Positions 1-58,943 of a DNA stretch of 58,943 bases are shown here, piece by piece. This DNA is from a virus. The notes under the pieces are model-generated. The model searched no databases and was not told the DNA's origin. It worked only from the letters and a program-made list of their open reading frames with translations. The translations under genes were made by a program, and so were the position numbers. Position 1 is the first letter of the stretch, and every line of letters begins with the position of its first letter. The stretch covers positions 1 through 58,943 of the IMG/VR virus record IMGVR_UViG_3300028883_000054; one strand, given 5' to 3'.

Positions 1-149
1 AAATTGTTGGTACCACTTGGAAATTAACTATAACTACGAAAAAAGACAATAAAACTCATGTCGAATTTAGGGAGAATGAATCCGCAAAATTGGAAATATT
101 AATGTTTGCTACATCAAGAGGATTTTTCAAAAATTTAGAAGAATTATAA
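1..149 (+). CDS. 3' part of a second copy of the 102-aa early protein
   Basis: The reading frame is open from base 3 to the TAA at 147-149, giving 48 residues without a start. The DNA matches 55039-55187 with a single silent difference at base 128 (TTC against TTT). The matching 5' end of this copy is the last 18 bases of the window (58926-58943). The gene is therefore split by the contig ends and not truncated in nature; about 142 bases are missing between the two. The function is unknown. Confidence 0.85.
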   Translation, partial: IVGTTWKLTITTKKDNKTHVEFRENESAKLEILMFATSRGFFKNLEEL

Positions 150-171
150 TAATTTAATTAAAACCTATTGC

Positions 172-188
172 CCCGTCATTAAGACGGG
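172..188 (+). other. intergenic hairpin, repeated at 56870-56890
   Basis: CCCGTC (172-177) pairs with GACGGG (183-188) around a 5-nt loop. The surrounding 30 bases recur almost unchanged at 56861-56890, also between two small early genes. No T-run follows, so it does not look like a terminator. A stability or processing element is the simplest guess. Confidence 0.55.
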
Positions 189-211
189 ACATTAATAAGA
201 AGAATTGTGTT

Positions 212-403
212 ATGTTAACAGAAAATCTTAAAATAGGTGATCAAGTACGAGATAAATATGGAAATATAGGGGAAGTTATAGAATTACATGGCAATCGTTA
301 TACACGATGCAATGTATTAATAAAAAGAGGGAATAACAGCACTAATGATAAAATAATTGTTAAACAACTATGGTATATAATCAGGACTTTAGAAATAATC
401 TAA
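212..403 (+). CDS. small protein, possible SH3/KOW-like beta barrel
   Basis: This is a 63-aa protein of unrecognised family. The N-terminal half (IGDQVRDKYGNIGEVIEL) has the alternating pattern of a small beta-barrel such as KOW/SH3 folds, which is inference only. The Shine-Dalgarno sequence is weak (AAGAAG). It lies in the early cassette array, after the repeated hairpin and before the 73-aa gene. Confidence 0.6.
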   Translation: MLTENLKIGDQVRDKYGNIGEVIELHGNRYTRCNVLIKRGNNSTNDKIIVKQLWYIIRTLEII

Positions 404-418
404 ATTAGGAGTAAAGTC

Positions 419-640
419 ATGGATACAAGATTAAATAGAATTCGAGATTATTTAATAGAAACAGAATTGTTTGGAAAATATAATCCTCGCCATATACTTG
501 CATGGATGTATTCAGAGAACAATACGCTTAATAACTTAACACAAATCGAGTTTACAAATGAAATTAAATTAGCATGCAAAACAATTTCTATAGCAGGCAT
601 TGAATTTTCTGAGGATTTAGCGCAAACATTTGGAATATAA
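419..640 (+). CDS. hypothetical 73-aa early protein
   Basis: A good Shine-Dalgarno (TAGGAG, 409-414) precedes the ATG. The protein is soluble and looks helical, with no motif I recognise. It is part of the rightward array of small genes separated by 15-30 bases, so it is probably expressed early. Confidence 0.7.
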   Translation: MDTRLNRIRDYLIETELFGKYNPRHILAWMYSENNTLNNLTQIEFTNEIKLACKTISIAGIEFSEDLAQTFGI

Positions 641-670
641 TTACCACAAATTTAAAACGAGGAGAAAGTC

Positions 671-1063
671 ATGAAAACACAAAAATTTAATTATCGAGTA
701 GATGCTGAAAACATTAAAACTTTTTACGTCGTTGCTGAAGATTTACAAGAAGCTCAGAAAGAAGCAGTTCGAGAAATTTATAACATCAATCCAAAGTTCA
801 ACTTCGAACAAGACGAACACACCGTTATCAGAGTCCAAAAGTATGAAATCGTAATTGACGGTGAAGTTATTGCAGGTAAAGAAATCGAATTTGACGATGC
901 TTATGAATTTGACGACTCACCTTCAATTAATGAATTCGAGAACGATATTAGAAAATATGTAGATGCTGAAGATTTTGAAAAATTTTATCAAGATTGCGAA
1001 GCAGACGAAGAAGGTTGGTATTGGGTAGGTTATTCACTCTCAATTGAAATTCGAAAAGCATAA
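671..1063 (+). CDS. acidic early protein with two paralogues
   Basis: This 130-aa, strongly acidic protein has GAGGAG before the start. Its C-terminal half (KYEIVIDGEVIAGKEI to the final IEIRKA) is paralogous to the protein at 58063-58344. Its N-terminal half (DLQEAQKEAV, NPKF) resembles the N-terminus of 57557-57991. It therefore looks like a two-domain protein whose halves also exist separately across the contig junction. The function is unknown. Small acidic early phage proteins are sometimes DNA mimics or inhibitors of host proteins, but nothing here proves that. Confidence 0.75.
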   Translation: MKTQKFNYRVDAENIKTFYVVAEDLQEAQKEAVREIYNINPKFNFEQDEHTVIRVQKYEIVIDGEVIAGKEIEFDDAYEFDDSPSINEFENDIRKYVDAEDFEKFYQDCEADEEGWYWVGYSLSIEIRKA

Positions 1064-1068
1064 ACATC

Positions 1069-1113
1069 CGGGCAACTGCGTAAGACGCCGTCGGTTCATG
1101 GTTGGGTTGCCCG
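1069..1113 (+). ncRNA. structured RNA element, three-way-junction type, copy 1
   Basis: The outer stem CGGGCAAC (1069-1076) pairs with GTTGCCCG (1106-1113). Inside it are a GCGT-AAG-ACGC hairpin and a second arm with CGG facing TTG. A second copy at 58350-58394 differs by four transitions that keep the second arm paired, with G-U becoming G-C. Both copies lie between an acidic-protein gene and the next gene's ribosome site, and the 40 bases downstream are also conserved. It is probably a cis-acting RNA; the class is not recognised. Confidence 0.6.
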
Positions 1114-1160
1114 CAAAGATCTATTAAATAAGAATATTAAATAAAATCGAGGAGAAAGCC

Positions 1161-1391
1161 ATGGAACAAGCGAAAGAACCCAAGAAAGGATTTAAAGGGA
1201 TTAAGTTTTATTCATTGATACACGAGGGGAGTCGATTTTATACTCAAATGGCTTTTAGTTTTAATGACGACCCAGCGCCTCATGAATCTGTATTTATGTA
1301 TGCCTTAAAAGAAAAAGAATTTAAAGAAAAGCTTAATGGGTTAAGTTGGACCCAATATGCTATCAAGCATATCAATTTTAAGACATCTTAA
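1161..1391 (+). CDS. hypothetical 76-aa protein
   Basis: The gene follows the structured RNA element with GAGGAG seven bases before the ATG. The upstream 95 bases are nearly identical to those before 58442, but the two proteins are unrelated. This looks like cassette exchange downstream of a shared leader. No motif is recognised. Confidence 0.7.
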   Translation: MEQAKEPKKGFKGIKFYSLIHEGSRFYTQMAFSFNDDPAPHESVFMYALKEKEFKEKLNGLSWTQYAIKHINFKTS

Positions 1392-1452
1392 AATTGATAA
1401 ATAAAAGAGTAATTTTATGATAAATTTATTAAAAGAAATAAAGGAGTAAATT

Positions 1453-1728
1453 ATGAAACGAGGGAAAATAGCAATCGCAAACTTAGAAAAAAACAATTCT
1501 TTAACCCTATATGAGCCTTGTTGTTGTAGCGATAAGTCTCCGCAGACTCCGACAAGTCATTACCATGAGGCTATTGATATAAAGTTAAAGAATGGAAAAT
1601 ATTATTATAGAGTAGATTCAACAGCCTCCACGATGCTGCGTCTTCATGAACAAGAAGATTTCAAGGAAATATCAAAAGATGATTTAATTAGCCTTATAGA
1701 TAATGAATATAGGGATTATACGTTTTAA
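1453..1728 (+). CDS. hypothetical protein with CCCSD cysteine cluster
   Basis: This 91-aa protein begins after AAGGAG. A micro-ORF of ten codons (1417-1449, MINLLKEIKE) ends three bases before this start and contains the Shine-Dalgarno, so it might act as a leader peptide. The cluster EPCCCSD, residues 21-27, could bind metal. The function is unknown. Confidence 0.7.
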   Translation: MKRGKIAIANLEKNNSLTLYEPCCCSDKSPQTPTSHYHEAIDIKLKNGKYYYRVDSTASTMLRLHEQEDFKEISKDDLISLIDNEYRDYTF

Positions 1729-1759
1729 ATTTCCTAACATCCAGCGGCGGGAGGAAAAA

Positions 1760-2314
1760 ATGATTAATGCTGAAAAATATGCAGGCTATTTAAGATATTA
1801 TAGTTTTACGACTTGGAAAGTTAATGTATTGACTTTTGAGGAGACCGTACAATTTGTATATCTTGCTTGGGTAGAATTAGGACAACCGAAGGACAAAGAA
1901 AATGAAATTAATTTTGATGTCCTTAATAAAACAAGAGAATATCTTTATAAATTTTCAAAACATTATCGTATTGAGAAATATTATAATGACAAGAAAGATT
2001 TTTCATCTTCTGATTCTGAAAATGATAAAATGCGCTTTGTAAAAATGATATTAAAGTTTTATGAAACGCATACGGCAACAGAAACAATTAAGTTTTTTAA
2101 TCTTAAGGATACACGAAAAATAAGAAAGACATTATCTGAACTTTTGCCGAAACCTCAGAGAAATTCCGGAAAAAAATTTGGAGAAAAAAGGAAGAAAATT
2201 AACACCAATGAAACATATAATCAATTAATTAAACGAGGTATCCCAAAAGCGACGGCATGGAGAGCGTCGCAAAGAGGATACTATTATAAAAAATGCGAGG
2301 AGAAATTATCATGA
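1760..2314 (+). CDS. putative helix-turn-helix protein
   Basis: The start is taken at 1760 because GGGAGG precedes it with proper spacing. An upstream in-frame ATG at 1703 lies inside the previous gene and lacks a ribosome site. The 184-aa protein is helical and basic toward the end. The segments TATETIKFFNLKDTRKIRKTL and YNQLIKRGIPKATAWRASQ each fit a helix-turn-helix, like homing or replication regulators. The exact family is unknown. Its stop overlaps the next start by ATGA, implying translational coupling. Confidence 0.7.
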   Translation: MINAEKYAGYLRYYSFTTWKVNVLTFEETVQFVYLAWVELGQPKDKENEINFDVLNKTREYLYKFSKHYRIEKYYNDKKDFSSSDSENDKMRFVKMILKFYETHTATETIKFFNLKDTRKIRKTLSELLPKPQRNSGKKFGEKRKKINTNETYNQLIKRGIPKATAWRASQRGYYYKKCEEKLS

Positions 2315-2964
2315 GATATTGTATTCAATGCGGAGACGAAATTAAAGATACTGGACACTTAAAAGAAGTCCTTGGACTAAAAAACGATCCGAAATATTGT
2401 GAAAAGTGCAGGCGAAAAATTCGCGGATACAGGAATAAAAATACCGTTGAAAGAATAGAAATTAAAAGATGGGATAATTGTATTTTTAGGAACTTCCCAT
2501 TTAAACCCGAGAAGTCAACTAATGACGTATATGATATTTATTACATCGGAGGGCGTAATTGGGGAAATTGGGGAGGCGTTGAATTTAAGGAGAAATATCT
2601 AATTTTTATAAATAAAGGCCTCGATCCCGAGAAACCAGTAATGATTAGGAAAATGGAAAAAACTTGGAAGAAAATAAATACTGTTAATAATAAAGAAATT
2701 ATCACAACCGGGACAAATGAATATTTAACAATCGATCAAGCACAAGATACAGAGTTGCCTAAAAAAAATATTTATTATTTCTGTGATTATTATAAGACCA
2801 CCCTTAAAGGCAATGGTCGCGACAGGAATTTAAAGCATCAAGTTTCAGGAGAATATGATATTATTCTTAATGGAAATTCATCCTGTCGATCAGGCCGACA
2901 TGGGAATTCATGGGAATTAATAGTCGGCAAGAATCTCAAAATTACAGAAACAGGAATTTCTTGA
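2311..2964 (+). CDS. zinc-ribbon protein of unknown function
   Basis: The start at 2311 is preferred because GAGGAG lies ten bases upstream and ATGA overlaps the preceding stop. It is 217 aa long. An N-terminal CxxC...CxxC pair (CIQC, CEKC) forms a probable zinc ribbon followed by a basic segment. The rest is rich in Gly, Asn, Trp and Tyr (GGRNWGNWGG), unlike its neighbours. It is probably co-translated with the HTH gene before it. Confidence 0.7.
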   Translation: MRYCIQCGDEIKDTGHLKEVLGLKNDPKYCEKCRRKIRGYRNKNTVERIEIKRWDNCIFRNFPFKPEKSTNDVYDIYYIGGRNWGNWGGVEFKEKYLIFINKGLDPEKPVMIRKMEKTWKKINTVNNKEIITTGTNEYLTIDQAQDTELPKKNIYYFCDYYKTTLKGNGRDRNLKHQVSGEYDIILNGNSSCRSGRHGNSWELIVGKNLKITETGIS

Positions 2965-3148
2965 TAGTTAATTATTATATCTTTATCAAACACAGTCTCA
3001 ATCCTTTAAATACCTAACCGGATTCTCGAAATAGCCCGCGCAGAAATCGAGGATCCGAGTTTAAAAAATATTTTTAATAATATAAACAGAATCCAATATC
3101 AAGAACGATTTTAATTAAAGCCTCTTGATGTATTGGGAAAGGATTAAA
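2965..3148 (+). other. noncoding gap with long hairpin
   Basis: There is no ORF across about 180 bases. An 11-bp stem, CGGATTCTCGA (3019-3029) with TCGAGGATCCG (3047-3057), closes a 17-nt loop and can extend by three more pairs after a bulge. It is followed by an AT-rich near-palindrome. It lacks a clean T-run, so it is a weak terminator candidate at most. A regulator binding site or a processing structure are alternatives. Confidence 0.55.
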
Positions 3149-3358
3149 ATGCCAAAAAAACTCACGGAAAAAGTACAAAAACAGATAACCTTTTCAGTAA
3201 ATTTAAGCGTTATCGAAAGATTTCAAAATTTATATCCGGATTTAAACAATCCAGCATCATTTATCCAGCTGGTGAATGACTTTGAAAACGTTAAGGCTGA
3301 AAGAGATAGACTCTTAAATGAGCTTATTGAAATCGGCAAAATAGGAGCTGCGCAATGA
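3149..3358 (+). CDS. small ribbon-helix-helix-like / coiled-coil protein
   Basis: The start is set at 3149 (AAGGAT upstream) and not at the ATG at 3125. The 69-aa protein has a basic N-terminus, a short beta-like segment (KQITFSVNLSVIERF) and a charged helix with coiled-coil pattern, which fits a small DNA-binding dimer. It overlaps the next gene by ATGA and is probably coupled to it. Confidence 0.6.
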   Translation: MPKKLTEKVQKQITFSVNLSVIERFQNLYPDLNNPASFIQLVNDFENVKAERDRLLNELIEIGKIGAAQ

Positions 3359-4134
3359 AACCAATAAAGCAAATTACTGTTGAGAGTCTTTTCCAAGTTC
3401 GCAAAGATATTTTAAAGCGCTTGGAAAATATCAGACAGTTAGAAACTGAAATAAACCAAATTTGTGATTCGCATGGTCTGTCCACAAGTGCGGACAGATT
3501 ATTGAATCGAGGTCAATATCATCATCACTCAGAAAATGACCTTGATAAATCGCTATGGTATCTATTAGCTAATATATCAAATTTAAACGGAACTATGTCA
3601 AGAAAAGCAAGAAAGAAGTTTGATGATATGGTTGAGGGCAAAACACCTAAATTTGAACGTGAGAAGGTGTGTGAAATTACTCAAAATATTAAACAAATAT
3701 ATTCGGCCAATATCAATCAACTTCTTCACGAAGTTTACAGTAGCTTGATCGGCTGTTGTTACCATGGATCAAGCTGCAACCACAAAAGACATAATCTGAC
3801 AAAAGTCAACCAAAAATTTAGAATTTGGTACAGCCGTCACTTTGACTGGGCGCAGTTAGGGGATAGCGTGTTCCCTGACCTCTACAAATTATGTAAAATC
3901 CTGGATGGTAAAAATGAGTCCGCGAATTATGCGGACAGCCCTTTTAAAAATTATATAAAAAAGTTAGACCCTATTGAAACAGATTATTTTGATTTAAAGC
4001 TTTATAAAAACGGCAACGCCTTAGTCACGTTCAAGCGCTTGGACATCCTCCAAATAATCAATAAGTACGGAGGAGGAAACGCATTGCCGGATGTAATGGG
4101 GAAACGGTATAAACAAGAACATTTTAATTTATGA
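3355..4134 (+). CDS. DUF4942-like protein
   Basis: The 259-aa protein ends with DYFDLKLYKNGNALVTFKRLD. This is the signature of the DUF4942 family, in which a similar domain often accompanies methyltransferases on phages and plasmids. The middle carries a Cys/His-rich stretch (CCYHGSSCNHKRH) that may bind zinc. No methyltransferase motif is visible in this protein, so it is the accessory domain alone. The biochemical role of the family is not established. Confidence 0.6.
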   Translation: MKPIKQITVESLFQVRKDILKRLENIRQLETEINQICDSHGLSTSADRLLNRGQYHHHSENDLDKSLWYLLANISNLNGTMSRKARKKFDDMVEGKTPKFEREKVCEITQNIKQIYSANINQLLHEVYSSLIGCCYHGSSCNHKRHNLTKVNQKFRIWYSRHFDWAQLGDSVFPDLYKLCKILDGKNESANYADSPFKNYIKKLDPIETDYFDLKLYKNGNALVTFKRLDILQIINKYGGGNALPDVMGKRYKQEHFNL

Positions 4135-4145
4135 GGAGATATATA

Positions 4146-4466
4146 ATGGATTGTTTGTATAAGACAACTTACGAGGATAAAAAAATTTGGGGAGATTCTT
4201 TTTGTGGACCAACAAAATTTATTCACGGAAAAGAAACATTAATCTCGAGAATAATTAAAAGATCTCCAGATGGCCAGACTGTTGAGGTCTATTGTACTGC
4301 CATGCCGGCAAGATTTTACACAATAAAAGTTCTGGAAGGGGAAAAAAGCGTATATGCCTATAAAAAACAATTTGAATTTAGAACCGGATCGGGATATGGA
4401 ATGCAAGAACTTTCGAAATTAATAGCAAATGCCATTGCTGAAGGGATGCTTAATCTAACCAAATAA
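4146..4466 (+). CDS. hypothetical 106-aa protein
   Basis: GAGGAG at 4132-4137 fits the ATG at 4146. The in-frame ATG at 4131 overlaps the previous stop but has no ribosome site. It is a mixed alpha/beta protein without a recognised motif. It is the last gene before a new promoter and so probably ends a transcription unit; I see no strong terminator after it. Confidence 0.65.
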   Translation: MDCLYKTTYEDKKIWGDSFCGPTKFIHGKETLISRIIKRSPDGQTVEVYCTAMPARFYTIKVLEGEKSVYAYKKQFEFRTGSGYGMQELSKLIANAIAEGMLNLTK

Positions 4467-4512
4467 TTTTTTGATTTCTATATTATAGAATTTAATTTCC
4501 TGTTTTTTTCTC

Positions 4513-4541
4513 TTGACATTTATAATTATTATTATTATATT
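4513..4541 (+). promoter_or_regulatory. sigma70-type promoter
   Basis: A perfect -35 TTGACA (4513-4518) is separated by 17 bases from -10 TATATT (4536-4541). Transcription would begin near 4548, about 45 bases upstream of the ribbon-helix-helix gene. The spacing and hexamers match the other promoters of this phage. Confidence 0.75.
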
Positions 4542-4591
4542 TTATTATTATAAATACTTATTCATTTTATTAAATATTCAAGGATATTAAC

Positions 4592-4771
4592 ATGAAATCA
4601 AAAAAAAAGGTATTGCAAATCCAATTACCCGCTAAAGAATTGGATGTTCTCGATGGGATGGCGGAAAAGGTTTTCTTAAATAGGGCTTCTTTTGCAAGGA
4701 ATGTCTTATTAAAAACAATACAGACAATGCCAGAGTACAAGAAAGTCAAGGAAGAATTAGGTATTATTTAA
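4592..4771 (+). CDS. ribbon-helix-helix (CopG/Arc-like) regulator
   Basis: This 59-aa protein has the RHH layout: a basic N-terminus, a strand (VLQIQLPAKEL), helix 1, a turn, and helix 2 beginning NRASFARNVL. Such proteins bind operators as dimers through the strand. It is the first gene behind the consensus promoter at 4513, and the AT-rich leader may hold its own operator (inference). It is the best candidate here for an early transcriptional regulator. Confidence 0.7.
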   Translation: MKSKKKVLQIQLPAKELDVLDGMAEKVFLNRASFARNVLLKTIQTMPEYKKVKEELGII

Positions 4772-4793
4772 TCTTTTATATATGGGAGGAAAA

Positions 4794-4928
4794 GTGTTAT
4801 CAAATATTGATCGAAAAATATATTCAAAGCTTTTCAGTCTTTATAGGAACGAGCATTATGATATAGTGAGTTCTATTAGACGAGCGGTAAGAGCAATCCA
4901 AGAAGCGAAAAGAAGGTCGGTAAGATAA
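4794..4928 (+). CDS. small basic protein, GTG start
   Basis: A GTG codon sits six bases after GGGAGG. The 44-aa product has many Arg and Lys near its end (RRAVRAIQEAKRRSVR) and probably forms a basic helix. It lies between the RHH gene and the membrane protein gene. The family is unknown; the strong ribosome site is the main support. Confidence 0.55.
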   Translation: MLSNIDRKIYSKLFSLYRNEHYDIVSSIRRAVRAIQEAKRRSVR

Positions 4929-4954
4929 TATAAATAAAAGTTAGAGGGTTAGAA

Positions 4955-5140
4955 ATGATTTTTATATCAATCCTGATTTACTTCATTACGCACATACATA
5001 TATATATTATTGTCGCGTCTGTATGTGCAATGTTCCTGCCATTTCTTCTTATTGGCAGTCTCGTCTTTTTTTGGCGGTTTGGTGGATATACCTATGTCGC
5101 CGTAAAGAATGATGAGTTTAAAAAGGATCAATTTAAATAA
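4955..5140 (+). CDS. small membrane protein
   Basis: This 61-aa protein has hydrophobic stretches at residues 2-18 and 20-42 that are likely transmembrane helices, then a charged tail (KNDEFKKDQFK). GAGGG precedes the start. It could be a superinfection-exclusion or host-membrane factor, but there is no direct evidence. Confidence 0.6.
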   Translation: MIFISILIYFITHIHIYIIVASVCAMFLPFLLIGSLVFFWRFGGYTYVAVKNDEFKKDQFK

Positions 5141-5167
5141 TTTATAAAAAATCAAAACGAGGGAAAT

Positions 5168-6502
5168 ATGACAAATAATGATTATATGGAAGTCTATCAG
5201 GTCGGGGGAGTCCAAGAGGTAGACGAGAGAAACCTGCCTCAAGAAAGCAGGTCTGATCATGGTTCTGCTGTAATACAAACAGACTCGACGCCTTCATTTG
5301 CTGAGCTTTATAATGGCATTGCGAAAGATGCTTTCTCAAGAAAAGTAACGGATATTTTAACTGCTAATATAGATCCTTTGACAGTTGAAATTAAGCCTGA
5401 TGGTTTGATTTATTTGCCTGAAATCAAGTATAGGCAAATTCTAAATGAAGCTTTTGGGGTTGGAGCCTACTCGTTTCTAATTCGGGATAAAAAATCAGAA
5501 ACGATTTCCGGGAAACAAATCAGAGTGCACATCAACCTTATAATGTACATTGAGGGGCGTTACCACTCTGAAGCATGGGGAGCGGCTGATTACTGGCAAA
5601 ATAATTCAAACAGCGATTATTCAACCGCATTTGAAAGCGCGAAAAGCGTTGCAATCCGGAGATGTTGTAAAGATCTTGGGATCGCCTCGGAGTTATGGGA
5701 TCCTCAATTTATTCGAAAGTGGAAAAAAGAATTTAGTATTAAAGTCTTTTGTGATAATCAAAAAACCGGAGAAACGAGAGTCCTTTGGCGACGAAAAGAT
5801 GTTGATCCGTTTGATTATCCATGGAGAGAACGGAGTAACGGATTAAATCAACACAAACCGAAGAATCAACAAAATCCTCGACAGGAACCTCAACAAAATA
5901 CTACTATTCAGTCACAGAAATCAAGTAAAAATTTACCAGTAGTAAAAGGCCGGAAAATCAGTTTTGAGTCTGATGGCGAAAAAGTCTCCGGTTATTGGAA
6001 TGGGAAAACATATCCATCCAATAAAAACGATTATCGAATTTATATCGGTCAAAAACAATATCACATCGATAAAAATCTTTTAACCGAAATAAGTAAGGAT
6101 CCAGAGTCACTACCAAAAGAGGAAAATAAAAAACAACAACCTATGCCCGATAAGGACTCACCAGAATATTTTAGAAATAAAATTCGAAATTTCTTAAAGC
6201 CTATGGTACTTTCGGAATTTATTGATCAAAGTTATTATGACTCGATTGATCAATTAATTTCAAAGATTAATGACATTGACGAATTAAAAAAACAGATCCT
6301 CAACGTTAATAATCAGATGGTAAGTAGAGCCCGCTCGCATACGACAGCTCTACTCACTAATTATCACGATCAAGGATCTATTCGTGATCCATTATACAAA
6401 AAATATTGCGTTGAGTTAGAAGAAGCCAATACATTAGATATCATTAGGGGAATATTGGGCGATATGACCGCCGAGGTAAATCGTATAAAAGAGCGAGGAT
6501 AA
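5168..6502 (+). CDS. Mgm101/Rad52-superfamily single-strand annealing protein
   Basis: Residues about 60-225 carry the Mgm101 core: LIYLPEIKYRQILNEAFG, an Ala-Trp-Gly segment, and the hallmark RRCCKDLGIASELWDP followed by FIRKWK. Mgm101 is the mitochondrial Rad52-type recombinase that anneals ssDNA. The 444-aa phage protein adds a Gln/Asn-rich linker (about 230-260) and a C-terminal helical domain, perhaps for partners. It probably drives recombination-dependent replication with the DnaQ-like exonuclease and RusA-like resolvase encoded nearby. GAGGG precedes the start. Confidence 0.85.
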   Translation: MTNNDYMEVYQVGGVQEVDERNLPQESRSDHGSAVIQTDSTPSFAELYNGIAKDAFSRKVTDILTANIDPLTVEIKPDGLIYLPEIKYRQILNEAFGVGAYSFLIRDKKSETISGKQIRVHINLIMYIEGRYHSEAWGAADYWQNNSNSDYSTAFESAKSVAIRRCCKDLGIASELWDPQFIRKWKKEFSIKVFCDNQKTGETRVLWRRKDVDPFDYPWRERSNGLNQHKPKNQQNPRQEPQQNTTIQSQKSSKNLPVVKGRKISFESDGEKVSGYWNGKTYPSNKNDYRIYIGQKQYHIDKNLLTEISKDPESLPKEENKKQQPMPDKDSPEYFRNKIRNFLKPMVLSEFIDQSYYDSIDQLISKINDIDELKKQILNVNNQMVSRARSHTTALLTNYHDQGSIRDPLYKKYCVELEEANTLDIIRGILGDMTAEVNRIKERG

Positions 6503-6503
6503 A

Positions 6504-6680
6504 ATGGAATTATACTGCGAACAATGCGGGAGGAAACAGGGGGCTAATGAAATATTCTCTGATGAACTAATTTGCTTTGATTGTCGGCTCAATAATTTAT
6601 ATGAAGGTAAAAAAAACTTACGAGGAAGAAAATGCATAAGGTTGAATTCTACATACAGGCGAACCGAAAAAAAGAAATAG
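6504..6680 (+). CDS. small zinc-ribbon protein
   Basis: This 58-aa ORF begins one base after the Mgm101-like stop, with GAGG eight bases upstream. CEQC and CFDC pairs at residues 5-8 and 24-27 form a probable zinc ribbon, and the tail is basic. Its 3' end overlaps the next gene in another frame by about 50 bases, so the true end or reality of the tail is less certain. Confidence 0.55.
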   Translation: MELYCEQCGRKQGANEIFSDELICFDCRLNNLYEGKKNLRGRKCIRLNSTYRRTEKKK

Positions 6681-7021
6681 TTGTACTTAACGGTGAACCT
6701 AAAAAAATTATTCATATAGGTCTAAATCAAGAAATTGATGGTGAAGTTTTAAGAAGAGATTCAATTATAAAAATACGGAAAAATGATTATCCGTTTATTT
6801 ATGATGGACATTATTATGAATTAATAGAATGCCCGTACTGTCATGGACGTTCTATTACAGAAAATAGATATTGCCATTTCTGTGGACGAAGTGGCTGTTT
6901 TGTACAAATAAGAAATTTAAACCCGAAACCGGATGACTCGATGAAAAATTATCTTTTAAAAGATTTAGGGGAAGATGACTGGAAAAATCGAGTCTTGCGG
7001 CAAAATATGAACATTTGGTAA
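6632..7021 (+). CDS. zinc-binding protein of unknown function
   Basis: This 129-aa protein starts after CGAGGAAG. The first 60 residues are strand-rich (VEFYIQANRKKEIVVLNGEP). Cys67/Cys70 and Cys81/Cys84 form a zinc ribbon. It precedes the exonuclease gene and is probably in the same recombination/replication operon. Confidence 0.7.
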   Translation: MHKVEFYIQANRKKEIVVLNGEPKKIIHIGLNQEIDGEVLRRDSIIKIRKNDYPFIYDGHYYELIECPYCHGRSITENRYCHFCGRSGCFVQIRNLNPKPDDSMKNYLLKDLGEDDWKNRVLRQNMNIW

Positions 7022-7032
7022 GGAGAAAAAAT

Positions 7033-7605
7033 ATGGCAAAAGAAATTTGGGTCGATACCGAAACGACCGGGACAGATCCATTAAAGCACGGACTTATTCA
7101 ATTGTCCGGAATTGTAGTAATAGATAATATCGAAAAAGAGCGATTTGATTGGTTTATCAGACCTTTCGAAGGTGACGTAATTGAAGAACAGGCCCTTGAG
7201 CGAAATGGAATCAAAAAAGAGGATTTCTCTGATTTCAGAGAGCCCCGAGGAGCGTTTATTGATTTCATCAACCTTCTTAATAGATATGTTGACAAGTATG
7301 ATAAGAAGGATAAATTTCATTTTATCGCGTATAATGCGCGATTCGATGATGATTTTTTAAGAGCATTTTTTAGGAAAAACGTTAATTTATATTACGGAGC
7401 ATATTTTTTCTTCCCGCCGCTTGATGTGATGGATAAAGCGGCGTGGGAGTTTAAAGAAATTCGTGCGTCATTACCGAACTTCCAACTTGGGACGATTGCA
7501 AAATTCCTCAAGATTGAAATCGATGAAAATCGTCTCCACGATGCGCTTTATGACATCGAGACGACAATGAACGTATATAAAAGACTTCAGGAAATTAAAC
7601 AATGA
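7033..7605 (+). CDS. DnaQ-like DEDDh 3'-5' exonuclease
   Basis: The start at 7033 follows AAGGAG. Exo I is VDTETTG (Asp8, Glu10), Exo II is AYNARFDDDFL, and Exo III contains LHDALYDIETT with the His of the DEDDh class. The 190-aa length is that of a lone epsilon-type domain. No polymerase is encoded, so it may proofread for the host replisome or trim ends for the annealing protein. It sits between zinc-ribbon genes and is coupled by ATGA to the next gene. Confidence 0.85.
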   Translation: MAKEIWVDTETTGTDPLKHGLIQLSGIVVIDNIEKERFDWFIRPFEGDVIEEQALERNGIKKEDFSDFREPRGAFIDFINLLNRYVDKYDKKDKFHFIAYNARFDDDFLRAFFRKNVNLYYGAYFFFPPLDVMDKAAWEFKEIRASLPNFQLGTIAKFLKIEIDENRLHDALYDIETTMNVYKRLQEIKQ

Positions 7606-8375
7606 GGCATGAAAGATTAGGAATTCTTCCAAGACGGAAAAACTGGCAAAGTATCGTGGATGATATCAGGCTAGCATTAGATGGTGATCTTTCTGAAACT
7701 GCAATACTTATTTCAAATACATTAGATAAAGTTAGTGATCGCTACAAGAAAATTTTTAACGACTCTGGTGTGCAGGCAGCCTTTGCATATCTTGTCGCTT
7801 TATCGACAAAGGATTTACCTTTAGAAACTGGGCTTACTTCTGTAGAAATTAATCTAGATAAAAATCCTTCAATTTTTCGGATTACTGCTGATCTTTCAAG
7901 CTGGGTCGATGCACACGCAAGCTCAAACGAATATGCTGAACTTGCTTGCCGTGCAGCAGCTGATACAATAACTAAATGGTCTCGCCAAAAATCAATTCAA
8001 CAGAATTTATTTGATGATTCATCAAATGCAAATAATGTTTGGTCGGGAATTGATGGAAGAGGATTTTGTGACATTGCACGAACTTTTTTTGCAAAATTTA
8101 CTGAAAGGTATATCAAATATTTTATTGAAAGAAGTGCTTCTGCCGAAACTAAATCTTTGCATGATAGAGAGCGATTTGAAAATGTTTTATCAGAACACAT
8201 TGAATCGATTTCTCAACATGCTTTTGAAACATCAAAAATCACACAATCTTTTTCTACTGGGTGGTTCAATAAGACTGCAAAGAGTCATAGACCTACAAAT
8301 GATGAAATTTCTGGATTTTTAGCAGTTGCCTTTGGCAAATTGCATGAAGAATTATCTAGGGAGGGTGTTAGCTAA
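7602..8375 (+). CDS. unknown 257-aa protein, first of an accessory pair
   Basis: The family is not recognised. It is helix-rich and opens with MRHERLGILPRRKNWQ. Its ATGA overlaps the DnaQ stop. With the next gene it forms a tightly coupled pair (TAATG) of different character from the zinc-ribbon proteins around it, and so looks like an inserted module. A defence or counter-defence role is possible but purely inferred from its position. Confidence 0.7.
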   Translation: MRHERLGILPRRKNWQSIVDDIRLALDGDLSETAILISNTLDKVSDRYKKIFNDSGVQAAFAYLVALSTKDLPLETGLTSVEINLDKNPSIFRITADLSSWVDAHASSNEYAELACRAAADTITKWSRQKSIQQNLFDDSSNANNVWSGIDGRGFCDIARTFFAKFTERYIKYFIERSASAETKSLHDRERFENVLSEHIESISQHAFETSKITQSFSTGWFNKTAKSHRPTNDEISGFLAVAFGKLHEELSREGVS

Positions 8376-8707
8376 TGCGTCATCCTTCCAATTATTTAGT
8401 TCTTGCCAATGGAGCAACAAGCGAAAATTATGATCATAGGGGATTATATGATTTTGATTTTATAACTCAGCCACTAAATCCACAAACAAAAACAGTTGCA
8501 CTTGATTACATTAGGCAAGCAATATCTTTTACAAATAATACTCCTGATATGTTTTATGACGAATATTGTTTTGAAATTTCACAATTAATTGACTACATTT
8601 CAACAGAAGAAAGTGATTTAGAAATAGCTGAGAAATTCTTCGAATTAAAAAAACAATATATTGATTCAATTATCCATAAGAATCAAATATCATTATTTGA
8701 GGAGTGA
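8375..8707 (+). CDS. unknown 110-aa protein, partner of the preceding gene
   Basis: The start overlaps the upstream stop (TAATG), with GGAGGG ten bases before it, so the two proteins are likely co-translated and may interact. It ends with a helical, acidic tail (NQISLFEE). No domain is recognised. Confidence 0.7.
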   Translation: MRHPSNYLVLANGATSENYDHRGLYDFDFITQPLNPQTKTVALDYIRQAISFTNNTPDMFYDEYCFEISQLIDYISTEESDLEIAEKFFELKKQYIDSIIHKNQISLFEE

Positions 8708-8710
8708 ACC

Positions 8711-8899
8711 ATGGAAAAGACAAAAAAGAAAAAAGTAAAGAAAATTAAACCGCCTCCGACACTACAAAATAAGCCCGGCAAAGGCATTTGTCCTGTCCAT
8801 GGCAAAGTTAAGCCGAAATGGGATAAATGTAAATTATGGTACGCGTGCCCGTCATGCGGAGCGCGTATTAAGATCGAGGAAAAAGCTATTTATAATTAA
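8711..8899 (+). CDS. lysine-rich zinc-ribbon protein
   Basis: This 62-aa protein has a very basic N-terminus (KTKKKKVKKIK), a Pro-rich stretch and then a CPVHG...C...CPSCG ribbon. The shape suggests nucleic-acid binding. The 58-base gap after it contains AT-rich repeats able to fold as GAATAA/TTATTC, and then the initiator gene. Confidence 0.65.
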   Translation: MEKTKKKKVKKIKPPPTLQNKPGKGICPVHGKVKPKWDKCKLWYACPSCGARIKIEEKAIYN

Positions 8900-8957
8900 T
8901 CTTGAGAGAAGTGAATAAATAATTTTGATTATTCATTTATTAGAGAAGGCATAGCTT

Positions 8958-9866
8958 ATGAAATATCAACTGAATATCAATCAAAAGGCGTGGCAGAAAC
9001 ATTTTCCTGATGCGAATCTTAATCACGCGGTTATTTTAGATACGATACAAACGATGTGTACAATCCAGGGACCAGGATTGTTAAAAGACGAACAAGGGTT
9101 CACATTTATTTCTCTCAACCTCATAATTAAAGAAATACCTATGATGAGTATCAATTGCAAATCCGGAGTTTCAAAATATATACAAGATTTACAAAATTGG
9201 GGATTAATTGATACAAAAATTAACAAACGAAATCAATACATCAAGGTGACTGCAAAATATCATAAAATATTTGTCACAAATTATAATCAAGGTCAAGAAC
9301 GAGGTGTTCACTCAGATGAACAAGGTGTTCACTCAGATGAACAAGGTGTTCACTGTGGTGAACGAGGTGTTCACTCAGATGAACAAGGTGTTCACTGTGG
9401 TGAACGAGGTGTTCACTCAGATGAACCTATAAGTAATACTAATATAAGTAATACTACTATAAGTAATGTCGATGAATCAAAAAAAACAAGAACTTTAAAA
9501 TCTGATAAAATAAATCCAGTTAAGGAAGGAGAAACTGTAGGAACGAAACGTCCGTCCAGGATAAGTATCTTTAGGAAGAAATATGAAGATAACTTCTTAG
9601 ATAAATATTCGGAGCCTTATAATTGGGGCAATTTTGCTAAATCAGGACAACAGATTAAAAATCTTTATTCTTTCCTTGATAAAATATACGATTATAATAC
9701 TTCGGTTGAAATTATGGATAAGTGTATAGAAATATTTTTTAATAAACCAGACAGATGGGCAGAGGATGAGAAGCACCCTCTTTATATATTTATTAACAAA
9801 TTTAACAAACTTCATATTGAGTGTAAAAGTTCAGATGATAGAGTTTTGCTATTTAACGTAAATTAG
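8958..9866 (+). CDS. replication initiator, lambda-O-like with internal origin
   Basis: The N-terminal ~105 residues look like the winged-helix domain of phage replisome organisers. Residues 114-156 are six 7-aa repeats (GVHSDEQ or GVHCGER) encoded by 21-bp iterons. A low-complexity Asn/Ile/Ser/Thr stretch follows, encoded by AT-rich 15-mers. The C-terminal ~100 residues would contact the loader. The arrangement (initiator with iterons and an AT-rich unwinding zone inside its gene, then a loader gene) is that of lambda O-ori-P. The function is inferred from architecture. Confidence 0.75.
   Translation: MKYQLNINQKAWQKHFPDANLNHAVILDTIQTMCTIQGPGLLKDEQGFTFISLNLIIKEIPMMSINCKSGVSKYIQDLQNWGLIDTKINKRNQYIKVTAKYHKIFVTNYNQGQERGVHSDEQGVHSDEQGVHCGERGVHSDEQGVHCGERGVHSDEPISNTNISNTTISNVDESKKTRTLKSDKINPVKEGETVGTKRPSRISIFRKKYEDNFLDKYSEPYNWGNFAKSGQQIKNLYSFLDKIYDYNTSVEIMDKCIEIFFNKPDRWAEDEKHPLYIFINKFNKLHIECKSSDDRVLLFNVN
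9297..9426. repeat. six 21-bp iterons, probable replication origin
   Basis: Six head-to-tail units start at 9297, 9318, 9339, 9360, 9381 and 9402, with a final GAAC at 9423-9426. Each contains GTTCAC facing GTGAAC or ATGAAC, an inverted repeat suited to a dimeric protein. The two variants (CTCAGAT, CTGTGGT) are mixed. A 21-bp period is two helical turns, placing all sites on one DNA face. Confidence 0.75.
9428..9472. repeat. AT-rich 15-bp repeats, probable unwinding element
   Basis: Three 15-bp units begin TATAAGTAAT at 9428, 9443 and 9458, directly after the iterons. Their position and composition fit a duplex-unwinding element as in iteron origins. Confidence 0.65.
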
Positions 9867-9874
9867 AGGATTAA

Positions 9875-10768
9875 ATGAAAAATTCATCACGAGGGGAGAG
9901 GACAACTAATCAAATTCTTTCGGTACTGCCAGAATATAACCAAATTAAATACCAATCTAAGAAACCTGAAATATATTGCATTTACTGTAATAGAAGAATA
10001 GAGCCCGGAGGGTTCTGTAGCAAGGGATGGCCTGTAAATCAATATCTAATCTGTCCCGCTTGCGACAAGAAAGAAGAAAAGAAAAACAGTGAAATACTTT
10101 TAAAAAATCTTCAAAAATACCGTAGAAAAAGAATACGTGAAATTGCTCTTCGAAGGGGAGCGCCTCCGGATAAAACGTATAAAGTTAATATTAAAGATTT
10201 TCCTGAAATTATTATCTCGGTTAAAGGTCAAAAATCTAATGTAACCTTTGATAGACTTTTTAATATGTTTATCGAAAATAAAAGCGTGCTTATTATTGGG
10301 GGAAGCGGATCGGGAAAGAGTCATTTAGCAACTATGCTGTTCATGATGTCAATATACCATTTTGCCCAGGACGCTGAAGAGTACTTTCAATGGATATCTT
10401 TAAAGGATTTACATAGGGAAATAAGTACAAATTATTTTAATGAGAAATATATTTTACAAAAAGTCTACCGGAAAAGAGTTTTATCGTTTGTTTTTGGGGA
10501 TTTTTCGGATGATGTAAAGGGGAGTATCGCAAAAGAGACAAGATTAAAAGATTTATTATTTTCAGTTTTTGATAATCGTTACGAACGTATGAAAACATAT
10601 AATCAGTATAATATATGGATGACGACACTTACTGAATTACAATTACAAGACATCGGTTGGGAGTTTTACCGGCGCTTAATTGAGATGTCTTTTATAATTG
10701 ATTTAGGTAAGAATAAAGGTTTCTCTGAAGAAACATTTAAAGAGAGACCAAAAGTCCTAATTCATTGA
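9875..10768 (+). CDS. DnaC/IstB-like AAA+ helicase loader with zinc ribbon
   Basis: A CIYC...C...CPAC zinc ribbon (residues 35-63) precedes an AAA+ core with Walker A GGSGSGKSH (142-150). A weak Walker B-like segment (VLSFVFGDFSDD) lies near 200. The 297-aa length and placement right after the initiator match lambda P / DnaC-type loaders, which would deliver the host replicative helicase to the origin. GAGG precedes the start. The degenerate Walker B is the main reservation. Confidence 0.75.
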   Translation: MKNSSRGERTTNQILSVLPEYNQIKYQSKKPEIYCIYCNRRIEPGGFCSKGWPVNQYLICPACDKKEEKKNSEILLKNLQKYRRKRIREIALRRGAPPDKTYKVNIKDFPEIIISVKGQKSNVTFDRLFNMFIENKSVLIIGGSGSGKSHLATMLFMMSIYHFAQDAEEYFQWISLKDLHREISTNYFNEKYILQKVYRKRVLSFVFGDFSDDVKGSIAKETRLKDLLFSVFDNRYERMKTYNQYNIWMTTLTELQLQDIGWEFYRRLIEMSFIIDLGKNKGFSEETFKERPKVLIH

Positions 10769-10796
10769 CAATTTGAAATAAAATAAGGAGAGACAA

Positions 10797-11690
10797 ATGG
10801 GAAATCAAGACGTAATTATTTTAAATTTCAACAAACAACTCAATAATTTAAGCAGCGATATGTCCTTAAAACTCCGGAGTGAATTTGAGAGTTCATTAAC
10901 CGATATGGCAGACCTCATTGAGAGTGTCTACCAAATTAAAGTCACTAATGTAAGTCAAGAAGATTTAATGAAAAAAGCCGGAGAGAAAGCAAAAAAATTA
11001 AAAAAGCTCCGAACTCTTGTTGAAAAAAGAAGGAAGTTTTTAAAGGAAGATTCTTTAAGGACTGGTCAAGCTATTGACGGGATAGCTCGCCTCATACGGA
11101 CAAATATAGAGGATGCTGAAAGTTACGCGATTGAACAAAGGGACTTTGTGAAAATAGAAGAAAAAAAACGACAACAAGAAAGAATTAAAGTTTGGAAAAA
11201 ACGGATTGCCGAACTCGGAGAAGATCCTGATAAATATGGACTGGTTTACCAAAACGAGGCTAATTTTGAAATATTTTATGAAGGATTAAAAAAACGGATT
11301 GCCGAAGAGGCGGCTCAAAAAGAGAAAGCAGAAAAAGAGCGAATTGAGCGAGAAAAACGGGAAGCTGAGCTTCAAAAAGAATTACAGGAAAAAGATGCTC
11401 TCCTCAAAGCAGAGCAAGAAAGACGGGAGCGCTTAGAGGCTGAAGCGCAACAACGTATAGCAAGAGAATGTGAAGCAAAAAAAGCCGCGGAGCGTGAGGC
11501 AAGGCAAAAAGAATTAGCGCCGGATAAGGAAAAACTCCTACAATTGGCCTTAGATATCGCATCCATAGAATTCCCTCAATTAGAAAATTCGGGATTAAAT
11601 ATCATTCTCTCAAATGTGAGAGAATTATTGGTGAAGGTCGAAACTTATATTAAAAACAAAGTCAATGCAATTGACGATTGCCCATTTTAA
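10797..11690 (+). CDS. coiled-coil protein, DUF1351-like
   Basis: The 297-aa protein has a helical N-terminus, a Lys/Arg-rich segment, and a long Glu/Lys/Arg/Ala coiled coil (about 115-250), ending with a short globular tail. Such proteins (DUF1351-like and relatives) are common beside phage recombination genes. They may be partners of annealing proteins, but their role is unproven. AAGGAG precedes the start. Confidence 0.65.
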   Translation: MGNQDVIILNFNKQLNNLSSDMSLKLRSEFESSLTDMADLIESVYQIKVTNVSQEDLMKKAGEKAKKLKKLRTLVEKRRKFLKEDSLRTGQAIDGIARLIRTNIEDAESYAIEQRDFVKIEEKKRQQERIKVWKKRIAELGEDPDKYGLVYQNEANFEIFYEGLKKRIAEEAAQKEKAEKERIEREKREAELQKELQEKDALLKAEQERRERLEAEAQQRIARECEAKKAAEREARQKELAPDKEKLLQLALDIASIEFPQLENSGLNIILSNVRELLVKVETYIKNKVNAIDDCPF

Positions 11691-11715
11691 AAAAACGAAA
11701 CCGGAGGGAAATAAA

Positions 11716-12228
11716 ATGAAGTGTGTTATTTGTGAGAAAGAAGTGGGAGAACAATCTGAGGAGTTATGTGAGGAATGTAAGAAACAGAAGTGTTCATTAT
11801 GTAACGGTCCAATAATGGTTGATTATGATGGGGGAAGTATTTACTGCGGGAGATGTGGTATCATCGGGAATATAATCCTAAAAAAAATTATTGATCTAAC
11901 CTATAGAGATTTAATCCATATTCAAAACAAATGGATAGAAAATTCTCAAATAATAAGGGATCAAATTAAAGATATATATAAGAGGTTTGCTAAGGGGAAA
12001 ACTTCTTATAATTATAAACAGTCTGAGATAATAAGGCGTTTTAATCCTGTCGAAGACAAATATTATCATGAAATTTATATTAAAGACAGGTTATTATATT
12101 CAAAGGATTTCTTTATTTTCGGGGATTGGGTCGATAATGAATTTAAAGAACTTATTAAATTCTACCAAGAGACGATTAAAAAGGATATTAGAGACAGACT
12201 TTTTGGAGGGATTAATGGATCTAATTAA
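11716..12228 (+). CDS. double zinc-ribbon protein
   Basis: The start at 11716 follows GGAGGG. The first 60 residues contain CVIC, CEEC, CSLC and CGRC pairs, giving two zinc ribbons. The remaining ~110 residues are helical and charged. It ends with an overlap onto the next gene. The function is unknown. Confidence 0.7.
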   Translation: MKCVICEKEVGEQSEELCEECKKQKCSLCNGPIMVDYDGGSIYCGRCGIIGNIILKKIIDLTYRDLIHIQNKWIENSQIIRDQIKDIYKRFAKGKTSYNYKQSEIIRRFNPVEDKYYHEIYIKDRLLYSKDFFIFGDWVDNEFKELIKFYQETIKKDIRDRLFGGINGSN

Positions 12229-12514
12229 AAAATATAATTTTAAAACAAGAAAATATAAAGACGAAAGAATTTATATAGCCTCAAACGGCGTTATTAAAAT
12301 AACTGTATTCCAGAGTCCGACAAGGAGAGATCGTTTTCTTGTGGTTATTAATGATTATCAAGATAAAATTCTCGGAGAAATCGAACTTAAAAATCAGTTT
12401 CTTTTTACAAAATTAAATTGCATTAATTTCATTTTAAAAGATTATATAAATTATGTTAATCAAATATCTCAAAATAAAGATAAAAAATTCCGACTGGTTC
12501 GGATGGCTGTCTGA
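12215..12514 (+). CDS. hypothetical 99-aa protein
   Basis: GGAGGG precedes the ATG at 12215, which overlaps the end of the preceding gene by 14 bases. A longer in-frame ORF from 12068 lacks a ribosome site. The protein alternates strands and basic residues (IASNGVIKITVFQ), and no family is recognised. Confidence 0.6.
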   Translation: MDLIKKYNFKTRKYKDERIYIASNGVIKITVFQSPTRRDRFLVVINDYQDKILGEIELKNQFLFTKLNCINFILKDYINYVNQISQNKDKKFRLVRMAV

Positions 12515-12695
12515 TTATCTTAATTTAAAATTTATTATATATGCTATCAGATGGCAGATCCCTTCATTTTTAATATATTTTCCATTAGTGAAATGTTTCG
12601 GGAAGTTAATTGGAAATATATTAGCTGGTTGCGTCGGATGCCTGATTTTTTATTTTGTCGATAAAAGGTTATTGAACAAACAGGAGAAACCATGA
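12453..12695 (+). CDS. small membrane protein with two predicted helices
   Basis: This 80-aa ORF overlaps the previous gene by 62 bases. Two hydrophobic segments (about 38-52 and 54-70) are followed by a basic tail. No Shine-Dalgarno is evident at the first ATG, so the true start may lie further in. It overlaps the next start by ATGA. Confidence 0.5.
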   Translation: MLIKYLKIKIKNSDWFGWLSDYLNLKFIIYAIRWQIPSFLIYFPLVKCFGKLIGNILAGCVGCLIFYFVDKRLLNKQEKP

Positions 12696-12988
12696 GAAGA
12701 AATAATGTCGCAACTAAAAAAATAAAAAGATTTTGTTATAGATTTTTATTCACGATAAAAGGGATTAGACCTAATTATTATCAGTTATCGTCTCTGGATC
12801 AAAAACATATAATTGATGTCTTTGAAAGCGAATATTTTAAAGATTCGTTTTCAATAGATATTAGACTATCTGGGAAAACGGTTAAAACGGTTTCTCTTAT
12901 AGAGCAAAATGTAAATACCATTGATAATGCAATTTTATCCGGGATTGATCAATATAAAAATCTAATGAAGGGGAATGTCAATGGATAA
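12692..12988 (+). CDS. hypothetical 98-aa protein
   Basis: The ATGA overlap with the upstream membrane gene and CAGGAGA before it support translation. The N-terminus is basic (RRNNVATKKIKRFCYRF). No motif is recognised. Confidence 0.6.
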   Translation: MRRNNVATKKIKRFCYRFLFTIKGIRPNYYQLSSLDQKHIIDVFESEYFKDSFSIDIRLSGKTVKTVSLIEQNVNTIDNAILSGIDQYKNLMKGNVNG

Positions 12989-13514
12989 CGCGCGGCGGAC
13001 ACCGTTTAAATCTGAGACGAAAAATGTAAATAGAAATTGCCCATTTTTTTCAGAAAAAAAAGACACCGAGTTTCAATATATTAGATTTATGTATTGCACT
13101 AATCCGGCGGTAATAAATAAATTAGGGACAAACGATCTATTGCACGGTTGTGATCCTACAAAATGTATCCAGGATGGATCCTGCGCGATCATCCCAAAGA
13201 AAGATAAGATTGTTGTATCAAAGAATAAGCGTAAGATCGTTGTTAGGTACGTAAAAAAACCGAAAAATGAAATCAATGAAGATGAATATTTTAAAGCCTT
13301 AAAACAATTCCTTCGACAAGAGATTGTTATTGAATCGTTAGAATCTCGATTCTATCGGTCGGCATCATTAATTAATAGAGATTTTCATAAAATACTAAAA
13401 AAGATCTATGGGCATGATGTTTCGTTAAGAAGCAAGCCCAAATATTTGAAAATCTTAAAAAAAGTAGAACAGTATGAAAAGAGAATGAAAGGAAAAATGG
13501 AAAATGCCGCTTAA
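12981..13514 (+). CDS. Cys-rich DNA-metabolism-region protein
   Basis: The ATG at 12981 lies 7 bases after AAGGGG and is preferred to 12975. The 177-aa protein has a Cys cluster (CPFF, CTNP, CDPTKC, C) in the first 70 residues, possibly metal-binding, then a basic helical half. It overlaps the small gene that precedes the methyltransferase. Confidence 0.65.
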   Translation: MDNARRTPFKSETKNVNRNCPFFSEKKDTEFQYIRFMYCTNPAVINKLGTNDLLHGCDPTKCIQDGSCAIIPKKDKIVVSKNKRKIVVRYVKKPKNEINEDEYFKALKQFLRQEIVIESLESRFYRSASLINRDFHKILKKIYGHDVSLRSKPKYLKILKKVEQYEKRMKGKMENAA

Positions 13515-13674
13515 TCCTAATATACCTATAGGTTATATTCGATTAGAAACAGATGCTTGTATTAAGAAAGACGATTGGAAATGGAATCCGTTAACAAGTG
13601 CTTGGGAGATTTGTCGGCATTTAGTTTCTCAAAAAGTTTTAGAATCAGATATAATAATTAGGAAAATTAAATAA
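13504..13674 (+). CDS. small protein preceding the methyltransferase
   Basis: This 56-aa ORF overlaps the previous gene's end by 11 bases and shares TAATG with the methyltransferase start. It is Trp-rich (DDWKWNPLTSAWEI). It could be a partner or regulator of the methyltransferase by position, but no family is recognised. Confidence 0.55.
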   Translation: MPLNPNIPIGYIRLETDACIKKDDWKWNPLTSAWEICRHLVSQKVLESDIIIRKIK

Positions 13675-14552
13675 TGATTAAAATGTTAGATTTGTTCTCA
13701 GGGATTGGAGGTTTTTCTTTAGCCGCAACATGGACATGGGGCAATAAACTTGAAATTGTTTCGTTTTGTGAAATAGATAAATTTTGTCAAAAAGTATTAA
13801 ATAAGAATTTCCCAAATATACCAGTACATGACGATATTAAAACATTAAAGGGGGATAGTTTTGGAGCAATTGACATTATTACAGGCGGATTCCCATGCCA
13901 ACCATTTAGCGTTGCCGGGAAGCAAAAAGGCAAGCAAGATGACCGTTATCTCTGGTCAGAAATGTTTCGCATTATACAAGAAGCGAGGGCGACTTGGGTC
14001 ATTGGTGAAAATGTGCCTGGAATTATCAACATGGCGCTCGACGACGTGCTTGCTGATTTGGAAGCCGAAGGCTACGAAGCACAGACGTTTATTGTTCCAG
14101 CTTGTGCCAAAGATGCTCTGCACCGAAGGGACAGGGTCTGGATTATGGCTTACTCCGAGTGCCACGAACATCGGAACAAGAAGCGACGAATCATTACAAA
14201 AACGCAAAGAATACAGAAACAAATCAAAGAGACAGACTGTTCCACCAGGCAATCTGGCAGAACAGGTTCAATACGGATATCCAATAAAAAACATGTACCC
14301 AACATTGACGACGAACACAGCAAAAAATTATTCAGAAGGAATAAACTGGAAGAAACGACTCGAAAAGAAACACTTGGACGGCGTAATAAAAGCAATAGAT
14401 GGAAGTGGCAGACTGAATCCAGACTGGTGCGAGTGGCTCATGGGATACCCAATCGGGTGGACAGACTTAAATCGTTAGGCAATGCAATCGTTCCACAGAT
14501 AGCATGCGAATTATTTAACATTATAAAAAAAATCTATGAAAGCGAGGAGTAA
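13674..14552 (+). CDS. C5-cytosine DNA methyltransferase
   Basis: Motif I is LDLFSGIGGFS (residues 5-15). The catalytic Cys75 lies in GFPCQPFS, motif VI ENV is at 112-114, and motif VIII HRRDRVW is near 150. Motif X SLGNAIVPQ is near 270. It transfers methyl from SAM to cytosine C5. Between motifs VIII and X this frame is very basic and low in pattern, while another frame looks like a real recognition region (next entry). The activity and true C-terminal half are therefore uncertain. It could protect phage DNA or prime cytosine for the late modification trio. Confidence 0.8.
   Translation: MIKMLDLFSGIGGFSLAATWTWGNKLEIVSFCEIDKFCQKVLNKNFPNIPVHDDIKTLKGDSFGAIDIITGGFPCQPFSVAGKQKGKQDDRYLWSEMFRIIQEARATWVIGENVPGIINMALDDVLADLEAEGYEAQTFIVPACAKDALHRRDRVWIMAYSECHEHRNKKRRIITKTQRIQKQIKETDCSTRQSGRTGSIRISNKKHVPNIDDEHSKKLFRRNKLEETTRKETLGRRNKSNRWKWQTESRLVRVAHGIPNRVDRLKSLGNAIVPQIACELFNIIKKIYESEE
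14131..14478 (+). other. second protein-like frame inside the methyltransferase gene
   Basis: This frame is continuously open from 13861. From 14131 it reads SGLWLTPSATN, then PPGNLAEQ, and ends LNPDWCEWLMGYPIGWTDL. These are the hallmarks of the C-terminal region of many phage C5-methyltransferases. The same bases in the main frame give VRVAHGIPNRVDRLKSLGN, also family-typical. Either the gene carries paired frameshifts, or translation shifts frame, or one frame overprints the other. Confidence 0.5.
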
Positions 14553-14553
14553 A

Positions 14554-14796
14554 ATGGATCAAACTATTATGGAGTCATGCGAATTAACATTTAACAAAAA
14601 CAGATGTTCGGCGTGTCCGAGATTTAAGGAATGTAGGGGAAAAGAACTTCTTAAATTAATGCCATTTCTCGAGGAAGCTGAAAATTTAACAGAAAAAAGA
14701 CCTTTCAATACCAACGGGGAAAATGATGGTAATTTTGACTATATCCACCTAACAGATGTATTTAATATTATTAAAAAAATGGGTGAAATCATATGA
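14554..14796 (+). CDS. Cys-motif protein
   Basis: GAGGAG lies eight bases before 14554, which is preferred over the ATG at 14536. The 80-aa protein has C-x-C-x2-C spacing (CSACPRFKEC) near residue 22-31 that could hold a metal, then an acidic and helical end. It overlaps the next gene by ATGA. Confidence 0.6.
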   Translation: MDQTIMESCELTFNKNRCSACPRFKECRGKELLKLMPFLEEAENLTEKRPFNTNGENDGNFDYIHLTDVFNIIKKMGEII

Positions 14797-15026
14797 CAAT
14801 CAAAAAAATTAAAGAGACGATTGAAATTGAGATCCGGCTTCTTGGCTCGATCGGTTCTCACATTCCGGCTGAAGCTGATACGACGATCTACAAAAAAGCC
14901 CAGTGGGTAATAGCGGAAATGAAAGAACTTATTAAATATAGCGTATTAAGCGAGGACAAAGAAAAAGATTTAATAGAAAGATTAAATCTTTACGAAGAAC
15001 ATTTAAAATTATTAAAGGAGGCCTAA
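14793..15026 (+). CDS. small helical protein
   Basis: This 77-aa, almost entirely helical, charged protein is coupled to the preceding gene by an ATGA overlap. No motif is recognised. It ends one base before the Shine-Dalgarno region of the next gene (AAGGAGG). Confidence 0.65.
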   Translation: MTIKKIKETIEIEIRLLGSIGSHIPAEADTTIYKKAQWVIAEMKELIKYSVLSEDKEKDLIERLNLYEEHLKLLKEA

Positions 15027-15028
15027 TT

Positions 15029-15340
15029 ATGCAAATAGTATGTGCCGAATGTGGCGACGCTTGGATCATGGAAGAGCCGCTTTTAAATGGAGACGCGGAG
15101 CCGGTTTGTCCTCCATGTGCAGAAATGAAACCTTATCCAAGCGAGGTAAAGGTCTCAGATAATAAGAATTATTTTTTATGTGAAAAATGTCAAAAATATT
15201 TTCATGTTTCAGATATGAAATTTAAAGGATGTTCAATTTGTCGAAAATGTTTCAACAATATATTATATGAAATTGGGCGTCAATGGGCAAATGAAAATAT
15301 TAGCCAATTAAACAATCCACTTGAGTTAGGAGAAAAATAA
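15029..15340 (+). CDS. protein with two zinc ribbons
   Basis: AAGGAGG precedes the start. CAEC/CPPC in the first 35 residues and CEKC/CSIC-RKC in the middle suggest two ribbons in 103 aa. It ends overlapping the next ATG (TAATG). The function is unknown; small Zn proteins of this kind are unusually frequent in this genome. Confidence 0.7.
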   Translation: MQIVCAECGDAWIMEEPLLNGDAEPVCPPCAEMKPYPSEVKVSDNKNYFLCEKCQKYFHVSDMKFKGCSICRKCFNNILYEIGRQWANENISQLNNPLELGEK

Positions 15341-15675
15341 TGGGAATGAATGCTCAATTATTTGCTATCGGTCGTTATAATTCAGATCTAAAAAGAGATC
15401 TGGATTATCCCTCTCATTATTATAATGATTTAAAAGAAGATGTTATTATAATGACTGAATTTGTGCGATGTAATACAAGTGATCAAAGTTATCAATTATC
15501 AAATGCCCTTGGAATCGATCCTTGGGATTTTAATAAACATTTTATCCCAAATAAAAAAGCGAAAGAAATTAGTATTGAAGCCCTTGATCTTAATTTTACA
15601 GGCGGATCTCTTTGCGAAAAATTTGATACATTCGTTAAATATGGTTTTAGTTTTATTTATATACCAAATGGATAA
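15340..15675 (+). CDS. hypothetical 111-aa protein
   Basis: Coupled by TAATG and GGAG to the preceding gene. It has mixed secondary structure (GMNAQLFAIGRYNSDL at the N-terminus). No family is assigned. Confidence 0.65.
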   Translation: MGMNAQLFAIGRYNSDLKRDLDYPSHYYNDLKEDVIIMTEFVRCNTSDQSYQLSNALGIDPWDFNKHFIPNKKAKEISIEALDLNFTGGSLCEKFDTFVKYGFSFIYIPNG

Positions 15676-15737
15676 TGAAAATATCAGTCAATTAAAAAAT
15701 CAAATAGAGTAATGTAAAATATCACGGCTGATAAAAA

Positions 15738-15797
15738 TCTCCGGGCGGGCAATTAAATTAACAGTCAAACATAAATGGTTTCACGCTTGCCCGGAGA
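15738..15797 (+). other. intergenic element with two alternative stems
   Basis: TCTCCGGGC (15738-15746) can pair with GCCCGGAGA (15789-15797), 9 bp. The overlapping CGGGCAA (15746-15752) can instead pair with TTGCCCG (15787-15793). The second pairing uses the same arms as the 45-nt element at 1069 and 58350. It lies 20 bases upstream of the next gene, a position suited to control of translation. Confidence 0.5.
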
Positions 15798-15817
15798 ATA
15801 TTAATAGGAGAGAAATA

Positions 15818-16045
15818 ATGGAAATAACCGAATTTTATAAACTCCAATTCAGATATTATGATAAAGGTGGCTGGTATGATGATCCTGTTATCTTGCCAGA
15901 TAACTTTTATATTTTGATCGATAAAATTAAACAAGATAAGAGGATAAAAAAAGGTATTGAAATGGGCATTGTCTATAGAATAATTAAAGTCGAAATAACA
16001 GAGACAATAATTCATTATATTCATAAAGGTTCAGACTTAGCATAA
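15818..16045 (+). CDS. hypothetical 75-aa protein
   Basis: GGAGAG precedes the start, downstream of the two-state hairpin. It is a strand-rich protein ending in a short Ile-rich segment, with no known motif. Confidence 0.65.
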   Translation: MEITEFYKLQFRYYDKGGWYDDPVILPDNFYILIDKIKQDKRIKKGIEMGIVYRIIKVEITETIIHYIHKGSDLA

Positions 16046-16077
16046 TATTTTCTTTTATTTAGGGAGGTGAATTTATA

Positions 16078-16269
16078 ATGGATATTTTATTAATTCTATT
16101 TTTTGTTTTTATAATTTTATTGATAGCCACATATTTTAATATGTATTATATCGGTTCTTATTATGATAGATCAATTCTTTTATATGAGCTTAAAATAGCT
16201 TTAAATCAATTAGCCATTATTATACTTAAATCGAAAATTAACAAAATAAACAAGAAAGATGAGGCTTAA
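16078..16269 (+). CDS. small membrane protein
   Basis: Residues 2-26 are a clear transmembrane helix (ILLILFFVFIILLIATYF), followed by a helical, basic cytoplasmic tail (KSKINKINKKDEA). GGGAGGTGA lies upstream. The function is unknown. Confidence 0.6.
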   Translation: MDILLILFFVFIILLIATYFNMYYIGSYYDRSILLYELKIALNQLAIIILKSKINKINKKDEA

Positions 16270-16702
16270 ATCTAAAATGGCATACTCAATAAGATATGAG
16301 GGGAAAGTTCCCTCGAAAAAAAACCAATATGAAATTAGGTTCTCGCGATTATTCTTAAATCAATTTTATCCTCAAATAAAAAAATTAAAATCAACTGGAG
16401 CGAGACAATTGTATTGGATCACTCCATCGAAACAAGTGAAAGAGTTTGAAAACTCTCTTGCAACAATAATTTTCGCGAATTTTGGGGCTCGGGAAAAACA
16501 GAAATTTGAGAACAAAGAAATTGCGGTAAAGGTCAGGATTCAACAAACTCGATCCCGAGACGCAGATAATGCCCTCGGAGCGATCGGGGATGCGATCCAA
16601 GCTGGGATCCCGGGCTTTAACGATAGAAATATTAAAAAATGGGATATCGAGATTGAGAAAGGTCTGAAGGATCTTCTTGATATTGATATTGAAATATTAT
16701 AA
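16259..16702 (+). CDS. RusA-type Holliday junction resolvase
   Basis: The protein has GKVPSKKNQ near the N-terminus and the RusA catalytic pattern DADN...GAIGDAI...NDRNIKKW, with Asp101, Asp103 and Asp111 as likely metal ligands. The 147-aa length fits the family (starting at 16277 would give 141 aa and is possible). It should cleave Holliday junctions made during recombination-driven replication before packaging. Confidence 0.8.
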   Translation: MRLKSKMAYSIRYEGKVPSKKNQYEIRFSRLFLNQFYPQIKKLKSTGARQLYWITPSKQVKEFENSLATIIFANFGAREKQKFENKEIAVKVRIQQTRSRDADNALGAIGDAIQAGIPGFNDRNIKKWDIEIEKGLKDLLDIDIEIL

Positions 16703-16730
16703 TAAGAAATTTCTATAAGGATAGTAAATT

Positions 16731-17057
16731 ATGGATACTTTCATAAATGCGTGGAAAATTATACAAGCTGAAGTCCATGAAACAGCAAAAGATAAAGGCT
16801 GGTGGAAGGATAAAAGAAATGACGGGGAGATCATTGCCTTGATTCATTCAGAATTATCCGAAGCCCTTGAGGCTTTAAGAGAGGAAAAAAGATCGGATAA
16901 AATAACAGGATTCTCCGGGATTGAAGAAGAATATGCAGACGTAATTATTCGTATAATGGATCATGCTGGGGGGAGAGGTTATCGGATAGCAGAAGCCATT
17001 ATTACGAAAATAGGATATAATAAAAAAAGGGGATACAGGCATGGAAAAAGATTCTGA
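16731..17057 (+). CDS. MazG-like nucleotide pyrophosphatase
   Basis: The four-helix all-alpha NTP pyrophosphatase pattern is present. ELSEALEALREE (Glu41, Glu44) and EEYADVIIRIMD (Glu67, Asp70) form the metal-binding EExxE/ExxD sites. At 108 aa it is a single domain, as in phage MazG-like enzymes that hydrolyse (d)NTPs. It may sanitise the nucleotide pool or alter host nucleotide signalling. It overlaps the next gene by 17 bases. Confidence 0.8.
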   Translation: MDTFINAWKIIQAEVHETAKDKGWWKDKRNDGEIIALIHSELSEALEALREEKRSDKITGFSGIEEEYADVIIRIMDHAGGRGYRIAEAIITKIGYNKKRGYRHGKRF

Positions 17058-17367
17058 CATCAAAGAAAAAGTAATAATTATGTTATATGAAAGTATATTA
17101 GATAAATTTAAGCCATGTATAAAATATCCAAAAGGGAACGACAAAAACGATTATCTCCGAATTTGTTGGATAATCCAATTTCATAATAAACTCCTAAAGG
17201 ATATTAAGAATTATGCAAATTTAAAATATTTTGCAGGAGGTAACATCCAGAACGAGGCGTTAGAGAAGATAACAGAAAAAGATATTAATTTAATCAAATC
17301 TAATCTAAGATGGATGGTTTTAAACCTTCCAATTTTAAGAAAATCAGTAAATAAAAAAAACCTGTAA
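17041..17367 (+). CDS. hypothetical helical protein
   Basis: This 108-aa ORF overlaps the MazG-like gene. A weak site (GGGGATA) lies upstream of the ATG at 17041. No motif is recognised. Confidence 0.6.
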   Translation: MEKDSDIKEKVIIMLYESILDKFKPCIKYPKGNDKNDYLRICWIIQFHNKLLKDIKNYANLKYFAGGNIQNEALEKITEKDINLIKSNLRWMVLNLPILRKSVNKKNL

Positions 17368-17411
17368 ATGACGATTACAGGGGAATAAACCGATAAATTG
17401 AGGAAAAAATC

Positions 17412-17783
17412 ATGGTTATACTTATAATTATTGCTTTTGGGATTTTAATAATTAATGTATCCACCCTTCTGATTAGCAAACAAAAATTAGAAAATCGCTT
17501 AAATCGCGCTTATAATGAACGAAATTATGCCGCAATATTAGCGGCGGATTTAGCCTTAAAATGCGGGATGAAGGCAGGTTATACAATAGATAAAGAATGG
17601 AAAAGAGGCTGGAATCATCTAGTTAGAATCCAGCTTGATGAATGGACTCAGGTAAGCTGGCATATGAATCCAGAAACTGAAGCGATGGTTAAAGATCTTC
17701 CGGAGACGGATATTGAATGGGATGGGACATTCCATAGCAGAACAGGCGCGTTTTTAAATTATAAGAAACATTTAAGGAGATAA
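17412..17783 (+). CDS. membrane-anchored phage protein with WHM...WDG motif
   Basis: Residues 2-20 form a transmembrane segment. The rest (NYAAILAADLALK, VSWHMNPETEAM, WDGTFHSR) resembles a protein type widespread in phages of unknown function, here with an added membrane anchor. GAGG precedes the start. Confidence 0.65.
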   Translation: MVILIIIAFGILIINVSTLLISKQKLENRLNRAYNERNYAAILAADLALKCGMKAGYTIDKEWKRGWNHLVRIQLDEWTQVSWHMNPETEAMVKDLPETDIEWDGTFHSRTGAFLNYKKHLRR

Positions 17784-17787
17784 TTTT

Positions 17788-18060
17788 ATGTATTTACAAT
17801 TAAGTGAAGACGAGGCTTTTTCTATCACGAATACCGAAGAAAACCTATGGTTAGGAATTCATGCTCTCGAGAACGGGCAAAGCTTTGGTATTAATTTATT
17901 GCCGTCCAGGGAGTCTAAGCCCCATAAATATATTGAAATAAGACAAGGCGTTTTGGGGATAAAAATATTCTTTTTTATAAACAAAAAAGCTAAAAAGGAT
18001 ATTGATCTTGGGATATGGGAGCACGCCGAAATTATTTGGTCAAAAAAATATTCAAAATAA
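17788..18060 (+). CDS. hypothetical 90-aa protein
   Basis: AAGGAG lies near the end of the preceding gene. It is mixed alpha/beta with no known domain. Confidence 0.65.
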   Translation: MYLQLSEDEAFSITNTEENLWLGIHALENGQSFGINLLPSRESKPHKYIEIRQGVLGIKIFFFINKKAKKDIDLGIWEHAEIIWSKKYSK

Positions 18061-18076
18061 ATCGAGGAAAGAAATT

Positions 18077-18412
18077 ATGATATCTATTTTGATATTATCC
18101 ATTATTTTAATCATTTATTCTATTTCTATGTATTTAATAAAAAATTACATCGATTTAGAAATTAAGGATGAATTATATTATTTTAAAAACTATGAGAAAA
18201 ACGTGTTTTATAGTATCCTAATGGTTTCTATTATTTGTTTTTTATTATTCAATATAATCGATCAAATTATTCATACTAATTTAGCGTTTAATATATTTCA
18301 AGGATTATTAGCTATTTCGGCTTATGGAATCATATATATAAAATTAATTAAATTGTATGGTATTGTTTATGAAATGAGTAAAAAACACAAAGGGGAAAAG
18401 GACAAACCATGA
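18077..18412 (+). CDS. membrane protein with three predicted helices
   Basis: The start at 18077 follows GAGGAAAG; the longer ORF from 18002 lies within the upstream gene. Hydrophobic segments at about 1-20, 42-60 and 70-88 are followed by a Lys-rich tail. The function is unknown, and it is too early in the genome for a typical holin position. Confidence 0.6.
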   Translation: MISILILSIILIIYSISMYLIKNYIDLEIKDELYYFKNYEKNVFYSILMVSIICFLLFNIIDQIIHTNLAFNIFQGLLAISAYGIIYIKLIKLYGIVYEMSKKHKGEKDKP

Positions 18413-18765
18413 TAAAGAGAACAGAAAGAGGATGGCCGGGACATTTTATCCTTGCTGACCTTTGCAATTTTCGACGTAATACTTTAATTGAAAAAGAAGA
18501 TATAAAAATAATTATATCAACGATCGGGGCTATGAAACGTGATGATAATTATTTGGAAATAAGACATGATGTATTTTATGAGACGCTGGTTTTTTATGCA
18601 AAGCGTCAGGATAACTACTGGGAAATAGATCCTGCAAAACAGATTTTTATTGACACAGGATATTTTATTTATAATATAGGTGAAAATACAGATTTACAAG
18701 CGAATAAAATGCACGAAGATATTGTCAATATTATCGTTTGTAAATTAGAAGCGGGAGAGTTATGA
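18409..18765 (+). CDS. hypothetical 118-aa protein
   Basis: The ATGA overlap couples it to the membrane gene. It is soluble and charged, with no motif recognised. Confidence 0.65.
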   Translation: MIKRTERGWPGHFILADLCNFRRNTLIEKEDIKIIISTIGAMKRDDNYLEIRHDVFYETLVFYAKRQDNYWEIDPAKQIFIDTGYFIYNIGENTDLQANKMHEDIVNIIVCKLEAGEL

Positions 18766-18802
18766 TAAATTAAGTCAAAAAAGATATATAGAAAGGGATA
18801 AG

Positions 18803-19018
18803 ATGGAGAAATTAGTTAGACTTAAAAAAGATATTATTGTAAAAAAATCTGGTAACAATCTAAATAATACTGTATGGAAAAAAGATACTCTTATGATTGA
18901 GAGCGGGAAAATGCCGGGATTGTTTTATAATCTTCTTGTAAGTGACATATATGTAAAATTATCAAAAGATGATTATAATGAAATCACAAATTATTATAAA
19001 ATAGAGATATGTAAGTAA
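18803..19018 (+). CDS. hypothetical 71-aa basic protein
   Basis: GAAAGGGA precedes the ATG. The protein is strand-rich with many lysines at the start (VRLKKDIIVKKSGN), like a small SH3-type fold. This is inference only. Confidence 0.6.
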   Translation: MEKLVRLKKDIIVKKSGNNLNNTVWKKDTLMIESGKMPGLFYNLLVSDIYVKLSKDDYNEITNYYKIEICK

Positions 19019-19028
19019 GGAGTCTGAA

Positions 19029-19280
19029 ATGAGCGATTTTTTACATATCGATCAAAACGGGGGAAAATGGGAGCTAACCAACATGACAACGAGACATCTA
19101 AAAAACGTATTGGCTCTTCTCCGCCGAAGAGCAAGCGAGGGCGTTAAAATAGAATTTGGTTGCCATGATTTTGGGAATAATCCGTATTATGATATAGATT
19201 ATCTTTATGGTAATGATGCTCTTAAACACCTTAATTATCAAAAATATGAAAATGAATTAATTCGGAGGAGAAAATTATGA
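19029..19280 (+). CDS. hypothetical 83-aa protein
   Basis: AAGGAG precedes the start, and the stop overlaps the next ATG (ATGA). No domain is recognised. Its residues 20-38 form a basic helix (RHLKNVLALLRRRASEG). Confidence 0.65.
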   Translation: MSDFLHIDQNGGKWELTNMTTRHLKNVLALLRRRASEGVKIEFGCHDFGNNPYYDIDYLYGNDALKHLNYQKYENELIRRRKL

Positions 19281-19618
19281 TAATTAATATCCTAAAAGAA
19301 ATTAATAGCAATGCAGCTACGGGGATAAATGATGGGAAAAAAATCTTTAATGTAACAAATAGAGCTTTAAAAGATGGTAAGAACGTCATACTTGATTTTA
19401 AAAAAATTAAATTTATCTCACCGACATTCTTAAACATAGCTATTGGGAGATTATATGGGATATATGAGAAGTCCTTTTTGTCGAGTAATTTAAAAGTAGT
19501 TCATATGAATAATAATGATTTAATAATGCTGAATAGAGTTATTAAAAACGCTAACGAATATATAGATAAGTTAGCTAAAGAATATCTTGATAGGTTTATG
19601 AATTGGCTTAGTGGATAA
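19277..19618 (+). CDS. STAS-like (DUF4325) protein
   Basis: The pattern GKNVILDFKKIKFISPTFLN followed by a helix and SSNLKVVHMNN matches the STAS-like DUF4325 fold, known mainly as a regulatory anti-sigma-antagonist-like domain. At 113 aa it is the domain alone. A role in altering host signalling is plausible but unproven. Confidence 0.65.
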   Translation: MIINILKEINSNAATGINDGKKIFNVTNRALKDGKNVILDFKKIKFISPTFLNIAIGRLYGIYEKSFLSSNLKVVHMNNNDLIMLNRVIKNANEYIDKLAKEYLDRFMNWLSG

Positions 19619-19640
19619 AATTAAGGGAAAGATGTAAATT

Positions 19641-19778
19641 ATGATAATTTTAACAAAAATATTATTAATCTTGGCGGAAATAATCCTGACAATTTGTGTT
19701 CTGATATTAGGATTATCTTTATCGATTTTAATAAAATACTTACTTAAGAACAGGAGTAAATCATGGAACGTAAATTAA
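19641..19778 (+). CDS. 45-aa single-pass membrane protein
   Basis: Residues 4-33 are strongly hydrophobic (ILLILAEIILTICVLILG), and the tail is basic. The upstream AAGGGAAAG is a modest ribosome site. It overlaps the next gene by 16 bases. Confidence 0.5.
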   Translation: MIILTKILLILAEIILTICVLILGLSLSILIKYLLKNRSKSWNVN

Positions 19779-20020
19779 ATGATGGGAGAATAGAAATATA
19801 CGAGAGTGAAACTCGGGGAAGATGCAGATACTGTAAAAGAGATATAATTAGAGTAAATGGAAGCAATCAGACTCTAAATAAAGATAAAACTCGATATCGT
19901 TATCCCAATAATATGTCGTCATGGTGCATTTTTCGATGTAAGTGTGATGCAGTTATTTCGTGTTCATTCATAGAGGGGAATACGAAAATGGATGAAATAG
20001 AGAGGAGAAATAAATCATGA
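19763..20020 (+). CDS. zinc-ribbon protein
   Basis: CRYC (residues 15-18) and the later CIFRCKC form a probable metal site. The start follows AGGAG. The stop shares ATGA with the lipoprotein gene. Confidence 0.65.
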   Translation: MERKLNDGRIEIYESETRGRCRYCKRDIIRVNGSNQTLNKDKTRYRYPNNMSSWCIFRCKCDAVISCSFIEGNTKMDEIERRNKS

Positions 20021-20298
20021 AAAACTTATTTAAAGTTTTTGTCTGTATTATAATTATTGTATTAATTTTAGGTTGTGACATGCTATCGCCGGATGAATAT
20101 TGCGGCGAGATCGTCGGAAAGTATCAACAGATCGATAAAACATATACGGTTACATTGCGGCTGGACCAAGAGGAACTTGAATATATAGTGATCGCTGTAT
20201 CAAAGGCGGTCTATACGAACTCAATGACATTCGGGATCGGCGATGTCGCCTGTTTTCCGAAAAGTGATGAATACAGACCTAAAAAAAATATTTTATAA
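20017..20298 (+). CDS. phage lipoprotein
   Basis: The N-terminus is a signal peptide with a lipobox (VLILGC, Cys21) for lipid attachment after export. The mature part (about 70 aa) is strand-rich. Small phage lipoproteins often block superinfecting phage at the cell surface; that role is inference. Confidence 0.75.
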   Translation: MKNLFKVFVCIIIIVLILGCDMLSPDEYCGEIVGKYQQIDKTYTVTLRLDQEELEYIVIAVSKAVYTNSMTFGIGDVACFPKSDEYRPKKNIL

Positions 20299-20341
20299 AA
20301 ATAATGAAATAACTTAAAAATTAAAAAACTGGAGAAATAAT

Positions 20342-20767
20342 ATGGAAATAAGGCATAGAGGTTTTAGCAAGGAATTAAAAACGTGGATTTATGGATATTA
20401 TGTAAAATGCCGGAATAAACATTACATCCTTGAGGAACGTGATGAGCGTGGGTTTGATGAGCGTTGGTCTGAGTGGGTAGAAGTTTACCCAGACTCAATA
20501 CAACAGTATATAGGGATTGATTTATATTATGACCCCTTGTTTGAGGGAGATATCCTCCGAGTATATACTTATTACGATAAAAAAGAACCGGCGCTGAGTG
20601 AATACACTGACCATAGAATAGAATATTGCGGGGGAAGAAATTATCCGGCATTTGAGTTGAAGCCTGAGATAGAGAATTGTGAATGCAATGGCATTTCATA
20701 TATAAAGGGCTCGAATGCAATTGCTCGGGTGGAAGTTATTGGGACTTTTTATCAAAACAAGAAATAA
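20342..20767 (+). CDS. YopX-family protein
   Basis: The YopX pattern is visible. It comprises an N-terminal IRHRGF...W segment, QYIGI near the middle, LFEGDILRVY, EYCGGRNYPAFEL, and the ending VEVIGTFYQN. YopX proteins are common in phages of many hosts, and their function is unknown. GGAG precedes the start. Confidence 0.75.
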   Translation: MEIRHRGFSKELKTWIYGYYVKCRNKHYILEERDERGFDERWSEWVEVYPDSIQQYIGIDLYYDPLFEGDILRVYTYYDKKEPALSEYTDHRIEYCGGRNYPAFELKPEIENCECNGISYIKGSNAIARVEVIGTFYQNKK

Positions 20768-20787
20768 ATCATAAGGACTTTAACATT

Positions 20788-21042
20788 ATGCGAAAAATAA
20801 TAAAAGAGACCCGACCGGTTAAATTCAAGCAAGCCAATGCAGAATTAACCAAAAACAATGAAATATCAATGCCTGTTTATATTGATCATGAAATAGGTTG
20901 TATTATTTCCTGCTGGAAAATGCCTTTCATAAGAAGGCTAAAAGTCTTATTTACCGGCAGGATCTGGCTGAATGTCCTATCTAAGAAGCATCCGCTTCTT
21001 TACATTGAGAGTTCAGTTTTTGAAAATAAAAGAAGGGACTAA
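20788..21042 (+). CDS. hypothetical 84-aa basic protein
   Basis: AAGGAC precedes 20788. A longer frame from 20683 lies in the YopX-like gene. It is Lys/Arg-rich with a Cys pair, and no family is known. Confidence 0.6.
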   Translation: MRKIIKETRPVKFKQANAELTKNNEISMPVYIDHEIGCIISCWKMPFIRRLKVLFTGRIWLNVLSKKHPLLYIESSVFENKRRD

Positions 21043-21049
21043 ATTAAAA

Positions 21050-21379
21050 ATGAAAACATTAATAATATTCTTAATATTGATATCGATACCAGTTTCAATA
21101 TCCTCTCAAGACATAAATTATGATTATGCCGTTATTGATACGACAACGTCTATTTCTTGGTCGGGCTATTATGCAATAAATTTCGGAAATACAAGGTTAA
21201 TTTTTAGAAATGATTCTTTATTAGTAGAAACGACCGATAAAATGGACCAAGCGGCAGAAGATTTTCTAAAAGTGTTAAGCAATATATATTACTCAAAAAT
21301 AGATAGTTTAAGGGGAGAAATAAGAAAATTAAAACAGGAGAAAAACCATGACAGTAAAAGAATGCGCAGAAATATGTAA
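21050..21379 (+). CDS. secreted coiled-coil protein
   Basis: The start at 21050 gives a signal peptide (LIIFLILISIPVSISSQ) with predicted cleavage before Gln, then about 50 residues of beta structure and a charged C-terminal helix. No ribosome site is obvious, so its start is less sure. Exported early proteins may act in the envelope. Confidence 0.6.
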   Translation: MKTLIIFLILISIPVSISSQDINYDYAVIDTTTSISWSGYYAINFGNTRLIFRNDSLLVETTDKMDQAAEDFLKVLSNIYYSKIDSLRGEIRKLKQEKNHDSKRMRRNM

Positions 21380-21974
21380 CGGGATGGATATTGATACTGG
21401 GGGATTTCATAGAGATTTTATCAAAAAAATAGCTGAAAATAATCTTGTTATCGTCTTTGGAGAATCTGATGATTTATGTGAATTCCGGGGGGCTATTTTT
21501 GATGAAATAGGTTGTTACAGTGGGGCAACAATTTCATTAAATAATAAAGGCAAAATTTTTGAAAATTTGTGCGAGAATGAAGATTGTCCATATTTTTTTG
21601 AAATGGCTGAAAATGCCCAATATAAAATAACGATAACGCCTAATTGTGACGGAGAATATTTTTGGACAATTGACACTAATATCCCCCATGAGACATTTGA
21701 TATTTTAGCTGATGGGGAAAAATATTGTAAAGGTATTGTTTTTTCTTTAAATGATATTAGACGACCAAAAGAAAAAAAACCAGCCATTATTTGGCACAAA
21801 TGGCCGGAGGAAAAACCGGAAAATGACGGGCGATATCTAATTTACTATGAAGCCGGCCATACAAGAAGCTGTTTTATCGGCGATTACACAGCATTTGAAG
21901 ATAGATGGCTAAGCATTAATTCTGCTATCATTCGTATGTGGGCAGAAATCGATAAACCTGAAAACGTAGAATAA
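21348..21974 (+). CDS. DUF551-like protein
   Basis: GGAG precedes the start, which overlaps the previous gene by 32 bases. The C-terminal half has the DUF551 style (KWPEEKPENDGRYLIYYEA ... W). The N-terminal ~130 residues are acidic with scattered Cys. Function unknown. Confidence 0.65.
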   Translation: MTVKECAEICNGMDIDTGGFHRDFIKKIAENNLVIVFGESDDLCEFRGAIFDEIGCYSGATISLNNKGKIFENLCENEDCPYFFEMAENAQYKITITPNCDGEYFWTIDTNIPHETFDILADGEKYCKGIVFSLNDIRRPKEKKPAIIWHKWPEEKPENDGRYLIYYEAGHTRSCFIGDYTAFEDRWLSINSAIIRMWAEIDKPENVE

Positions 21975-22004
21975 AGAAAATTAAATAAATATTAAGGAAT
22001 AACT

Positions 22005-22343
22005 GTGAGAAAAACTGATATAATTATTAGAGTCTCAGTTCCTGATGGATGGGAAAGAATAAAAACGGGGGATTTAGAGAAAGAAGATATGTATTTTTCA
22101 ACTTATTTTTACGGTTGGAGCAAAATCCCAGAAGACTGGATTGGTAAAGAAATAAAAGAATCTTTTGCAATTATCCGGAGAATTAAAATACCTGAAGGGT
22201 GGAAGCGTATTAAAACGGGAGAAAAGCTAATTCATGGAGATAGGTATTGGTCGGAATTAAGCCGACTTTGGATAAATGTAGTTATATATCCTGAACCTGA
22301 TAATCATGTAAAAGAGGATGAATTCTGTATTAGGAAAAAATAA
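22005..22343 (+). CDS. protein with tandem xPxGWxRIKTG repeats, GTG start
   Basis: A GTG codon follows AAGGAATAACT. Two repeats begin VPDGWERIKTG and IPEGWKRIKTG about 57 residues apart, each followed by a GD/ED-x-Y turn. A single-repeat relative is encoded at 23175-23360. It is a small beta domain common in phages, role unknown. Confidence 0.65.
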   Translation: MRKTDIIIRVSVPDGWERIKTGDLEKEDMYFSTYFYGWSKIPEDWIGKEIKESFAIIRRIKIPEGWKRIKTGEKLIHGDRYWSELSRLWINVVIYPEPDNHVKEDEFCIRKK

Positions 22344-22373
22344 TCATTAAATAATTTTTACAGGAGAAGAATA

Positions 22374-22850
22374 ATGGAAATAGAAAATTTAAACGTAAGG
22401 ATAACTGTAGAAGAATATCTTAACCTTCAACTTAATCAGGAAAAATTAAATCGTCTTGAAGCTGGTGGCGTGGATAATTGGGAAGGATACGAAGATTCTT
22501 TAAATTTACCTTCAGATTCTCTTAAAGATTATGAAATATCAAACAAAGAGAAATTAATAGAAAGTGGGAAAATCGAGATAATATCTTTCGATTTTATCCA
22601 AAGGATTAAAAATAATATAAAACCTATGAAAACAGAATTAATCCAGTTAGAATTTAATAAAGAAAATAAGAAATTGATATTTAGTTTTCTTGAAAATGAA
22701 GATATAACTTCAAAAAAGATGTATTTTTATTTAATCCAAATTATTATGAATGTCATAAATGGTTTTATAGAGATGTTTGATACTACAATTCAAATTAATT
22801 TTGTCAGGAAAAATAATTCAGGTGGATACTCTGTAATTGAAGAAAGATAA
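22374..22850 (+). CDS. hypothetical 158-aa acidic protein
   Basis: CAGGAGAAG precedes the start. It is helix-rich and acidic in its first half. No motif is recognised. Confidence 0.65.
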   Translation: MEIENLNVRITVEEYLNLQLNQEKLNRLEAGGVDNWEGYEDSLNLPSDSLKDYEISNKEKLIESGKIEIISFDFIQRIKNNIKPMKTELIQLEFNKENKKLIFSFLENEDITSKKMYFYLIQIIMNVINGFIEMFDTTIQINFVRKNNSGGYSVIEER

Positions 22851-22898
22851 GTATTTAAAAATTACTTAATAACTCAGAAGAGCGAGGGGAAATATTAA

Positions 22899-23123
22899 AT
22901 GAGAGTGAATATTAATTTAACAGAACAATGTCCTTACTGCAATTCAGAAATTGAAGTCTCAAATATAAATGGTTTATTATTCTGTTATTGGATCCATTGC
23001 ACTAATGAAAAATGTATATTCAATGACAGGGGAATGATGTTTGAAAATACTGATTTGTCAGAATTAAGAATAAAATGGACTCAATTTTGTACTACAAAAC
23101 AACTTGAAATGCCGTTCGCATAA
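22899..23123 (+). CDS. Lar-like zinc-finger protein
   Basis: The pattern CPYCNSEIEV...C...C with the ending IKWTQF resembles the restriction-alleviation (Lar) type zinc ribbon, CxxC...CxxC...WN. GAGGGG precedes the start. Lar proteins modulate host restriction; here that is a family-level guess. Confidence 0.6.
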   Translation: MRVNINLTEQCPYCNSEIEVSNINGLLFCYWIHCTNEKCIFNDRGMMFENTDLSELRIKWTQFCTTKQLEMPFA

Positions 23124-23174
23124 TTGATAATATGCGAATTAATTATTATAATTAATAATAATAAGGGTAATATC

Positions 23175-23360
23175 ATGGATAAAGAAATTAAAATACCTAA
23201 TGGATGGGTAAAAATGAAAAACACAAAAAACAGAAGGATATTAAACGGGGATCAAGTCTATAACTATGGAAAAAAAGAATTTGAAAAAGTTACGGATGAA
23301 ATAAAACCATACATAACCAGTTTTTCGATCGTCATTAGAAAAATAGATAAGATAATATAA
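23175..23360 (+). CDS. single-repeat paralogue of the 22005 gene
   Basis: The start at 23175 follows AAGGGTAAT. IKIPNGWVKM...GDQVY matches one repeat of the 22005 product, suggesting duplication or splitting of that domain. Confidence 0.6.
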   Translation: MDKEIKIPNGWVKMKNTKNRRILNGDQVYNYGKKEFEKVTDEIKPYITSFSIVIRKIDKII

Positions 23361-23381
23361 TCGAGAAGAAAGAAATACATT

Positions 23382-23603
23382 ATGGCTGATTATAAGAATC
23401 AAAAATTTTACTGGTTTCTAATTGTTTACATGCTTCAGGCGAAGAACGGGGATATCGTTTTTACGTCAAAGATTATTAATAATACAAAAAAGAGATTAAC
23501 AAAAAAACTCCTCGAGGGCAACGAAAATAACATGACTGCGATTATCAATATATCATATTTAGGTTATATGACCGAACCTGAATATATTAAATCTCATTTT
23601 TAA
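23382..23603 (+). CDS. last rightward gene, hypothetical 73 aa
   Basis: GAGAAG precedes the start. It is soluble and basic with no motif. It ends the rightward block eight bases before the promoter of the small RNA. Confidence 0.65.
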   Translation: MADYKNQKFYWFLIVYMLQAKNGDIVFTSKIINNTKKRLTKKLLEGNENNMTAIINISYLGYMTEPEYIKSHF

Positions 23604-23610
23604 AAAAAAC

Positions 23611-23639
23611 TTGACTTTATTCAAATAATTTTGTATTAT
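23611..23639 (+). promoter_or_regulatory. promoter of the intergenic small RNA
   Basis: TTGACT (23611-23616), a 17-base spacer and TATTAT (23634-23639) match the early promoters of the phage, including the flanking TTATTCAAATAA. No gene lies downstream before the terminator. Confidence 0.75.
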
Positions 23640-23645
23640 TAGTAT

Positions 23646-23762
23646 GAACGACTGAAAGCGTGAATGCGTCGTAGGTCGTGTTCCTTATAAAGTTAAAAAT
23701 CTTATTTGGTGGTATAAGCGGAATAAAAAGGCGACCAGAGTAAATCATGGCCGCCTTTTTTT
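23646..23762 (+). ncRNA. candidate small RNA between convergent operons
   Basis: About 117 nt run from the expected start to the terminator T-run. There is no usable ORF (the first ATG gives three codons). Two internal structures are visible. A 5' hairpin pairs ACGAC with GTCGT, and a middle stem pairs TTCC-TTATA with TATAA-GC-GGAA. The dedicated promoter and terminator point to a discrete RNA. Its target is unknown; antisense, protein-sponge or host-RNA-mimic roles are all possible. Confidence 0.6.
23725..23762 (+). terminator. bidirectional intrinsic terminator
   Basis: AAAAAGGCG-A-CC (23725-23736) pairs with GG-C-CGCCTTTTT (23749-23760), one mismatch, with a 12-nt loop and a seven-T run. 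The A-run on the other side lets it end leftward late transcription too. Confidence 0.8.
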
Positions 23763-23784
23763 GGTGAGGAGAGAGGGCTAATTT

Positions 23785-24420
23785 TTATTTCATTTTCTGT
23801 ATTCGTGCATTTAGCGCATCTACTTTTTCCGCTAAAACTTCATCATTCTTACTTAACGCTGCCAAAATTTTCAAAATTAGTCGCCAGAACCTTAAGACCA
23901 ATTCAGCGGCTTCTTCAACTATGTTTTCAACGTCCTCATCTTCTACATCGAACTTTTGAATTTCAGGACGAAGATATTCATTTAATTCGAAATCTTCCAT
24001 ATCTTCTATTTCGTCCGGGATCTCAGAAATACCTCTGATAGCATCGCCAAGCTTCATGAACGGTTGGAATAAATTTGTCAAGACCTGCATCCAATTCCAT
24101 CTCTCTTTTATTGCTTTGACCATCGTTTCAATTAACGACATAATAAAAGCAATAAATTCTTGTGTTTCTTTTACGTTATACATAATCCATTCTCCTGTTT
24201 TTGAGTTAAAATTCTCCTCACTCTTTTTCTTTTTATAGTGCTTTATGCCTTTGTGCGTAATCCCACCAATAAAAGCCGTTACTCCGATCATTAGGACTTT
24301 CTCCGCTGCTGGAGCGGTAACTGGATTCAATAACATTAAGAGTCCGCCACCAGTAACTATTACTCCCGCAATTGTTTTCCGCCCATCAATCGCTCTCCAT
24401 GCTTTTTTGAAAATATTCAT
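23785..24420 (-). CDS. holin-like membrane protein, possible internal start
   Basis: The start at 24420 follows GTGAGG. Residues about 15-60 hold two hydrophobic helices around a Gly-rich turn, like a holin. The C-terminal two thirds (from MYNVKETQEF) are helical, amphipathic and acidic. An AGGAG sits eight bases before an in-frame ATG at this junction, so a shorter second product is likely. As the last late gene it fits a lysis or host-takeover role. Confidence 0.6.
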   Translation of the reverse strand: MNIFKKAWRAIDGRKTIAGVIVTGGGLLMLLNPVTAPAAEKVLMIGVTAFIGGITHKGIKHYKKKKSEENFNSKTGEWIMYNVKETQEFIAFIMSLIETMVKAIKERWNWMQVLTNLFQPFMKLGDAIRGISEIPDEIEDMEDFELNEYLRPEIQKFDVEDEDVENIVEEAAELVLRFWRLILKILAALSKNDEVLAEKVDALNARIQKMK

Positions 24421-24424
24421 AACT

Positions 24425-24823
24425 CTATACCTCACTTTTACCATTCTTGTTTTTATTAAGTTCTTTCCGAATAGATTTAATATCAAAAGTAATTGTTTGC
24501 AGGCAATTACCGTGCTCTGCAATTTTTTTTTCAAGGGAATAGAGTCGATTTGTATGATTTTGAAGTGTAATATCATGCCTTGAAATAATATCCTCGATCT
24601 GGTCTATTTTGTTACAATTCTCTTTCGCAATTGTTTTTAAATCTTGAATAAATGACATAAAAAGTTCTTTTTGTGATTCGAACTTTTCATCAAAATAAGA
24701 TTTGAGCGGAGTGTTAATCATTTTTTTTACTCCGTAAACAAGGACCAATATAGAACCAATAACGCCGGATAAAATTGTAAGATAATGACAAATTTCTTTG
24801 ATTATTTCTGTATAATTTATCAT
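24425..24823 (-). CDS. membrane-anchored coiled-coil protein, XhlA/holin-like
   Basis: One transmembrane segment (ILSGVIGSILVLVYGV, about 17-34) is followed by a long coiled coil (KIDQIEDIISRHDITLQNH...LEKKIAEHG). The layout is reminiscent of XhlA-type lysis-associated proteins, reversed in order. It is adjacent to the holin-like gene. No endolysin is recognised beside it. Confidence 0.55.
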   Translation of the reverse strand: MINYTEIIKEICHYLTILSGVIGSILVLVYGVKKMINTPLKSYFDEKFESQKELFMSFIQDLKTIAKENCNKIDQIEDIISRHDITLQNHTNRLYSLEKKIAEHGNCLQTITFDIKSIRKELNKNKNGKSEV

Positions 24824-24831
24824 CCACGCCC

Positions 24832-25233
24832 CTATGGAGTATTAGTTTTGACGAATACCAATGTAATTTCATTAATAACCCGCCTTGATTTATAATAATT
24901 TTTTCTGTATGAATTCCGGTCCATCATTACATAGGTTGACGTCCCGGATGCAATCAAATATTTCCAATAAAGTGTTAGAACTTCGGGCTGCTTTGTCGTT
25001 GAGTCAATCGCATCGAAAAGCGTTTTTGTATCTGTAAGGATCTCCTGAGTAATATTTTTTAATGTAACATAAAAAACGTCAAAATCTTTGCCGATCAAAT
25101 ATTGATGAAAATAATTGTCCTGGTCCCAAAATCGATCGCAATTTTGAACGTGAACCCGTCGAACCTGTTTCACTTCAGTTTGATCAAAATCTATGTTTCC
25201 GCCTGTGTGCGTTATTCTTATCGCTGTCGCCAT
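24832..25233 (-). CDS. tail-tip-associated protein
   Basis: ATG at 25233 with TAATG overlap is preferred to the ATG at 25242. The 133-aa protein is strand-rich and lies downstream of the tail-fibre-like gene. No family is assigned; a virion role is inferred from position. Confidence 0.6.
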   Translation of the reverse strand: MATAIRITHTGGNIDFDQTEVKQVRRVHVQNCDRFWDQDNYFHQYLIGKDFDVFYVTLKNITQEILTDTKTLFDAIDSTTKQPEVLTLYWKYLIASGTSTYVMMDRNSYRKNYYKSRRVINEITLVFVKTNTP

Positions 25234-26450
25234 TATGCCCATGCCTCGTCTTCGTCTTCGATAAATCCGCCTGCCAGTGCTTTGATCGTCACTCGATATC
25301 TATCAAGAAAGTGGCGCGAAACCTCATAAACAAGAGCCTTTGTGAATTGTTCTTTAGGTCTGCCAATATCGATCGTGATCCGGTCGCCGACATCGCTCAT
25401 GATTTCTCTAAAATGACATTCCGCTGTAATAAGTACCAATCCGTTCTTGTGAATCGAGTGAAATCTTTGTGCAACAATATTCGACATATCGGTCGTATAT
25501 CCTGACACCTGATCCGCACCGATCTCCCAATCACCGATACGATACTGCCATTCATAGTCCGTGTCAAATGCAAAATTAACGTCGCTCGATAAATCGTCTC
25601 CGGTACCATATATATCTGCTGTTGCACCTTTGCAATGGAAATCCTCTGTACCTGCGCCGACGTTGGTAAAATTGTCTGTATCTGTTTTATTCGTGAGTGA
25701 ATTTCCGTTGTCCGGCGCTGTTGCATCACTTGAACAATTATAATCGCTTGCCGCTGCGAAATTTCCTGAGAAATCAGTGTTATAGCATTCAAACACTGCA
25801 TTATTAATCGCCAGAGTCGTTGCCGGATCTGATTTAATACCATCATAGCATTTGTACACAGTGTTATTATATATTATTGCAAGATTCGCATCGTCGATAT
25901 AAATACCCTCTTTATTCGCTGCATTTCTGAATCTATAAATAACATTATTATAAATTGTAATATTCAAATCCGCATCGCCTCCGTAAATTGCATCTTCGCA
26001 GAGCGAATCATCGTCACCGTAAAAGAGGTTATTAAAAATTCTTACGTCGTTAGATGCGTCTTGATCATAGACATAAATACCATATTTGCCTGCCGTTACG
26101 CCGTTATAAGGATGAAACTCACATCCTTCGATTCTTACATAATTTTCGCGTACCTGAATGAACGAATTAAATGTAAAATCGGCTGATCGTGTGAATTTAA
26201 CTCCGGTATTAATTACGCCTGCATGACGTTCTCCGAACGCTGCGTATATATGGATGTAATTACTCGCTCCGGTTGTCCATCCGAATAATGCTGTACTGTC
26301 ATTCAAAAATGCAGAGTCATTGTAAAGCTCAGCCAGTTCGACATAATCATTCGTGACTAAATCAGCCTGTCGTCCGGCCTCCCATGCTGTTAATGTCGAA
26401 TAATCTCGTCCGGCTGCTGATCCGACGGTATATGTATTGACTGCGCCCAT
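25233..26450 (-). CDS. right-handed beta-helix tail protein
   Basis: Residues about 85-230 are repeated short strands with Asn/Ile/Tyr ladders (IFNNLFYG, ITIYNNVIYRF, AIIYNNTVYKCYDG), typical of a pectin-lyase-like beta-helix. The C-terminal ~90 residues form a separate domain (ITIDIGRPKEQFTK). Such phage proteins bind or cut surface polysaccharide. The adsorption role is inferred from fold and its place after the tail tip genes. Confidence 0.75.
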   Translation of the reverse strand: MGAVNTYTVGSAAGRDYSTLTAWEAGRQADLVTNDYVELAELYNDSAFLNDSTALFGWTTGASNYIHIYAAFGERHAGVINTGVKFTRSADFTFNSFIQVRENYVRIEGCEFHPYNGVTAGKYGIYVYDQDASNDVRIFNNLFYGDDDSLCEDAIYGGDADLNITIYNNVIYRFRNAANKEGIYIDDANLAIIYNNTVYKCYDGIKSDPATTLAINNAVFECYNTDFSGNFAAASDYNCSSDATAPDNGNSLTNKTDTDNFTNVGAGTEDFHCKGATADIYGTGDDLSSDVNFAFDTDYEWQYRIGDWEIGADQVSGYTTDMSNIVAQRFHSIHKNGLVLITAECHFREIMSDVGDRITIDIGRPKEQFTKALVYEVSRHFLDRYRVTIKALAGGFIEDEDEAWA

Positions 26451-27241
26451 TAGCTTGATTTCTCTTTAATAATGGCTTTGCTTAATTTTGTAATAAATCT
26501 ATTATAAAATGGTATGCGTCGATCATGGACTATATTTAAAAGCGTTGTGTCCGTATTGATATATCCTTTATTGAATAAAAATAATAAATATTTTTTCATT
26601 TTCTCCGGCGCGACATCGCTTTGAAATATCTGTTTCGCCGTATAATTAAGTTGCAAATCAGATGATTTTGAAATATAATCAATATAATATTTTCGCTTTT
26701 TAACTATTGCATTTTTTTTAATAATTGGATCTTTGAGACCTTGAATAATCCTGTCATCCCGATTAAATTCACTGTCAGGAATATAAACAGGCAAAAAATT
26801 ACGAAGCTCTTCTTTCCCCCAATTCCAGCATTCATATATTCGACGGTCCGAAAATTCTTGAAATTCATTCATGAATGAAAAATATTTTATCATGTCAGAA
26901 ATATTTTCTGTCGTGATAGGAAATGTGATTTTTTTTACAGGTTGATCGACGGATCTTAATATATTCGATTGTGCCAATGCTTTTCTGAAATTCTCTACTG
27001 GTTCAGGATCTTCAGTGATCGATCCGTCGTAATGGATGATAAGTCTGCGATAATATTTCTTATAAAGTTTCGGTATAAATGGAATGTTCCTGCCATGTGT
27101 ACCACGCACCAACATATCAAACCAGCTATAACTTATATGTTGATCCGATACCGCTTCGATAATATCGCCTTGCTCAAATTCTTTTGACGGATCGATTTTT
27201 TTTGAATTTACTTCTTTTGAATATATTAAAAGCTCAGCCAT
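26450..27241 (-). CDS. unknown tail-region protein
   Basis: A 263-aa protein with Tyr/Lys-rich segments and no recognised domain. It overlaps the beta-helix gene by one base (TAATG) and lies in the tail-tip part of the late operon. It could be a fibre-associated or host-interaction protein; it has no lysozyme-like catalytic pattern. Confidence 0.65.
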   Translation of the reverse strand: MAELLIYSKEVNSKKIDPSKEFEQGDIIEAVSDQHISYSWFDMLVRGTHGRNIPFIPKLYKKYYRRLIIHYDGSITEDPEPVENFRKALAQSNILRSVDQPVKKITFPITTENISDMIKYFSFMNEFQEFSDRRIYECWNWGKEELRNFLPVYIPDSEFNRDDRIIQGLKDPIIKKNAIVKKRKYYIDYISKSSDLQLNYTAKQIFQSDVAPEKMKKYLLFLFNKGYINTDTTLLNIVHDRRIPFYNRFITKLSKAIIKEKSS

Positions 27242-27249
27242 AATACTCC

Positions 27250-28749
27250 TTAATTCACAAAGCCCGGAAAGTATACATCAAGACTTCGTTTTTTGCCATG
27301 CAATAAATACGACGCGTTTTCATCATCTGATGCCGGATAGGTGTACATCTTTCCTATATACTCATCCTGAAAATTCGCGTGAGCCCAACGAAAATACGCA
27401 TTAATTTCGTTGTATAGTTCGGTTCGTGATATTTGTGGTGATCCGATCACGTATGGAGTAAATGAATCAAGATAAAAATCAGGATTAAATGAAAAAATGC
27501 GAATATTGCCGGTCAGCATCTGTCCGATGTGTGCGATTTCATGAGGAAGAACGGTAAGAATCGCTTCAATCACCGAACAAGGTTGATCAAATGTCATATT
27601 AATAATATCATTACTACACAACGAATATAACTTATTAAAACTATATGACGTTGCCCCGGTATCGGTCACGCCTGCGCCACCGACATCGACATCACTCGAT
27701 GTTAAGTCGGTATAATCGACCAGCAAATTATAAACGATCTCCGGTACGGTCAAGCCTCTGAAATTCACAGCGACACGAAAGTCAAGCGAATCACCTTCCG
27801 CGATTGTACCGCCCCACGATGCACTTGCGATATACATATATGAGTCGGTCGCGTCTGTATGTGTATAGAAATTTGAAGCAGTAGATCCATTATATTCGTT
27901 ACCGTCCGGATCAGTTAATACAAATCGATATGTTCCAACGGATCCGGCGCCAATTTTGATATTCCAATCACCAATCGGGCATCCCGCATAAGTAGTTACT
28001 CCGGATAACGTTGTTGTATCACTTGATCCCCAACGGAACGACGTGACGTAATTTCCACCAAAATCGATATAATCGGTGGTATGTGTCAATCCTGTAATAA
28101 CTTTAAGCGGAGTATCGAGCACATCAACAAGTAGATTTGTTATTTTGAGCGTGGCTCTTTTCCCGTCCCACTGAAACGGTTCTTTGATAATGCCCTTGAA
28201 AATTGTAAGTGAATTCGCGTTGCCGTCGAGTTTAAGAATGACATTGCATTGCTTTCCCATAAGTGGGAACGTTGAAACAATCGAACCAGCATTGTAAACA
28301 TTTGCAGGACCAGCCGCCCATCCGATAGAATTCGCTGCGGCGGAGTTGAGTGTAATTGCTTCGCTATTTGTGCCATCCGAAAACCATACTTTATCAGTTG
28401 ATTCAAATTCACCTAAGCCGGCGCGCAGGTCACAGGGATTATTAGTTGTGTCTTCATCTAAGACGCGCTGAATGATTCTAAATGCGTTTGTTTTAACAAC
28501 TAATGTCGAATAGACTTGATTTGGATCGGCAAATGAAAGTTGAATGTCTTTAAGCAATAATTGATTTGAATAATTTGGATCAATGTCGATACCTGATACG
28601 ATGTCACTCATACCGATCAATCCGTCCTCAGCATTCAACGTGAAATTCTCCCCGCTCGGATCAATATTAACCTCGAGATATGGTCTACATCCCTGCGGAT
28701 TGTCGAGTAAAGCTAACCAACCAGCTGGTAAATTTGTTGTATCACTCAT
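27250..28749 (-). CDS. tail-tip/baseplate protein
   Basis: A 499-aa strand-rich protein (LKDIQLSFADPNQVYS, VFKGIIKEPFQWDGK) with an inserted Gly/Thr/Ser beta-domain (about 215-310) that could bind carbohydrate. Position, size and order (after tape measure and a 138-aa gene) fit the central tail-tip protein of siphoviruses. The family is not certain. Confidence 0.65.
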   Translation of the reverse strand: MSDTTNLPAGWLALLDNPQGCRPYLEVNIDPSGENFTLNAEDGLIGMSDIVSGIDIDPNYSNQLLLKDIQLSFADPNQVYSTLVVKTNAFRIIQRVLDEDTTNNPCDLRAGLGEFESTDKVWFSDGTNSEAITLNSAAANSIGWAAGPANVYNAGSIVSTFPLMGKQCNVILKLDGNANSLTIFKGIIKEPFQWDGKRATLKITNLLVDVLDTPLKVITGLTHTTDYIDFGGNYVTSFRWGSSDTTTLSGVTTYAGCPIGDWNIKIGAGSVGTYRFVLTDPDGNEYNGSTASNFYTHTDATDSYMYIASASWGGTIAEGDSLDFRVAVNFRGLTVPEIVYNLLVDYTDLTSSDVDVGGAGVTDTGATSYSFNKLYSLCSNDIINMTFDQPCSVIEAILTVLPHEIAHIGQMLTGNIRIFSFNPDFYLDSFTPYVIGSPQISRTELYNEINAYFRWAHANFQDEYIGKMYTYPASDDENASYLLHGKKRSLDVYFPGFVN

Positions 28750-29166
28750 TTATCGAACCTGTCCATAAAAAGTTAATTTCATCAAATGATCGTAAGCCTC
28801 CATTCCATAATGATATATTTCTTCGTACTGAGGATCCAGGAGGCACTCAAGATATGTCGCGTTATTTATTAAGTATTCATAATAAATTTTGAATTTATAC
28901 GTATTTGCCAAAATAGAGTCAACATCCGTTTTCGTCGCTCGTTTATGGATCCTAAATGTAATATTGATTTGATACCGATCTCTGCTTGCATCTTCATTAA
29001 TTCGATCGAGATCATGCAAAAGCGGATAGATATTTCCGGTCGGTTGGATTTGTTCGAGATCGATTAAAGGAATTACGTCAAGTTCCCTTAATTCATTCTC
29101 TTGAAAATATATCGTCGTCGCATATGCTGCACCATTATAAAGTTCTATTTTGAGGCAATTGTTCAT
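28750..29166 (-). CDS. tail protein between tape measure and tip
   Basis: The 138-aa product, strand-rich with Tyr clusters, overlaps the tape measure stop by four bases and abuts the 499-aa tail-tip gene. This is where siphoviruses encode a distal-tail or tip-adaptor protein. No sequence motif confirms it. Confidence 0.6.
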   Translation of the reverse strand: MNNCLKIELYNGAAYATTIYFQENELRELDVIPLIDLEQIQPTGNIYPLLHDLDRINEDASRDRYQINITFRIHKRATKTDVDSILANTYKFKIYYEYLINNATYLECLLDPQYEEIYHYGMEAYDHLMKLTFYGQVR

Positions 29167-32100
29167 CTAAAAATACCTACATTTATTAGATTCCGGTCAC
29201 GCCTGCGCATCCATGATTCCCCTTCATCCTGAAATATTTCCAGTGCCGTATTAATGCCCGGATCATGAACCAGAACCTTGACGTTTTTCCCTTGCCCTTG
29301 AGATCCGAGTATTTCCTTTAGTAATGAAATTACTTCTTTTTGGTCGCCGCCCAGATCCTGAACGTTACCAGACTTAATAAAACTATTCCATTGAGCGGGA
29401 GAAAATTGCGTTGATACATCGCGCGGGATAACGACTTCGCGATCTTGTAAAATCGCCATTAATTCATCATTCGCTAACAGACCGGAATGCGCGTAAACAA
29501 TGCCGCCAGTATGAAAATTAGGAGGTTCTGTTTCATTAAATTGATTATACCATGCCTCAAGATCTTCAAGTTTAAGACCTAATCCAAGTAAAAGCTCCTC
29601 TAAAAAACCAGTATCCATTTCCATCGTTGACATCGCTTGAAAGGCCTCATATATTTCAGATATTAAATCTTGGAATGCCGGTATTGTAACATCCCAATCG
29701 CCTTCAACCTGAAGTTCCCCAAGAAGAGAAACAGCCTGTCCAATCGTATCTTCAATAATTCCCATTAATGGGCCAAAATCAATATAACCACCGAAATATT
29801 CATAACTTTCAAGTATACCCTCCATTAATTTTTCAAGCTCAGTGATCGCGCTTGTTACGCCAGATTTTGCTCCGAGTGCTTCGTTGAGCGCCTCCCATGC
29901 TTCGGTTAAGCCAAGTATCTGGTTTTCTAAATCTTCCGCTTTTTGTGTTAGAACTTCATAGGAATGGGAGCTTGTTTGTCCTCGTCCCTCCATAAGAGAA
30001 AGCTGTACATATAAATCCTCTAATTCTGTTGTTAATGATTCTATTTGTCTTTCATAATCTTCCGCTTTTTGATCTATAATTGCACTCTCAAAATCATGCA
30101 TTGCATTTGTAGCAACATCAATTCTTCCTGCTAATTTTGGAAATTCACTTGAAAATGATTTCAACTGTATGGTATTATCACCAATAAGTGCAGGAGCGTG
30201 CTCGATTAGCAAATAAAACCCCTCCAACGCTACATTGACAGGATTAAAACCGGACATTGCCAGCTGGCTGAGATTATGAACAAGTTGAGACCCGATAGGA
30301 CCAAATGATCCCATAGCCCCGACAACAGACTCCAGCCCTCTTGTAAAGGCTCGAACGTCGGCCTCACTCGATTCAAATTTAAGGGCAACATCTTCTATTG
30401 GTTTTTTAGCATCAATAAATATTTCTGTAGCCATTGCCGTTTCGAGATTCATGTCTTTCAAAGAATCTATGACTTCACGGGAAGCGCCAGTTAGATTAAT
30501 ATTTTCTTTAGCAACCTCTTTTGTAGACTCTAACCATCGTTCAAGAGCATTCGCCGTATTATCTGCCGCCCGGGCTGTCTCGTTTTGCTCTTCTTTTTCA
30601 ATTTTTAAATCGAGGTTATATGCTTTTAAAACCTCATCAAGTTCGGCAATTTCTTTTTCTAATGCTTTTACTTTTTGATGTTTTTCTTCATCGGCTTCCA
30701 AACTCCCAAAAATAGCGTCGGCGGCGGTTTTAACTGCCCCACCAAGGCCTATTTGCTTTGTAGCAACCAATCCCGCTTGGAACCCAACTAATTCCATAGA
30801 TTTAGTATTGGCTAACCATGCCTCTTTTTCTTTTTTTAATTGCTGTTCTAATTCTTTTTTCTGTAATTGAATCTTTTTTGCAATTAATTGTCCGGAGACA
30901 TTATCATATTTAACTAATTCTTCAACCGTAATTCCTAATTGTTCAGATAATTGAGCTTCATATTCCGCTAAAGTTTTGCTTTCTTCAGCACTTAAGTTTT
31001 TCTTACCTTTCAATTCATCATATTTTTTGCCTAAAACAGTTAATTCTTCGGCTTCTTTTGAAATATGGTCATATTGTTTTTTGGCTATTTCCGCATAAGA
31101 TTCGGTTGTTTCACTTAACAACGCAATTGCGGCAACCGCCCCGACGACAATTGCCCCAATAGGCCCAAGAGCTGTAGCCCAAAGAGCTGTAGCGGTTTTT
31201 GCTAATTTTGTGGCAAGCGTGTACGCTTTTATGCCTGCTGTTATCGCTCCGAGAGGTACAATAAAATTAATAAATATAGAAACGACCGATCCAATTGTTT
31301 CGGGATACTTATTTAATGTCTGAAGTAAGTTAGTTAAAAAAGGTAAAAAATTCTTTTGTCCAAAATCAATTAATTCGGCTTGAATAGTATTTCTAAATAA
31401 CTTTAATTGAGATCCAAAATCTTGCATTTTGATGTCAAACGCGGCCATCATTGACCCCTGAGCCTCATACATCATTTTCGTTTTTTCAGCTGCTGAGTCT
31501 GCCAGTTCTCCAGTTATTGAAAAATACCCGACCAGAGCTTCTTTTCGACCGATTAAATCTCCGATCCCTATTCCATATTGCTCAGTATAATCTTTGAGTG
31601 CGAGCATAGCTCCCTGGAGCCCGCCCATTTTTTCAATTAATTCTTGTCCGCTTACGACTCCTAAATTCTCAAAGGCATCTTCAAGGTCGCTTGTTGGTTT
31701 TAATAACGCGGACATCATACCTGTTAATTGAGTCGCCGCCTCGCTTGTTGTCCCTGTGACTCCTGACATCGCCGCCATAATACCAGCGACTTCTTCAAAT
31801 GCGACGCCCATACTCGTCGCAATTGGGATCGCTCCCCCCATCGCTGATGCAAGCTCCGGCATAGTCGTAACGCCTTGTTCAATCGTTTTAAAAACAATGT
31901 TATAGATACCTTCTAACTCTGAATATTCGTATCCATAAGATTTTACAATAGTCGATCCCAATCTAAAGGTTTCGGTTAAACCAGCAACGCCGGCAATCGC
32001 GGCCTTTGATGATAATTCGAGGGCGTTCATTTGTTCTGTTGGAGGAACGGTTGCAGAAACAACATTATACAAACCAGAGGCAAGATCTTCTATTATATCA

Positions 32101-32402
32101 ACAGGCAATTCTCTACCAAGGTCAAGAATCTCTTCTTTATACTGGGCAATACGATCGGCTCCCTGCGGTCCCAATAAAGTATGAACATTACTCATTTTTG
32201 ATTCAAATTCTGAGGCTTGAATCGTTACAAGCCCGAATGTTGCCGCCGCTGCGGCCATCGTAATATTAAGAGCTTGACCAAATTGTTTTGATCTGTTTTC
32301 AGCACTATTTATTGTTCCATCGAAATCCGTTGCATCAGCTCCGATTCGTGCTATAATATCATAAACGCCTGAAGTTTTTCCCAAATCTGTCTCCGTGTCC
32401 AA
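29163..32402 (-). CDS. tail tape measure protein, TTG start
   Basis: The protein is 1079 aa with a TP901-type N-terminus. It has early conserved helices (ASEFESKMSNV, LASAMGGAIPIA, MAAMSGVTGTTSEAATQL), a hydrophobic region (about 375-425), and long coiled coils. A C-terminal segment (GGIVYAHSGLL, DREVVIPRDVSTQFSP) is typical of tape measures. The TTG start lies just after the chaperone stop; an in-frame TAA shortly upstream forbids a longer form. Its length sets tail length, indicating a long non-contractile tail. Confidence 0.9.
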   Translation of the reverse strand: MDTETDLGKTSGVYDIIARIGADATDFDGTINSAENRSKQFGQALNITMAAAAATFGLVTIQASEFESKMSNVHTLLGPQGADRIAQYKEEILDLGRELPVDIIEDLASGLYNVVSATVPPTEQMNALELSSKAAIAGVAGLTETFRLGSTIVKSYGYEYSELEGIYNIVFKTIEQGVTTMPELASAMGGAIPIATSMGVAFEEVAGIMAAMSGVTGTTSEAATQLTGMMSALLKPTSDLEDAFENLGVVSGQELIEKMGGLQGAMLALKDYTEQYGIGIGDLIGRKEALVGYFSITGELADSAAEKTKMMYEAQGSMMAAFDIKMQDFGSQLKLFRNTIQAELIDFGQKNFLPFLTNLLQTLNKYPETIGSVVSIFINFIVPLGAITAGIKAYTLATKLAKTATALWATALGPIGAIVVGAVAAIALLSETTESYAEIAKKQYDHISKEAEELTVLGKKYDELKGKKNLSAEESKTLAEYEAQLSEQLGITVEELVKYDNVSGQLIAKKIQLQKKELEQQLKKEKEAWLANTKSMELVGFQAGLVATKQIGLGGAVKTAADAIFGSLEADEEKHQKVKALEKEIAELDEVLKAYNLDLKIEKEEQNETARAADNTANALERWLESTKEVAKENINLTGASREVIDSLKDMNLETAMATEIFIDAKKPIEDVALKFESSEADVRAFTRGLESVVGAMGSFGPIGSQLVHNLSQLAMSGFNPVNVALEGFYLLIEHAPALIGDNTIQLKSFSSEFPKLAGRIDVATNAMHDFESAIIDQKAEDYERQIESLTTELEDLYVQLSLMEGRGQTSSHSYEVLTQKAEDLENQILGLTEAWEALNEALGAKSGVTSAITELEKLMEGILESYEYFGGYIDFGPLMGIIEDTIGQAVSLLGELQVEGDWDVTIPAFQDLISEIYEAFQAMSTMEMDTGFLEELLLGLGLKLEDLEAWYNQFNETEPPNFHTGGIVYAHSGLLANDELMAILQDREVVIPRDVSTQFSPAQWNSFIKSGNVQDLGGDQKEVISLLKEILGSQGQGKNVKVLVHDPGINTALEIFQDEGESWMRRRDRNLINVGIFR

Positions 32403-32403
32403 T

Positions 32404-33314
32404 TTAGTTTACCATTTGGATCGGGCCTATACCAAACGGTACATTAAAGATCCCAATTACTTCTTCTTTTTTTTCTTTTTTAGACTTTTCTCTATCGATC
32501 CAATGTTTTATAGGTGGTGTGTCTGGTTTTCTGTTTATATTCGCCAATAATGTACTGACAATATCAGTACAATTTATAAATGTTTCTCTTGTTTTGTGTT
32601 CTTCAGAATCTATTTCATTTAATAATTTTATGTAAATTTCAAATCGATATGGATTTGAAATTTCCTCCCAAAGTTTTGGATCAAATATTGATTTATAATT
32701 GGTGAATCTTTTCCATATTTCTATAACCGCGAGAAGAAAATTAGCTATTTGCTCGTTTTCTCCTGTGAAGCTTCCGTTTTCTCCTCGCTTGAAAAGTTTT
32801 TTACTGATTCTTCTATATCAACATTAAGATCATGAAGCTCAATATACATCTCAAAAACTTTCTTATAGAGTTCAGGATCATTATTGAGGATATAAATAAA
32901 GTTTTTTCGACTCTCCTCGTCTTTTGCAAATAAATATTCTTTCCCATCCTCAACGAAATATAACTTTTCACAAATTACAGTTTTCACCAGTTCATTCCCG
33001 ACCAAAGATCTGGCTAATTGCTCCGCGTAATTTGCAGGTTTATTCTTTTTTGCTTTTTCTTGTGCCTCTGTGTCTTTAATAGCTTTCACTTGCTTTTCAA
33101 ATTCGGTTTCATCGATCGGTTGATTATTATATCCTTTTTCAACTAAAGACTCCATAATCCTTCGATTTAGAGCTTTTTGGTTCATGCTCATTTCGATAGG
33201 ATCCATTTTATATAAGCGGCAAGGGATTAATTGACCGGAAAGTTCAATATCAAAATCAATATAAACTTTGACATCTTTTACGGCATTTTTGAGCAATTCA
33301 GCAGTATTAATCAT
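32404..33314 (-). CDS. tail assembly chaperone GT, made by -1 frameshift
   Basis: The region 32404-32744 has no start codon. In the -1 frame relative to the upstream gene it is open for over 100 codons (from about EQIANFLLAVIEIWK to the TAA at 32404-32406). The frames are joined at A AAA AAC (32802-32796). The -1 frame is closed by a TGA a few codons upstream and open through the G stop, as expected. Fusion product about 303 aa. Such chaperones coat the tape measure during tail assembly. Confidence 0.8.
32745..33314 (-). CDS. tail assembly chaperone G
   Basis: The 189-aa product lies between the tail tube region and the tape measure, the universal site of the G/GT chaperones. Mostly helical and charged, it ends ...KTSK after the frameshift site. 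Both G and the longer GT form are probably required in a fixed ratio. Confidence 0.8.
   Translation of the reverse strand: MINTAELLKNAVKDVKVYIDFDIELSGQLIPCRLYKMDPIEMSMNQKALNRRIMESLVEKGYNNQPIDETEFEKQVKAIKDTEAQEKAKKNKPANYAEQLARSLVGNELVKTVICEKLYFVEDGKEYLFAKDEESRKNFIYILNNDPELYKKVFEMYIELHDLNVDIEESVKNFSSEEKTEASQEKTSK
32796..32802 (-). promoter_or_regulatory. -1 ribosomal slippery heptamer A AAA AAC
   Basis: In the zero frame the codons are GTA AAA AAC, giving the classic X XXY YYZ heptamer. Eleven bases downstream lies GCGAGGAG. No other heptamer of this kind occurs between the last -1-frame stop and the G stop codon. Confidence 0.75.
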
Positions 33315-33348
33315 ATCTAAGATCTCCTTTAATATTTAATCATATCAA

Positions 33349-33627
33349 TTATTTTCTATCTTCTAAATTTCTTTTTCTAATATCAAGAACCTCAATTGTA
33401 AGTTCTCGATGTATTTTTTGGATGTCTCGAATTGCAAACTTAATTTCACCATTTTCAATTTCCTGAAGTGGGAGATTTGCTCTATTGTTCCAAACAAACC
33501 GAATAAAGCAATTGTCTTCTACTTCTATAATATAATAACTATCAGGTTCTGTACCTGACAAGCTTAATGCCGCTGTCAGATACAGATCCTGAGTTTCAAA
33601 ACTTTTATTTAAATTTTTAATATTCAT
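33349..33627 (-). CDS. DUF5659-like protein
   Basis: The 92-aa protein begins with FETQDLYLTAALSLSG followed by YYIIEV...CFIRFVW. This matches the small DUF5659-type phage domain, role unknown. It lies between tail tube and chaperone genes. Confidence 0.6.
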   Translation of the reverse strand: MNIKNLNKSFETQDLYLTAALSLSGTEPDSYYIIEVEDNCFIRFVWNNRANLPLQEIENGEIKFAIRDIQKIHRELTIEVLDIRKRNLEDRK

Positions 33628-33650
33628 GTCTATTATGTCCTTACAATATT

Positions 33651-34454
33651 TTAGGCATCAACAGCCACGTAGCCGGCAAATATATCCGTTGTCGCTGCCG
33701 GAGCCGCCGTAGCGGTGATTTTGGGAGTCGCCGGAGTAACTGTATAGGTTGCCACTCGTGTCCCGCAATCTTCGCCTGTAAGCTGTTCTTTTATGTAACC
33801 CATATCGACATAATCCCACTCCAGTTGATGCTCGCCAGTCAAAGCCGAAACCATATCCAGGGGAGTTTCTGAAAGGTTAAAATCGACCGCTGCGCCATCA
33901 CCGTCGAACTTATCCAAAACCCAATGAGTATTACTGGGGATCCAAAAAAACGGATATTCGGTATGTAAATTTAAAACGCCCTCAAGCTCTTCCAGTGATC
34001 CCATGTCGTTTTTCCATCCTTTAATCTGGACATCGGGAATAATTAAAGATGCAAGTGCAGTGCTGTTATTATGGTCTCTTGCGATTAATTCGAGATCAAA
34101 AAGAGGATATGACGGGCATTCATTTAAAAGTGCAACCGTTCCGGCATTTGTCCATGTTTGGCCCATAAGTGCCGCGACCAATGTATCCAAATAACCGGGC
34201 AACATTTTAATACTAAAGTCCATCTTCCCACTGTCTTTGATCGTCCTTTTTACGTTTCCACCTCCAAAGTGGAACACGTCTTTTTCCGTAAACGCTCTAT
34301 CTCCGAAACTAATTCCTTGAATACCTTCAATATTCACACTTACCACAGGAGCCGCAACTGCAGCGGCGTGTAAATGATACTTTGCAAGGGTAAACTTGCC
34401 CTTGCGGACGGTATTGCGATCGGGAGCGGCGTGTTGAGTTGTTTTTGCTGTCAT
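33651..34454 (-). CDS. major tail tube protein
   Basis: A 267-aa strand-rich protein (GIQGISFGDRAFTEKDVFHFGG, GYLDTLVAALMG) in the expected place between tail-completion and chaperone genes. An Ala/Thr/Pro-rich C-terminal extension (about 230-267) may be a surface domain. GGAG lies upstream. No close family name is assigned; gene order is the main evidence. Confidence 0.7.
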   Translation of the reverse strand: MTAKTTQHAAPDRNTVRKGKFTLAKYHLHAAAVAAPVVSVNIEGIQGISFGDRAFTEKDVFHFGGGNVKRTIKDSGKMDFSIKMLPGYLDTLVAALMGQTWTNAGTVALLNECPSYPLFDLELIARDHNNSTALASLIIPDVQIKGWKNDMGSLEELEGVLNLHTEYPFFWIPSNTHWVLDKFDGDGAAVDFNLSETPLDMVSALTGEHQLEWDYVDMGYIKEQLTGEDCGTRVATYTVTPATPKITATAAPAATTDIFAGYVAVDA

Positions 34455-34502
34455 TAGGATAATCTCCTTTTCAGATCCAATTCTAATCCATTTTTAGGTT
34501 TT

Positions 34503-34991
34503 TTAAACCGTGAATTCAATTTCAATTTCTGCTCTGTAATTATTAATCGTGTCCGGGATCTCTTGAAATGGTCCCAAGTTTAAAACGGTAATCCCGAACC
34601 AACTCAATGTCTTGTTGCTATATGTCACGCCGCCAAGTTCGACGGTGAATGTCTTCGAATATAATGTTTGAGGATTCTCGAAAGTATTATAAAACGCACT
34701 TTCTAAAACCTGTAACTCCTCATCTCCTCCATGAATGTCGTTCAGCCAAAACCCCACGGTCATAATTAGCCCGCGCTTTTTTAGTCCGCCAAAATGGTTC
34801 ACGTCTAATTGTCCTTGAGGTTTTGGTCTTAATATATATATTGTTTTGTTGGTCAATTCTTTAAATACATTCTCTGATAGTTCTCCAAAAATAACATCGC
34901 AATCGGAGAAACAATCCGTAAACGAATCGATTAATGCTCGAAATACACGTGCGCTATCAAGAATATATCTATTGTCTCGGATCCCACTCAT
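34503..34991 (-). CDS. tail terminator/completion protein
   Basis: 162 aa, alpha/beta, with an N-terminal helix and C-terminal strands (EIEIEFTV). It sits between the gp10-like joining protein and the tail tube, as tail terminators do, and overlaps the upstream gene by four bases. Assignment is by gene order and general shape. Confidence 0.65.
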   Translation of the reverse strand: MSGIRDNRYILDSARVFRALIDSFTDCFSDCDVIFGELSENVFKELTNKTIYILRPKPQGQLDVNHFGGLKKRGLIMTVGFWLNDIHGGDEELQVLESAFYNTFENPQTLYSKTFTVELGGVTYSNKTLSWFGITVLNLGPFQEIPDTINNYRAEIEIEFTV

Positions 34992-35458
34992 GCGAGGCCT
35001 CTTCTCCTAATTTCAAGTAAAATGGCTCTTCCCATACGATTAAAAATCGCCGGCCTGCACTGTTCAACAGCATCTTGGATAAAGCGCCGGGCTTTCATTT
35101 TGTTTGTGCCATAATGCACAAAAATATTATGAGGAGCGACGTGACCGTCACTCCAAATTTTATAAAATCGTTTAAATGCGAATCCAGTTTGCACCATAAG
35201 GGATTTAATTGAATGGGCAAGCCTAATAGATACACGCGGGATTGGAGTGTTACCGATATAGGGACGGGCTTTCTCAATTGATTTTTTATCACCCGGATTA
35301 TAATGAGGACCGGAAACATTCTGAGTTACTTTTTCTTTAACTTCGTCATGCCCCTCAGTTACAATCTGAGGCAATACTTCATTGTAAAGATGCCCCCGAG
35401 TCCCTCCGAGTTTATCCATCCATCTTGTTATATCACTATATTCATTAATTTCAGGCAC
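34988..35458 (-). CDS. HK97 gp10-like head-tail joining protein
   Basis: 156 aa with a Tyr-Gly-Thr motif (IFVHYGTNKMKARRFIQDAVE) typical of the gp10 family of minor tail/head-tail proteins. It overlaps both neighbours slightly, indicating tight co-translation. Confidence 0.75.
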   Translation of the reverse strand: MPEINEYSDITRWMDKLGGTRGHLYNEVLPQIVTEGHDEVKEKVTQNVSGPHYNPGDKKSIEKARPYIGNTPIPRVSIRLAHSIKSLMVQTGFAFKRFYKIWSDGHVAPHNIFVHYGTNKMKARRFIQDAVEQCRPAIFNRMGRAILLEIRRRGLA

Positions 35459-35915
35459 TTTCTTTCTCCACTAAAATCGCCGCATTGTCTACCACAAAAA
35501 GCACTTTATAATATTTCGAATTCCAAATTATTGTATCGGCATCCAGATCAATCGAATTAAGATCCACCAAAGAATAATCACTTGATTTTATCGGCGGATA
35601 CATAATACAATAATTGTTTTTCATATTACCAATTTTTGATTGGATTCGATTTTTGAGATAATTGGATAAAGTTTCAAGTTCCATTGAAAAGACGGCAATA
35701 ATCCCGGTATCAGTCGATTCACTATCGATTAGTCCGGTTCCTCCGCAATCATCTTCGTCCGGATTAAGACGATGCCACTCAGCGCTATATTGAGATGATC
35801 CATCGCCGCGCGAAGTAAGGCACGGGCACGAAGTCCCTGTAACGTGTCTCCATGTTGCCGAGGATCCGACATCTTCAATATGACGTTTATATATAGTGTC
35901 ATTTAAAAAATTCAT
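35451..35915 (-). CDS. head closure-like protein with Cys pair motif
   Basis: 154 aa. The segment CPCLTSRGDG ... DCGGTGLI suggests a small zinc or disulfide site; the rest is beta-rich. Its position between the connector and the gp10-like gene fits a head closure protein. Confidence 0.6.
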   Translation of the reverse strand: MNFLNDTIYKRHIEDVGSSATWRHVTGTSCPCLTSRGDGSSQYSAEWHRLNPDEDDCGGTGLIDSESTDTGIIAVFSMELETLSNYLKNRIQSKIGNMKNNYCIMYPPIKSSDYSLVDLNSIDLDADTIIWNSKYYKVLFVVDNAAILVEKESA

Positions 35916-35920
35916 TATCT

Positions 35921-36397
35921 TTACCTGAAAAATGATAATATTTTTTCATTACTCGTAAATAGGACATTAGTTAGTGATTCGCCGTCATGATCATAATCAT
36001 CACCACCAACCGCTGAAGCTCCGAAACCAGACCATTCATTATATCCAAGTTCGTTCATTAAAAATTTTACCGATGTTTTTAATTCATCAATAAAATCCTT
36101 TACGTCACCGGATTTAAGAGGCTTAATTTCAATCGGTCCTTCTTTTCCTCCGGGCTTCGGATAAAATATCAAAGAACGACATGCCGCCAGATCAATGGCG
36201 GCCGCTTTAGCGATTACCTTTTCATTTGAATCTAAATCATCGTATTCGTTTGGACCTCCGGAATCGAGCATTTTATTAATCAAGGCAATTGCCACCGGAA
36301 TTTGTCCGGCGCTGTTAAGTACAGTGTCGGACAAATCCAAAGTCGTACATCGGGCAAGACGATTTCTAACTTCCGTTGCTGTTATCGATAATGCCAT
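35921..36397 (-). CDS. head-tail adaptor (gp6-like)
   Basis: 158 aa, helix-rich (LARCTTLDLSDTVLNSAGQIPVA), with the architecture of portal-docking adaptors. It is the first connector gene after the capsid-associated genes. Confidence 0.6.
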   Translation of the reverse strand: MALSITATEVRNRLARCTTLDLSDTVLNSAGQIPVAIALINKMLDSGGPNEYDDLDSNEKVIAKAAAIDLAACRSLIFYPKPGGKEGPIEIKPLKSGDVKDFIDELKTSVKFLMNELGYNEWSGFGASAVGGDDYDHDGESLTNVLFTSNEKILSFFR

Positions 36398-36401
36398 TGG
36401 C

Positions 36402-38492
36402 TTAATCGTCTCCTAAAAGAATCCACGTAATTGTTACGGTCCCGTCAATCGTTAACGCATCATTGCCGTCGCAATCTGCTTCGGTAATTGCCACATTAAG
36501 ATAAGCGTCTGACGATGTAGCCGAACCGTCAATCGTTTGATCTGTTGAATTAATAATATCGGCGGTAACCGTACCAGCGACCAAAGCAAGATCGTCTTTT
36601 GCGGTCAATACGGCTTCATTACCAGCGAGGACATCGTTATCCGTACCAACCGCTTCAGTACCGACACCAGCATCAAAAATAGCGTCCGCGTGAATATCCG
36701 TTCCTACTCGCGTGCAGGTCAATACTTGATGTGCACCGATCATTTTTATGTGACCCTCGGGAAAATCAATTAACTTTACTGAACCATGGGCTCCATTGCC
36801 GGCGGCATCTGTAATTGTCATTGAATAGCTTGAAAATGTCATTACTGATTTATGCACCGTATAAGCCGCATTATTTACACCACTTAATCCGGTTGCACTC
36901 GCCAGAGTTGGAGCGCCTGAATTACTATTTATTATTGATCCGTCTTCGAGGCGGATATCAGCCTCCTCAACAGTCGTTCCATGTCCAGCATCATCATAGA
37001 GATCAAGACCATAATCGAAACCATCGCCGGTCGTCGATCTTACTGATGTTGCCTTGAAAGCGGCGGGAATTGATATTCCATTCCCGTTATCGCCTTCGGC
37101 AAATGCCATAACCGCCGCATGAGGGGACGTGTTTGCCGCATCTTTTACAATACCAATAACTGCGGCCTTTGCTCCGGGAGTCGTAAGTGATACAGTTGGA
37201 TTAATTCCTTCGGTTTCGTAAATACCCATTAATCCGGCAATATATCCGGTCGGATCATCTCCGGCATCGGTTTCATCTATGGCGAGCCATCCCATTACTC
37301 CGTACATATTTGAGCGAACTTTTCCGCCATCCGCAAGAGTCGAATAAAATGAACCGCCGTATAATTCTGCTAAATCTGAAGAAACATCCGCCGTCGCGCT
37401 TGCCTGAATTGGCCTTAATGCACCATTGCCATCTCCAGCAGTAGCTTTTATTGTTGATGAGATACCATCTGTATATCCTGTCCCAGTCTGATCATCGGCG
37501 TATATGCCAAATATATTTGCTCCAGTTGTGACAGTATAATAAGAACCAGATGCTCCTACATTTACTAATCCGGCAATATCAACATTATCGTCAATATCAA
37601 CCGCATCAAAATTAGCAGTCCCATCAACATCAAGATCATCCGCAATATCAACGTTTCCATCTTCAACGTCGAGAGCATCTTGACCATTAGTGCCAGTAAT
37701 AATTAATGCTTCTTCCGAGGCATCCCATAGAAGATTATCGCCAGCGGTAGACGAATACAATAAAACGTCAACTCCGGTTCCATCTGCTCCGCCTGTGATT
37801 TGATCCAAGAAAGTAAACCCAGGAGTCCCATCACTTACAGAATTAAACGTAACAAGCCCACCATCGGCTTGAGTAGCAGACCAATAAGCCGCTGCATCAA
37901 ACCCATGTTTTAAGACTCCGGCCGTTATATTTACAGTCCCGTCCGTTGCATTGTCGATTGTCTCATCATTTTCTAATGTGATCGTTCCGTTAATTTCGAC
38001 ATCATCCGCAAATATAGCATCATCCCCTGATAATTGTAGAGGAGTTGCGCTCGAATTCGCTGAATACGTCTTAAACTGTAATTTTGAATCTTTTGAATCA
38101 TTAGTTACATCTGTAATTACCATTTCAATTTCGCTCCACGTGACATTATTTTCGTCATCGTCGTTTGCTTGAAATAGTATTTCCATTAGAATGTCATCGT
38201 CTTCCATCGGACCGTATGAATTTTGTAATATAAATTGTCCAATGGATTCCGTGGCTGAATCCGTAAAAACGACCGTCATTAAGGAATCATATGAATACAG
38301 GGGATTGTACAACGTTTTATTGTACATATCATATTCCCCATACCATATATATCTTTTGATTTTATTCCAACCGGTCATCCAAAGGCCCGGATCCGCCTTA
38401 TCGACTGCACTTGTCTGAGCGGATAAGATCTCCGGTCCGATTAGGAATGTAATAATAATCGCTAAGAGAATATATATAATTACTTTTCTCAT
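36402..38492 (-). CDS. fibre/decoration-like protein with a signal peptide
   Basis: 696 aa. Residues 1-25 are a signal peptide (IIYILLAIIITFLIG...LSA^Q). The middle has repeated shaft-like units (DVEDGNVDIADDLDVDGT, DAVDIDDNVDIAGL), and the C-terminus is a beta domain (LNVAITEADCDGNDALTID) as in capsid or tail fibres of environmental phages. It lies between the capsid and connector genes. A cleavable export signal on a presumed virion fibre is unusual; it may instead coat the host cell. Confidence 0.7.
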   Translation of the reverse strand: MRKVIIYILLAIIITFLIGPEILSAQTSAVDKADPGLWMTGWNKIKRYIWYGEYDMYNKTLYNPLYSYDSLMTVVFTDSATESIGQFILQNSYGPMEDDDILMEILFQANDDDENNVTWSEIEMVITDVTNDSKDSKLQFKTYSANSSATPLQLSGDDAIFADDVEINGTITLENDETIDNATDGTVNITAGVLKHGFDAAAYWSATQADGGLVTFNSVSDGTPGFTFLDQITGGADGTGVDVLLYSSTAGDNLLWDASEEALIITGTNGQDALDVEDGNVDIADDLDVDGTANFDAVDIDDNVDIAGLVNVGASGSYYTVTTGANIFGIYADDQTGTGYTDGISSTIKATAGDGNGALRPIQASATADVSSDLAELYGGSFYSTLADGGKVRSNMYGVMGWLAIDETDAGDDPTGYIAGLMGIYETEGINPTVSLTTPGAKAAVIGIVKDAANTSPHAAVMAFAEGDNGNGISIPAAFKATSVRSTTGDGFDYGLDLYDDAGHGTTVEEADIRLEDGSIINSNSGAPTLASATGLSGVNNAAYTVHKSVMTFSSYSMTITDAAGNGAHGSVKLIDFPEGHIKMIGAHQVLTCTRVGTDIHADAIFDAGVGTEAVGTDNDVLAGNEAVLTAKDDLALVAGTVTADIINSTDQTIDGSATSSDAYLNVAITEADCDGNDALTIDGTVTITWILLGDD

Positions 38493-38776
38493 TTTTCTTT
38501 ATTCTCCTCTTGTTTAGAATTTTCATTAGGCTTCGGATCTGGATCCTTAACCTCTTTTGTTTTTTTTGTTGTTTTTTTGGCAGGAGCCAAATCATATCGT
38601 CGCCGATGATCCGGCCAACTTAATTCAGCCCGCCAAAAAGCGTTATCGGGGACTGATCGAACTTTTTTTGGGTTTTTTTCGTATTCAGGACGATCTACCT
38701 TTAAGATAAATTTACCGTGCATTTCAAATTTGCAGATAGATTTTCTCAATACAATATCCATCATTTTTTGAGCCAT
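38489..38776 (-). CDS. small capsid-region protein
   Basis: 95 aa with a Lys/Glu/Pro-rich disordered tail (KKTTKKTKEVKDPDPKPNEN). It is just downstream of the major capsid gene, with GGAGG about ten bases upstream of the start. It may be a minor capsid or cement protein; function is inferred from position. Confidence 0.6.
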   Translation of the reverse strand: MAQKMMDIVLRKSICKFEMHGKFILKVDRPEYEKNPKKVRSVPDNAFWRAELSWPDHRRRYDLAPAKKTTKKTKEVKDPDPKPNENSKQEENKEK

Positions 38777-38811
38777 TTAATAACCTCCATTTAATAAATT
38801 TTCTTATACAA

Positions 38812-39921
38812 TTAAGCGGAGACTAAGCTCAATGCACCAATTGCCTCCCGATCATTCACTTCTGTTAAGATTTGCATCGATATTGTCGTATGCACTTCCT
38901 GGACTTTCGTGAATTGCTCAGTTTCCTGAAGCATTAATTGATCATCCGTAATCAGATTAATTGCTTTTTTTGTATCAATTCCAATTATCTGATCTGTTGA
39001 CAATTGCGTTGAATCCCATCGTTCACCAGCAGGGAAAGGCAGTCCGATAACATTCGTAACCTCTGATTTAGAATCCTTTGGATTTGTCATCGAAGCGAAT
39101 GCCTCAGCATACAATCTCAACGCTTCTACACGTGCAAAATATTGATTAATTTTATAACCTTGGCTTAAACACGTTATAAATTTTATAATATCTTTTGGTA
39201 CGACGGCTCCAGTTGTCGTCACATTTTCTTGATGGTTATCAGTGTCAAGTCCATTTGTGACTCCATCGCCGTTGATCGCTGTATAAATCAACAGATCCAG
39301 AATATCAATTGCCAATTGACGACCCATGTCATCCAGCACCTTTGATTTCAATGCAGAAAATCTCATTGATTTCATCGTATTGTAATCAAATGATAAAGTC
39401 GCACCGTATTGCTTTTTATGAAGTGCATCTTCGGCGGCTGTCACATGAATTTCCTTAAATGGAGCCCGATCACCGCGACGAGCCAAACTCCGATTATGTT
39501 GATCACTCGTATAAGTTAACGTTTGATAATTTTGATCATTTGACCGGATGATATTTGCAAAAAACCTTGTATAATCAAGCGTATACAGAGCCTCTGCATG
39601 AATTGTCTGAGAAATTAATTCGGGAAATAACACGTTCGGCCCGGCTGTCCAGATTGTTTTAATCGTTGAATTATGATTAATACCAAAATGAGATAGCATT
39701 TTCTCAAATATATGTTTCGGTATCGGTTCACCATTTTTTTTCATTTCTTTACGAGCAAGGAAAATATCAGTCTTACTCATATTTCTATAAATATCATGAT
39801 CTCCATTAAAATTATTTTCGATGGCCAAATCAGTTAAAACCTCTAAGACGGTTTTCTCGTCTGATACGGCTCTTCTGTAAATATTGAAATCAAGATTTTT
39901 TGCGAATTCTTTAAGTTCCAT
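38812..39921 (-). CDS. major capsid protein (HK97-fold)
   Basis: 369 aa. The HK97-type features include an N-terminal helical arm, an E-loop-like segment with basic residues (HNRSLARRGDRAPFKEI), and the long spine helix (SALKSKVLDDMGRQLAIDILDLLIY). A P-domain and the late strand ITEVNDREAIG follow. The N-terminal ~100 residues include a helical part possibly acting as scaffold. It lies between a decoration-like gene and the fibre-like gene and carries a distinctive leader shared with 39995-40453. Confidence 0.85.
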   Translation of the reverse strand: MELKEFAKNLDFNIYRRAVSDEKTVLEVLTDLAIENNFNGDHDIYRNMSKTDIFLARKEMKKNGEPIPKHIFEKMLSHFGINHNSTIKTIWTAGPNVLFPELISQTIHAEALYTLDYTRFFANIIRSNDQNYQTLTYTSDQHNRSLARRGDRAPFKEIHVTAAEDALHKKQYGATLSFDYNTMKSMRFSALKSKVLDDMGRQLAIDILDLLIYTAINGDGVTNGLDTDNHQENVTTTGAVVPKDIIKFITCLSQGYKINQYFARVEALRLYAEAFASMTNPKDSKSEVTNVIGLPFPAGERWDSTQLSTDQIIGIDTKKAINLITDDQLMLQETEQFTKVQEVHTTISMQILTEVNDREAIGALSLVSA

Positions 39922-39929
39922 TTTCGTTT

Positions 39930-39950
39930 CCTTTTTAATTCAGGTTTATT
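39930..39950 (-). repeat. shared leader of the capsid and decoration genes
   Basis: Read leftward the leader is AATAAACCTGAATT followed by an AAAAGG ribosome site. Nearly the same 20 bases recur at 40462-40481 before the next gene upstream. The two genes carrying it are the ones expected to be most abundant. Confidence 0.5.
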
Positions 39951-39994
39951 GTCTCTAAAAACATATCTTGTTTAAATTTTAATTTAAATAGGGA

Positions 39995-40453
39995 CTATAC
40001 TATTGCGTGGACGACTGAGTTTGTCGTATCTACATTGATAATTTTACCAATTCCACCGGACGTAACACCATCCACGACATCTCCATCCGTACCATCCATT
40101 TGAATTTCTTCGCCCAATGAGGGTGCGGTATTCTCACCATAACTAAATTCAAAAATCCCTATTGGAGTATGCAAATTTCCTTCATAGTCAGCATATTTGA
40201 ATAAGGATACAGATAAAATATATCCGTATGTCTTATCTTTCTTGTAATTGACTATTTTTCCATTCGGAGCCACACCATTGCCCGCGAGAGAAACTTCGTT
40301 ATTATTCGAAGTGCTGATTACTATATAAATATCTTGCAATTCCGGAGTACCGGCCGTCTCGTAGCCTTCTAATGTGTCTTTAAGAGATGAATCCGGATAG
40401 AATTCATGCACGACTGGGCTTTTTACCCGTTGTCCGCCAATATCTTCAAACAT
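39995..40453 (-). CDS. capsid decoration-like protein
   Basis: 152 aa, almost all beta (GKIVNYKKDKTYGYILSVSLFKY), directly upstream of the major capsid gene and sharing its leader sequence. This matches the place and type of small capsid-stabilising proteins. No family name is assigned. Confidence 0.6.
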   Translation of the reverse strand: MFEDIGGQRVKSPVVHEFYPDSSLKDTLEGYETAGTPELQDIYIVISTSNNNEVSLAGNGVAPNGKIVNYKKDKTYGYILSVSLFKYADYEGNLHTPIGIFEFSYGENTAPSLGEEIQMDGTDGDVVDGVTSGGIGKIINVDTTNSVVHAIV

Positions 40454-40537
40454 CTTTTTGTCCTTTCAATTCAGGTTTATTTTCTTAATTAACTGGTCCG
40501 TATTCGGTCCTAATATATGGCAATCAAAAAAAACATA

Positions 40538-42331
40538 TTACAAAGAAATCTGATTCCTTAAATAATTCTTTTTCTCAGGCTTTTCTTCGTCTTCTGGATT
40601 CGTGCTATCATCGACTTTTGCAGGCAACTGTTTCAACATGAACCCGTCGAACTCAAATCCCTGTTGCGTATTGTTGAAAAGATTTTTGACATAATTAAAT
40701 TTCTGTAATAGATCATCGACTAAATTCTTTTCATACATCGCTTTCGCGGCTTCAACCTTCTCATCGTTGTCATAAACTTTCATAAGTCTTTCGAGCTTAA
40801 TGATATTATTGATAACCTGAGATTTATATTTCTTTTGATCGTTTAATGCGGCCTTAACTTCATCGACGGATACGCCCGATTCCAAAGCCTTAATACTTTT
40901 TGCAAATTCAATATTTTCTTGATCCTCTTTTGAAACAGGAGTATCTTCGCCTCCCTGTCTTTCAATAGAATCTAATTTTGCTTGGATATCATTATCCAGT
41001 GTTTTTTGCTGTTCTTCATTTCCCTCAGTCAATTCGTATACGACATCGCCAAGGCTTTTTAATTTAATTTTCATTCGTTCAACTCCTTCTATTGGTTGAA
41101 TATTGTTTCCTTGCTCAATTAATCCAAGCTGAGCCAAGTATTTATTAATTTCTGAATAATCCCTTTCGCCCGCAGTTTTGTCGATTTTGTCGATCTTTAC
41201 TCGGAGCGCCGAAAGATTAATCAAACCATCATTCTCAATTTTTTCGGTATATTCAAGATCCTGGTCATCTTCGGTTCTTTCGAGATAATATTTTCGTGTC
41301 CCGTTGTGGCCAACAAAAAGAATCCCTTTTTCAATCAAAGCATCAATTTCTTTGCAAAAATATTTCAAACTTGGATCATGAATTTGGTTTAATCCTGACC
41401 AAAATTTAATATAATTAGGCGGCAAATTTGCTAATACATCTTGGCTGAAGAATTTACCGCCTACTCCCTTTTGGTTTACAATCCCGTATTGGGACCCTAA
41501 CCAAACGCCGGAGCCCTCCAGCGCTTCAGCTCGCATATCTTTACTTGATTTCCATTCCCAAAAAAGGACATTGGAGCCGCCCTCTTCGTAATATGGATCA
41601 CAGACCGGACAATTAAATCGAATGGACGTATAGTAATCAATCCCGGCCTGAATGTCTGAGACTCTTTGTTTTTCAAGTTCTGATCGATTCATTACGTAAA
41701 ACTTTACTTTAAGCCAATATATCCCACCGTCGATCTCTCGAACTTTTTCGAGTTGCTTTTGAATGTCCTTCCTTGGATTATATCCAATAAGTTTTCTCGC
41801 TTCTTCAATTGTCGTTTCCATTAGTTCCGCATCATAAAATTTCCCTGTCTTAATAGAAGTATTATGATCATGGAGCCTTAACTTTCCTACAATCGACGTT
41901 TTAAAATCCTTAACCGTTTGTAAAGTAAACCGTTCATCATCTCGATCAATAAAATTATTACACAAAAACATCGAGAAAGCTTTAACATCTTCCTGAGAAA
42001 ATGCGTCCGGCTCGATCATTTGCCTTTGGATCTTCCTCCATTCAGCCGAATCTTCAGCGAGATTGACCGCCTTTAACTCCGACGATACGGAGTTGATCTT
42101 CTCAACCGGCTCCATATTTTTTCGAACATTCATTTTAATCAACTCCAAATAATTTAAACATTCATTTACGTTTTTAAATATCAGGTTATCCCTTTCAAGA
42201 TGATCTTTGTGTTTACGAGGGAACCAAGCACTCTCATTATCAAAGGATACGCCCCGATATTTCATATTAATGTTAGGTCCAACATCAACCTTAAATTTAA
42301 AATATCGTTGTGATTTCTGGACAAGCTCCAT
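40538..42331 (-). CDS. prohead protease-scaffold fusion, putative
   Basis: 597 aa. The middle (FLCNNFIDRDDERF, KTSIVGKLRLHDHNTSIKTGKFYDAELM) has the LxxxH-type segment of phage prohead proteases, with an added CPVCDPYYEE patch. The C-terminal 200 residues are charged coiled coil, as expected for a scaffold. The fusion would shape and mature the capsid encoded after it. The catalytic residues are not certain. Confidence 0.65.
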   Translation of the reverse strand: MELVQKSQRYFKFKVDVGPNINMKYRGVSFDNESAWFPRKHKDHLERDNLIFKNVNECLNYLELIKMNVRKNMEPVEKINSVSSELKAVNLAEDSAEWRKIQRQMIEPDAFSQEDVKAFSMFLCNNFIDRDDERFTLQTVKDFKTSIVGKLRLHDHNTSIKTGKFYDAELMETTIEEARKLIGYNPRKDIQKQLEKVREIDGGIYWLKVKFYVMNRSELEKQRVSDIQAGIDYYTSIRFNCPVCDPYYEEGGSNVLFWEWKSSKDMRAEALEGSGVWLGSQYGIVNQKGVGGKFFSQDVLANLPPNYIKFWSGLNQIHDPSLKYFCKEIDALIEKGILFVGHNGTRKYYLERTEDDQDLEYTEKIENDGLINLSALRVKIDKIDKTAGERDYSEINKYLAQLGLIEQGNNIQPIEGVERMKIKLKSLGDVVYELTEGNEEQQKTLDNDIQAKLDSIERQGGEDTPVSKEDQENIEFAKSIKALESGVSVDEVKAALNDQKKYKSQVINNIIKLERLMKVYDNDEKVEAAKAMYEKNLVDDLLQKFNYVKNLFNNTQQGFEFDGFMLKQLPAKVDDSTNPEDEEKPEKKNYLRNQISL

Positions 42332-42561
42332 TATTTTTTGTAACCTTTTTCAAACGGTTTCTTTTTTGAATCCTCGATAAAATTCGATTTTTCTTTCAAT
42401 GGTTCGCCCGGATCCTTTTTGAGATCGATCGGCGTCTTTTTTGATTCTTCGAATTTCTTTTTTACATCTGGATCGCATACGTGCATTTTTACTATTTGCA
42501 TTAATGTGAGGCTTTTACCTCCGTTAATAACTTCGCCGCAATTTGGACATACATATCTCAT
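42331..42561 (-). CDS. zinc-ribbon protein of the head module
   Basis: 76 aa with CPNC at residues 5-8 and a later Cys/His (HVC), then a Lys-rich disordered tail. It overlaps the protease start by one base, so the two are co-translated. Its role in the head module is unknown. Confidence 0.6.
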   Translation of the reverse strand: MRYVCPNCGEVINGGKSLTLMQIVKMHVCDPDVKKKFEESKKTPIDLKKDPGEPLKEKSNFIEDSKKKPFEKGYKK

Positions 42562-42564
42562 AAT

Positions 42565-42759
42565 TTAATCTCCTTTGTCTTCTAACATTTTAACAGTTAT
42601 CAAATTCGGTTTCATAACTAAAAACACTTGTTGTGAATCAGGATTTACATCAACTGAAACAGTTGAAATAAAATTAGTAATGTCTAAAATAAGTTCATCC
42701 TTTTTTAAAATAACTGATGTTATTTTAGAATGTTTGTTTCTTAAAATTTCAACATCCAT
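42565..42759 (-). CDS. hypothetical 64-aa protein
   Basis: The second of two close ATGs (42759) is best spaced from GAGAGGG. It is a small strand-rich protein (DLTIVTVNPD-like alternation), with no motif. Confidence 0.55.
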   Translation of the reverse strand: MDVEILRNKHSKITSVILKKDELILDITNFISTVSVDVNPDSQQVFLVMKPNLITVKMLEDKGD

Positions 42760-42794
42760 TATCATGCCCTCTCTTCAGTATAGAAATTTATATA

Positions 42795-43043
42795 TCATTC
42801 TGATTGATCGATATTTATATTTATTCCTCTATTTATTTTTACTCTTGATATCCAAGCCGCTAACCATAGCAAATCATCGGCAAATTTAATAATATATCTT
42901 GATATGATAAATCGCCATTGATATTTACCGGCTTCTTTTTCAATCGCTTTTTTTAAATCCTCATTTATTTCGTATTCAAAAGTAAGTTGATTAAACGAAC
43001 TTCTAACCATTTTTTCGAGACCTATATTTTTTAAAGTGACCAT
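42795..43043 (-). CDS. hypothetical 82-aa protein
   Basis: It has an acidic N-terminal half and a hydrophobic segment (ISRYIIKFADDLLWLAAWI) that may be a membrane or amphipathic helix. It is located just downstream of the MuF-like gene, with AGGGAGAG before the start. Confidence 0.6.
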   Translation of the reverse strand: MVTLKNIGLEKMVRSSFNQLTFEYEINEDLKKAIEKEAGKYQWRFIISRYIIKFADDLLWLAAWISRVKINRGININIDQSE

Positions 43044-43053
43044 ACTCTCTCCC

Positions 43054-44145
43054 TTATAATAACTGACTTAACACAATTGGTAGTTCTTCGCGCCCCTCCT
43101 GAGTATACGGATTGTTATTCCATCTTTCTTGAACCGGCCGCCCTTGATTTGTGTACCTTGAGGATCTAATACAACAGCAGTGAGGATGAGTAGAAGAAAC
43201 CGGTTCCGGACCTTCCCCTAATTTCCACATTTTTCCATCCAGCGCTAAGCAAATTTCACAAGCTGTAAGAGCCGCAGACCAGACCTCATATTTTGTCCCT
43301 GAAGCTTTTGACTGGACATTAAATCCTACATTTGCCGCTAACACTGGTTCTGACCTTGCAATTCGTCGCCAGTACCATAATTCCCCGCCGTAATTTTTGT
43401 GTAAAAATCTCGCCGCCGCCCATGGCGATTTCCCCTCTTTTGCTATCTCAATTAATTGTTTCTTAACTGCTTTCATATTTTTAATGGCGAGTTTTGTCGT
43501 AATCCTGTTTCCACCGTCTTTAATAGCCGCTTGAAGATAATAATTTTCAAGTTGTGCAGCGAGTTCCGTCTGATTAATTGCTCTTGGATCAAAACCTTCC
43601 GGCGCGTGCCTTATAATATCCTTAATTACCCGTCCAATCGTCATGCTATATGAGTTAAACATAAAATAATGGAGGATAGGGAGCTCAGCACTTATTTTAA
43701 TACTTTTCTCTTCAAGTTTCTCATTCCCAGTTATATCAGCGTTTAAGTCCTCAATAATCCTCTTCATTGCCTTAAACTGTGAATTATTTACCGTAAATGG
43801 AGATGATGGAGGATCTTCCTCTTCGTTTAATAATGAATTCGTAACTTCATCAAACGACGGTAGATTAAACGCCTTTAGGATATCTATTTCTGCGTTAATA
43901 ACTTTATCCGCAAGATTTTCATAGAAATCTTTTTGAATTTTCCTCATCTCTGGCCATCGATGTTGATGCGTGGCCAATTCGGCTTCGACAAGGGATTGAG
44001 TAGGAACTTTACAACATATATCATCTATCGGATCCGGGATCATTGATAAAGCATAGGGGACAATTTTACCCTTAAAATGTTTTGAAAATATCGGATCTTT
44101 TCTCAATACTGAGATTGGGATATATATGTTGTTCAATTTAAGCAT
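43054..44145 (-). CDS. MuF-like head morphogenesis protein
   Basis: 363 aa. Near the end ARSEPVLAANVGF, WSAALTACEICLALDGKMW and THPHCCCIRSS form the phage Mu gpF-type domain, with a CxxC and Cys/His cluster that probably binds zinc. Such minor head proteins are encoded near the portal. It overlaps the preceding small gene. Confidence 0.8.
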   Translation of the reverse strand: MLKLNNIYIPISVLRKDPIFSKHFKGKIVPYALSMIPDPIDDICCKVPTQSLVEAELATHQHRWPEMRKIQKDFYENLADKVINAEIDILKAFNLPSFDEVTNSLLNEEEDPPSSPFTVNNSQFKAMKRIIEDLNADITGNEKLEEKSIKISAELPILHYFMFNSYSMTIGRVIKDIIRHAPEGFDPRAINQTELAAQLENYYLQAAIKDGGNRITTKLAIKNMKAVKKQLIEIAKEGKSPWAAARFLHKNYGGELWYWRRIARSEPVLAANVGFNVQSKASGTKYEVWSAALTACEICLALDGKMWKLGEGPEPVSSTHPHCCCIRSSRYTNQGRPVQERWNNNPYTQEGREELPIVLSQLL

Positions 44146-44393
44146 AATTTATGAGCCGTATTAATTTTGCCGTTTTTAATTAAAACTGCTTGATCGAAAT
44201 CGCCTTGTATAACCTGAATAGCCTTTAGGATATTTTCAAATTGATATTCTTTTTTTGCATACAACCGCGCGGCTGTTAAAATAAGATCTTCGCGGTTCGT
44301 AATTTTTAGGACGATCCCGATTTTCTTATCTTTGAATATAGCCGGATAAGATTCTTTTAGAATTAAGAGATATTCAACTAAATTATTATTCAT
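44133..44393 (-). CDS. hypothetical 86-aa protein
   Basis: Short helical protein (NREDLILTAARLYAKKEYQF) that overlaps both neighbours. No motif; a head or export-module role is uncertain. Confidence 0.6.
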   Translation of the reverse strand: MNNNLVEYLLILKESYPAIFKDKKIGIVLKITNREDLILTAARLYAKKEYQFENILKAIQVIQGDFDQAVLIKNGKINTAHKLCLN

Positions 44394-45423
44394 GTAAAGA
44401 ATACTCGATATAAATGTCTAAACTTCCCGCACTTGCATCTGTATTTTGATCAAAATACTGTGCAATTATTTGCGTACTACCGGCCATCTTATTCGGGATG
44501 TTTCCGTCCATAGTCGTCGTCCATCCTGCGCCTGATATATCCAGATTATCCTTATAATAGTTGCCCGTTCCGGTAACTCCGATATCCAATAAATCGGTAC
44601 CGCTCCCATTAAATAGAGTTGTGACTTCTACCTTAATCGACCAAATAACTGCGCTCGCTGGTAATTGGAGAATATTAACCGCTCCGCTGGCATCGCTGTA
44701 AGTTATTGTCTTTTTCTCGATTAATTTAACTGAACTATTATTTACTTTTATATTTTGATCAAAAACATATGAACCAGCATCAATAAATTTCATTGTCCCA
44801 TCTTGTTGAAGATAAATCTCCATTGTCGTTTGAGCGCCGCTGTTAGATTCAGAATGTAAGACAAGATGCCGTAAACTATCAACAACGAGACCAGTTGAAT
44901 CATCAATTATGATATATACGCTTCCGCCTGTGTACGGCGTCGACGATCCCGCTCTAATCTCCCATGATCTCCCACCACCCTGAGCGGCGTCACCCGCTTT
45001 AATATTGTTCCTATTTTTTGAGCCATAGCTATAAAAACCGTCATAATTTCTTAAGGTATAGGGATAAGTTGAAAAGTATCCTGATGCAATAATATTCCCA
45101 CTTACATCGATCTCGGCTCCCGGTGTCTTATTAATGCCTATAAAAGCATCACTTATAATTATATAATCTTTAGCGCCTGCTTCGGTGAACACTATCCGCC
45201 CGTCACTTGCACCTAATCCGATATATTCCGCTGTTGTCATAATAATTTCATTATGGACATTAATTCCACTCGAATTATAAAGATGCGTGGGATAAAGCCG
45301 GTTCACTGTGAGCCCTATATAACCAGTCGAGTCCGGTTGTACGGATGCACCATGCCCCCACTGAGAGAAAACAGAAAGGGGGATTAATAATATAAAAAAT
45401 ATTACAAAAAATATTCGTTTCAT
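44386..45423 (-). CDS. secreted fibre-like protein
   Basis: The start at 45423 follows GGGAGG and gives 345 aa with a signal peptide (IFFVIFFILLIPLSVFS^Q). The mature part is beta-rich (KTPGAEIDVSGNIIASG). It ends in a domain typical of phage fibre tips (IWSIKVEVTTLFNGSGTDLLDIGV ... DIYIEYSLHE). It overlaps the previous gene by TAATG. Export of a fibre-like protein suggests display on the host surface or assembly outside the cytoplasm. Confidence 0.7.
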   Translation of the reverse strand: MKRIFFVIFFILLIPLSVFSQWGHGASVQPDSTGYIGLTVNRLYPTHLYNSSGINVHNEIIMTTAEYIGLGASDGRIVFTEAGAKDYIIISDAFIGINKTPGAEIDVSGNIIASGYFSTYPYTLRNYDGFYSYGSKNRNNIKAGDAAQGGGRSWEIRAGSSTPYTGGSVYIIIDDSTGLVVDSLRHLVLHSESNSGAQTTMEIYLQQDGTMKFIDAGSYVFDQNIKVNNSSVKLIEKKTITYSDASGAVNILQLPASAVIWSIKVEVTTLFNGSGTDLLDIGVTGTGNYYKDNLDISGAGWTTTMDGNIPNKMAGSTQIIAQYFDQNTDASAGSLDIYIEYSLHE

Positions 45424-45857
45424 TATTTCCACTCCTCCCAAAAGTTTTTCCTTACTGTTAAAATATTATCCGATCCAACAATTGAACCGATTTCAGCAAT
45501 TGCTCTAATTCGTGTCCATTCTTTTGGCGGGATTGCCGACGCTGTTAAGCAATAGTCGTACCACGTATAATCACTATTATGATAACACGTTTCCTCCAAT
45601 GTTATAGAATCAACCGGAGTCCACCGTGATTGATCGTCACTCATTTCAAATATAATTTTATGACAAAGCGTACTAACATCTGAAAAATTAAAACTATAAC
45701 TCATATGAGTTCGCGATCGATGGATTACGCTCGTAGTATCTGCGCCGACTCGGAAAGTGTCGATTAATACCGTTGCGGTATCAAAGACCGCTTTTTGAGC
45801 AAACACGTTTGAAGCGACCAAAATTAATATGATAAAAAACATTATGTATCTCTTCAT
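45423..45857 (-). CDS. small secreted protein
   Basis: 144 aa with a signal peptide (YIMFFIILILVASNVFA^Q) and a beta-rich mature part. Its three Cys could form disulfides outside the cytoplasm. It is just downstream of the portal gene, with GGAG before the start, and translationally coupled to the fibre-like gene. Function unknown. Confidence 0.7.
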   Translation of the reverse strand: MKRYIMFFIILILVASNVFAQKAVFDTATVLIDTFRVGADTTSVIHRSRTHMSYSFNFSDVSTLCHKIIFEMSDDQSRWTPVDSITLEETCYHNSDYTWYDYCLTASAIPPKEWTRIRAIAEIGSIVGSDNILTVRKNFWEEWK

Positions 45858-45859
45858 AA

Positions 45860-47260
45860 TTAATTCTCCTGTAAAATATTCTTAACCGTAAGACCGATCA
45901 GGCCCTTAATACCTTTATTTCTTATATTTTTAATAAAATTTTCATAACCATAATTTTTAATATTCTCTATATCGATAATTTCAAATCGAGTCAGTTCTTC
46001 AATGAGTGTTTCTTCAGGGATAATCGCACTGGAATAAAGATTTATCAAAACCTCTGCTTTTGCCTTTTGAGCCTGTGCATTCATGAGAGCCGCCCGGGCT
46101 GTTTCGACGAGATCCTGGAGCGATACTCCATCCCATTCGTACTGATAATCTGTGTCGGTGATATTTGTCATAGTTAATTGTTGATTGTGAATATATCGAA
46201 GATTTGATGTAATATCTTCGCGATAGTTCTTAATTCTCTGATTCAGGATATCGCTTTGATGCTGGGTAAGTCTGAAAGATGAAGCGCCTCCGTAATATCC
46301 AACAAGAAATCCCGGAAGCCCAGTTGCGGCTTCAAAACCACTCATAACCATCCGCCACGGAATTGTCATATCCATGAGTTGAGCTTCTCCGCCTACAACC
46401 TTTAGATCGACCTCGCACCCAGGAAGAGCCGGCATCATAATATCGGTAACTTCTCCGATACTCTTCCCTTTTTGCCACTCTTTGAGCGCTAACTCAATTG
46501 AAGCATAAAAATCTTTAATCGCTGCCGGCTGAACACCTGAGTCTTTATCAGTTTTCGATTTTGTGTAAAAACTAATATTTTGTAGTCGCTCCGCTTGGCT
46601 TTCAACCGCCTTTATGAGTCTGAAATTAATTTGTCCTACAATTGGGAGGGAGTCAAAAATTGACCGGCCGACCGGATCACCTTTCCGAAGATCATGAGCG
46701 CAATAAACAATCCACTCTTGATTTTCGAACGGCTCCGGAGTTATGGACATTGGAGTTGTTTGGGCGTATTGCAATTGTCCGGTTGATTTATCTCTTACAA
46801 ACCGCATATTTTTTGTATTACAAATAAGTAAACGATTTATATTCTGAAGAAATACGTCCGGGACGATCTCCGTGAATGTCATACCCGTTTCAAGATATGA
46901 GTCAATGACTTGCTTTATATAAGTGCTGATTCCCTTTTGCAGGTCATTAATTTTAATTTTTTCGTTGAAATCGTTTAAGGTATCAGTGATTTTCTGATTC
47001 TCTGAAGTTACGCGGGGAGATCCCACCAGATAAGTATATAGAAGTATCGACGCGTTAAGCATCGGAAAAGCTTCCCGGAGTGTTTCATAAAGTCCGTAAA
47101 TCCTTGTATTTCTTTGATATTGGAACTCTCCGAAAATATTAACGTCGGATCTTACCGATTGTCTCGGATTATCATTTCCTTTGTATATATACGTCTCGTT
47201 TGATACGCTTCTGCCTCGAAGCGCATTAATGCTATTTGAAATTCTTTGTCTTAGATTCAT
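45860..47260 (-). CDS. portal protein
   Basis: 466 aa, in the canonical place after terminase. The portal pattern includes ENQEWIVYCAHDLRKGDPVGRSIFDSL and the conserved TGLPGFLVGYYGGASSF turn, then a helical C-terminal part. It forms the dodecameric DNA channel at one capsid vertex. Confidence 0.85.
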   Translation of the reverse strand: MNLRQRISNSINALRGRSVSNETYIYKGNDNPRQSVRSDVNIFGEFQYQRNTRIYGLYETLREAFPMLNASILLYTYLVGSPRVTSENQKITDTLNDFNEKIKINDLQKGISTYIKQVIDSYLETGMTFTEIVPDVFLQNINRLLICNTKNMRFVRDKSTGQLQYAQTTPMSITPEPFENQEWIVYCAHDLRKGDPVGRSIFDSLPIVGQINFRLIKAVESQAERLQNISFYTKSKTDKDSGVQPAAIKDFYASIELALKEWQKGKSIGEVTDIMMPALPGCEVDLKVVGGEAQLMDMTIPWRMVMSGFEAATGLPGFLVGYYGGASSFRLTQHQSDILNQRIKNYREDITSNLRYIHNQQLTMTNITDTDYQYEWDGVSLQDLVETARAALMNAQAQKAKAEVLINLYSSAIIPEETLIEELTRFEIIDIENIKNYGYENFIKNIRNKGIKGLIGLTVKNILQEN

Positions 47261-47285
47261 GCCCGGTTCCGTATTAGTACCCGTA

Positions 47286-48761
47286 TTATCCTCTTTTTGA
47301 GGCTATCGCTCCCACTCCTGACCAGTCTTGAATATTATTAATTGTTTCTGCAATGCCGGTTATCGTATCCGGGCCATCGTCATATTTATTCTTGCCCTCT
47401 TTTTGATACGATGAAAGGTCCCGGTAAAACTCCGGCCATTTATCCGCCCAATTCGACGGGAAATATATATGCTCTTGTACGAAAGAACTATTTGAAAGAA
47501 TTCTACTCTTTTTGTTACCTGACTGATGAAACCATTTAACATTGACACTTTTTGTATGATGTCTTTCCCATATTAACCGCTCAACGTTTCGCGCGAACCC
47601 TCGCCCTCCATTATTGCTTTCTATATGTGCCTGGTTCACTTTTCCGTTAACAAGCATATCTGCGGTTTGAGCCTCCGTGATTTCCATCCCATCTTTCGAG
47701 TAAAGTACATCTAAAACATAAGCTTCTCCACGATAAATGCCAAAATTAATCGAACATAAATAATGCGATCCTTCATCTGCCGTATCTGTGTAATTTGCAA
47801 CCTGCTCAAACAAGATTTGACTTTGATTATCGCGGGGAACATCTGTATATGTTTTAAACGATTTATAAAGCCGCCCTTTAATATCGATCGGTTCTTGATT
47901 ATAATTTGCTTCTAAAATCTCCGGGACCATAACCTTTTGAAGACTGGCATATCGTTTTTTTCCAAGAAGCGAAGGACATAACATCTCGTCCTTTTCAGGA
48001 TCATATGCCTTCATTGTAATTTTGTACCAATCATCCGGATCTGAGTGTAATATGCGCCCGCATAAATCATTCTTTGACCATCGCGTCATGCAAATGATTT
48101 CAAGCGGTTCACCCGCCTTGGCCGCAACCCGAGATAAGAACGTCCCTGTATACCACCGATACACTTTTTCAAGATGATTCTCGTTGAATGCTTCTTCTGC
48201 CCCCTTAATCGGATCGTCGATAATGAGAATCGTTCCGCCTTTTGATGTTATCGATCCATGAATTCCGGCTCCGAGATAATTAAAATGCTGCCCTTCGAGA
48301 GCCCATTTTTTAAACGCCGCGTTCCCCTGCTTGATTTTAGTTTCTGAAAATATATCTCTGTAAACAATCTCATTTAAATTCTTTTGAGTCTCGATCCCGT
48401 CCCGAGTATATCTCGAAAAGTCTGAAGCTGTATCATCATTATAACTTCCCAAAATAATGCGCTCTTCGTTATCCCGACCGAGTACCCATTGACAAAAATG
48501 AATTAGAGTCCGAGTTTTCCCATGCTGCGGCGGCATATTAATCATGAGCTTTTTGAATGGCGTGCCGTCCGGTTTCTTCAGTTTGCCAAAGTACAAATTT
48601 TCTAAAGTATCACATAAATATATTAAATGATGATTTCCTCTTGTATAGAATCGAGGAGACAGAGTACGGCAGAACATCCAAAAATCATTCCTACTTTGGA
48701 TAATTCGCGCCTGAGCTTTAATATACTTTCGCTGTATAAGTCTAATTTCACTCTTCGTCAT
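47286..48761 (-). CDS. terminase large subunit
   Basis: 491 aa. Walker A-type MPPQHGKT is at residues 76-83, and Walker B ILIIDDPI near 175. The C-terminal RNase H-like nuclease has acidic motifs (YTDTADEG, HIESNNGGRG, DDGPDTITGI). It translocates and cuts DNA during packaging. It overlaps the small-subunit gene by 14 bases. Confidence 0.9.
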   Translation of the reverse strand: MTKSEIRLIQRKYIKAQARIIQSRNDFWMFCRTLSPRFYTRGNHHLIYLCDTLENLYFGKLKKPDGTPFKKLMINMPPQHGKTRTLIHFCQWVLGRDNEERIILGSYNDDTASDFSRYTRDGIETQKNLNEIVYRDIFSETKIKQGNAAFKKWALEGQHFNYLGAGIHGSITSKGGTILIIDDPIKGAEEAFNENHLEKVYRWYTGTFLSRVAAKAGEPLEIICMTRWSKNDLCGRILHSDPDDWYKITMKAYDPEKDEMLCPSLLGKKRYASLQKVMVPEILEANYNQEPIDIKGRLYKSFKTYTDVPRDNQSQILFEQVANYTDTADEGSHYLCSINFGIYRGEAYVLDVLYSKDGMEITEAQTADMLVNGKVNQAHIESNNGGRGFARNVERLIWERHHTKSVNVKWFHQSGNKKSRILSNSSFVQEHIYFPSNWADKWPEFYRDLSSYQKEGKNKYDDGPDTITGIAETINNIQDWSGVGAIASKRG

Positions 48762-49152
48762 CCTCTAAGACTTTTCTAATTTGATCTCTATCTAAATTAT
48801 TTAAATATCTTTCAATTGTTTTAAGTAGTTTACTATCTGGATCTGCTGTAATTTCAACTTTACTTTCATCATTATATCCACGTTTCTTCCCTTTAGTAGC
48901 CAAATGAAATTTAATCATCTGATCACTGCCTTCTTGTATCCGCTTCAACAACATTGATTCACTGAAATCAAGGCTCTTTTCATTTTCTTCGTCAAGCGCT
49001 TTTTTTGTACATTCCCATTTATTAACATATTTCCGTGCAGTTGCCCACGAACAATTTAAATTTTCAGCAACTTGGGAGGTAATCCCATATGAATCTTTTA
49101 TAGCTTTCAATACTTGTTCTTTAGAATAATTTATTTCTTTACCACTTCTCAT
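48748..49152 (-). CDS. terminase small subunit
   Basis: 134 aa. The N-terminal helix-turn-helix (SYGITSQVAENLNCSWATARKYV) and a helical oligomerisation part are typical. It overlaps TerL downstream and the glycosyltransferase upstream by 4 bases, tying the modification genes to packaging. Confidence 0.85.
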   Translation of the reverse strand: MRSGKEINYSKEQVLKAIKDSYGITSQVAENLNCSWATARKYVNKWECTKKALDEENEKSLDFSESMLLKRIQEGSDQMIKFHLATKGKKRGYNDESKVEITADPDSKLLKTIERYLNNLDRDQIRKVLEDDEE

Positions 49153-50000
49153 TTTTCTAATTCTATCTTGTTTTTTAATACCATCCCATAATTATTAATG
49201 CCTTTAGGAATTTTTATATCATCTTTAAGTATTAATTTATTATTTTTAAATGGTCTATAATTTACTTTATGATGCCAACGATTAAATTTCCATACAACTT
49301 CCGCGACATCAGGATGCTGTCGTTGTAAACTTTTAGCAAATTCTAATCTTTTATCATCTGTATTATATATCGTATCTGTATTCCCACCTTTCATAGTTAA
49401 TGTAGCATGTTTTTTACATACAAATACTTGCAATAAAAAAGTACAATATCTTGCTTTTAAAATTCTTAATGATAAATCAGTATCTTCATTATATCGTCCA
49501 CGCCAACGAAAATCAATGTTATTTAATAATAATATACATGAATATATCCTAGTATTTAATATAAATGGATTTATTTTAGATGATGTTGGTGTAAACATTT
49601 CATATTGTAATCCTGCCATTGCAATATTTTTATATCGATCTACAATATCTTCACATACTTTAAAACAAATACCATTATTAATCAATGTTTTTTTATTTTT
49701 ATGTAATCGCGCAAACCATCTAATATTATCATCTAATATCCAATGACGATCAAAACCTTTTTTTATTGAATCTTCCCAAACCCAATTTCTAACTGGAATT
49801 GAACCTTGCCCACGTTCGCTAAAATTTTCTGGTAATTTAATAATTTTTGAATCATCTATAACAGAAGCATAATTATCATATTCGCCTGGTTCAACAACAA
49901 TAGAATACGGTACATTCATTTTTTCTAATGCTTTACTTGTAAGCCGTGATTCCCATCGACCCTTAGAAATAATATATATCGGATATTTAGGATTCGTCAT
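49149..50000 (-). CDS. TET-associated-type DNA glycosyltransferase (TAGT/GREB1-like)
   Basis: 283 aa. The GT-A-like pattern of the TAGT family is clear: IYIISKGRWESRLTSKALE, VVEPGEYDNY, IPVRNWVWEDSI, then a DxD-like HWILDDN (residues 87-92) and YNEDTDLSLRILKA. Proteins of this family are thought to sugar-modify oxidised cytosines in phage DNA and often occur with TET oxygenases. No TET enzyme is visible here. It overlaps the radical-SAM gene by 14 bases. Confidence 0.8.
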   Translation of the reverse strand: MTNPKYPIYIISKGRWESRLTSKALEKMNVPYSIVVEPGEYDNYASVIDDSKIIKLPENFSERGQGSIPVRNWVWEDSIKKGFDRHWILDDNIRWFARLHKNKKTLINNGICFKVCEDIVDRYKNIAMAGLQYEMFTPTSSKINPFILNTRIYSCILLLNNIDFRWRGRYNEDTDLSLRILKARYCTFLLQVFVCKKHATLTMKGGNTDTIYNTDDKRLEFAKSLQRQHPDVAEVVWKFNRWHHKVNYRPFKNNKLILKDDIKIPKGINNYGMVLKNKIELEK

Positions 50001-50946
50001 AATTTAAATCGTACCATTTTCCATTTAAATAATATTTATTAACTTGATTATCTTTCCAATGTTTAAAATCACATCTTGAGAAGGTGACATTACATTTAGC
50101 GCAAGCATATTTTGTTGCTGCTCTATTTTTATTTCTTAATCTGGTCCTAATGGTTTGCATCTCTTTACCAAACCAAAAATTCAAAAAACCTTCTAAACCA
50201 TCATTTACGTTTCCAAATTTATCTTCTGTTATATGCATTCCATCTTGACAACATAATAAATATTTGCCTTTTGCAGATACAGTTACATATAAAAACGGTT
50301 GATTGCATCTTCTCGTTAATGGTTTTTCCAAAGGTTTCATATAAAATCTTTTCGCTTTTTCCCAATTAAGGTTTCCATACCAATTCCCTAATAATCCCGC
50401 TTTAAATCTTGATTGAGGCCAATTTTCTGGTTGATCTTGCAATACTATTATTTTTAATTCTGGACCTTTATACGTCCATGGTGACGGCGCATTTGCAGGT
50501 TTATTATAATATTGATAATAAGGATATCCTGATTCTTTCGCTAATTTTTCAAATGTTTCTTTTGGCCCGTATTGATCTGTATAAACAATATTCAAACCAT
50601 TATCTAATAAATCCTTATATTTTAATTTACCATTTTTAATCATAGTACCGTTAGTTGTTAATTGTATTTGACTTAACGGTGCTATATTTCGTGCAATACT
50701 TACAAATTCTAAAATATTTGGATGTAACGATGGTTCACCGACTACTCCTGTAAGATCTATTCTACATGTTGGCGATATTTTATTTATAAGTTTCCAAGTT
50801 TTAATCCAAATATCTTTTTCCATATAGATTTTATCACCTTTGATTAATTCCGCACAACAATGTCCGCATTTTAAATTACATCCATGGACAGGTTCTAATA
50901 TCCAAGCCCAAGGAGTCATATTACCCAAATATTTAATTTTCTTCAT
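49987..50946 (-). CDS. radical SAM enzyme
   Basis: 319 aa. The CxxxCxxC cluster (Cys23, Cys27, Cys30 in HGCNLKCGHC) would hold the SAM-binding 4Fe-4S. The barrel follows (TGVVGEPSLHPNI). C-terminal Cys residues (CNQPF, LCCQDG, CAKCNVTFSRC) form a SPASM-like auxiliary cluster region. It probably chemically alters a base substituent before or after sugar transfer. Coupled to neighbours on both sides. Confidence 0.8.
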   Translation of the reverse strand: MKKIKYLGNMTPWAWILEPVHGCNLKCGHCCAELIKGDKIYMEKDIWIKTWKLINKISPTCRIDLTGVVGEPSLHPNILEFVSIARNIAPLSQIQLTTNGTMIKNGKLKYKDLLDNGLNIVYTDQYGPKETFEKLAKESGYPYYQYYNKPANAPSPWTYKGPELKIIVLQDQPENWPQSRFKAGLLGNWYGNLNWEKAKRFYMKPLEKPLTRRCNQPFLYVTVSAKGKYLLCCQDGMHITEDKFGNVNDGLEGFLNFWFGKEMQTIRTRLRNKNRAATKYACAKCNVTFSRCDFKHWKDNQVNKYYLNGKWYDLNYDES

Positions 50947-51601
50947 TTTTACTTTCTATTATATATATTTTATCTCTATTATTTGAATCTAAATCACGTT
51001 TTGGGAACCAAATCGCTCTTGTTTTTTCAGTTATTTTTTGATCAATTAATTTAGCAAAACGGTTTACATCTTCATCATTATCAAAATGGACTTTAATCAT
51101 TCTACCAGTTATATCTTCATTTTCAAATTCTGGTAAATCTTGCCAAACTTCATTTATTATATTTTTATGATCTATATTATTTTGATTATAATTAATTAAT
51201 GGAAGATTAATCTTTAATTTAGGAATATTAATTTCAAACTTTTCTGTAAATTTAAAAAGTCCTTCATTTGCAATTCGATGCCAAAATGATGAATAATATA
51301 AAACATTTTCTGCTGCTTGTTTTTTATTATCGCATTCGATAAATTCAGCACTCAATAAATCCGGTACATTATCAAGCGACAATAATACTTTTTGTAATAA
51401 ATGACCATCCAGTATATATATTTTATCTTCATATTCCCATACTTTAAAACTGCGAATAATTCCTCTTTCTTTGATAATTTCTTTTAGATTATCGAAATCT
51501 TCATCTGTCACTGCTTTTAAATTATCAGGCTGAAACCATTTACATTTTCGCCAGTTTATTTTTTCGCTTTTAATGACTCGATCTTTTATTTTGTTTTCCA
51601 T
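50933..51601 (-). CDS. ParB/Srx-fold protein of the modification trio
   Basis: 222 aa. ERGIIRSFKVWEYEDKIYILDGH (about 50-72) fits the ParB N-terminal fold, but the usual GxxR arginine is absent (DGHLLQKVL). The ending RFAKLIDQKITEKTRAIWFP is typical of phage ParB-like proteins found with modification genes. It could direct the enzymes to DNA, or act as a nuclease. It is first of the three overlapping genes. Confidence 0.75.
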   Translation of the reverse strand: MENKIKDRVIKSEKINWRKCKWFQPDNLKAVTDEDFDNLKEIIKERGIIRSFKVWEYEDKIYILDGHLLQKVLLSLDNVPDLLSAEFIECDNKKQAAENVLYYSSFWHRIANEGLFKFTEKFEINIPKLKINLPLINYNQNNIDHKNIINEVWQDLPEFENEDITGRMIKVHFDNDEDVNRFAKLIDQKITEKTRAIWFPKRDLDSNNRDKIYIIESKNEEN

Positions 51602-51616
51602 GTTTATTTTTCCATA

Positions 51617-52147
51617 TTATTCAAATATAAGCTTAAAGATAATCGTCGATTTGTCTATTGGAAATTCATTTAGAAATAATCTATTCTCCGGATTTTCTAC
51701 CTCGATAACATCACACGCCTCCGACAAGGATTTATATCCGATCGCTTTCGTGATTTTTACAAATGTTGTCCCCGACTGAACCGGTTGAAACCCAATTTCA
51801 TAAATATTATTGTCGACTCTTTCAATAATTCCCTGTAGTGGACAGCCCAACATCATTTCGACGAAACCAACGCTATCGTTTACAGCACGATATTCAAACG
51901 GATTTGAATTATACTCCCCTAATTTTTCAGGATAAATCGTATATGATAGATATTGCAGGAACGCCGGATCATAGCTTACTTTTGTTTCAAAACCGTTGAT
52001 ATTATTACCTTTTACGTTCATAACGGCGACAAAAGTGCTATCAAGATTAAAATTAAATTCCGGCATTTGGGCGAATAGCTGAGGAGCCCAGCCGGTCAAA
52101 AATAAACATCCGAAAATTATGAGCAAAATATAAATCGTCTTTTTCAT
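51617..52147 (-). CDS. secreted cohesin-like protein
   Basis: The start at 52147 follows AAGGA and overlaps the previous stop (ATGA). About 26 residues form a signal peptide (YILLIIFGCLFLTGW...LFA^Q). The mature ~150 aa have the cohesin layout: V-x-M-N-V-KGNNINGFETKVSYDP (jelly-roll start), then DSVGFVEMMLG and YEIGFQPVQSGTTFVKIT. Cohesins bind dockerins; a dockerin-like protein is encoded two genes upstream. The family call rests on pattern and needs a profile search. Confidence 0.65.
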   Translation of the reverse strand: MKKTIYILLIIFGCLFLTGWAPQLFAQMPEFNFNLDSTFVAVMNVKGNNINGFETKVSYDPAFLQYLSYTIYPEKLGEYNSNPFEYRAVNDSVGFVEMMLGCPLQGIIERVDNNIYEIGFQPVQSGTTFVKITKAIGYKSLSEACDVIEVENPENRLFLNEFPIDKSTIIFKLIFE

Positions 52148-52467
52148 GAGAGCCAATCCTTTTTGTGTTTTCCAATAATTGTAGATATTCGTTTTCGTTG
52201 GTTGTCTATAGCTTGCGATAAAATATCATCATTTACGCCTGCCATAATTATCCGCAAATTGCCATAAACTTCAATTAACATCCTTAAATCTTCTTCACTT
52301 AAACGGTTCGGATAGACATTTAGATTTTCAATCGTTGTTTTAATATCGTTATAATCTGTTCTTAATAACAGATCTTTAATTATTTTTTTAACCTCTTTTT
52401 TTGCAAAATCTATAATAACGTCACTTAATTGCGCTACAAAATCATCTGATAATTTAATATCTTTCAT
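52144..52467 (-). CDS. hypothetical helical protein
   Basis: 107 aa, entirely helical and charged, between the tRNA and the cohesin-like gene. GGAGAG precedes the start. No motif; could be cytoplasmic partner of the export proteins but this is not shown. Confidence 0.65.
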   Translation of the reverse strand: MKDIKLSDDFVAQLSDVIIDFAKKEVKKIIKDLLLRTDYNDIKTTIENLNVYPNRLSEEDLRMLIEVYGNLRIIMAGVNDDILSQAIDNQRKRISTIIGKHKKDWLS

Positions 52468-52487
52468 TTGTCTCTCCTCGTAATTTG

Positions 52488-52559
52488 TAGCGGGAGAGGG
52501 ATTTGAACCCTCGACCTTCAGGTTATGAGCCTGCTGAGCTACCGCTGCTCCATCCCGCG
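52488..52559 (-). tRNA. tRNA-Met (CAT), initiator-like
   Basis: A full cloverleaf is present: 7-bp acceptor with C1 not paired to T72, D-stem GAGC/GCTC (A11-T24 as in initiators), and anticodon loop CTCATAA. The T-arm is GAGGG-TTCAAAT-CCCTC. CCA is not encoded. The unpaired first base is the hallmark of formyl-methionyl initiator tRNA. The anticodon stem has only two of the usual three G-C pairs, with a G-A mismatch at the top. Confidence 0.9.
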
Positions 52560-52564
52560 ATATA

Positions 52565-53494
52565 TTATTCTTTTTTATAGCCCTTTTTACCCAGATCTGC
52601 TAAAAAATTAAAAAACTCAACGGAAGTGACTTTGTTATCTCCATCAATATCATATTGAGGCGCGACCTGTCCCAGATACGCGAGAATAATAAAAAAATCT
52701 TTACTGTCAACCGAAAGATCCTTATTGATGTCGCCCGGATAATATTCTTTTGTCTCTGCCGCCAAAAATACTTCTTGACTATATCCGGATTCGTTATTGG
52801 CTGTATCATATGCGGTTACTGCAAAATAATATTTTTTATTTGGATCTGTTAACAATGCCCTTTGGTTATATTTCGTTTCTATCCTATATTGATAATCGCC
52901 AGATCCATGGCCATAATAAACCATATATCCGGCAAGATCATTTTCAGTATTAGGATCCCATTTTATAGTTATTTCGCGTGTATCGTTTGATATAATTGCA
53001 CCTGTGTTTCGATATGTAAGTGCAATTTTATCAATATACAAATTTCTGTCTTGATACTGTCCGGATCCCAAATACGCCGCATTATCAAATCGGAAAGCGA
53101 TTTTCTTTGAATTAACTCCCTCAATCGTTTGAAAGAAATTTTCAAAAATCGTCGAGTTTATTTTCATTTTGGCGATTTGATTGTCAAACTCAATTGCTAA
53201 AATTGCCGATTCGTTTGGCATTGAGTCCTGTTTTGCAATTACTTCGATATCTATTGCATAAACAGAATCCTGATGAAACGGAAGATCAAATATAATAGCC
53301 GCTTTTTGATTTAGAAGTGCGGAATAATAGACATAATCCCGGACATCGTTCTCAATTGTCACTTGATTTGACGGTAAATCAATTTTAATTTCTTCGCTGT
53401 ATAAGCTTGTAATCCAAAGAATAAATATTAATGCCAATACTAATAATAAAAATTTAATTAGATCCCTATTTTTATGAAATTTATAATGCTCCAT
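52565..53494 (-). CDS. membrane/secreted protein with FnIII and dockerin-like repeats
   Basis: 309 aa. A hydrophobic segment (FLLLVLALIFILWITSL, residues 15-31) is an uncleaved anchor or signal. A beta-rich carbohydrate-binding-like part spans about 34-165, and a fibronectin-III domain about 172-244. The C-terminal GDINKDLSVDSKDF and YDIDGDNKVTSVEF form a dockerin type I repeat pair with calcium-loop Asp/Asn at 1, 3, 5 and 12. Dockerins attach proteins to cohesins on scaffolds or cell surfaces. The next-but-one gene is cohesin-like. Confidence 0.75.
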   Translation of the reverse strand: MEHYKFHKNRDLIKFLLLVLALIFILWITSLYSEEIKIDLPSNQVTIENDVRDYVYYSALLNQKAAIIFDLPFHQDSVYAIDIEVIAKQDSMPNESAILAIEFDNQIAKMKINSTIFENFFQTIEGVNSKKIAFRFDNAAYLGSGQYQDRNLYIDKIALTYRNTGAIISNDTREITIKWDPNTENDLAGYMVYYGHGSGDYQYRIETKYNQRALLTDPNKKYYFAVTAYDTANNESGYSQEVFLAAETKEYYPGDINKDLSVDSKDFFIILAYLGQVAPQYDIDGDNKVTSVEFFNFLADLGKKGYKKE

Positions 53495-54413
53495 TCGACA
53501 CCTCTATCTTTACGCCCGTTGGTATTGCCGGCGGGATAATATCCTTTTCTTCTTGCGGTTCTGTTGCGCTCTCATCTATTTGAAATATTCGAGGATTGCT
53601 TGTATTGCAAACGCCCCACTGATCTATCATCCAAAAATATAATAAATAATGCCCTGTATTGCTGGGGACACTTGTGAGATCTTGTTCAAAAATAACACCC
53701 TGATAATCGTAATAATCCCTGAAGGTTTCGGCTTCAGTCATAACACGACCGCCGCCTTCTGAATATATTGGATGGTTTCCATGGCTTTCAATGCACCAAA
53801 GAAACAATCCTTTTTGGAGATCCTGAAACCCGTTTGGATCATAAGATCGATCCGTTCTAAATTTAACCGTTTTACTATTTATTATATATGGATCTCCGTA
53901 TTTACCCGCCCCACTTACAACATTGAGAATGTCAATAACTTCAACCGGTTTTTGATTATTTGCCGGTGGTGTGTAAGGTTGTGTATAGTTATTGATGGGA
54001 GGAGTCTCAACGTAGACGTGCATATAGTATTTTTCAAAATCTTGGATGTAATATCCAGATCCTGGATTTATATCTACACGAATATAAAACCAACCGGGAA
54101 GGTTAACGGTATGAGAGAACGGGTACTTAACCGCCTGATTATACGAAAGATCTTTTACTTCATACATAATTGAACAATTACGGTTCCCGTCCATGTGCAT
54201 ATTTGGGTAATAGAGACAATCCTCTTTATTTTCGCCACTAATATCAAGTTTAAAATCGATCCTGTTTGTATGTAGTACATACGGATCGCCATACGTTCCC
54301 GATCCTCTGGCGATGGGAGACATAATTATTACACGTGCCTCGACTCCAAATATACTTGAAATAGAAATTGATACCAAAATTAAAGCAATAAATAATATTT
54401 TAATATTTTTCAT
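53481..54413 (-). CDS. secreted beta-rich protein, first late gene
   Basis: 310 aa with a signal peptide (ILFIALILVSISISSIFG) and two repeats beginning GSGTYGDPYVLHTNRIDFKLD and GAGKYGDPYIINSKTVKFRTD. It ends in ...IPPAIPTGVKIEVSNGAL, which is the opening strand of an FnIII domain cut short. The next gene starts inside it in another frame and does contain a complete FnIII. AAGGA precedes the start. A cell-surface or virion-associated role is possible. Confidence 0.7.
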   Translation of the reverse strand: MKNIKILFIALILVSISISSIFGVEARVIIMSPIARGSGTYGDPYVLHTNRIDFKLDISGENKEDCLYYPNMHMDGNRNCSIMYEVKDLSYNQAVKYPFSHTVNLPGWFYIRVDINPGSGYYIQDFEKYYMHVYVETPPINNYTQPYTPPANNQKPVEVIDILNVVSGAGKYGDPYIINSKTVKFRTDRSYDPNGFQDLQKGLFLWCIESHGNHPIYSEGGGRVMTEAETFRDYYDYQGVIFEQDLTSVPSNTGHYLLYFWMIDQWGVCNTSNPRIFQIDESATEPQEEKDIIPPAIPTGVKIEVSNGAL

Positions 54414-54430
54414 TTAAAAAATCCTTGCCA

Positions 54431-54466
54431 AAATAAAAATGACCAGGGACGGGGGACCCTGGCCAT
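54431..54466 (-). terminator. terminator-like hairpin in the late leader (attenuator)
   Basis: Read leftward, ATGGCCAGGG pairs with CCCTGGTCAT (10 bp with one G-T) around an 8-nt loop, followed at once by TTTTATTT. This is a good intrinsic terminator placed between the late promoter and the first late gene. Confidence 0.65.
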
Positions 54467-54635
54467 TGTACGAGGAAAAAATGTTTTTAAAACCACAAAG
54501 AGAACTATGACGATAAGAGGGATAATATAATGAATTGTCGTTGTAATCTCTGTATGCGCTACCTGTTCTCATTACATTACCCTTTGAGTTGCACAACAAG
54601 GAGTAAGTCAGTTCAAAAAGCATTATCGTCCATGC
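54467..54635 (-). other. late leader, no gene assigned
   Basis: This stretch of the late transcript's 5' end contains no convincing gene. An ORF reading from 54656 would start upstream of the predicted transcript start and lacks a ribosome site. No other motif is seen besides the attenuator. Confidence 0.5.
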
Positions 54636-54664
54636 AATATAAAAAATAACTTTCATTAAGTCAA
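54636..54664 (-). promoter_or_regulatory. leftward late promoter
   Basis: On the minus strand TTGACT (54664-54659) is 17 bases from TATATT (54641-54636). It is a consensus pair of the same style as the early promoters. Transcription would start near 54629 and run through the whole virion block. Confidence 0.75.
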
Positions 54665-54683
54665 GAATATTTATGTTTTATTT

Positions 54684-54712
54684 AAATTATTTTTTGCCTG
54701 CAAACCTGTCAA
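54684..54712 (-). promoter_or_regulatory. possible second leftward promoter
   Basis: TTGACA (54712-54707) with 17 bases to TAATTT (54689-54684). The -35 is perfect and the -10 poor, so it is a weaker candidate in tandem with the main promoter. Confidence 0.35.
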
Positions 54713-54773
54713 ACTCTTTATATTTTTATATTTATTATACTTATGTCGTATTATTTATTTTACTGTTTTATAT
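54713..54773. other. AT-rich divergent control region
   Basis: No gene. The stretch between the divergent promoters is almost purely A and T with TATA/TTATT repeats and could be melted or bound by regulators. No defined operator is recognised. Confidence 0.4.
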
Positions 54774-54831
54774 ATTTTTTTTTATTTTTTTTTATTTTTT
54801 GCTTGACTTTTTCAAATAAAATGTTTATATT
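54774..54831 (+). promoter_or_regulatory. early promoter repeat, copy 1
   Basis: Two 10-bp units (A followed by nine Ts) and a shorter T-tract precede TTGACT (54803-54808), a 17-bp spacer and TATATT (54826-54831). The block, with the ~50-base leader to the ATG, is nearly identical to 57451-57556 and 58821-58925. Phased T-tracts upstream of -35 should bend DNA and act like UP elements. Confidence 0.8.
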
Positions 54832-54878
54832 AATAATAGATAAAGGGAATAATAAAACAAACCAAACGAGGTGAAAAA

Positions 54879-55187
54879 ATGAAAACATCAAAATTTCAGA
54901 TAGCAGACGCTTTAAGTTCTAAGATGGTTGACGTAACTGCTTGGAATGTTAAATATTTAGAACATGCTAAAAAAGCAATATTTGAAAATGATGAAAAAAT
55001 CATGACAATAGAAGAAATAAAATTAAAGGTTGAAAATGAAATTGTTGGTACCACTTGGAAATTAACTATAACTACGAAAAAAGACAATAAAACTCATGTC
55101 GAATTTAGGGAGAATGAATCCGCAAAATTGGAAATATTAATGTTTGCTACATCAAGAGGATTTTTTAAAAATTTAGAAGAATTATAA
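54879..55187 (+). CDS. early protein of unknown function, complete copy
   Basis: 102 aa following CGAGGTG, first gene of promoter copy 1. An N-terminal segment (KFQIADALSSKMVDVTAWNVKYLEHA) is followed by mixed strands (WKLTITTKKDNKTHVEF) and a final helix. An almost identical second copy is split by the contig ends. No family is recognised. Confidence 0.75.
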   Translation: MKTSKFQIADALSSKMVDVTAWNVKYLEHAKKAIFENDEKIMTIEEIKLKVENEIVGTTWKLTITTKKDNKTHVEFRENESAKLEILMFATSRGFFKNLEEL

Positions 55188-55223
55188 TAACTTAATCAAG
55201 ACCTATAAACGAGGAGATACAAA

Positions 55224-55397
55224 ATGAAGACAATGACATTCACAAAGAGAGAATTAGACATGTTAAGAAGAGCGACATTTTCATTCATGGCTAGTGATGA
55301 TAGCGAAAAGTTTCAAAATGATGAAATGAATGAAATGTTTAAGAGGTTGACTAAGGCATTTAACGAAACAGAAGAAAATTCAAGCGAAGCAGCCTAA
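55224..55397 (+). CDS. small helical early protein
   Basis: 57 aa with GAGGAG nine bases before the ATG. It is helical (FTKRELDMLRRATFSFM) and acidic. Its stop codon is part of the first strand of the hammerhead ribozyme. Distant similarity in layout to the small helical proteins at 55704, 55902 and 56674. Confidence 0.7.
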   Translation: MKTMTFTKRELDMLRRATFSFMASDDSEKFQNDEMNEMFKRLTKAFNETEENSSEAA

Positions 55398-55443
55398 CTG
55401 ATGAGCTTTCAATAAGCGAAACTCCCTGCGGGGAGTCTTAGGC
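55392..55443 (+). ncRNA. hammerhead ribozyme, type I
   Basis: All core parts are exact. Stem I is GCCTAA (55392-55397) with TTAGGC (55438-55443), and the first core strand is CTGATGA (55398-55404). Stem II is GCTT/AAGC with a 5-nt loop. GAAA (55418-55421) is followed by stem III CTCCC/GGGAG with loop TGCG, then the GTC triplet. Cleavage is expected after C55437. The ends lie at stem I (type I). It sits between two early genes and would split their mRNA. Confidence 0.9.
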
Positions 55444-55468
55444 AATTAAACAAAACGAGGAGAAAGCC

Positions 55469-55660
55469 ATGAAAACGATTAAAAATAAAGAAGAATTAGA
55501 ACACGAAGCATGGAGAATAATTCTAATTATAACAGATAACTCAATACGCGGTAGTTTACCAACGGAGGGAGAAGTTAGAAGTCTTGTAATAGAAATAAAA
55601 AAATGGAATAAATGTTATAAAGATATATCTGCAGACAATATAATTAAAAATTATTTATAA
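55469..55660 (+). CDS. hypothetical 63-aa protein
   Basis: GAGGAG precedes the ATG, which would be near the 5' end of the ribozyme's 3' cleavage product. Mostly helical, with no motif. Followed by a partial ribozyme copy. Confidence 0.65.
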   Translation: MKTIKNKEELEHEAWRIILIITDNSIRGSLPTEGEVRSLVIEIKKWNKCYKDISADNIIKNYL

Positions 55661-55703
55661 GTCTAACTGATGAGCTTTTAATTAAACCAAACGAGGTAAA
55701 AAA
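55661..55703 (+). other. partial hammerhead remnant
   Basis: TCTAACTGATGAGCTTTT matches the first half of the intact ribozyme. It then joins directly to the AATTAAACCAAACGAGG leader that follows the ribozyme in the complete copy. The 3' half, with GAAA and the cleavage triplet, is missing. Confidence 0.65.
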
Positions 55704-55889
55704 ATGAAAGAGAATAATTACAATTTAACAGTTGAAGAAGCTAAGGTTTTAAAGTCTGTCTTGTTAGATAAAGCGTTGAAACTTACTTATAGATGTAAAT
55801 CTTTATTAAGTCCTGATCAATTAACAGAATTGGATATTATGAATAAACAAATAGATAAATTAAGTAAATTAATTAAATCTTTTAAATAG
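55704..55889 (+). CDS. small helical paralogue A
   Basis: 61 aa, follows CGAGG. Helix-turn-helix-like repeat pattern (LTVEEAKVLKSVLLDKALKL) is shared with the products of 55902 and 56674, suggesting duplicated small proteins. Function unknown. Confidence 0.65.
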   Translation: MKENNYNLTVEEAKVLKSVLLDKALKLTYRCKSLLSPDQLTELDIMNKQIDKLSKLIKSFK

Positions 55890-55901
55890 AAGGAAAATAA
55901 A

Positions 55902-56132
55902 ATGGAAAATTTAAAAAATCAAGAAAATAAAGATCGAATTCCTTTAATTTTTACAGTAAAAGAAATTGAAATTTTAAAATCAATATTAATTGATAAAGTA
56001 AACGATCTCGAGTGGTTAAATCGTCCTTTATTTTTATCGGAAAAAATGCAAAAAGAATTCATCAATAAAACAATAGAAGAGATAGAACTTATAAAATCGA
56101 TTTTAATTAATACGGAAACAGATATTAAATAA
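55902..56132 (+). CDS. small helical paralogue B
   Basis: 76 aa, AAGGAAAA upstream. FTVKEIEILKSILIDKVNDL resembles LTVEEAKVLKSVLLDKALKL of the preceding gene, giving clear paralogy. No known domain. Confidence 0.65.
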   Translation: MENLKNQENKDRIPLIFTVKEIEILKSILIDKVNDLEWLNRPLFLSEKMQKEFINKTIEEIELIKSILINTETDIK

Positions 56133-56156
56133 ATAATATAAAACGAGGAGAATAAA

Positions 56157-56660
56157 ATGGAGAACTATTTTAAAACCTGTGAAACCGTTGCTGATGTTAA
56201 AAAACTTTATAGAGAACTCGCGAAAGAAAATCATCCAGATCATGGCGGATCTACTCGAACAATGCAAATCATTAATGATTTGTATCATGCAAAATTAAGA
56301 AAACTGGATGGTCAAACTTCAATCGGGACAGATAAGAAAAAACATCAATATCATTATAATCACGTTGTCGAACAAGAGTTAATTGATAAAATTAACGAAT
56401 TGCTAAAAATTAAAATGATTGATGTTGAGATGGAATTAATAGGGACGTGGCTATGGGTTAAAGGAGATACGAAAAAATACAGAAAAGAATTTAAAAAATT
56501 AAAATTATGCTGGCATCCCAAGCGAAATGCTTGGTACTATCGCAAATATGATTATCGCCGAAAAATGAGCAATTTGAGCTTTGATCAATTGCGTCAGATG
56601 TACGGTTCTAAAGATATTGATCAAGAAGAGAAACAGATGAAAAAAGCTTTAAAAAAATAA
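56157..56660 (+). CDS. phage J-domain protein
   Basis: 167 aa. The first half is a J domain with the HPD motif (LYRELAKENHPDHGGSTRTMQII), the part that stimulates Hsp70/DnaK ATPase. The C-terminal half (LIGTWLWVKGDTKKY...WHPKRNAWYYRKYDYRRK) is a basic module frequent in phage J-proteins. It probably recruits host DnaK for replication or assembly. GAGGAG precedes the start. Confidence 0.8.
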   Translation: MENYFKTCETVADVKKLYRELAKENHPDHGGSTRTMQIINDLYHAKLRKLDGQTSIGTDKKKHQYHYNHVVEQELIDKINELLKIKMIDVEMELIGTWLWVKGDTKKYRKEFKKLKLCWHPKRNAWYYRKYDYRRKMSNLSFDQLRQMYGSKDIDQEEKQMKKALKK

Positions 56661-56673
56661 GCGAGGTGAAAAG

Positions 56674-56853
56674 ATGAAAACGTATAAAATTGAATTAACA
56701 GAAGTTGAAGCCGCTGTCATTAAAAATGTGCTGCAAAATACAGAGCACGATTTAGATAAATGGACAGAACCTGATGATGAAGATCTTTTAATGATTAAAG
56801 TCTGTAATAATGTTTCAAAAAAGATTTATAATACTTTCTGGGGAAAAAACTAA
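56674..56853 (+). CDS. small helical paralogue C
   Basis: 59 aa after GCGAGGTG. IELTEVEAAVIKNVLQNTEHDL has the same pattern as the proteins of 55704 and 55902, with an acidic mid-part. Unknown function. Confidence 0.65.
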   Translation: MKTYKIELTEVEAAVIKNVLQNTEHDLDKWTEPDDEDLLMIKVCNNVSKKIYNTFWGKN

Positions 56854-56869
56854 CTACCATAAACCTAAT

Positions 56870-56890
56870 GCCCCGTCATTAAGGCGAGGC
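56870..56890 (+). other. intergenic hairpin, second copy
   Basis: GCCCCGTC pairs with GGCGAGGC (one mismatch, one G-T) around ATTAA. It matches the element at 172-188, flanked by the same AAACCTA leader sequence. It separates two early genes. Confidence 0.5.
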
Positions 56891-56912
56891 ACTAATAAAC
56901 GAGGAGAAAATT

Positions 56913-57440
56913 ATGGCAACTTATAAAGAATCAATAAATAATTTAAGCGATTTAGTTAAATCGCCTCAATCTAAAATTAAAGATGCGCTTAGTGACGGTT
57001 TTTATATTAAAAATAGATGGATAGAAACAGTATTTAAGCGAGTTCCGGATAGCTTAAATTTAAGTCGGAAATATTCTCAAAGTGATGAGATAATAAATGA
57101 TTTTAAATTCCTTGCCGACTTACCGATTGAACATTTCTACGTTTTCTATCTTACCACTCGATTAGAAGTTTTAGGACTTCAATTAGCGGGAATTGGTTCA
57201 GTATTAGGAACAGAAATTGATATTCGAAATGTAACTTATAACGCCATACAATTAGGAAGCACTGCTGTTATTTTCCTTCATAATCATCCAAGCGGAGATT
57301 CTGAACCATCAAAGCCCGATAAAATTATTACAAATAAATTTAAAGCTATTTTTGAATTATTTGGAATAACTTTGGTTGACCATATAATTATTGCTTATAA
57401 TAATTATTATTCATTTGCGGATAATCGTTTAATTACATAA
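56913..57440 (+). CDS. RadC-type JAB-domain protein
   Basis: 175 aa. The JAMM metalloprotease motif is complete: HNHPSGDSEPSKPD (residues 123-136), followed by LVDHIIIA...YYSFAD, the RadC signature. Family members are linked to DNA repair or anti-restriction, but the function is unproven. GAGGAG precedes the start. Confidence 0.8.
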   Translation: MATYKESINNLSDLVKSPQSKIKDALSDGFYIKNRWIETVFKRVPDSLNLSRKYSQSDEIINDFKFLADLPIEHFYVFYLTTRLEVLGLQLAGIGSVLGTEIDIRNVTYNAIQLGSTAVIFLHNHPSGDSEPSKPDKIITNKFKAIFELFGITLVDHIIIAYNNYYSFADNRLIT

Positions 57441-57450
57441 TATTTTCTTT

Positions 57451-57508
57451 ATTTTTTTTTATTTTTTTTTATTTTTTGCTTGACTTTTTCAAATAAAATG
57501 TTTATATT
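57451..57508 (+). promoter_or_regulatory. early promoter repeat, copy 2
   Basis: Phased 10-bp T-tracts, then TTGACT (57480-57485), 17 bp and TATATT (57503-57508), matching copy 1 except for an extra A in the leader. Drives 57557 and following genes. Confidence 0.8.
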
Positions 57509-57556
57509 AATAATAGATAAAGGGAATAATAAAAACAAACCAAACGAGGTGAAAAA

Positions 57557-57991
57557 ATGAAAAATTTATATGAAATAAGAACTAGCAGACATAATTTCAG
57601 AATATTATCTAATAACCTACAAGAAGCTGAAGAACAAGCTATTGAAATTATTAAAGTTAATGACCACAATCCTAATTTTTGCGGAAAGAATATGATCGTT
57701 CATCAAATTGAGAATGATACTAATTCAAAAATTTTTCAAGAAGCTTATTATAATGAATTTTTAGCATTTTTAAATAATATCGCAGGCGAAAAACTGGAAG
57801 TTATTGTTTTTGAAATTAATTATTTAGTTGTAAATATTAAGGTTTTAGGATCGGAATTAGGTACATTAAGACTTTTTAAAAATTATTCAACCCTTACTAC
57901 TCGCGATGGAATAGATCAAGGAAAATCACCTGTAACAGGACAATTTTATTTTCAACTGCAATTTGTTGAAAAAGAAGAAAATTTCAAATAG
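57557..57991 (+). CDS. early protein related to the 671 gene N-terminus
   Basis: 144 aa, starting eight bases after GAGGTG. The NLQEAEEQAIEIIKVNDHNPNFC segment resembles DLQEAQKEAV...NPKF of the 130-aa protein at 671. The rest is strand-rich. First gene of promoter copy 2. Confidence 0.7.
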   Translation: MKNLYEIRTSRHNFRILSNNLQEAEEQAIEIIKVNDHNPNFCGKNMIVHQIENDTNSKIFQEAYYNEFLAFLNNIAGEKLEVIVFEINYLVVNIKVLGSELGTLRLFKNYSTLTTRDGIDQGKSPVTGQFYFQLQFVEKEENFK

Positions 57992-57998
57992 ATAAAAA

Positions 57999-58036
57999 CC
58001 TGAATTAATCGAGACTCCTCGGAGGGAGTCTCGAGC
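57999..58036 (+). other. intergenic hairpin, possible hammerhead relic
   Basis: A perfect 10-bp stem TCGAGACTCC (58009-58018) with GGAGTCTCGA (58025-58034). The GAGA-CTCC...GGGAGTC part aligns to the GAAA-stem III-GTC half of the intact ribozyme, and both are followed by an AATTAAMC..AACGAGG leader. The 5' core half is absent. Confidence 0.45.
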
Positions 58037-58062
58037 AAATTAACCAAAACGAGGAGAAAGTT

Positions 58063-58344
58063 ATGATAATGTCATACAAAAGAGGATACCAAATAAAACC
58101 TAATAAAATAAACGAAAAGAAAATCATAAAAAGAAAGTATGAATTAGTAATTGACGGAAAAATCATCTGTGCTGATAATGTATATCATTATCAAGCTATT
58201 AATGAATTTGAATGGGATATTAAAGCATTTTTTTCACCTATGAATAAAACAGAATTTGAAAACTTATACAACGACTTTCAATCAGATGGAAATGGATGGA
58301 CCGCGGTGTATTTCGACCATATCGTCGAAATTCGCAGAGCGTAA
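58063..58344 (+). CDS. paralogue of the 671 gene C-terminus
   Basis: 93 aa, start after GAGGAG. KYELVIDGKII and the ending IVEIRRA match the C-terminal half of the 671 protein, and both genes are followed by the same 45-nt RNA element. The duplicated cassette supports recombination across this region. Confidence 0.75.
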   Translation: MIMSYKRGYQIKPNKINEKKIIKRKYELVIDGKIICADNVYHYQAINEFEWDIKAFFSPMNKTEFENLYNDFQSDGNGWTAVYFDHIVEIRRA

Positions 58345-58349
58345 GCACC

Positions 58350-58394
58350 CGGGCAACTGCGTAAGACGCCGTCGGTTCGCGGCCGGGTTGCCCG
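58350..58394 (+). ncRNA. structured RNA element, copy 2
   Basis: Same outer stem (CGGGCAAC/GTTGCCCG) and GCGT-AAG-ACGC hairpin as at 1069-1113. The four differences are transitions that turn G-U pairs into G-C in the third arm. Located between 58063 and 58442 genes. Confidence 0.6.
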
Positions 58395-58441
58395 CAAAGA
58401 TCTATTAAATAAGAATATTAAATAAAATCGAGGAAAAAGCC

Positions 58442-58807
58442 ATGGAAACAAAAGATCAAAACAGAGCTATAATAATTAATATGATATCTTTTAATGCGAG
58501 AAAAAATCGGTATGTCTGTAAACACTGCGGCAAAAGCTATAAGACAGGGACGGGTTGCTTTAATCATATTAAAAATAATCATATGGATCTTGTCGTTAAT
58601 GTTAGACATCAAATGATTACAAAGGAACATGGATTAGAATCCGACGATGTACGACATAGAGAACCTAAAATAAATCAATACATGATCTCAGGCGAAAGAT
58701 TTAATTTATACTTTGCAGGAAAAGAAAGTAAAGAAGCATTTAAACAGGTTATAACCGAATTAGAGGAAATGATTAAGAAAAGTGAAGTAAAAATTAGAAA
58801 AGTATAA
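58442..58807 (+). CDS. C2H2 zinc-finger protein
   Basis: 121 aa with one classical finger: CKHCGKSY...FNHIKNNH (CX2C X12 HX4H, residues 25-45). The rest is charged and helical. Classical C2H2 fingers are rare in phages; it probably binds nucleic acid and may be an early regulator. GAGGAAAA precedes the start, after the RNA element. Confidence 0.75.
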   Translation: METKDQNRAIIINMISFNARKNRYVCKHCGKSYKTGTGCFNHIKNNHMDLVVNVRHQMITKEHGLESDDVRHREPKINQYMISGERFNLYFAGKESKEAFKQVITELEEMIKKSEVKIRKV

Positions 58808-58820
58808 ACTTATGTGGTTT

Positions 58821-58878
58821 ATTTTTTTTTATTTTTTTTTATTTTTTGCTTGACTTTTTCAAATAAAATGTTTATATT
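58821..58878 (+). promoter_or_regulatory. early promoter repeat, copy 3
   Basis: Phased T-tracts, TTGACT (58850-58855), 17 bp, TATATT (58873-58878). From 58820 to the window end it is identical to 54773-54896. It drives the gene split by the contig junction. Confidence 0.8.
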
Positions 58879-58925
58879 AATAATAGATAAAGGGAATAAT
58901 AAAACAAACCAAACGAGGTGAAAAA

Positions 58926-58943
58926 ATGAAAACATCAAAATTT
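58926..58943 (+). CDS. 5' end of the junction-split early gene
   Basis: The first six codons (MKTSKF) equal the start of the 54879 gene, with the same leader and ribosome site. The gene continues at base 1 after a gap of about 142 bases. Confidence 0.8.

Follow-up and report, generated by a model that had tools for sequence, protein, structure and literature searches.

The window analyzed here, the whole 58,943-nucleotide viral record IMGVR_UViG_3300028883_000054, carries on its plus strand, flanked by two small phage genes, a type I hammerhead ribozyme with all its parts (Table 1), and we put the probability that this ribozyme is functional and punctuates a polycistronic phage mRNA at about 0.72. 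This reading is based on the structure of the element, on covariation among its relatives, on its conservation at gene junctions, on its intergenic placement on the coding strand, and on the spacing of the flanking stop and start codons.

Table 1. Positions of the ribozyme, its elements, and neighboring features in the window
Feature	Position	Strand	Description
Promoter/leader repeat	54773..54896	+	Sigma70-like TTGACT-17-TATATT at 54803-54831
First gene of the ribozyme-bearing unit, 102 aa	54879..55187	+	Without known family
Upstream gene, 57 aa	55224..55397	+	Matches no known family
Type I hammerhead ribozyme, complete	55392..55443	+	Predicted cleavage 3' of C55437
Stem I, 5' strand GCCTAA	55392..55397	+	Includes the stop TAA of the upstream gene, 55395-55397
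Core CUGAUGA	55398..55404	+	DNA letters CTGATGA
Stem II and loop	55405..55417	+	GCUU 55405-55408 / AAGC 55414-55417, loop UCAAU
GAA, stem III, and C17 (GAAA ... GUC)	55418..55437	+	GAA 55418-55420; C17 = 55437
Stem III	55421-55426 / 55431-55436	+	ACUCCC / GGGAGU, loop UGCG
Stem I, 3' strand TTAGGC	55438-55443	+	Pairs with GCCTAA
Downstream leader, 31 nt	55438..55468	+	UUAGGC, AA, Shine-Dalgarno-like ACGAGGAG
Downstream gene, 63 aa	55469..55660	+	ATG at 55469; matches no known family
Second-hammerhead remnant	55661..55680	+	GTCTAACTGATGAGCTTTTAAT, then leader TAAACC; R1 17.5 bits

Checked element by element against the published definition of the hammerhead core (PMC3088659), the window sequence has every required nucleotide: C3 U4 G5 A6 N7 G8 A9, G12 A13 A14, and H17, with A15.1-U16.1 as the first pair of stem III. 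Three helices surround this core, with no mispairs adjoining it; stems I, II, and III are 6, 4, and 6 bp long, and there is no mismatch among the 16 pairs. Stem I is open and loops close stems II and III, as in a type I hammerhead. The first-pass annotation, which was made from the sequence alone, had called a hammerhead with all invariant parts and no mismatch, and structure, covariation, and relatives bear out that call. Folded alone, a 66-nt RNA adopts exactly the hammerhead shape (−19.8 kcal/mol, z −2.2). When the window is simulated 300 times with a first-order Markov model, a strict descriptor finds no match and a looser one a single match. With longer context the energy model favors an alternative fold over the hammerhead by 2.7 kcal/mol; the median in-context probability of stem I across the hammerhead family is 0.085, so that a low value is usual, as energy models ignore tertiary contacts. 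An apparent anti-ribozyme helix, in which 55345-55357 of the upstream coding sequence would pair with 55436-55448, was considered and rejected as not special, since the low in-context stem I probability is the family norm.

The annotation had proposed a covariance-model search. Our own model, R1, trained on 59 equal-length aligned relatives that include the window sequence, scores the hammerhead at 74 bits (E = 6e-18); none of the Rfam hammerhead families reaches its curated gathering threshold in the window. The only Rfam models touching the element, RF03152 (RAGATH-1-hammerhead; 19.9 bits vs. gathering 56.3) and RF02275 (Hammerhead_HH9; 16.8 bits vs. gathering 52), align with it correctly and share its core and strand order but differ in loops and flanks. 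Sixteen loci rich in relatives likewise gave no match to Rfam at gathering. The earlier label of a “textbook” hammerhead thus holds insofar as all elements are present, but no curated Rfam model recognizes the ribozyme, and the deleted second copy downstream had been overlooked. A further R1 match in the window, at 42700 (17.4 bits, E 0.05), lacks GAAA and stem III and was dismissed as chance.

The pattern TAACTGATGAG-N6-16-CGAAAC-N6-26-GTCTTA occurs in at least 119 stretches of viral contigs, for which a rough chance estimate is well under one, and in 41 of a genome collection, most of them from Legionella and its kin and some from Bacteroidota. A hammerhead descriptor run on the fetched loci gave 248 hits, and 3 on the reversed sequences. 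Among the 123 distinct matches listed, the base pairs that the pattern leaves free form in 121, 116, and 120 (permuted means 37, 17, and 12, respectively). In the 59 aligned relatives, 13 of the 16 pairs change on both sides, with a covariation score of 0.76 vs. 0.15 when shuffled; as these rows were picked by a pairing descriptor, the score is to be read alongside the count of unfixed pairs. One topology dominates: the same loci hold 247 type I hammerheads vs. 1 of type II and 5 of type III, although the loci were chosen with a type I pattern and one of the five type III hits reuses a type I core position. In the Legionella-type hammerheads of four loci (L123, L130, L133, and L134), stem III is 3 bp long, and a conserved TGGACGTTCAAGTCGGGAAACC element lies downstream of the ribozyme.

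The family also shares features outside the core, whose nucleotides are invariant. Stem I is 6 bp long in 188 of 220 members; an A precedes it in 214 and AA follows it in most, and an A-A mismatch occupies its seventh position in 109 of the 123 matches listed. Stem II and its loop together span 13 nt in 174 of the family, with the loop consensus U-N-A-N-U. Because fast-cleaving hammerheads are known to depend on an interaction between loop II and the stem I region, we infer that the UNANU loop may contact the conserved A and AA flanking stem I. The Schistosoma mansoni hammerhead, in which a stem I bulge contacts loop II, has the same type I topology with an open stem I, whereas the window stem I consists of 6 bp with the conserved A before it and AA after it as the probable loop partner.

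Five cultured phages, Pelagibacter phages HTVC019P and Jormungand, Agrobacterium phage OLIVR1, Flavobacterium phage elemoA, and Methylophilales phage MEP301, carry one copy each; a match in Roseobacter phage CRP-7 (14 bits) is not a hammerhead. Relatives of the 57-aa and DnaJ-like neighbors were not found in viral contigs, and the region as a whole matched no named phage. The 49 terminase relatives, few of which extend to the site, contain no hammerheads, and the sequence of a contig near-identical to the window (L162) stops before the ribozyme site.

The minus strand of the window holds terminase, portal, and tape-measure-size genes, the terminase and portal being assigned from their sequences rather than by profile search; the plus strand holds small genes, a DnaJ-like gene, and a RadC-like gene. 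A cluster of small genes is arranged divergently to the terminase and portal genes; at its start, the ribozyme follows the second gene downstream of a sigma70-like promoter, a position that suggests that its flanking genes are early. The repeat containing this promoter probably starts the transcript that carries the ribozyme. No retroelement genes, the mark of retrozyme or Penelope-like hammerheads, lie near the site.

The promoter and leader repeat, ∼120 bp long, opens three small-gene units (54773-54896, 57443-57563, and 58820-58943; 97 to 100% identical). The two ends of the record, 1-168 and 58820-58943, both belong to a further copy of the first early gene, the head being 97.6% identical to 55039-55206 and the tail identical to 54773-54896; because both ends fall inside one repeat, the record is probably close to complete, with its break in that repeat. 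Another repeat, of 125 bp (91% identity), lies at the gene junctions 1046-1169 and 58327-58451, its GGGCAAC/GTTGCCC stem enclosing a variable, G+C-rich center; its 58327 copy has no match in Rfam, even at a low threshold. Tandem repeats with a 21-bp phase (9297-9426) lie in the ORF 8958-9866 and encode ERGVHSD/EQGVHSD repeats.

Placement relative to genes is regular. The upstream stop codon of the window lies inside stem I, and the downstream ATG follows 31 nt past the cut. Across the family, ORF coverage is higher on the ribozyme strand in 170 cases and on the opposite strand in 10, and only 6 of 247 hammerheads fall within a called gene. The upstream stop lies in or against stem I or CUGAUGA (−9 to +1) in 111 of 179 cases (80 of 118 pattern-selected and 31 of 61 other hammerheads), vs. 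3.5% for random positions. Counted from CUGAUGA, the stop starts at −9 (22 cases), −8 (25), −3 (41), +1 (24), or +11 (13); the commonest position, −3, is that of the window, so that the stop in stem I, pointed out in the annotation, is a regularity and not an accident. The distance from cleavage to start has a median of 27 to 28 nt and a peak at 22 to 31 nt (OLIVR1, 26 nt; elemoA, 28 nt; MEP301, 33 nt), and the annotated geometry, with a downstream mRNA beginning ∼30 nt ahead of the next gene, holds. Phage records contain 1 to 13 copies (13, 9, and 7 in the highest single records), with a median array spacing of 634 nt; one contig (L135) has nine hammerheads in 5.8 kb.

The position of the stop had led the annotation to suggest that ribosomes gate cleavage, which is plausible. 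The element could then be a translation-gated switch, in which the terminating ribosome melts the ribozyme and the message remains uncut as long as translation of the upstream gene is brisk, to be cleaved when translation slackens. A terminating ribosome covers roughly 12 nt beyond the stop and thus would cover stem I and the core, and both the enrichment of stops at −9 to +1 and the prevalence of −3 speak for such a switch. We nonetheless consider it unlikely: same-contig junctions without a hammerhead are also tight (median gap 11 nt), so that compact gene packing would bring about the overlap equally well without gating, and the spread of stop positions from −9 to +11 suits abutment better than a tuned switch.

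If the ribozyme acts as punctuation, the RNA would cut itself after C55437, presumably also in infected cells. Hammerhead chemistry leaves cyclic-phosphate and 5'-hydroxyl ends, and the body of a type I ribozyme stays on the upstream piece. The upstream piece would accordingly keep its full reading frame and stop, with stems II and III and a 2',3'-cyclic phosphate at its 3' end; as the stop lies 40 nt before the cut, cleavage would leave no stopless message. The downstream piece would start with a 5'-hydroxyl, followed by a short leader of 31 nt that contains the ribosome-binding site and is predicted to be nearly unstructured. The early transcript would in this way be split into units that decay and are translated separately, and the new ends would resist the usual 3'-exonuclease and 5'-phosphate-dependent decay, with possible effects on stability and expression.

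Comparison of orthologous junctions shows that the ribozyme is kept at 109 of 109 where the flanks are 90 to 100% identical and at 198 or more of 267 where they are less than 90% identical, a lower bound because some apparent losses reflect hammerheads whose 3-bp stem III escaped the descriptor. In 88 orthologous pairs with flanks 81% identical, base pairs changed compatibly on both sides in 97 cases and on one side in 61, and 14 pairs are broken. Orthologs diverge by 34% in the leader and 38% in the 5' flank and by 1 to 2% in the 5' strand of stem I.

These data bear on two further explanations. The element might be no more than a structured 3' end, a stable hairpin that blocks exonucleases or terminates transcription, with catalysis incidental. 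Strong plain hairpins do occur at other junctions of this phage (58010-58036, 56864-56893, and 164-195), but the core nucleotides, which are of no use to a plain hairpin, are invariant both in the family and among orthologs (partly a selection effect, as the descriptor builds some of the invariance among orthologs in), and no terminator-like site was found at the ribozyme junction; we regard this explanation as highly improbable. The hairpin at 58010 resembles hammerhead stem III plus leader. Very unlikely, too, is a selfish or drifting intergenic repeat that is copied between junctions without benefit to the phage. It would fit the several copies per genome, the near-identical stem I sequences within contigs L064 and L065 (mostly GGTTAA or GATTAA), the lack of any fixed gene neighbors noticed, and the half-deleted copy in the window; against it, stems stay paired at orthologous junctions despite diverging flanks, stems II and III vary among copies yet remain paired, and no mobility gene adjoins the window ribozyme.

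The half-deleted copy starts directly after the stop of the next gene, 270 nt downstream of the intact hammerhead. Its first half is identical to an intact hammerhead of another contig (L211). The missing part extends from the 3' strand of stem II through the 3' strand of stem I, apparently between two AAT triplets, so that GTCTAACTGATGAGCTTTTAAT is joined to TAAACCAAACGAGG and GAAA, stem III, and the cleavage site are gone. To judge from these sequences, the operon most likely once had two hammerheads and lost one; a dead copy in the same operon indicates that loss is tolerated and that cleavage at this junction is dispensable.

Hammerheads between prophage genes, their activity, and the idea that they process transcripts were already published in 2011. 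Perreault et al. described them between consecutive prophage genes of Agrobacterium tumefaciens and Azorhizobium, reported self-cleavage in vitro and in E. coli, and proposed that they split long phage transcripts (PMC3088659). The window ribozyme is likewise intergenic between phage genes. Its relatives have multiple coding-strand hammerheads, each between consecutive genes, whereas the window, from a tailed phage, has an intact copy and a deleted one; the regular distances to stop and start codons seen here go unmentioned in the text of that paper. In the Pelagibacter phage Jormungand, ArdA, MarR, and integrase genes surround the hammerhead, as in the A. tumefaciens prophage (PMC3088659); its ArdA genes lie ∼1.3 kb before the hammerhead, and the MarR and integrase genes come after it (L217, 816-1683). 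HHphage of haloviruses HF1 and HF2, located 13 nt upstream of a helicase start, stands directly before an early gene like the window ribozyme, but it was called a structural variant and belongs to an archaeal virus (PMC3088659), whereas the window ribozyme has a standard core.

What hammerheads do in bacteria and phages was called an open question by de la Pena et al. in 2017 (PMC6155905). A search of the open-access literature found nothing after 2011 on phage hammerhead arrays; as the search was confined to that literature, priority of the placement rule (a stop at the 5' end of the ribozyme, a start ∼25 nt past the cleavage site, and numerous copies in a genome) is uncertain. Curated RNA models overlook a whole group of hammerheads. 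A bolder and rather doubtful proposal is that this large, Rfam-invisible phage type I group forms a standard boundary module of stop codon, ribozyme, 25-nt leader, and start codon; occurring as many as 13 times in a genome, the module would turn operons into single-gene messages and couple each cut to translation termination upstream. The placement rule and the fact that cultured phages carry the same ribozyme make the role testable. The hundreds of phage hammerheads of the same design at gene boundaries probably chop long messages into gene-sized pieces.
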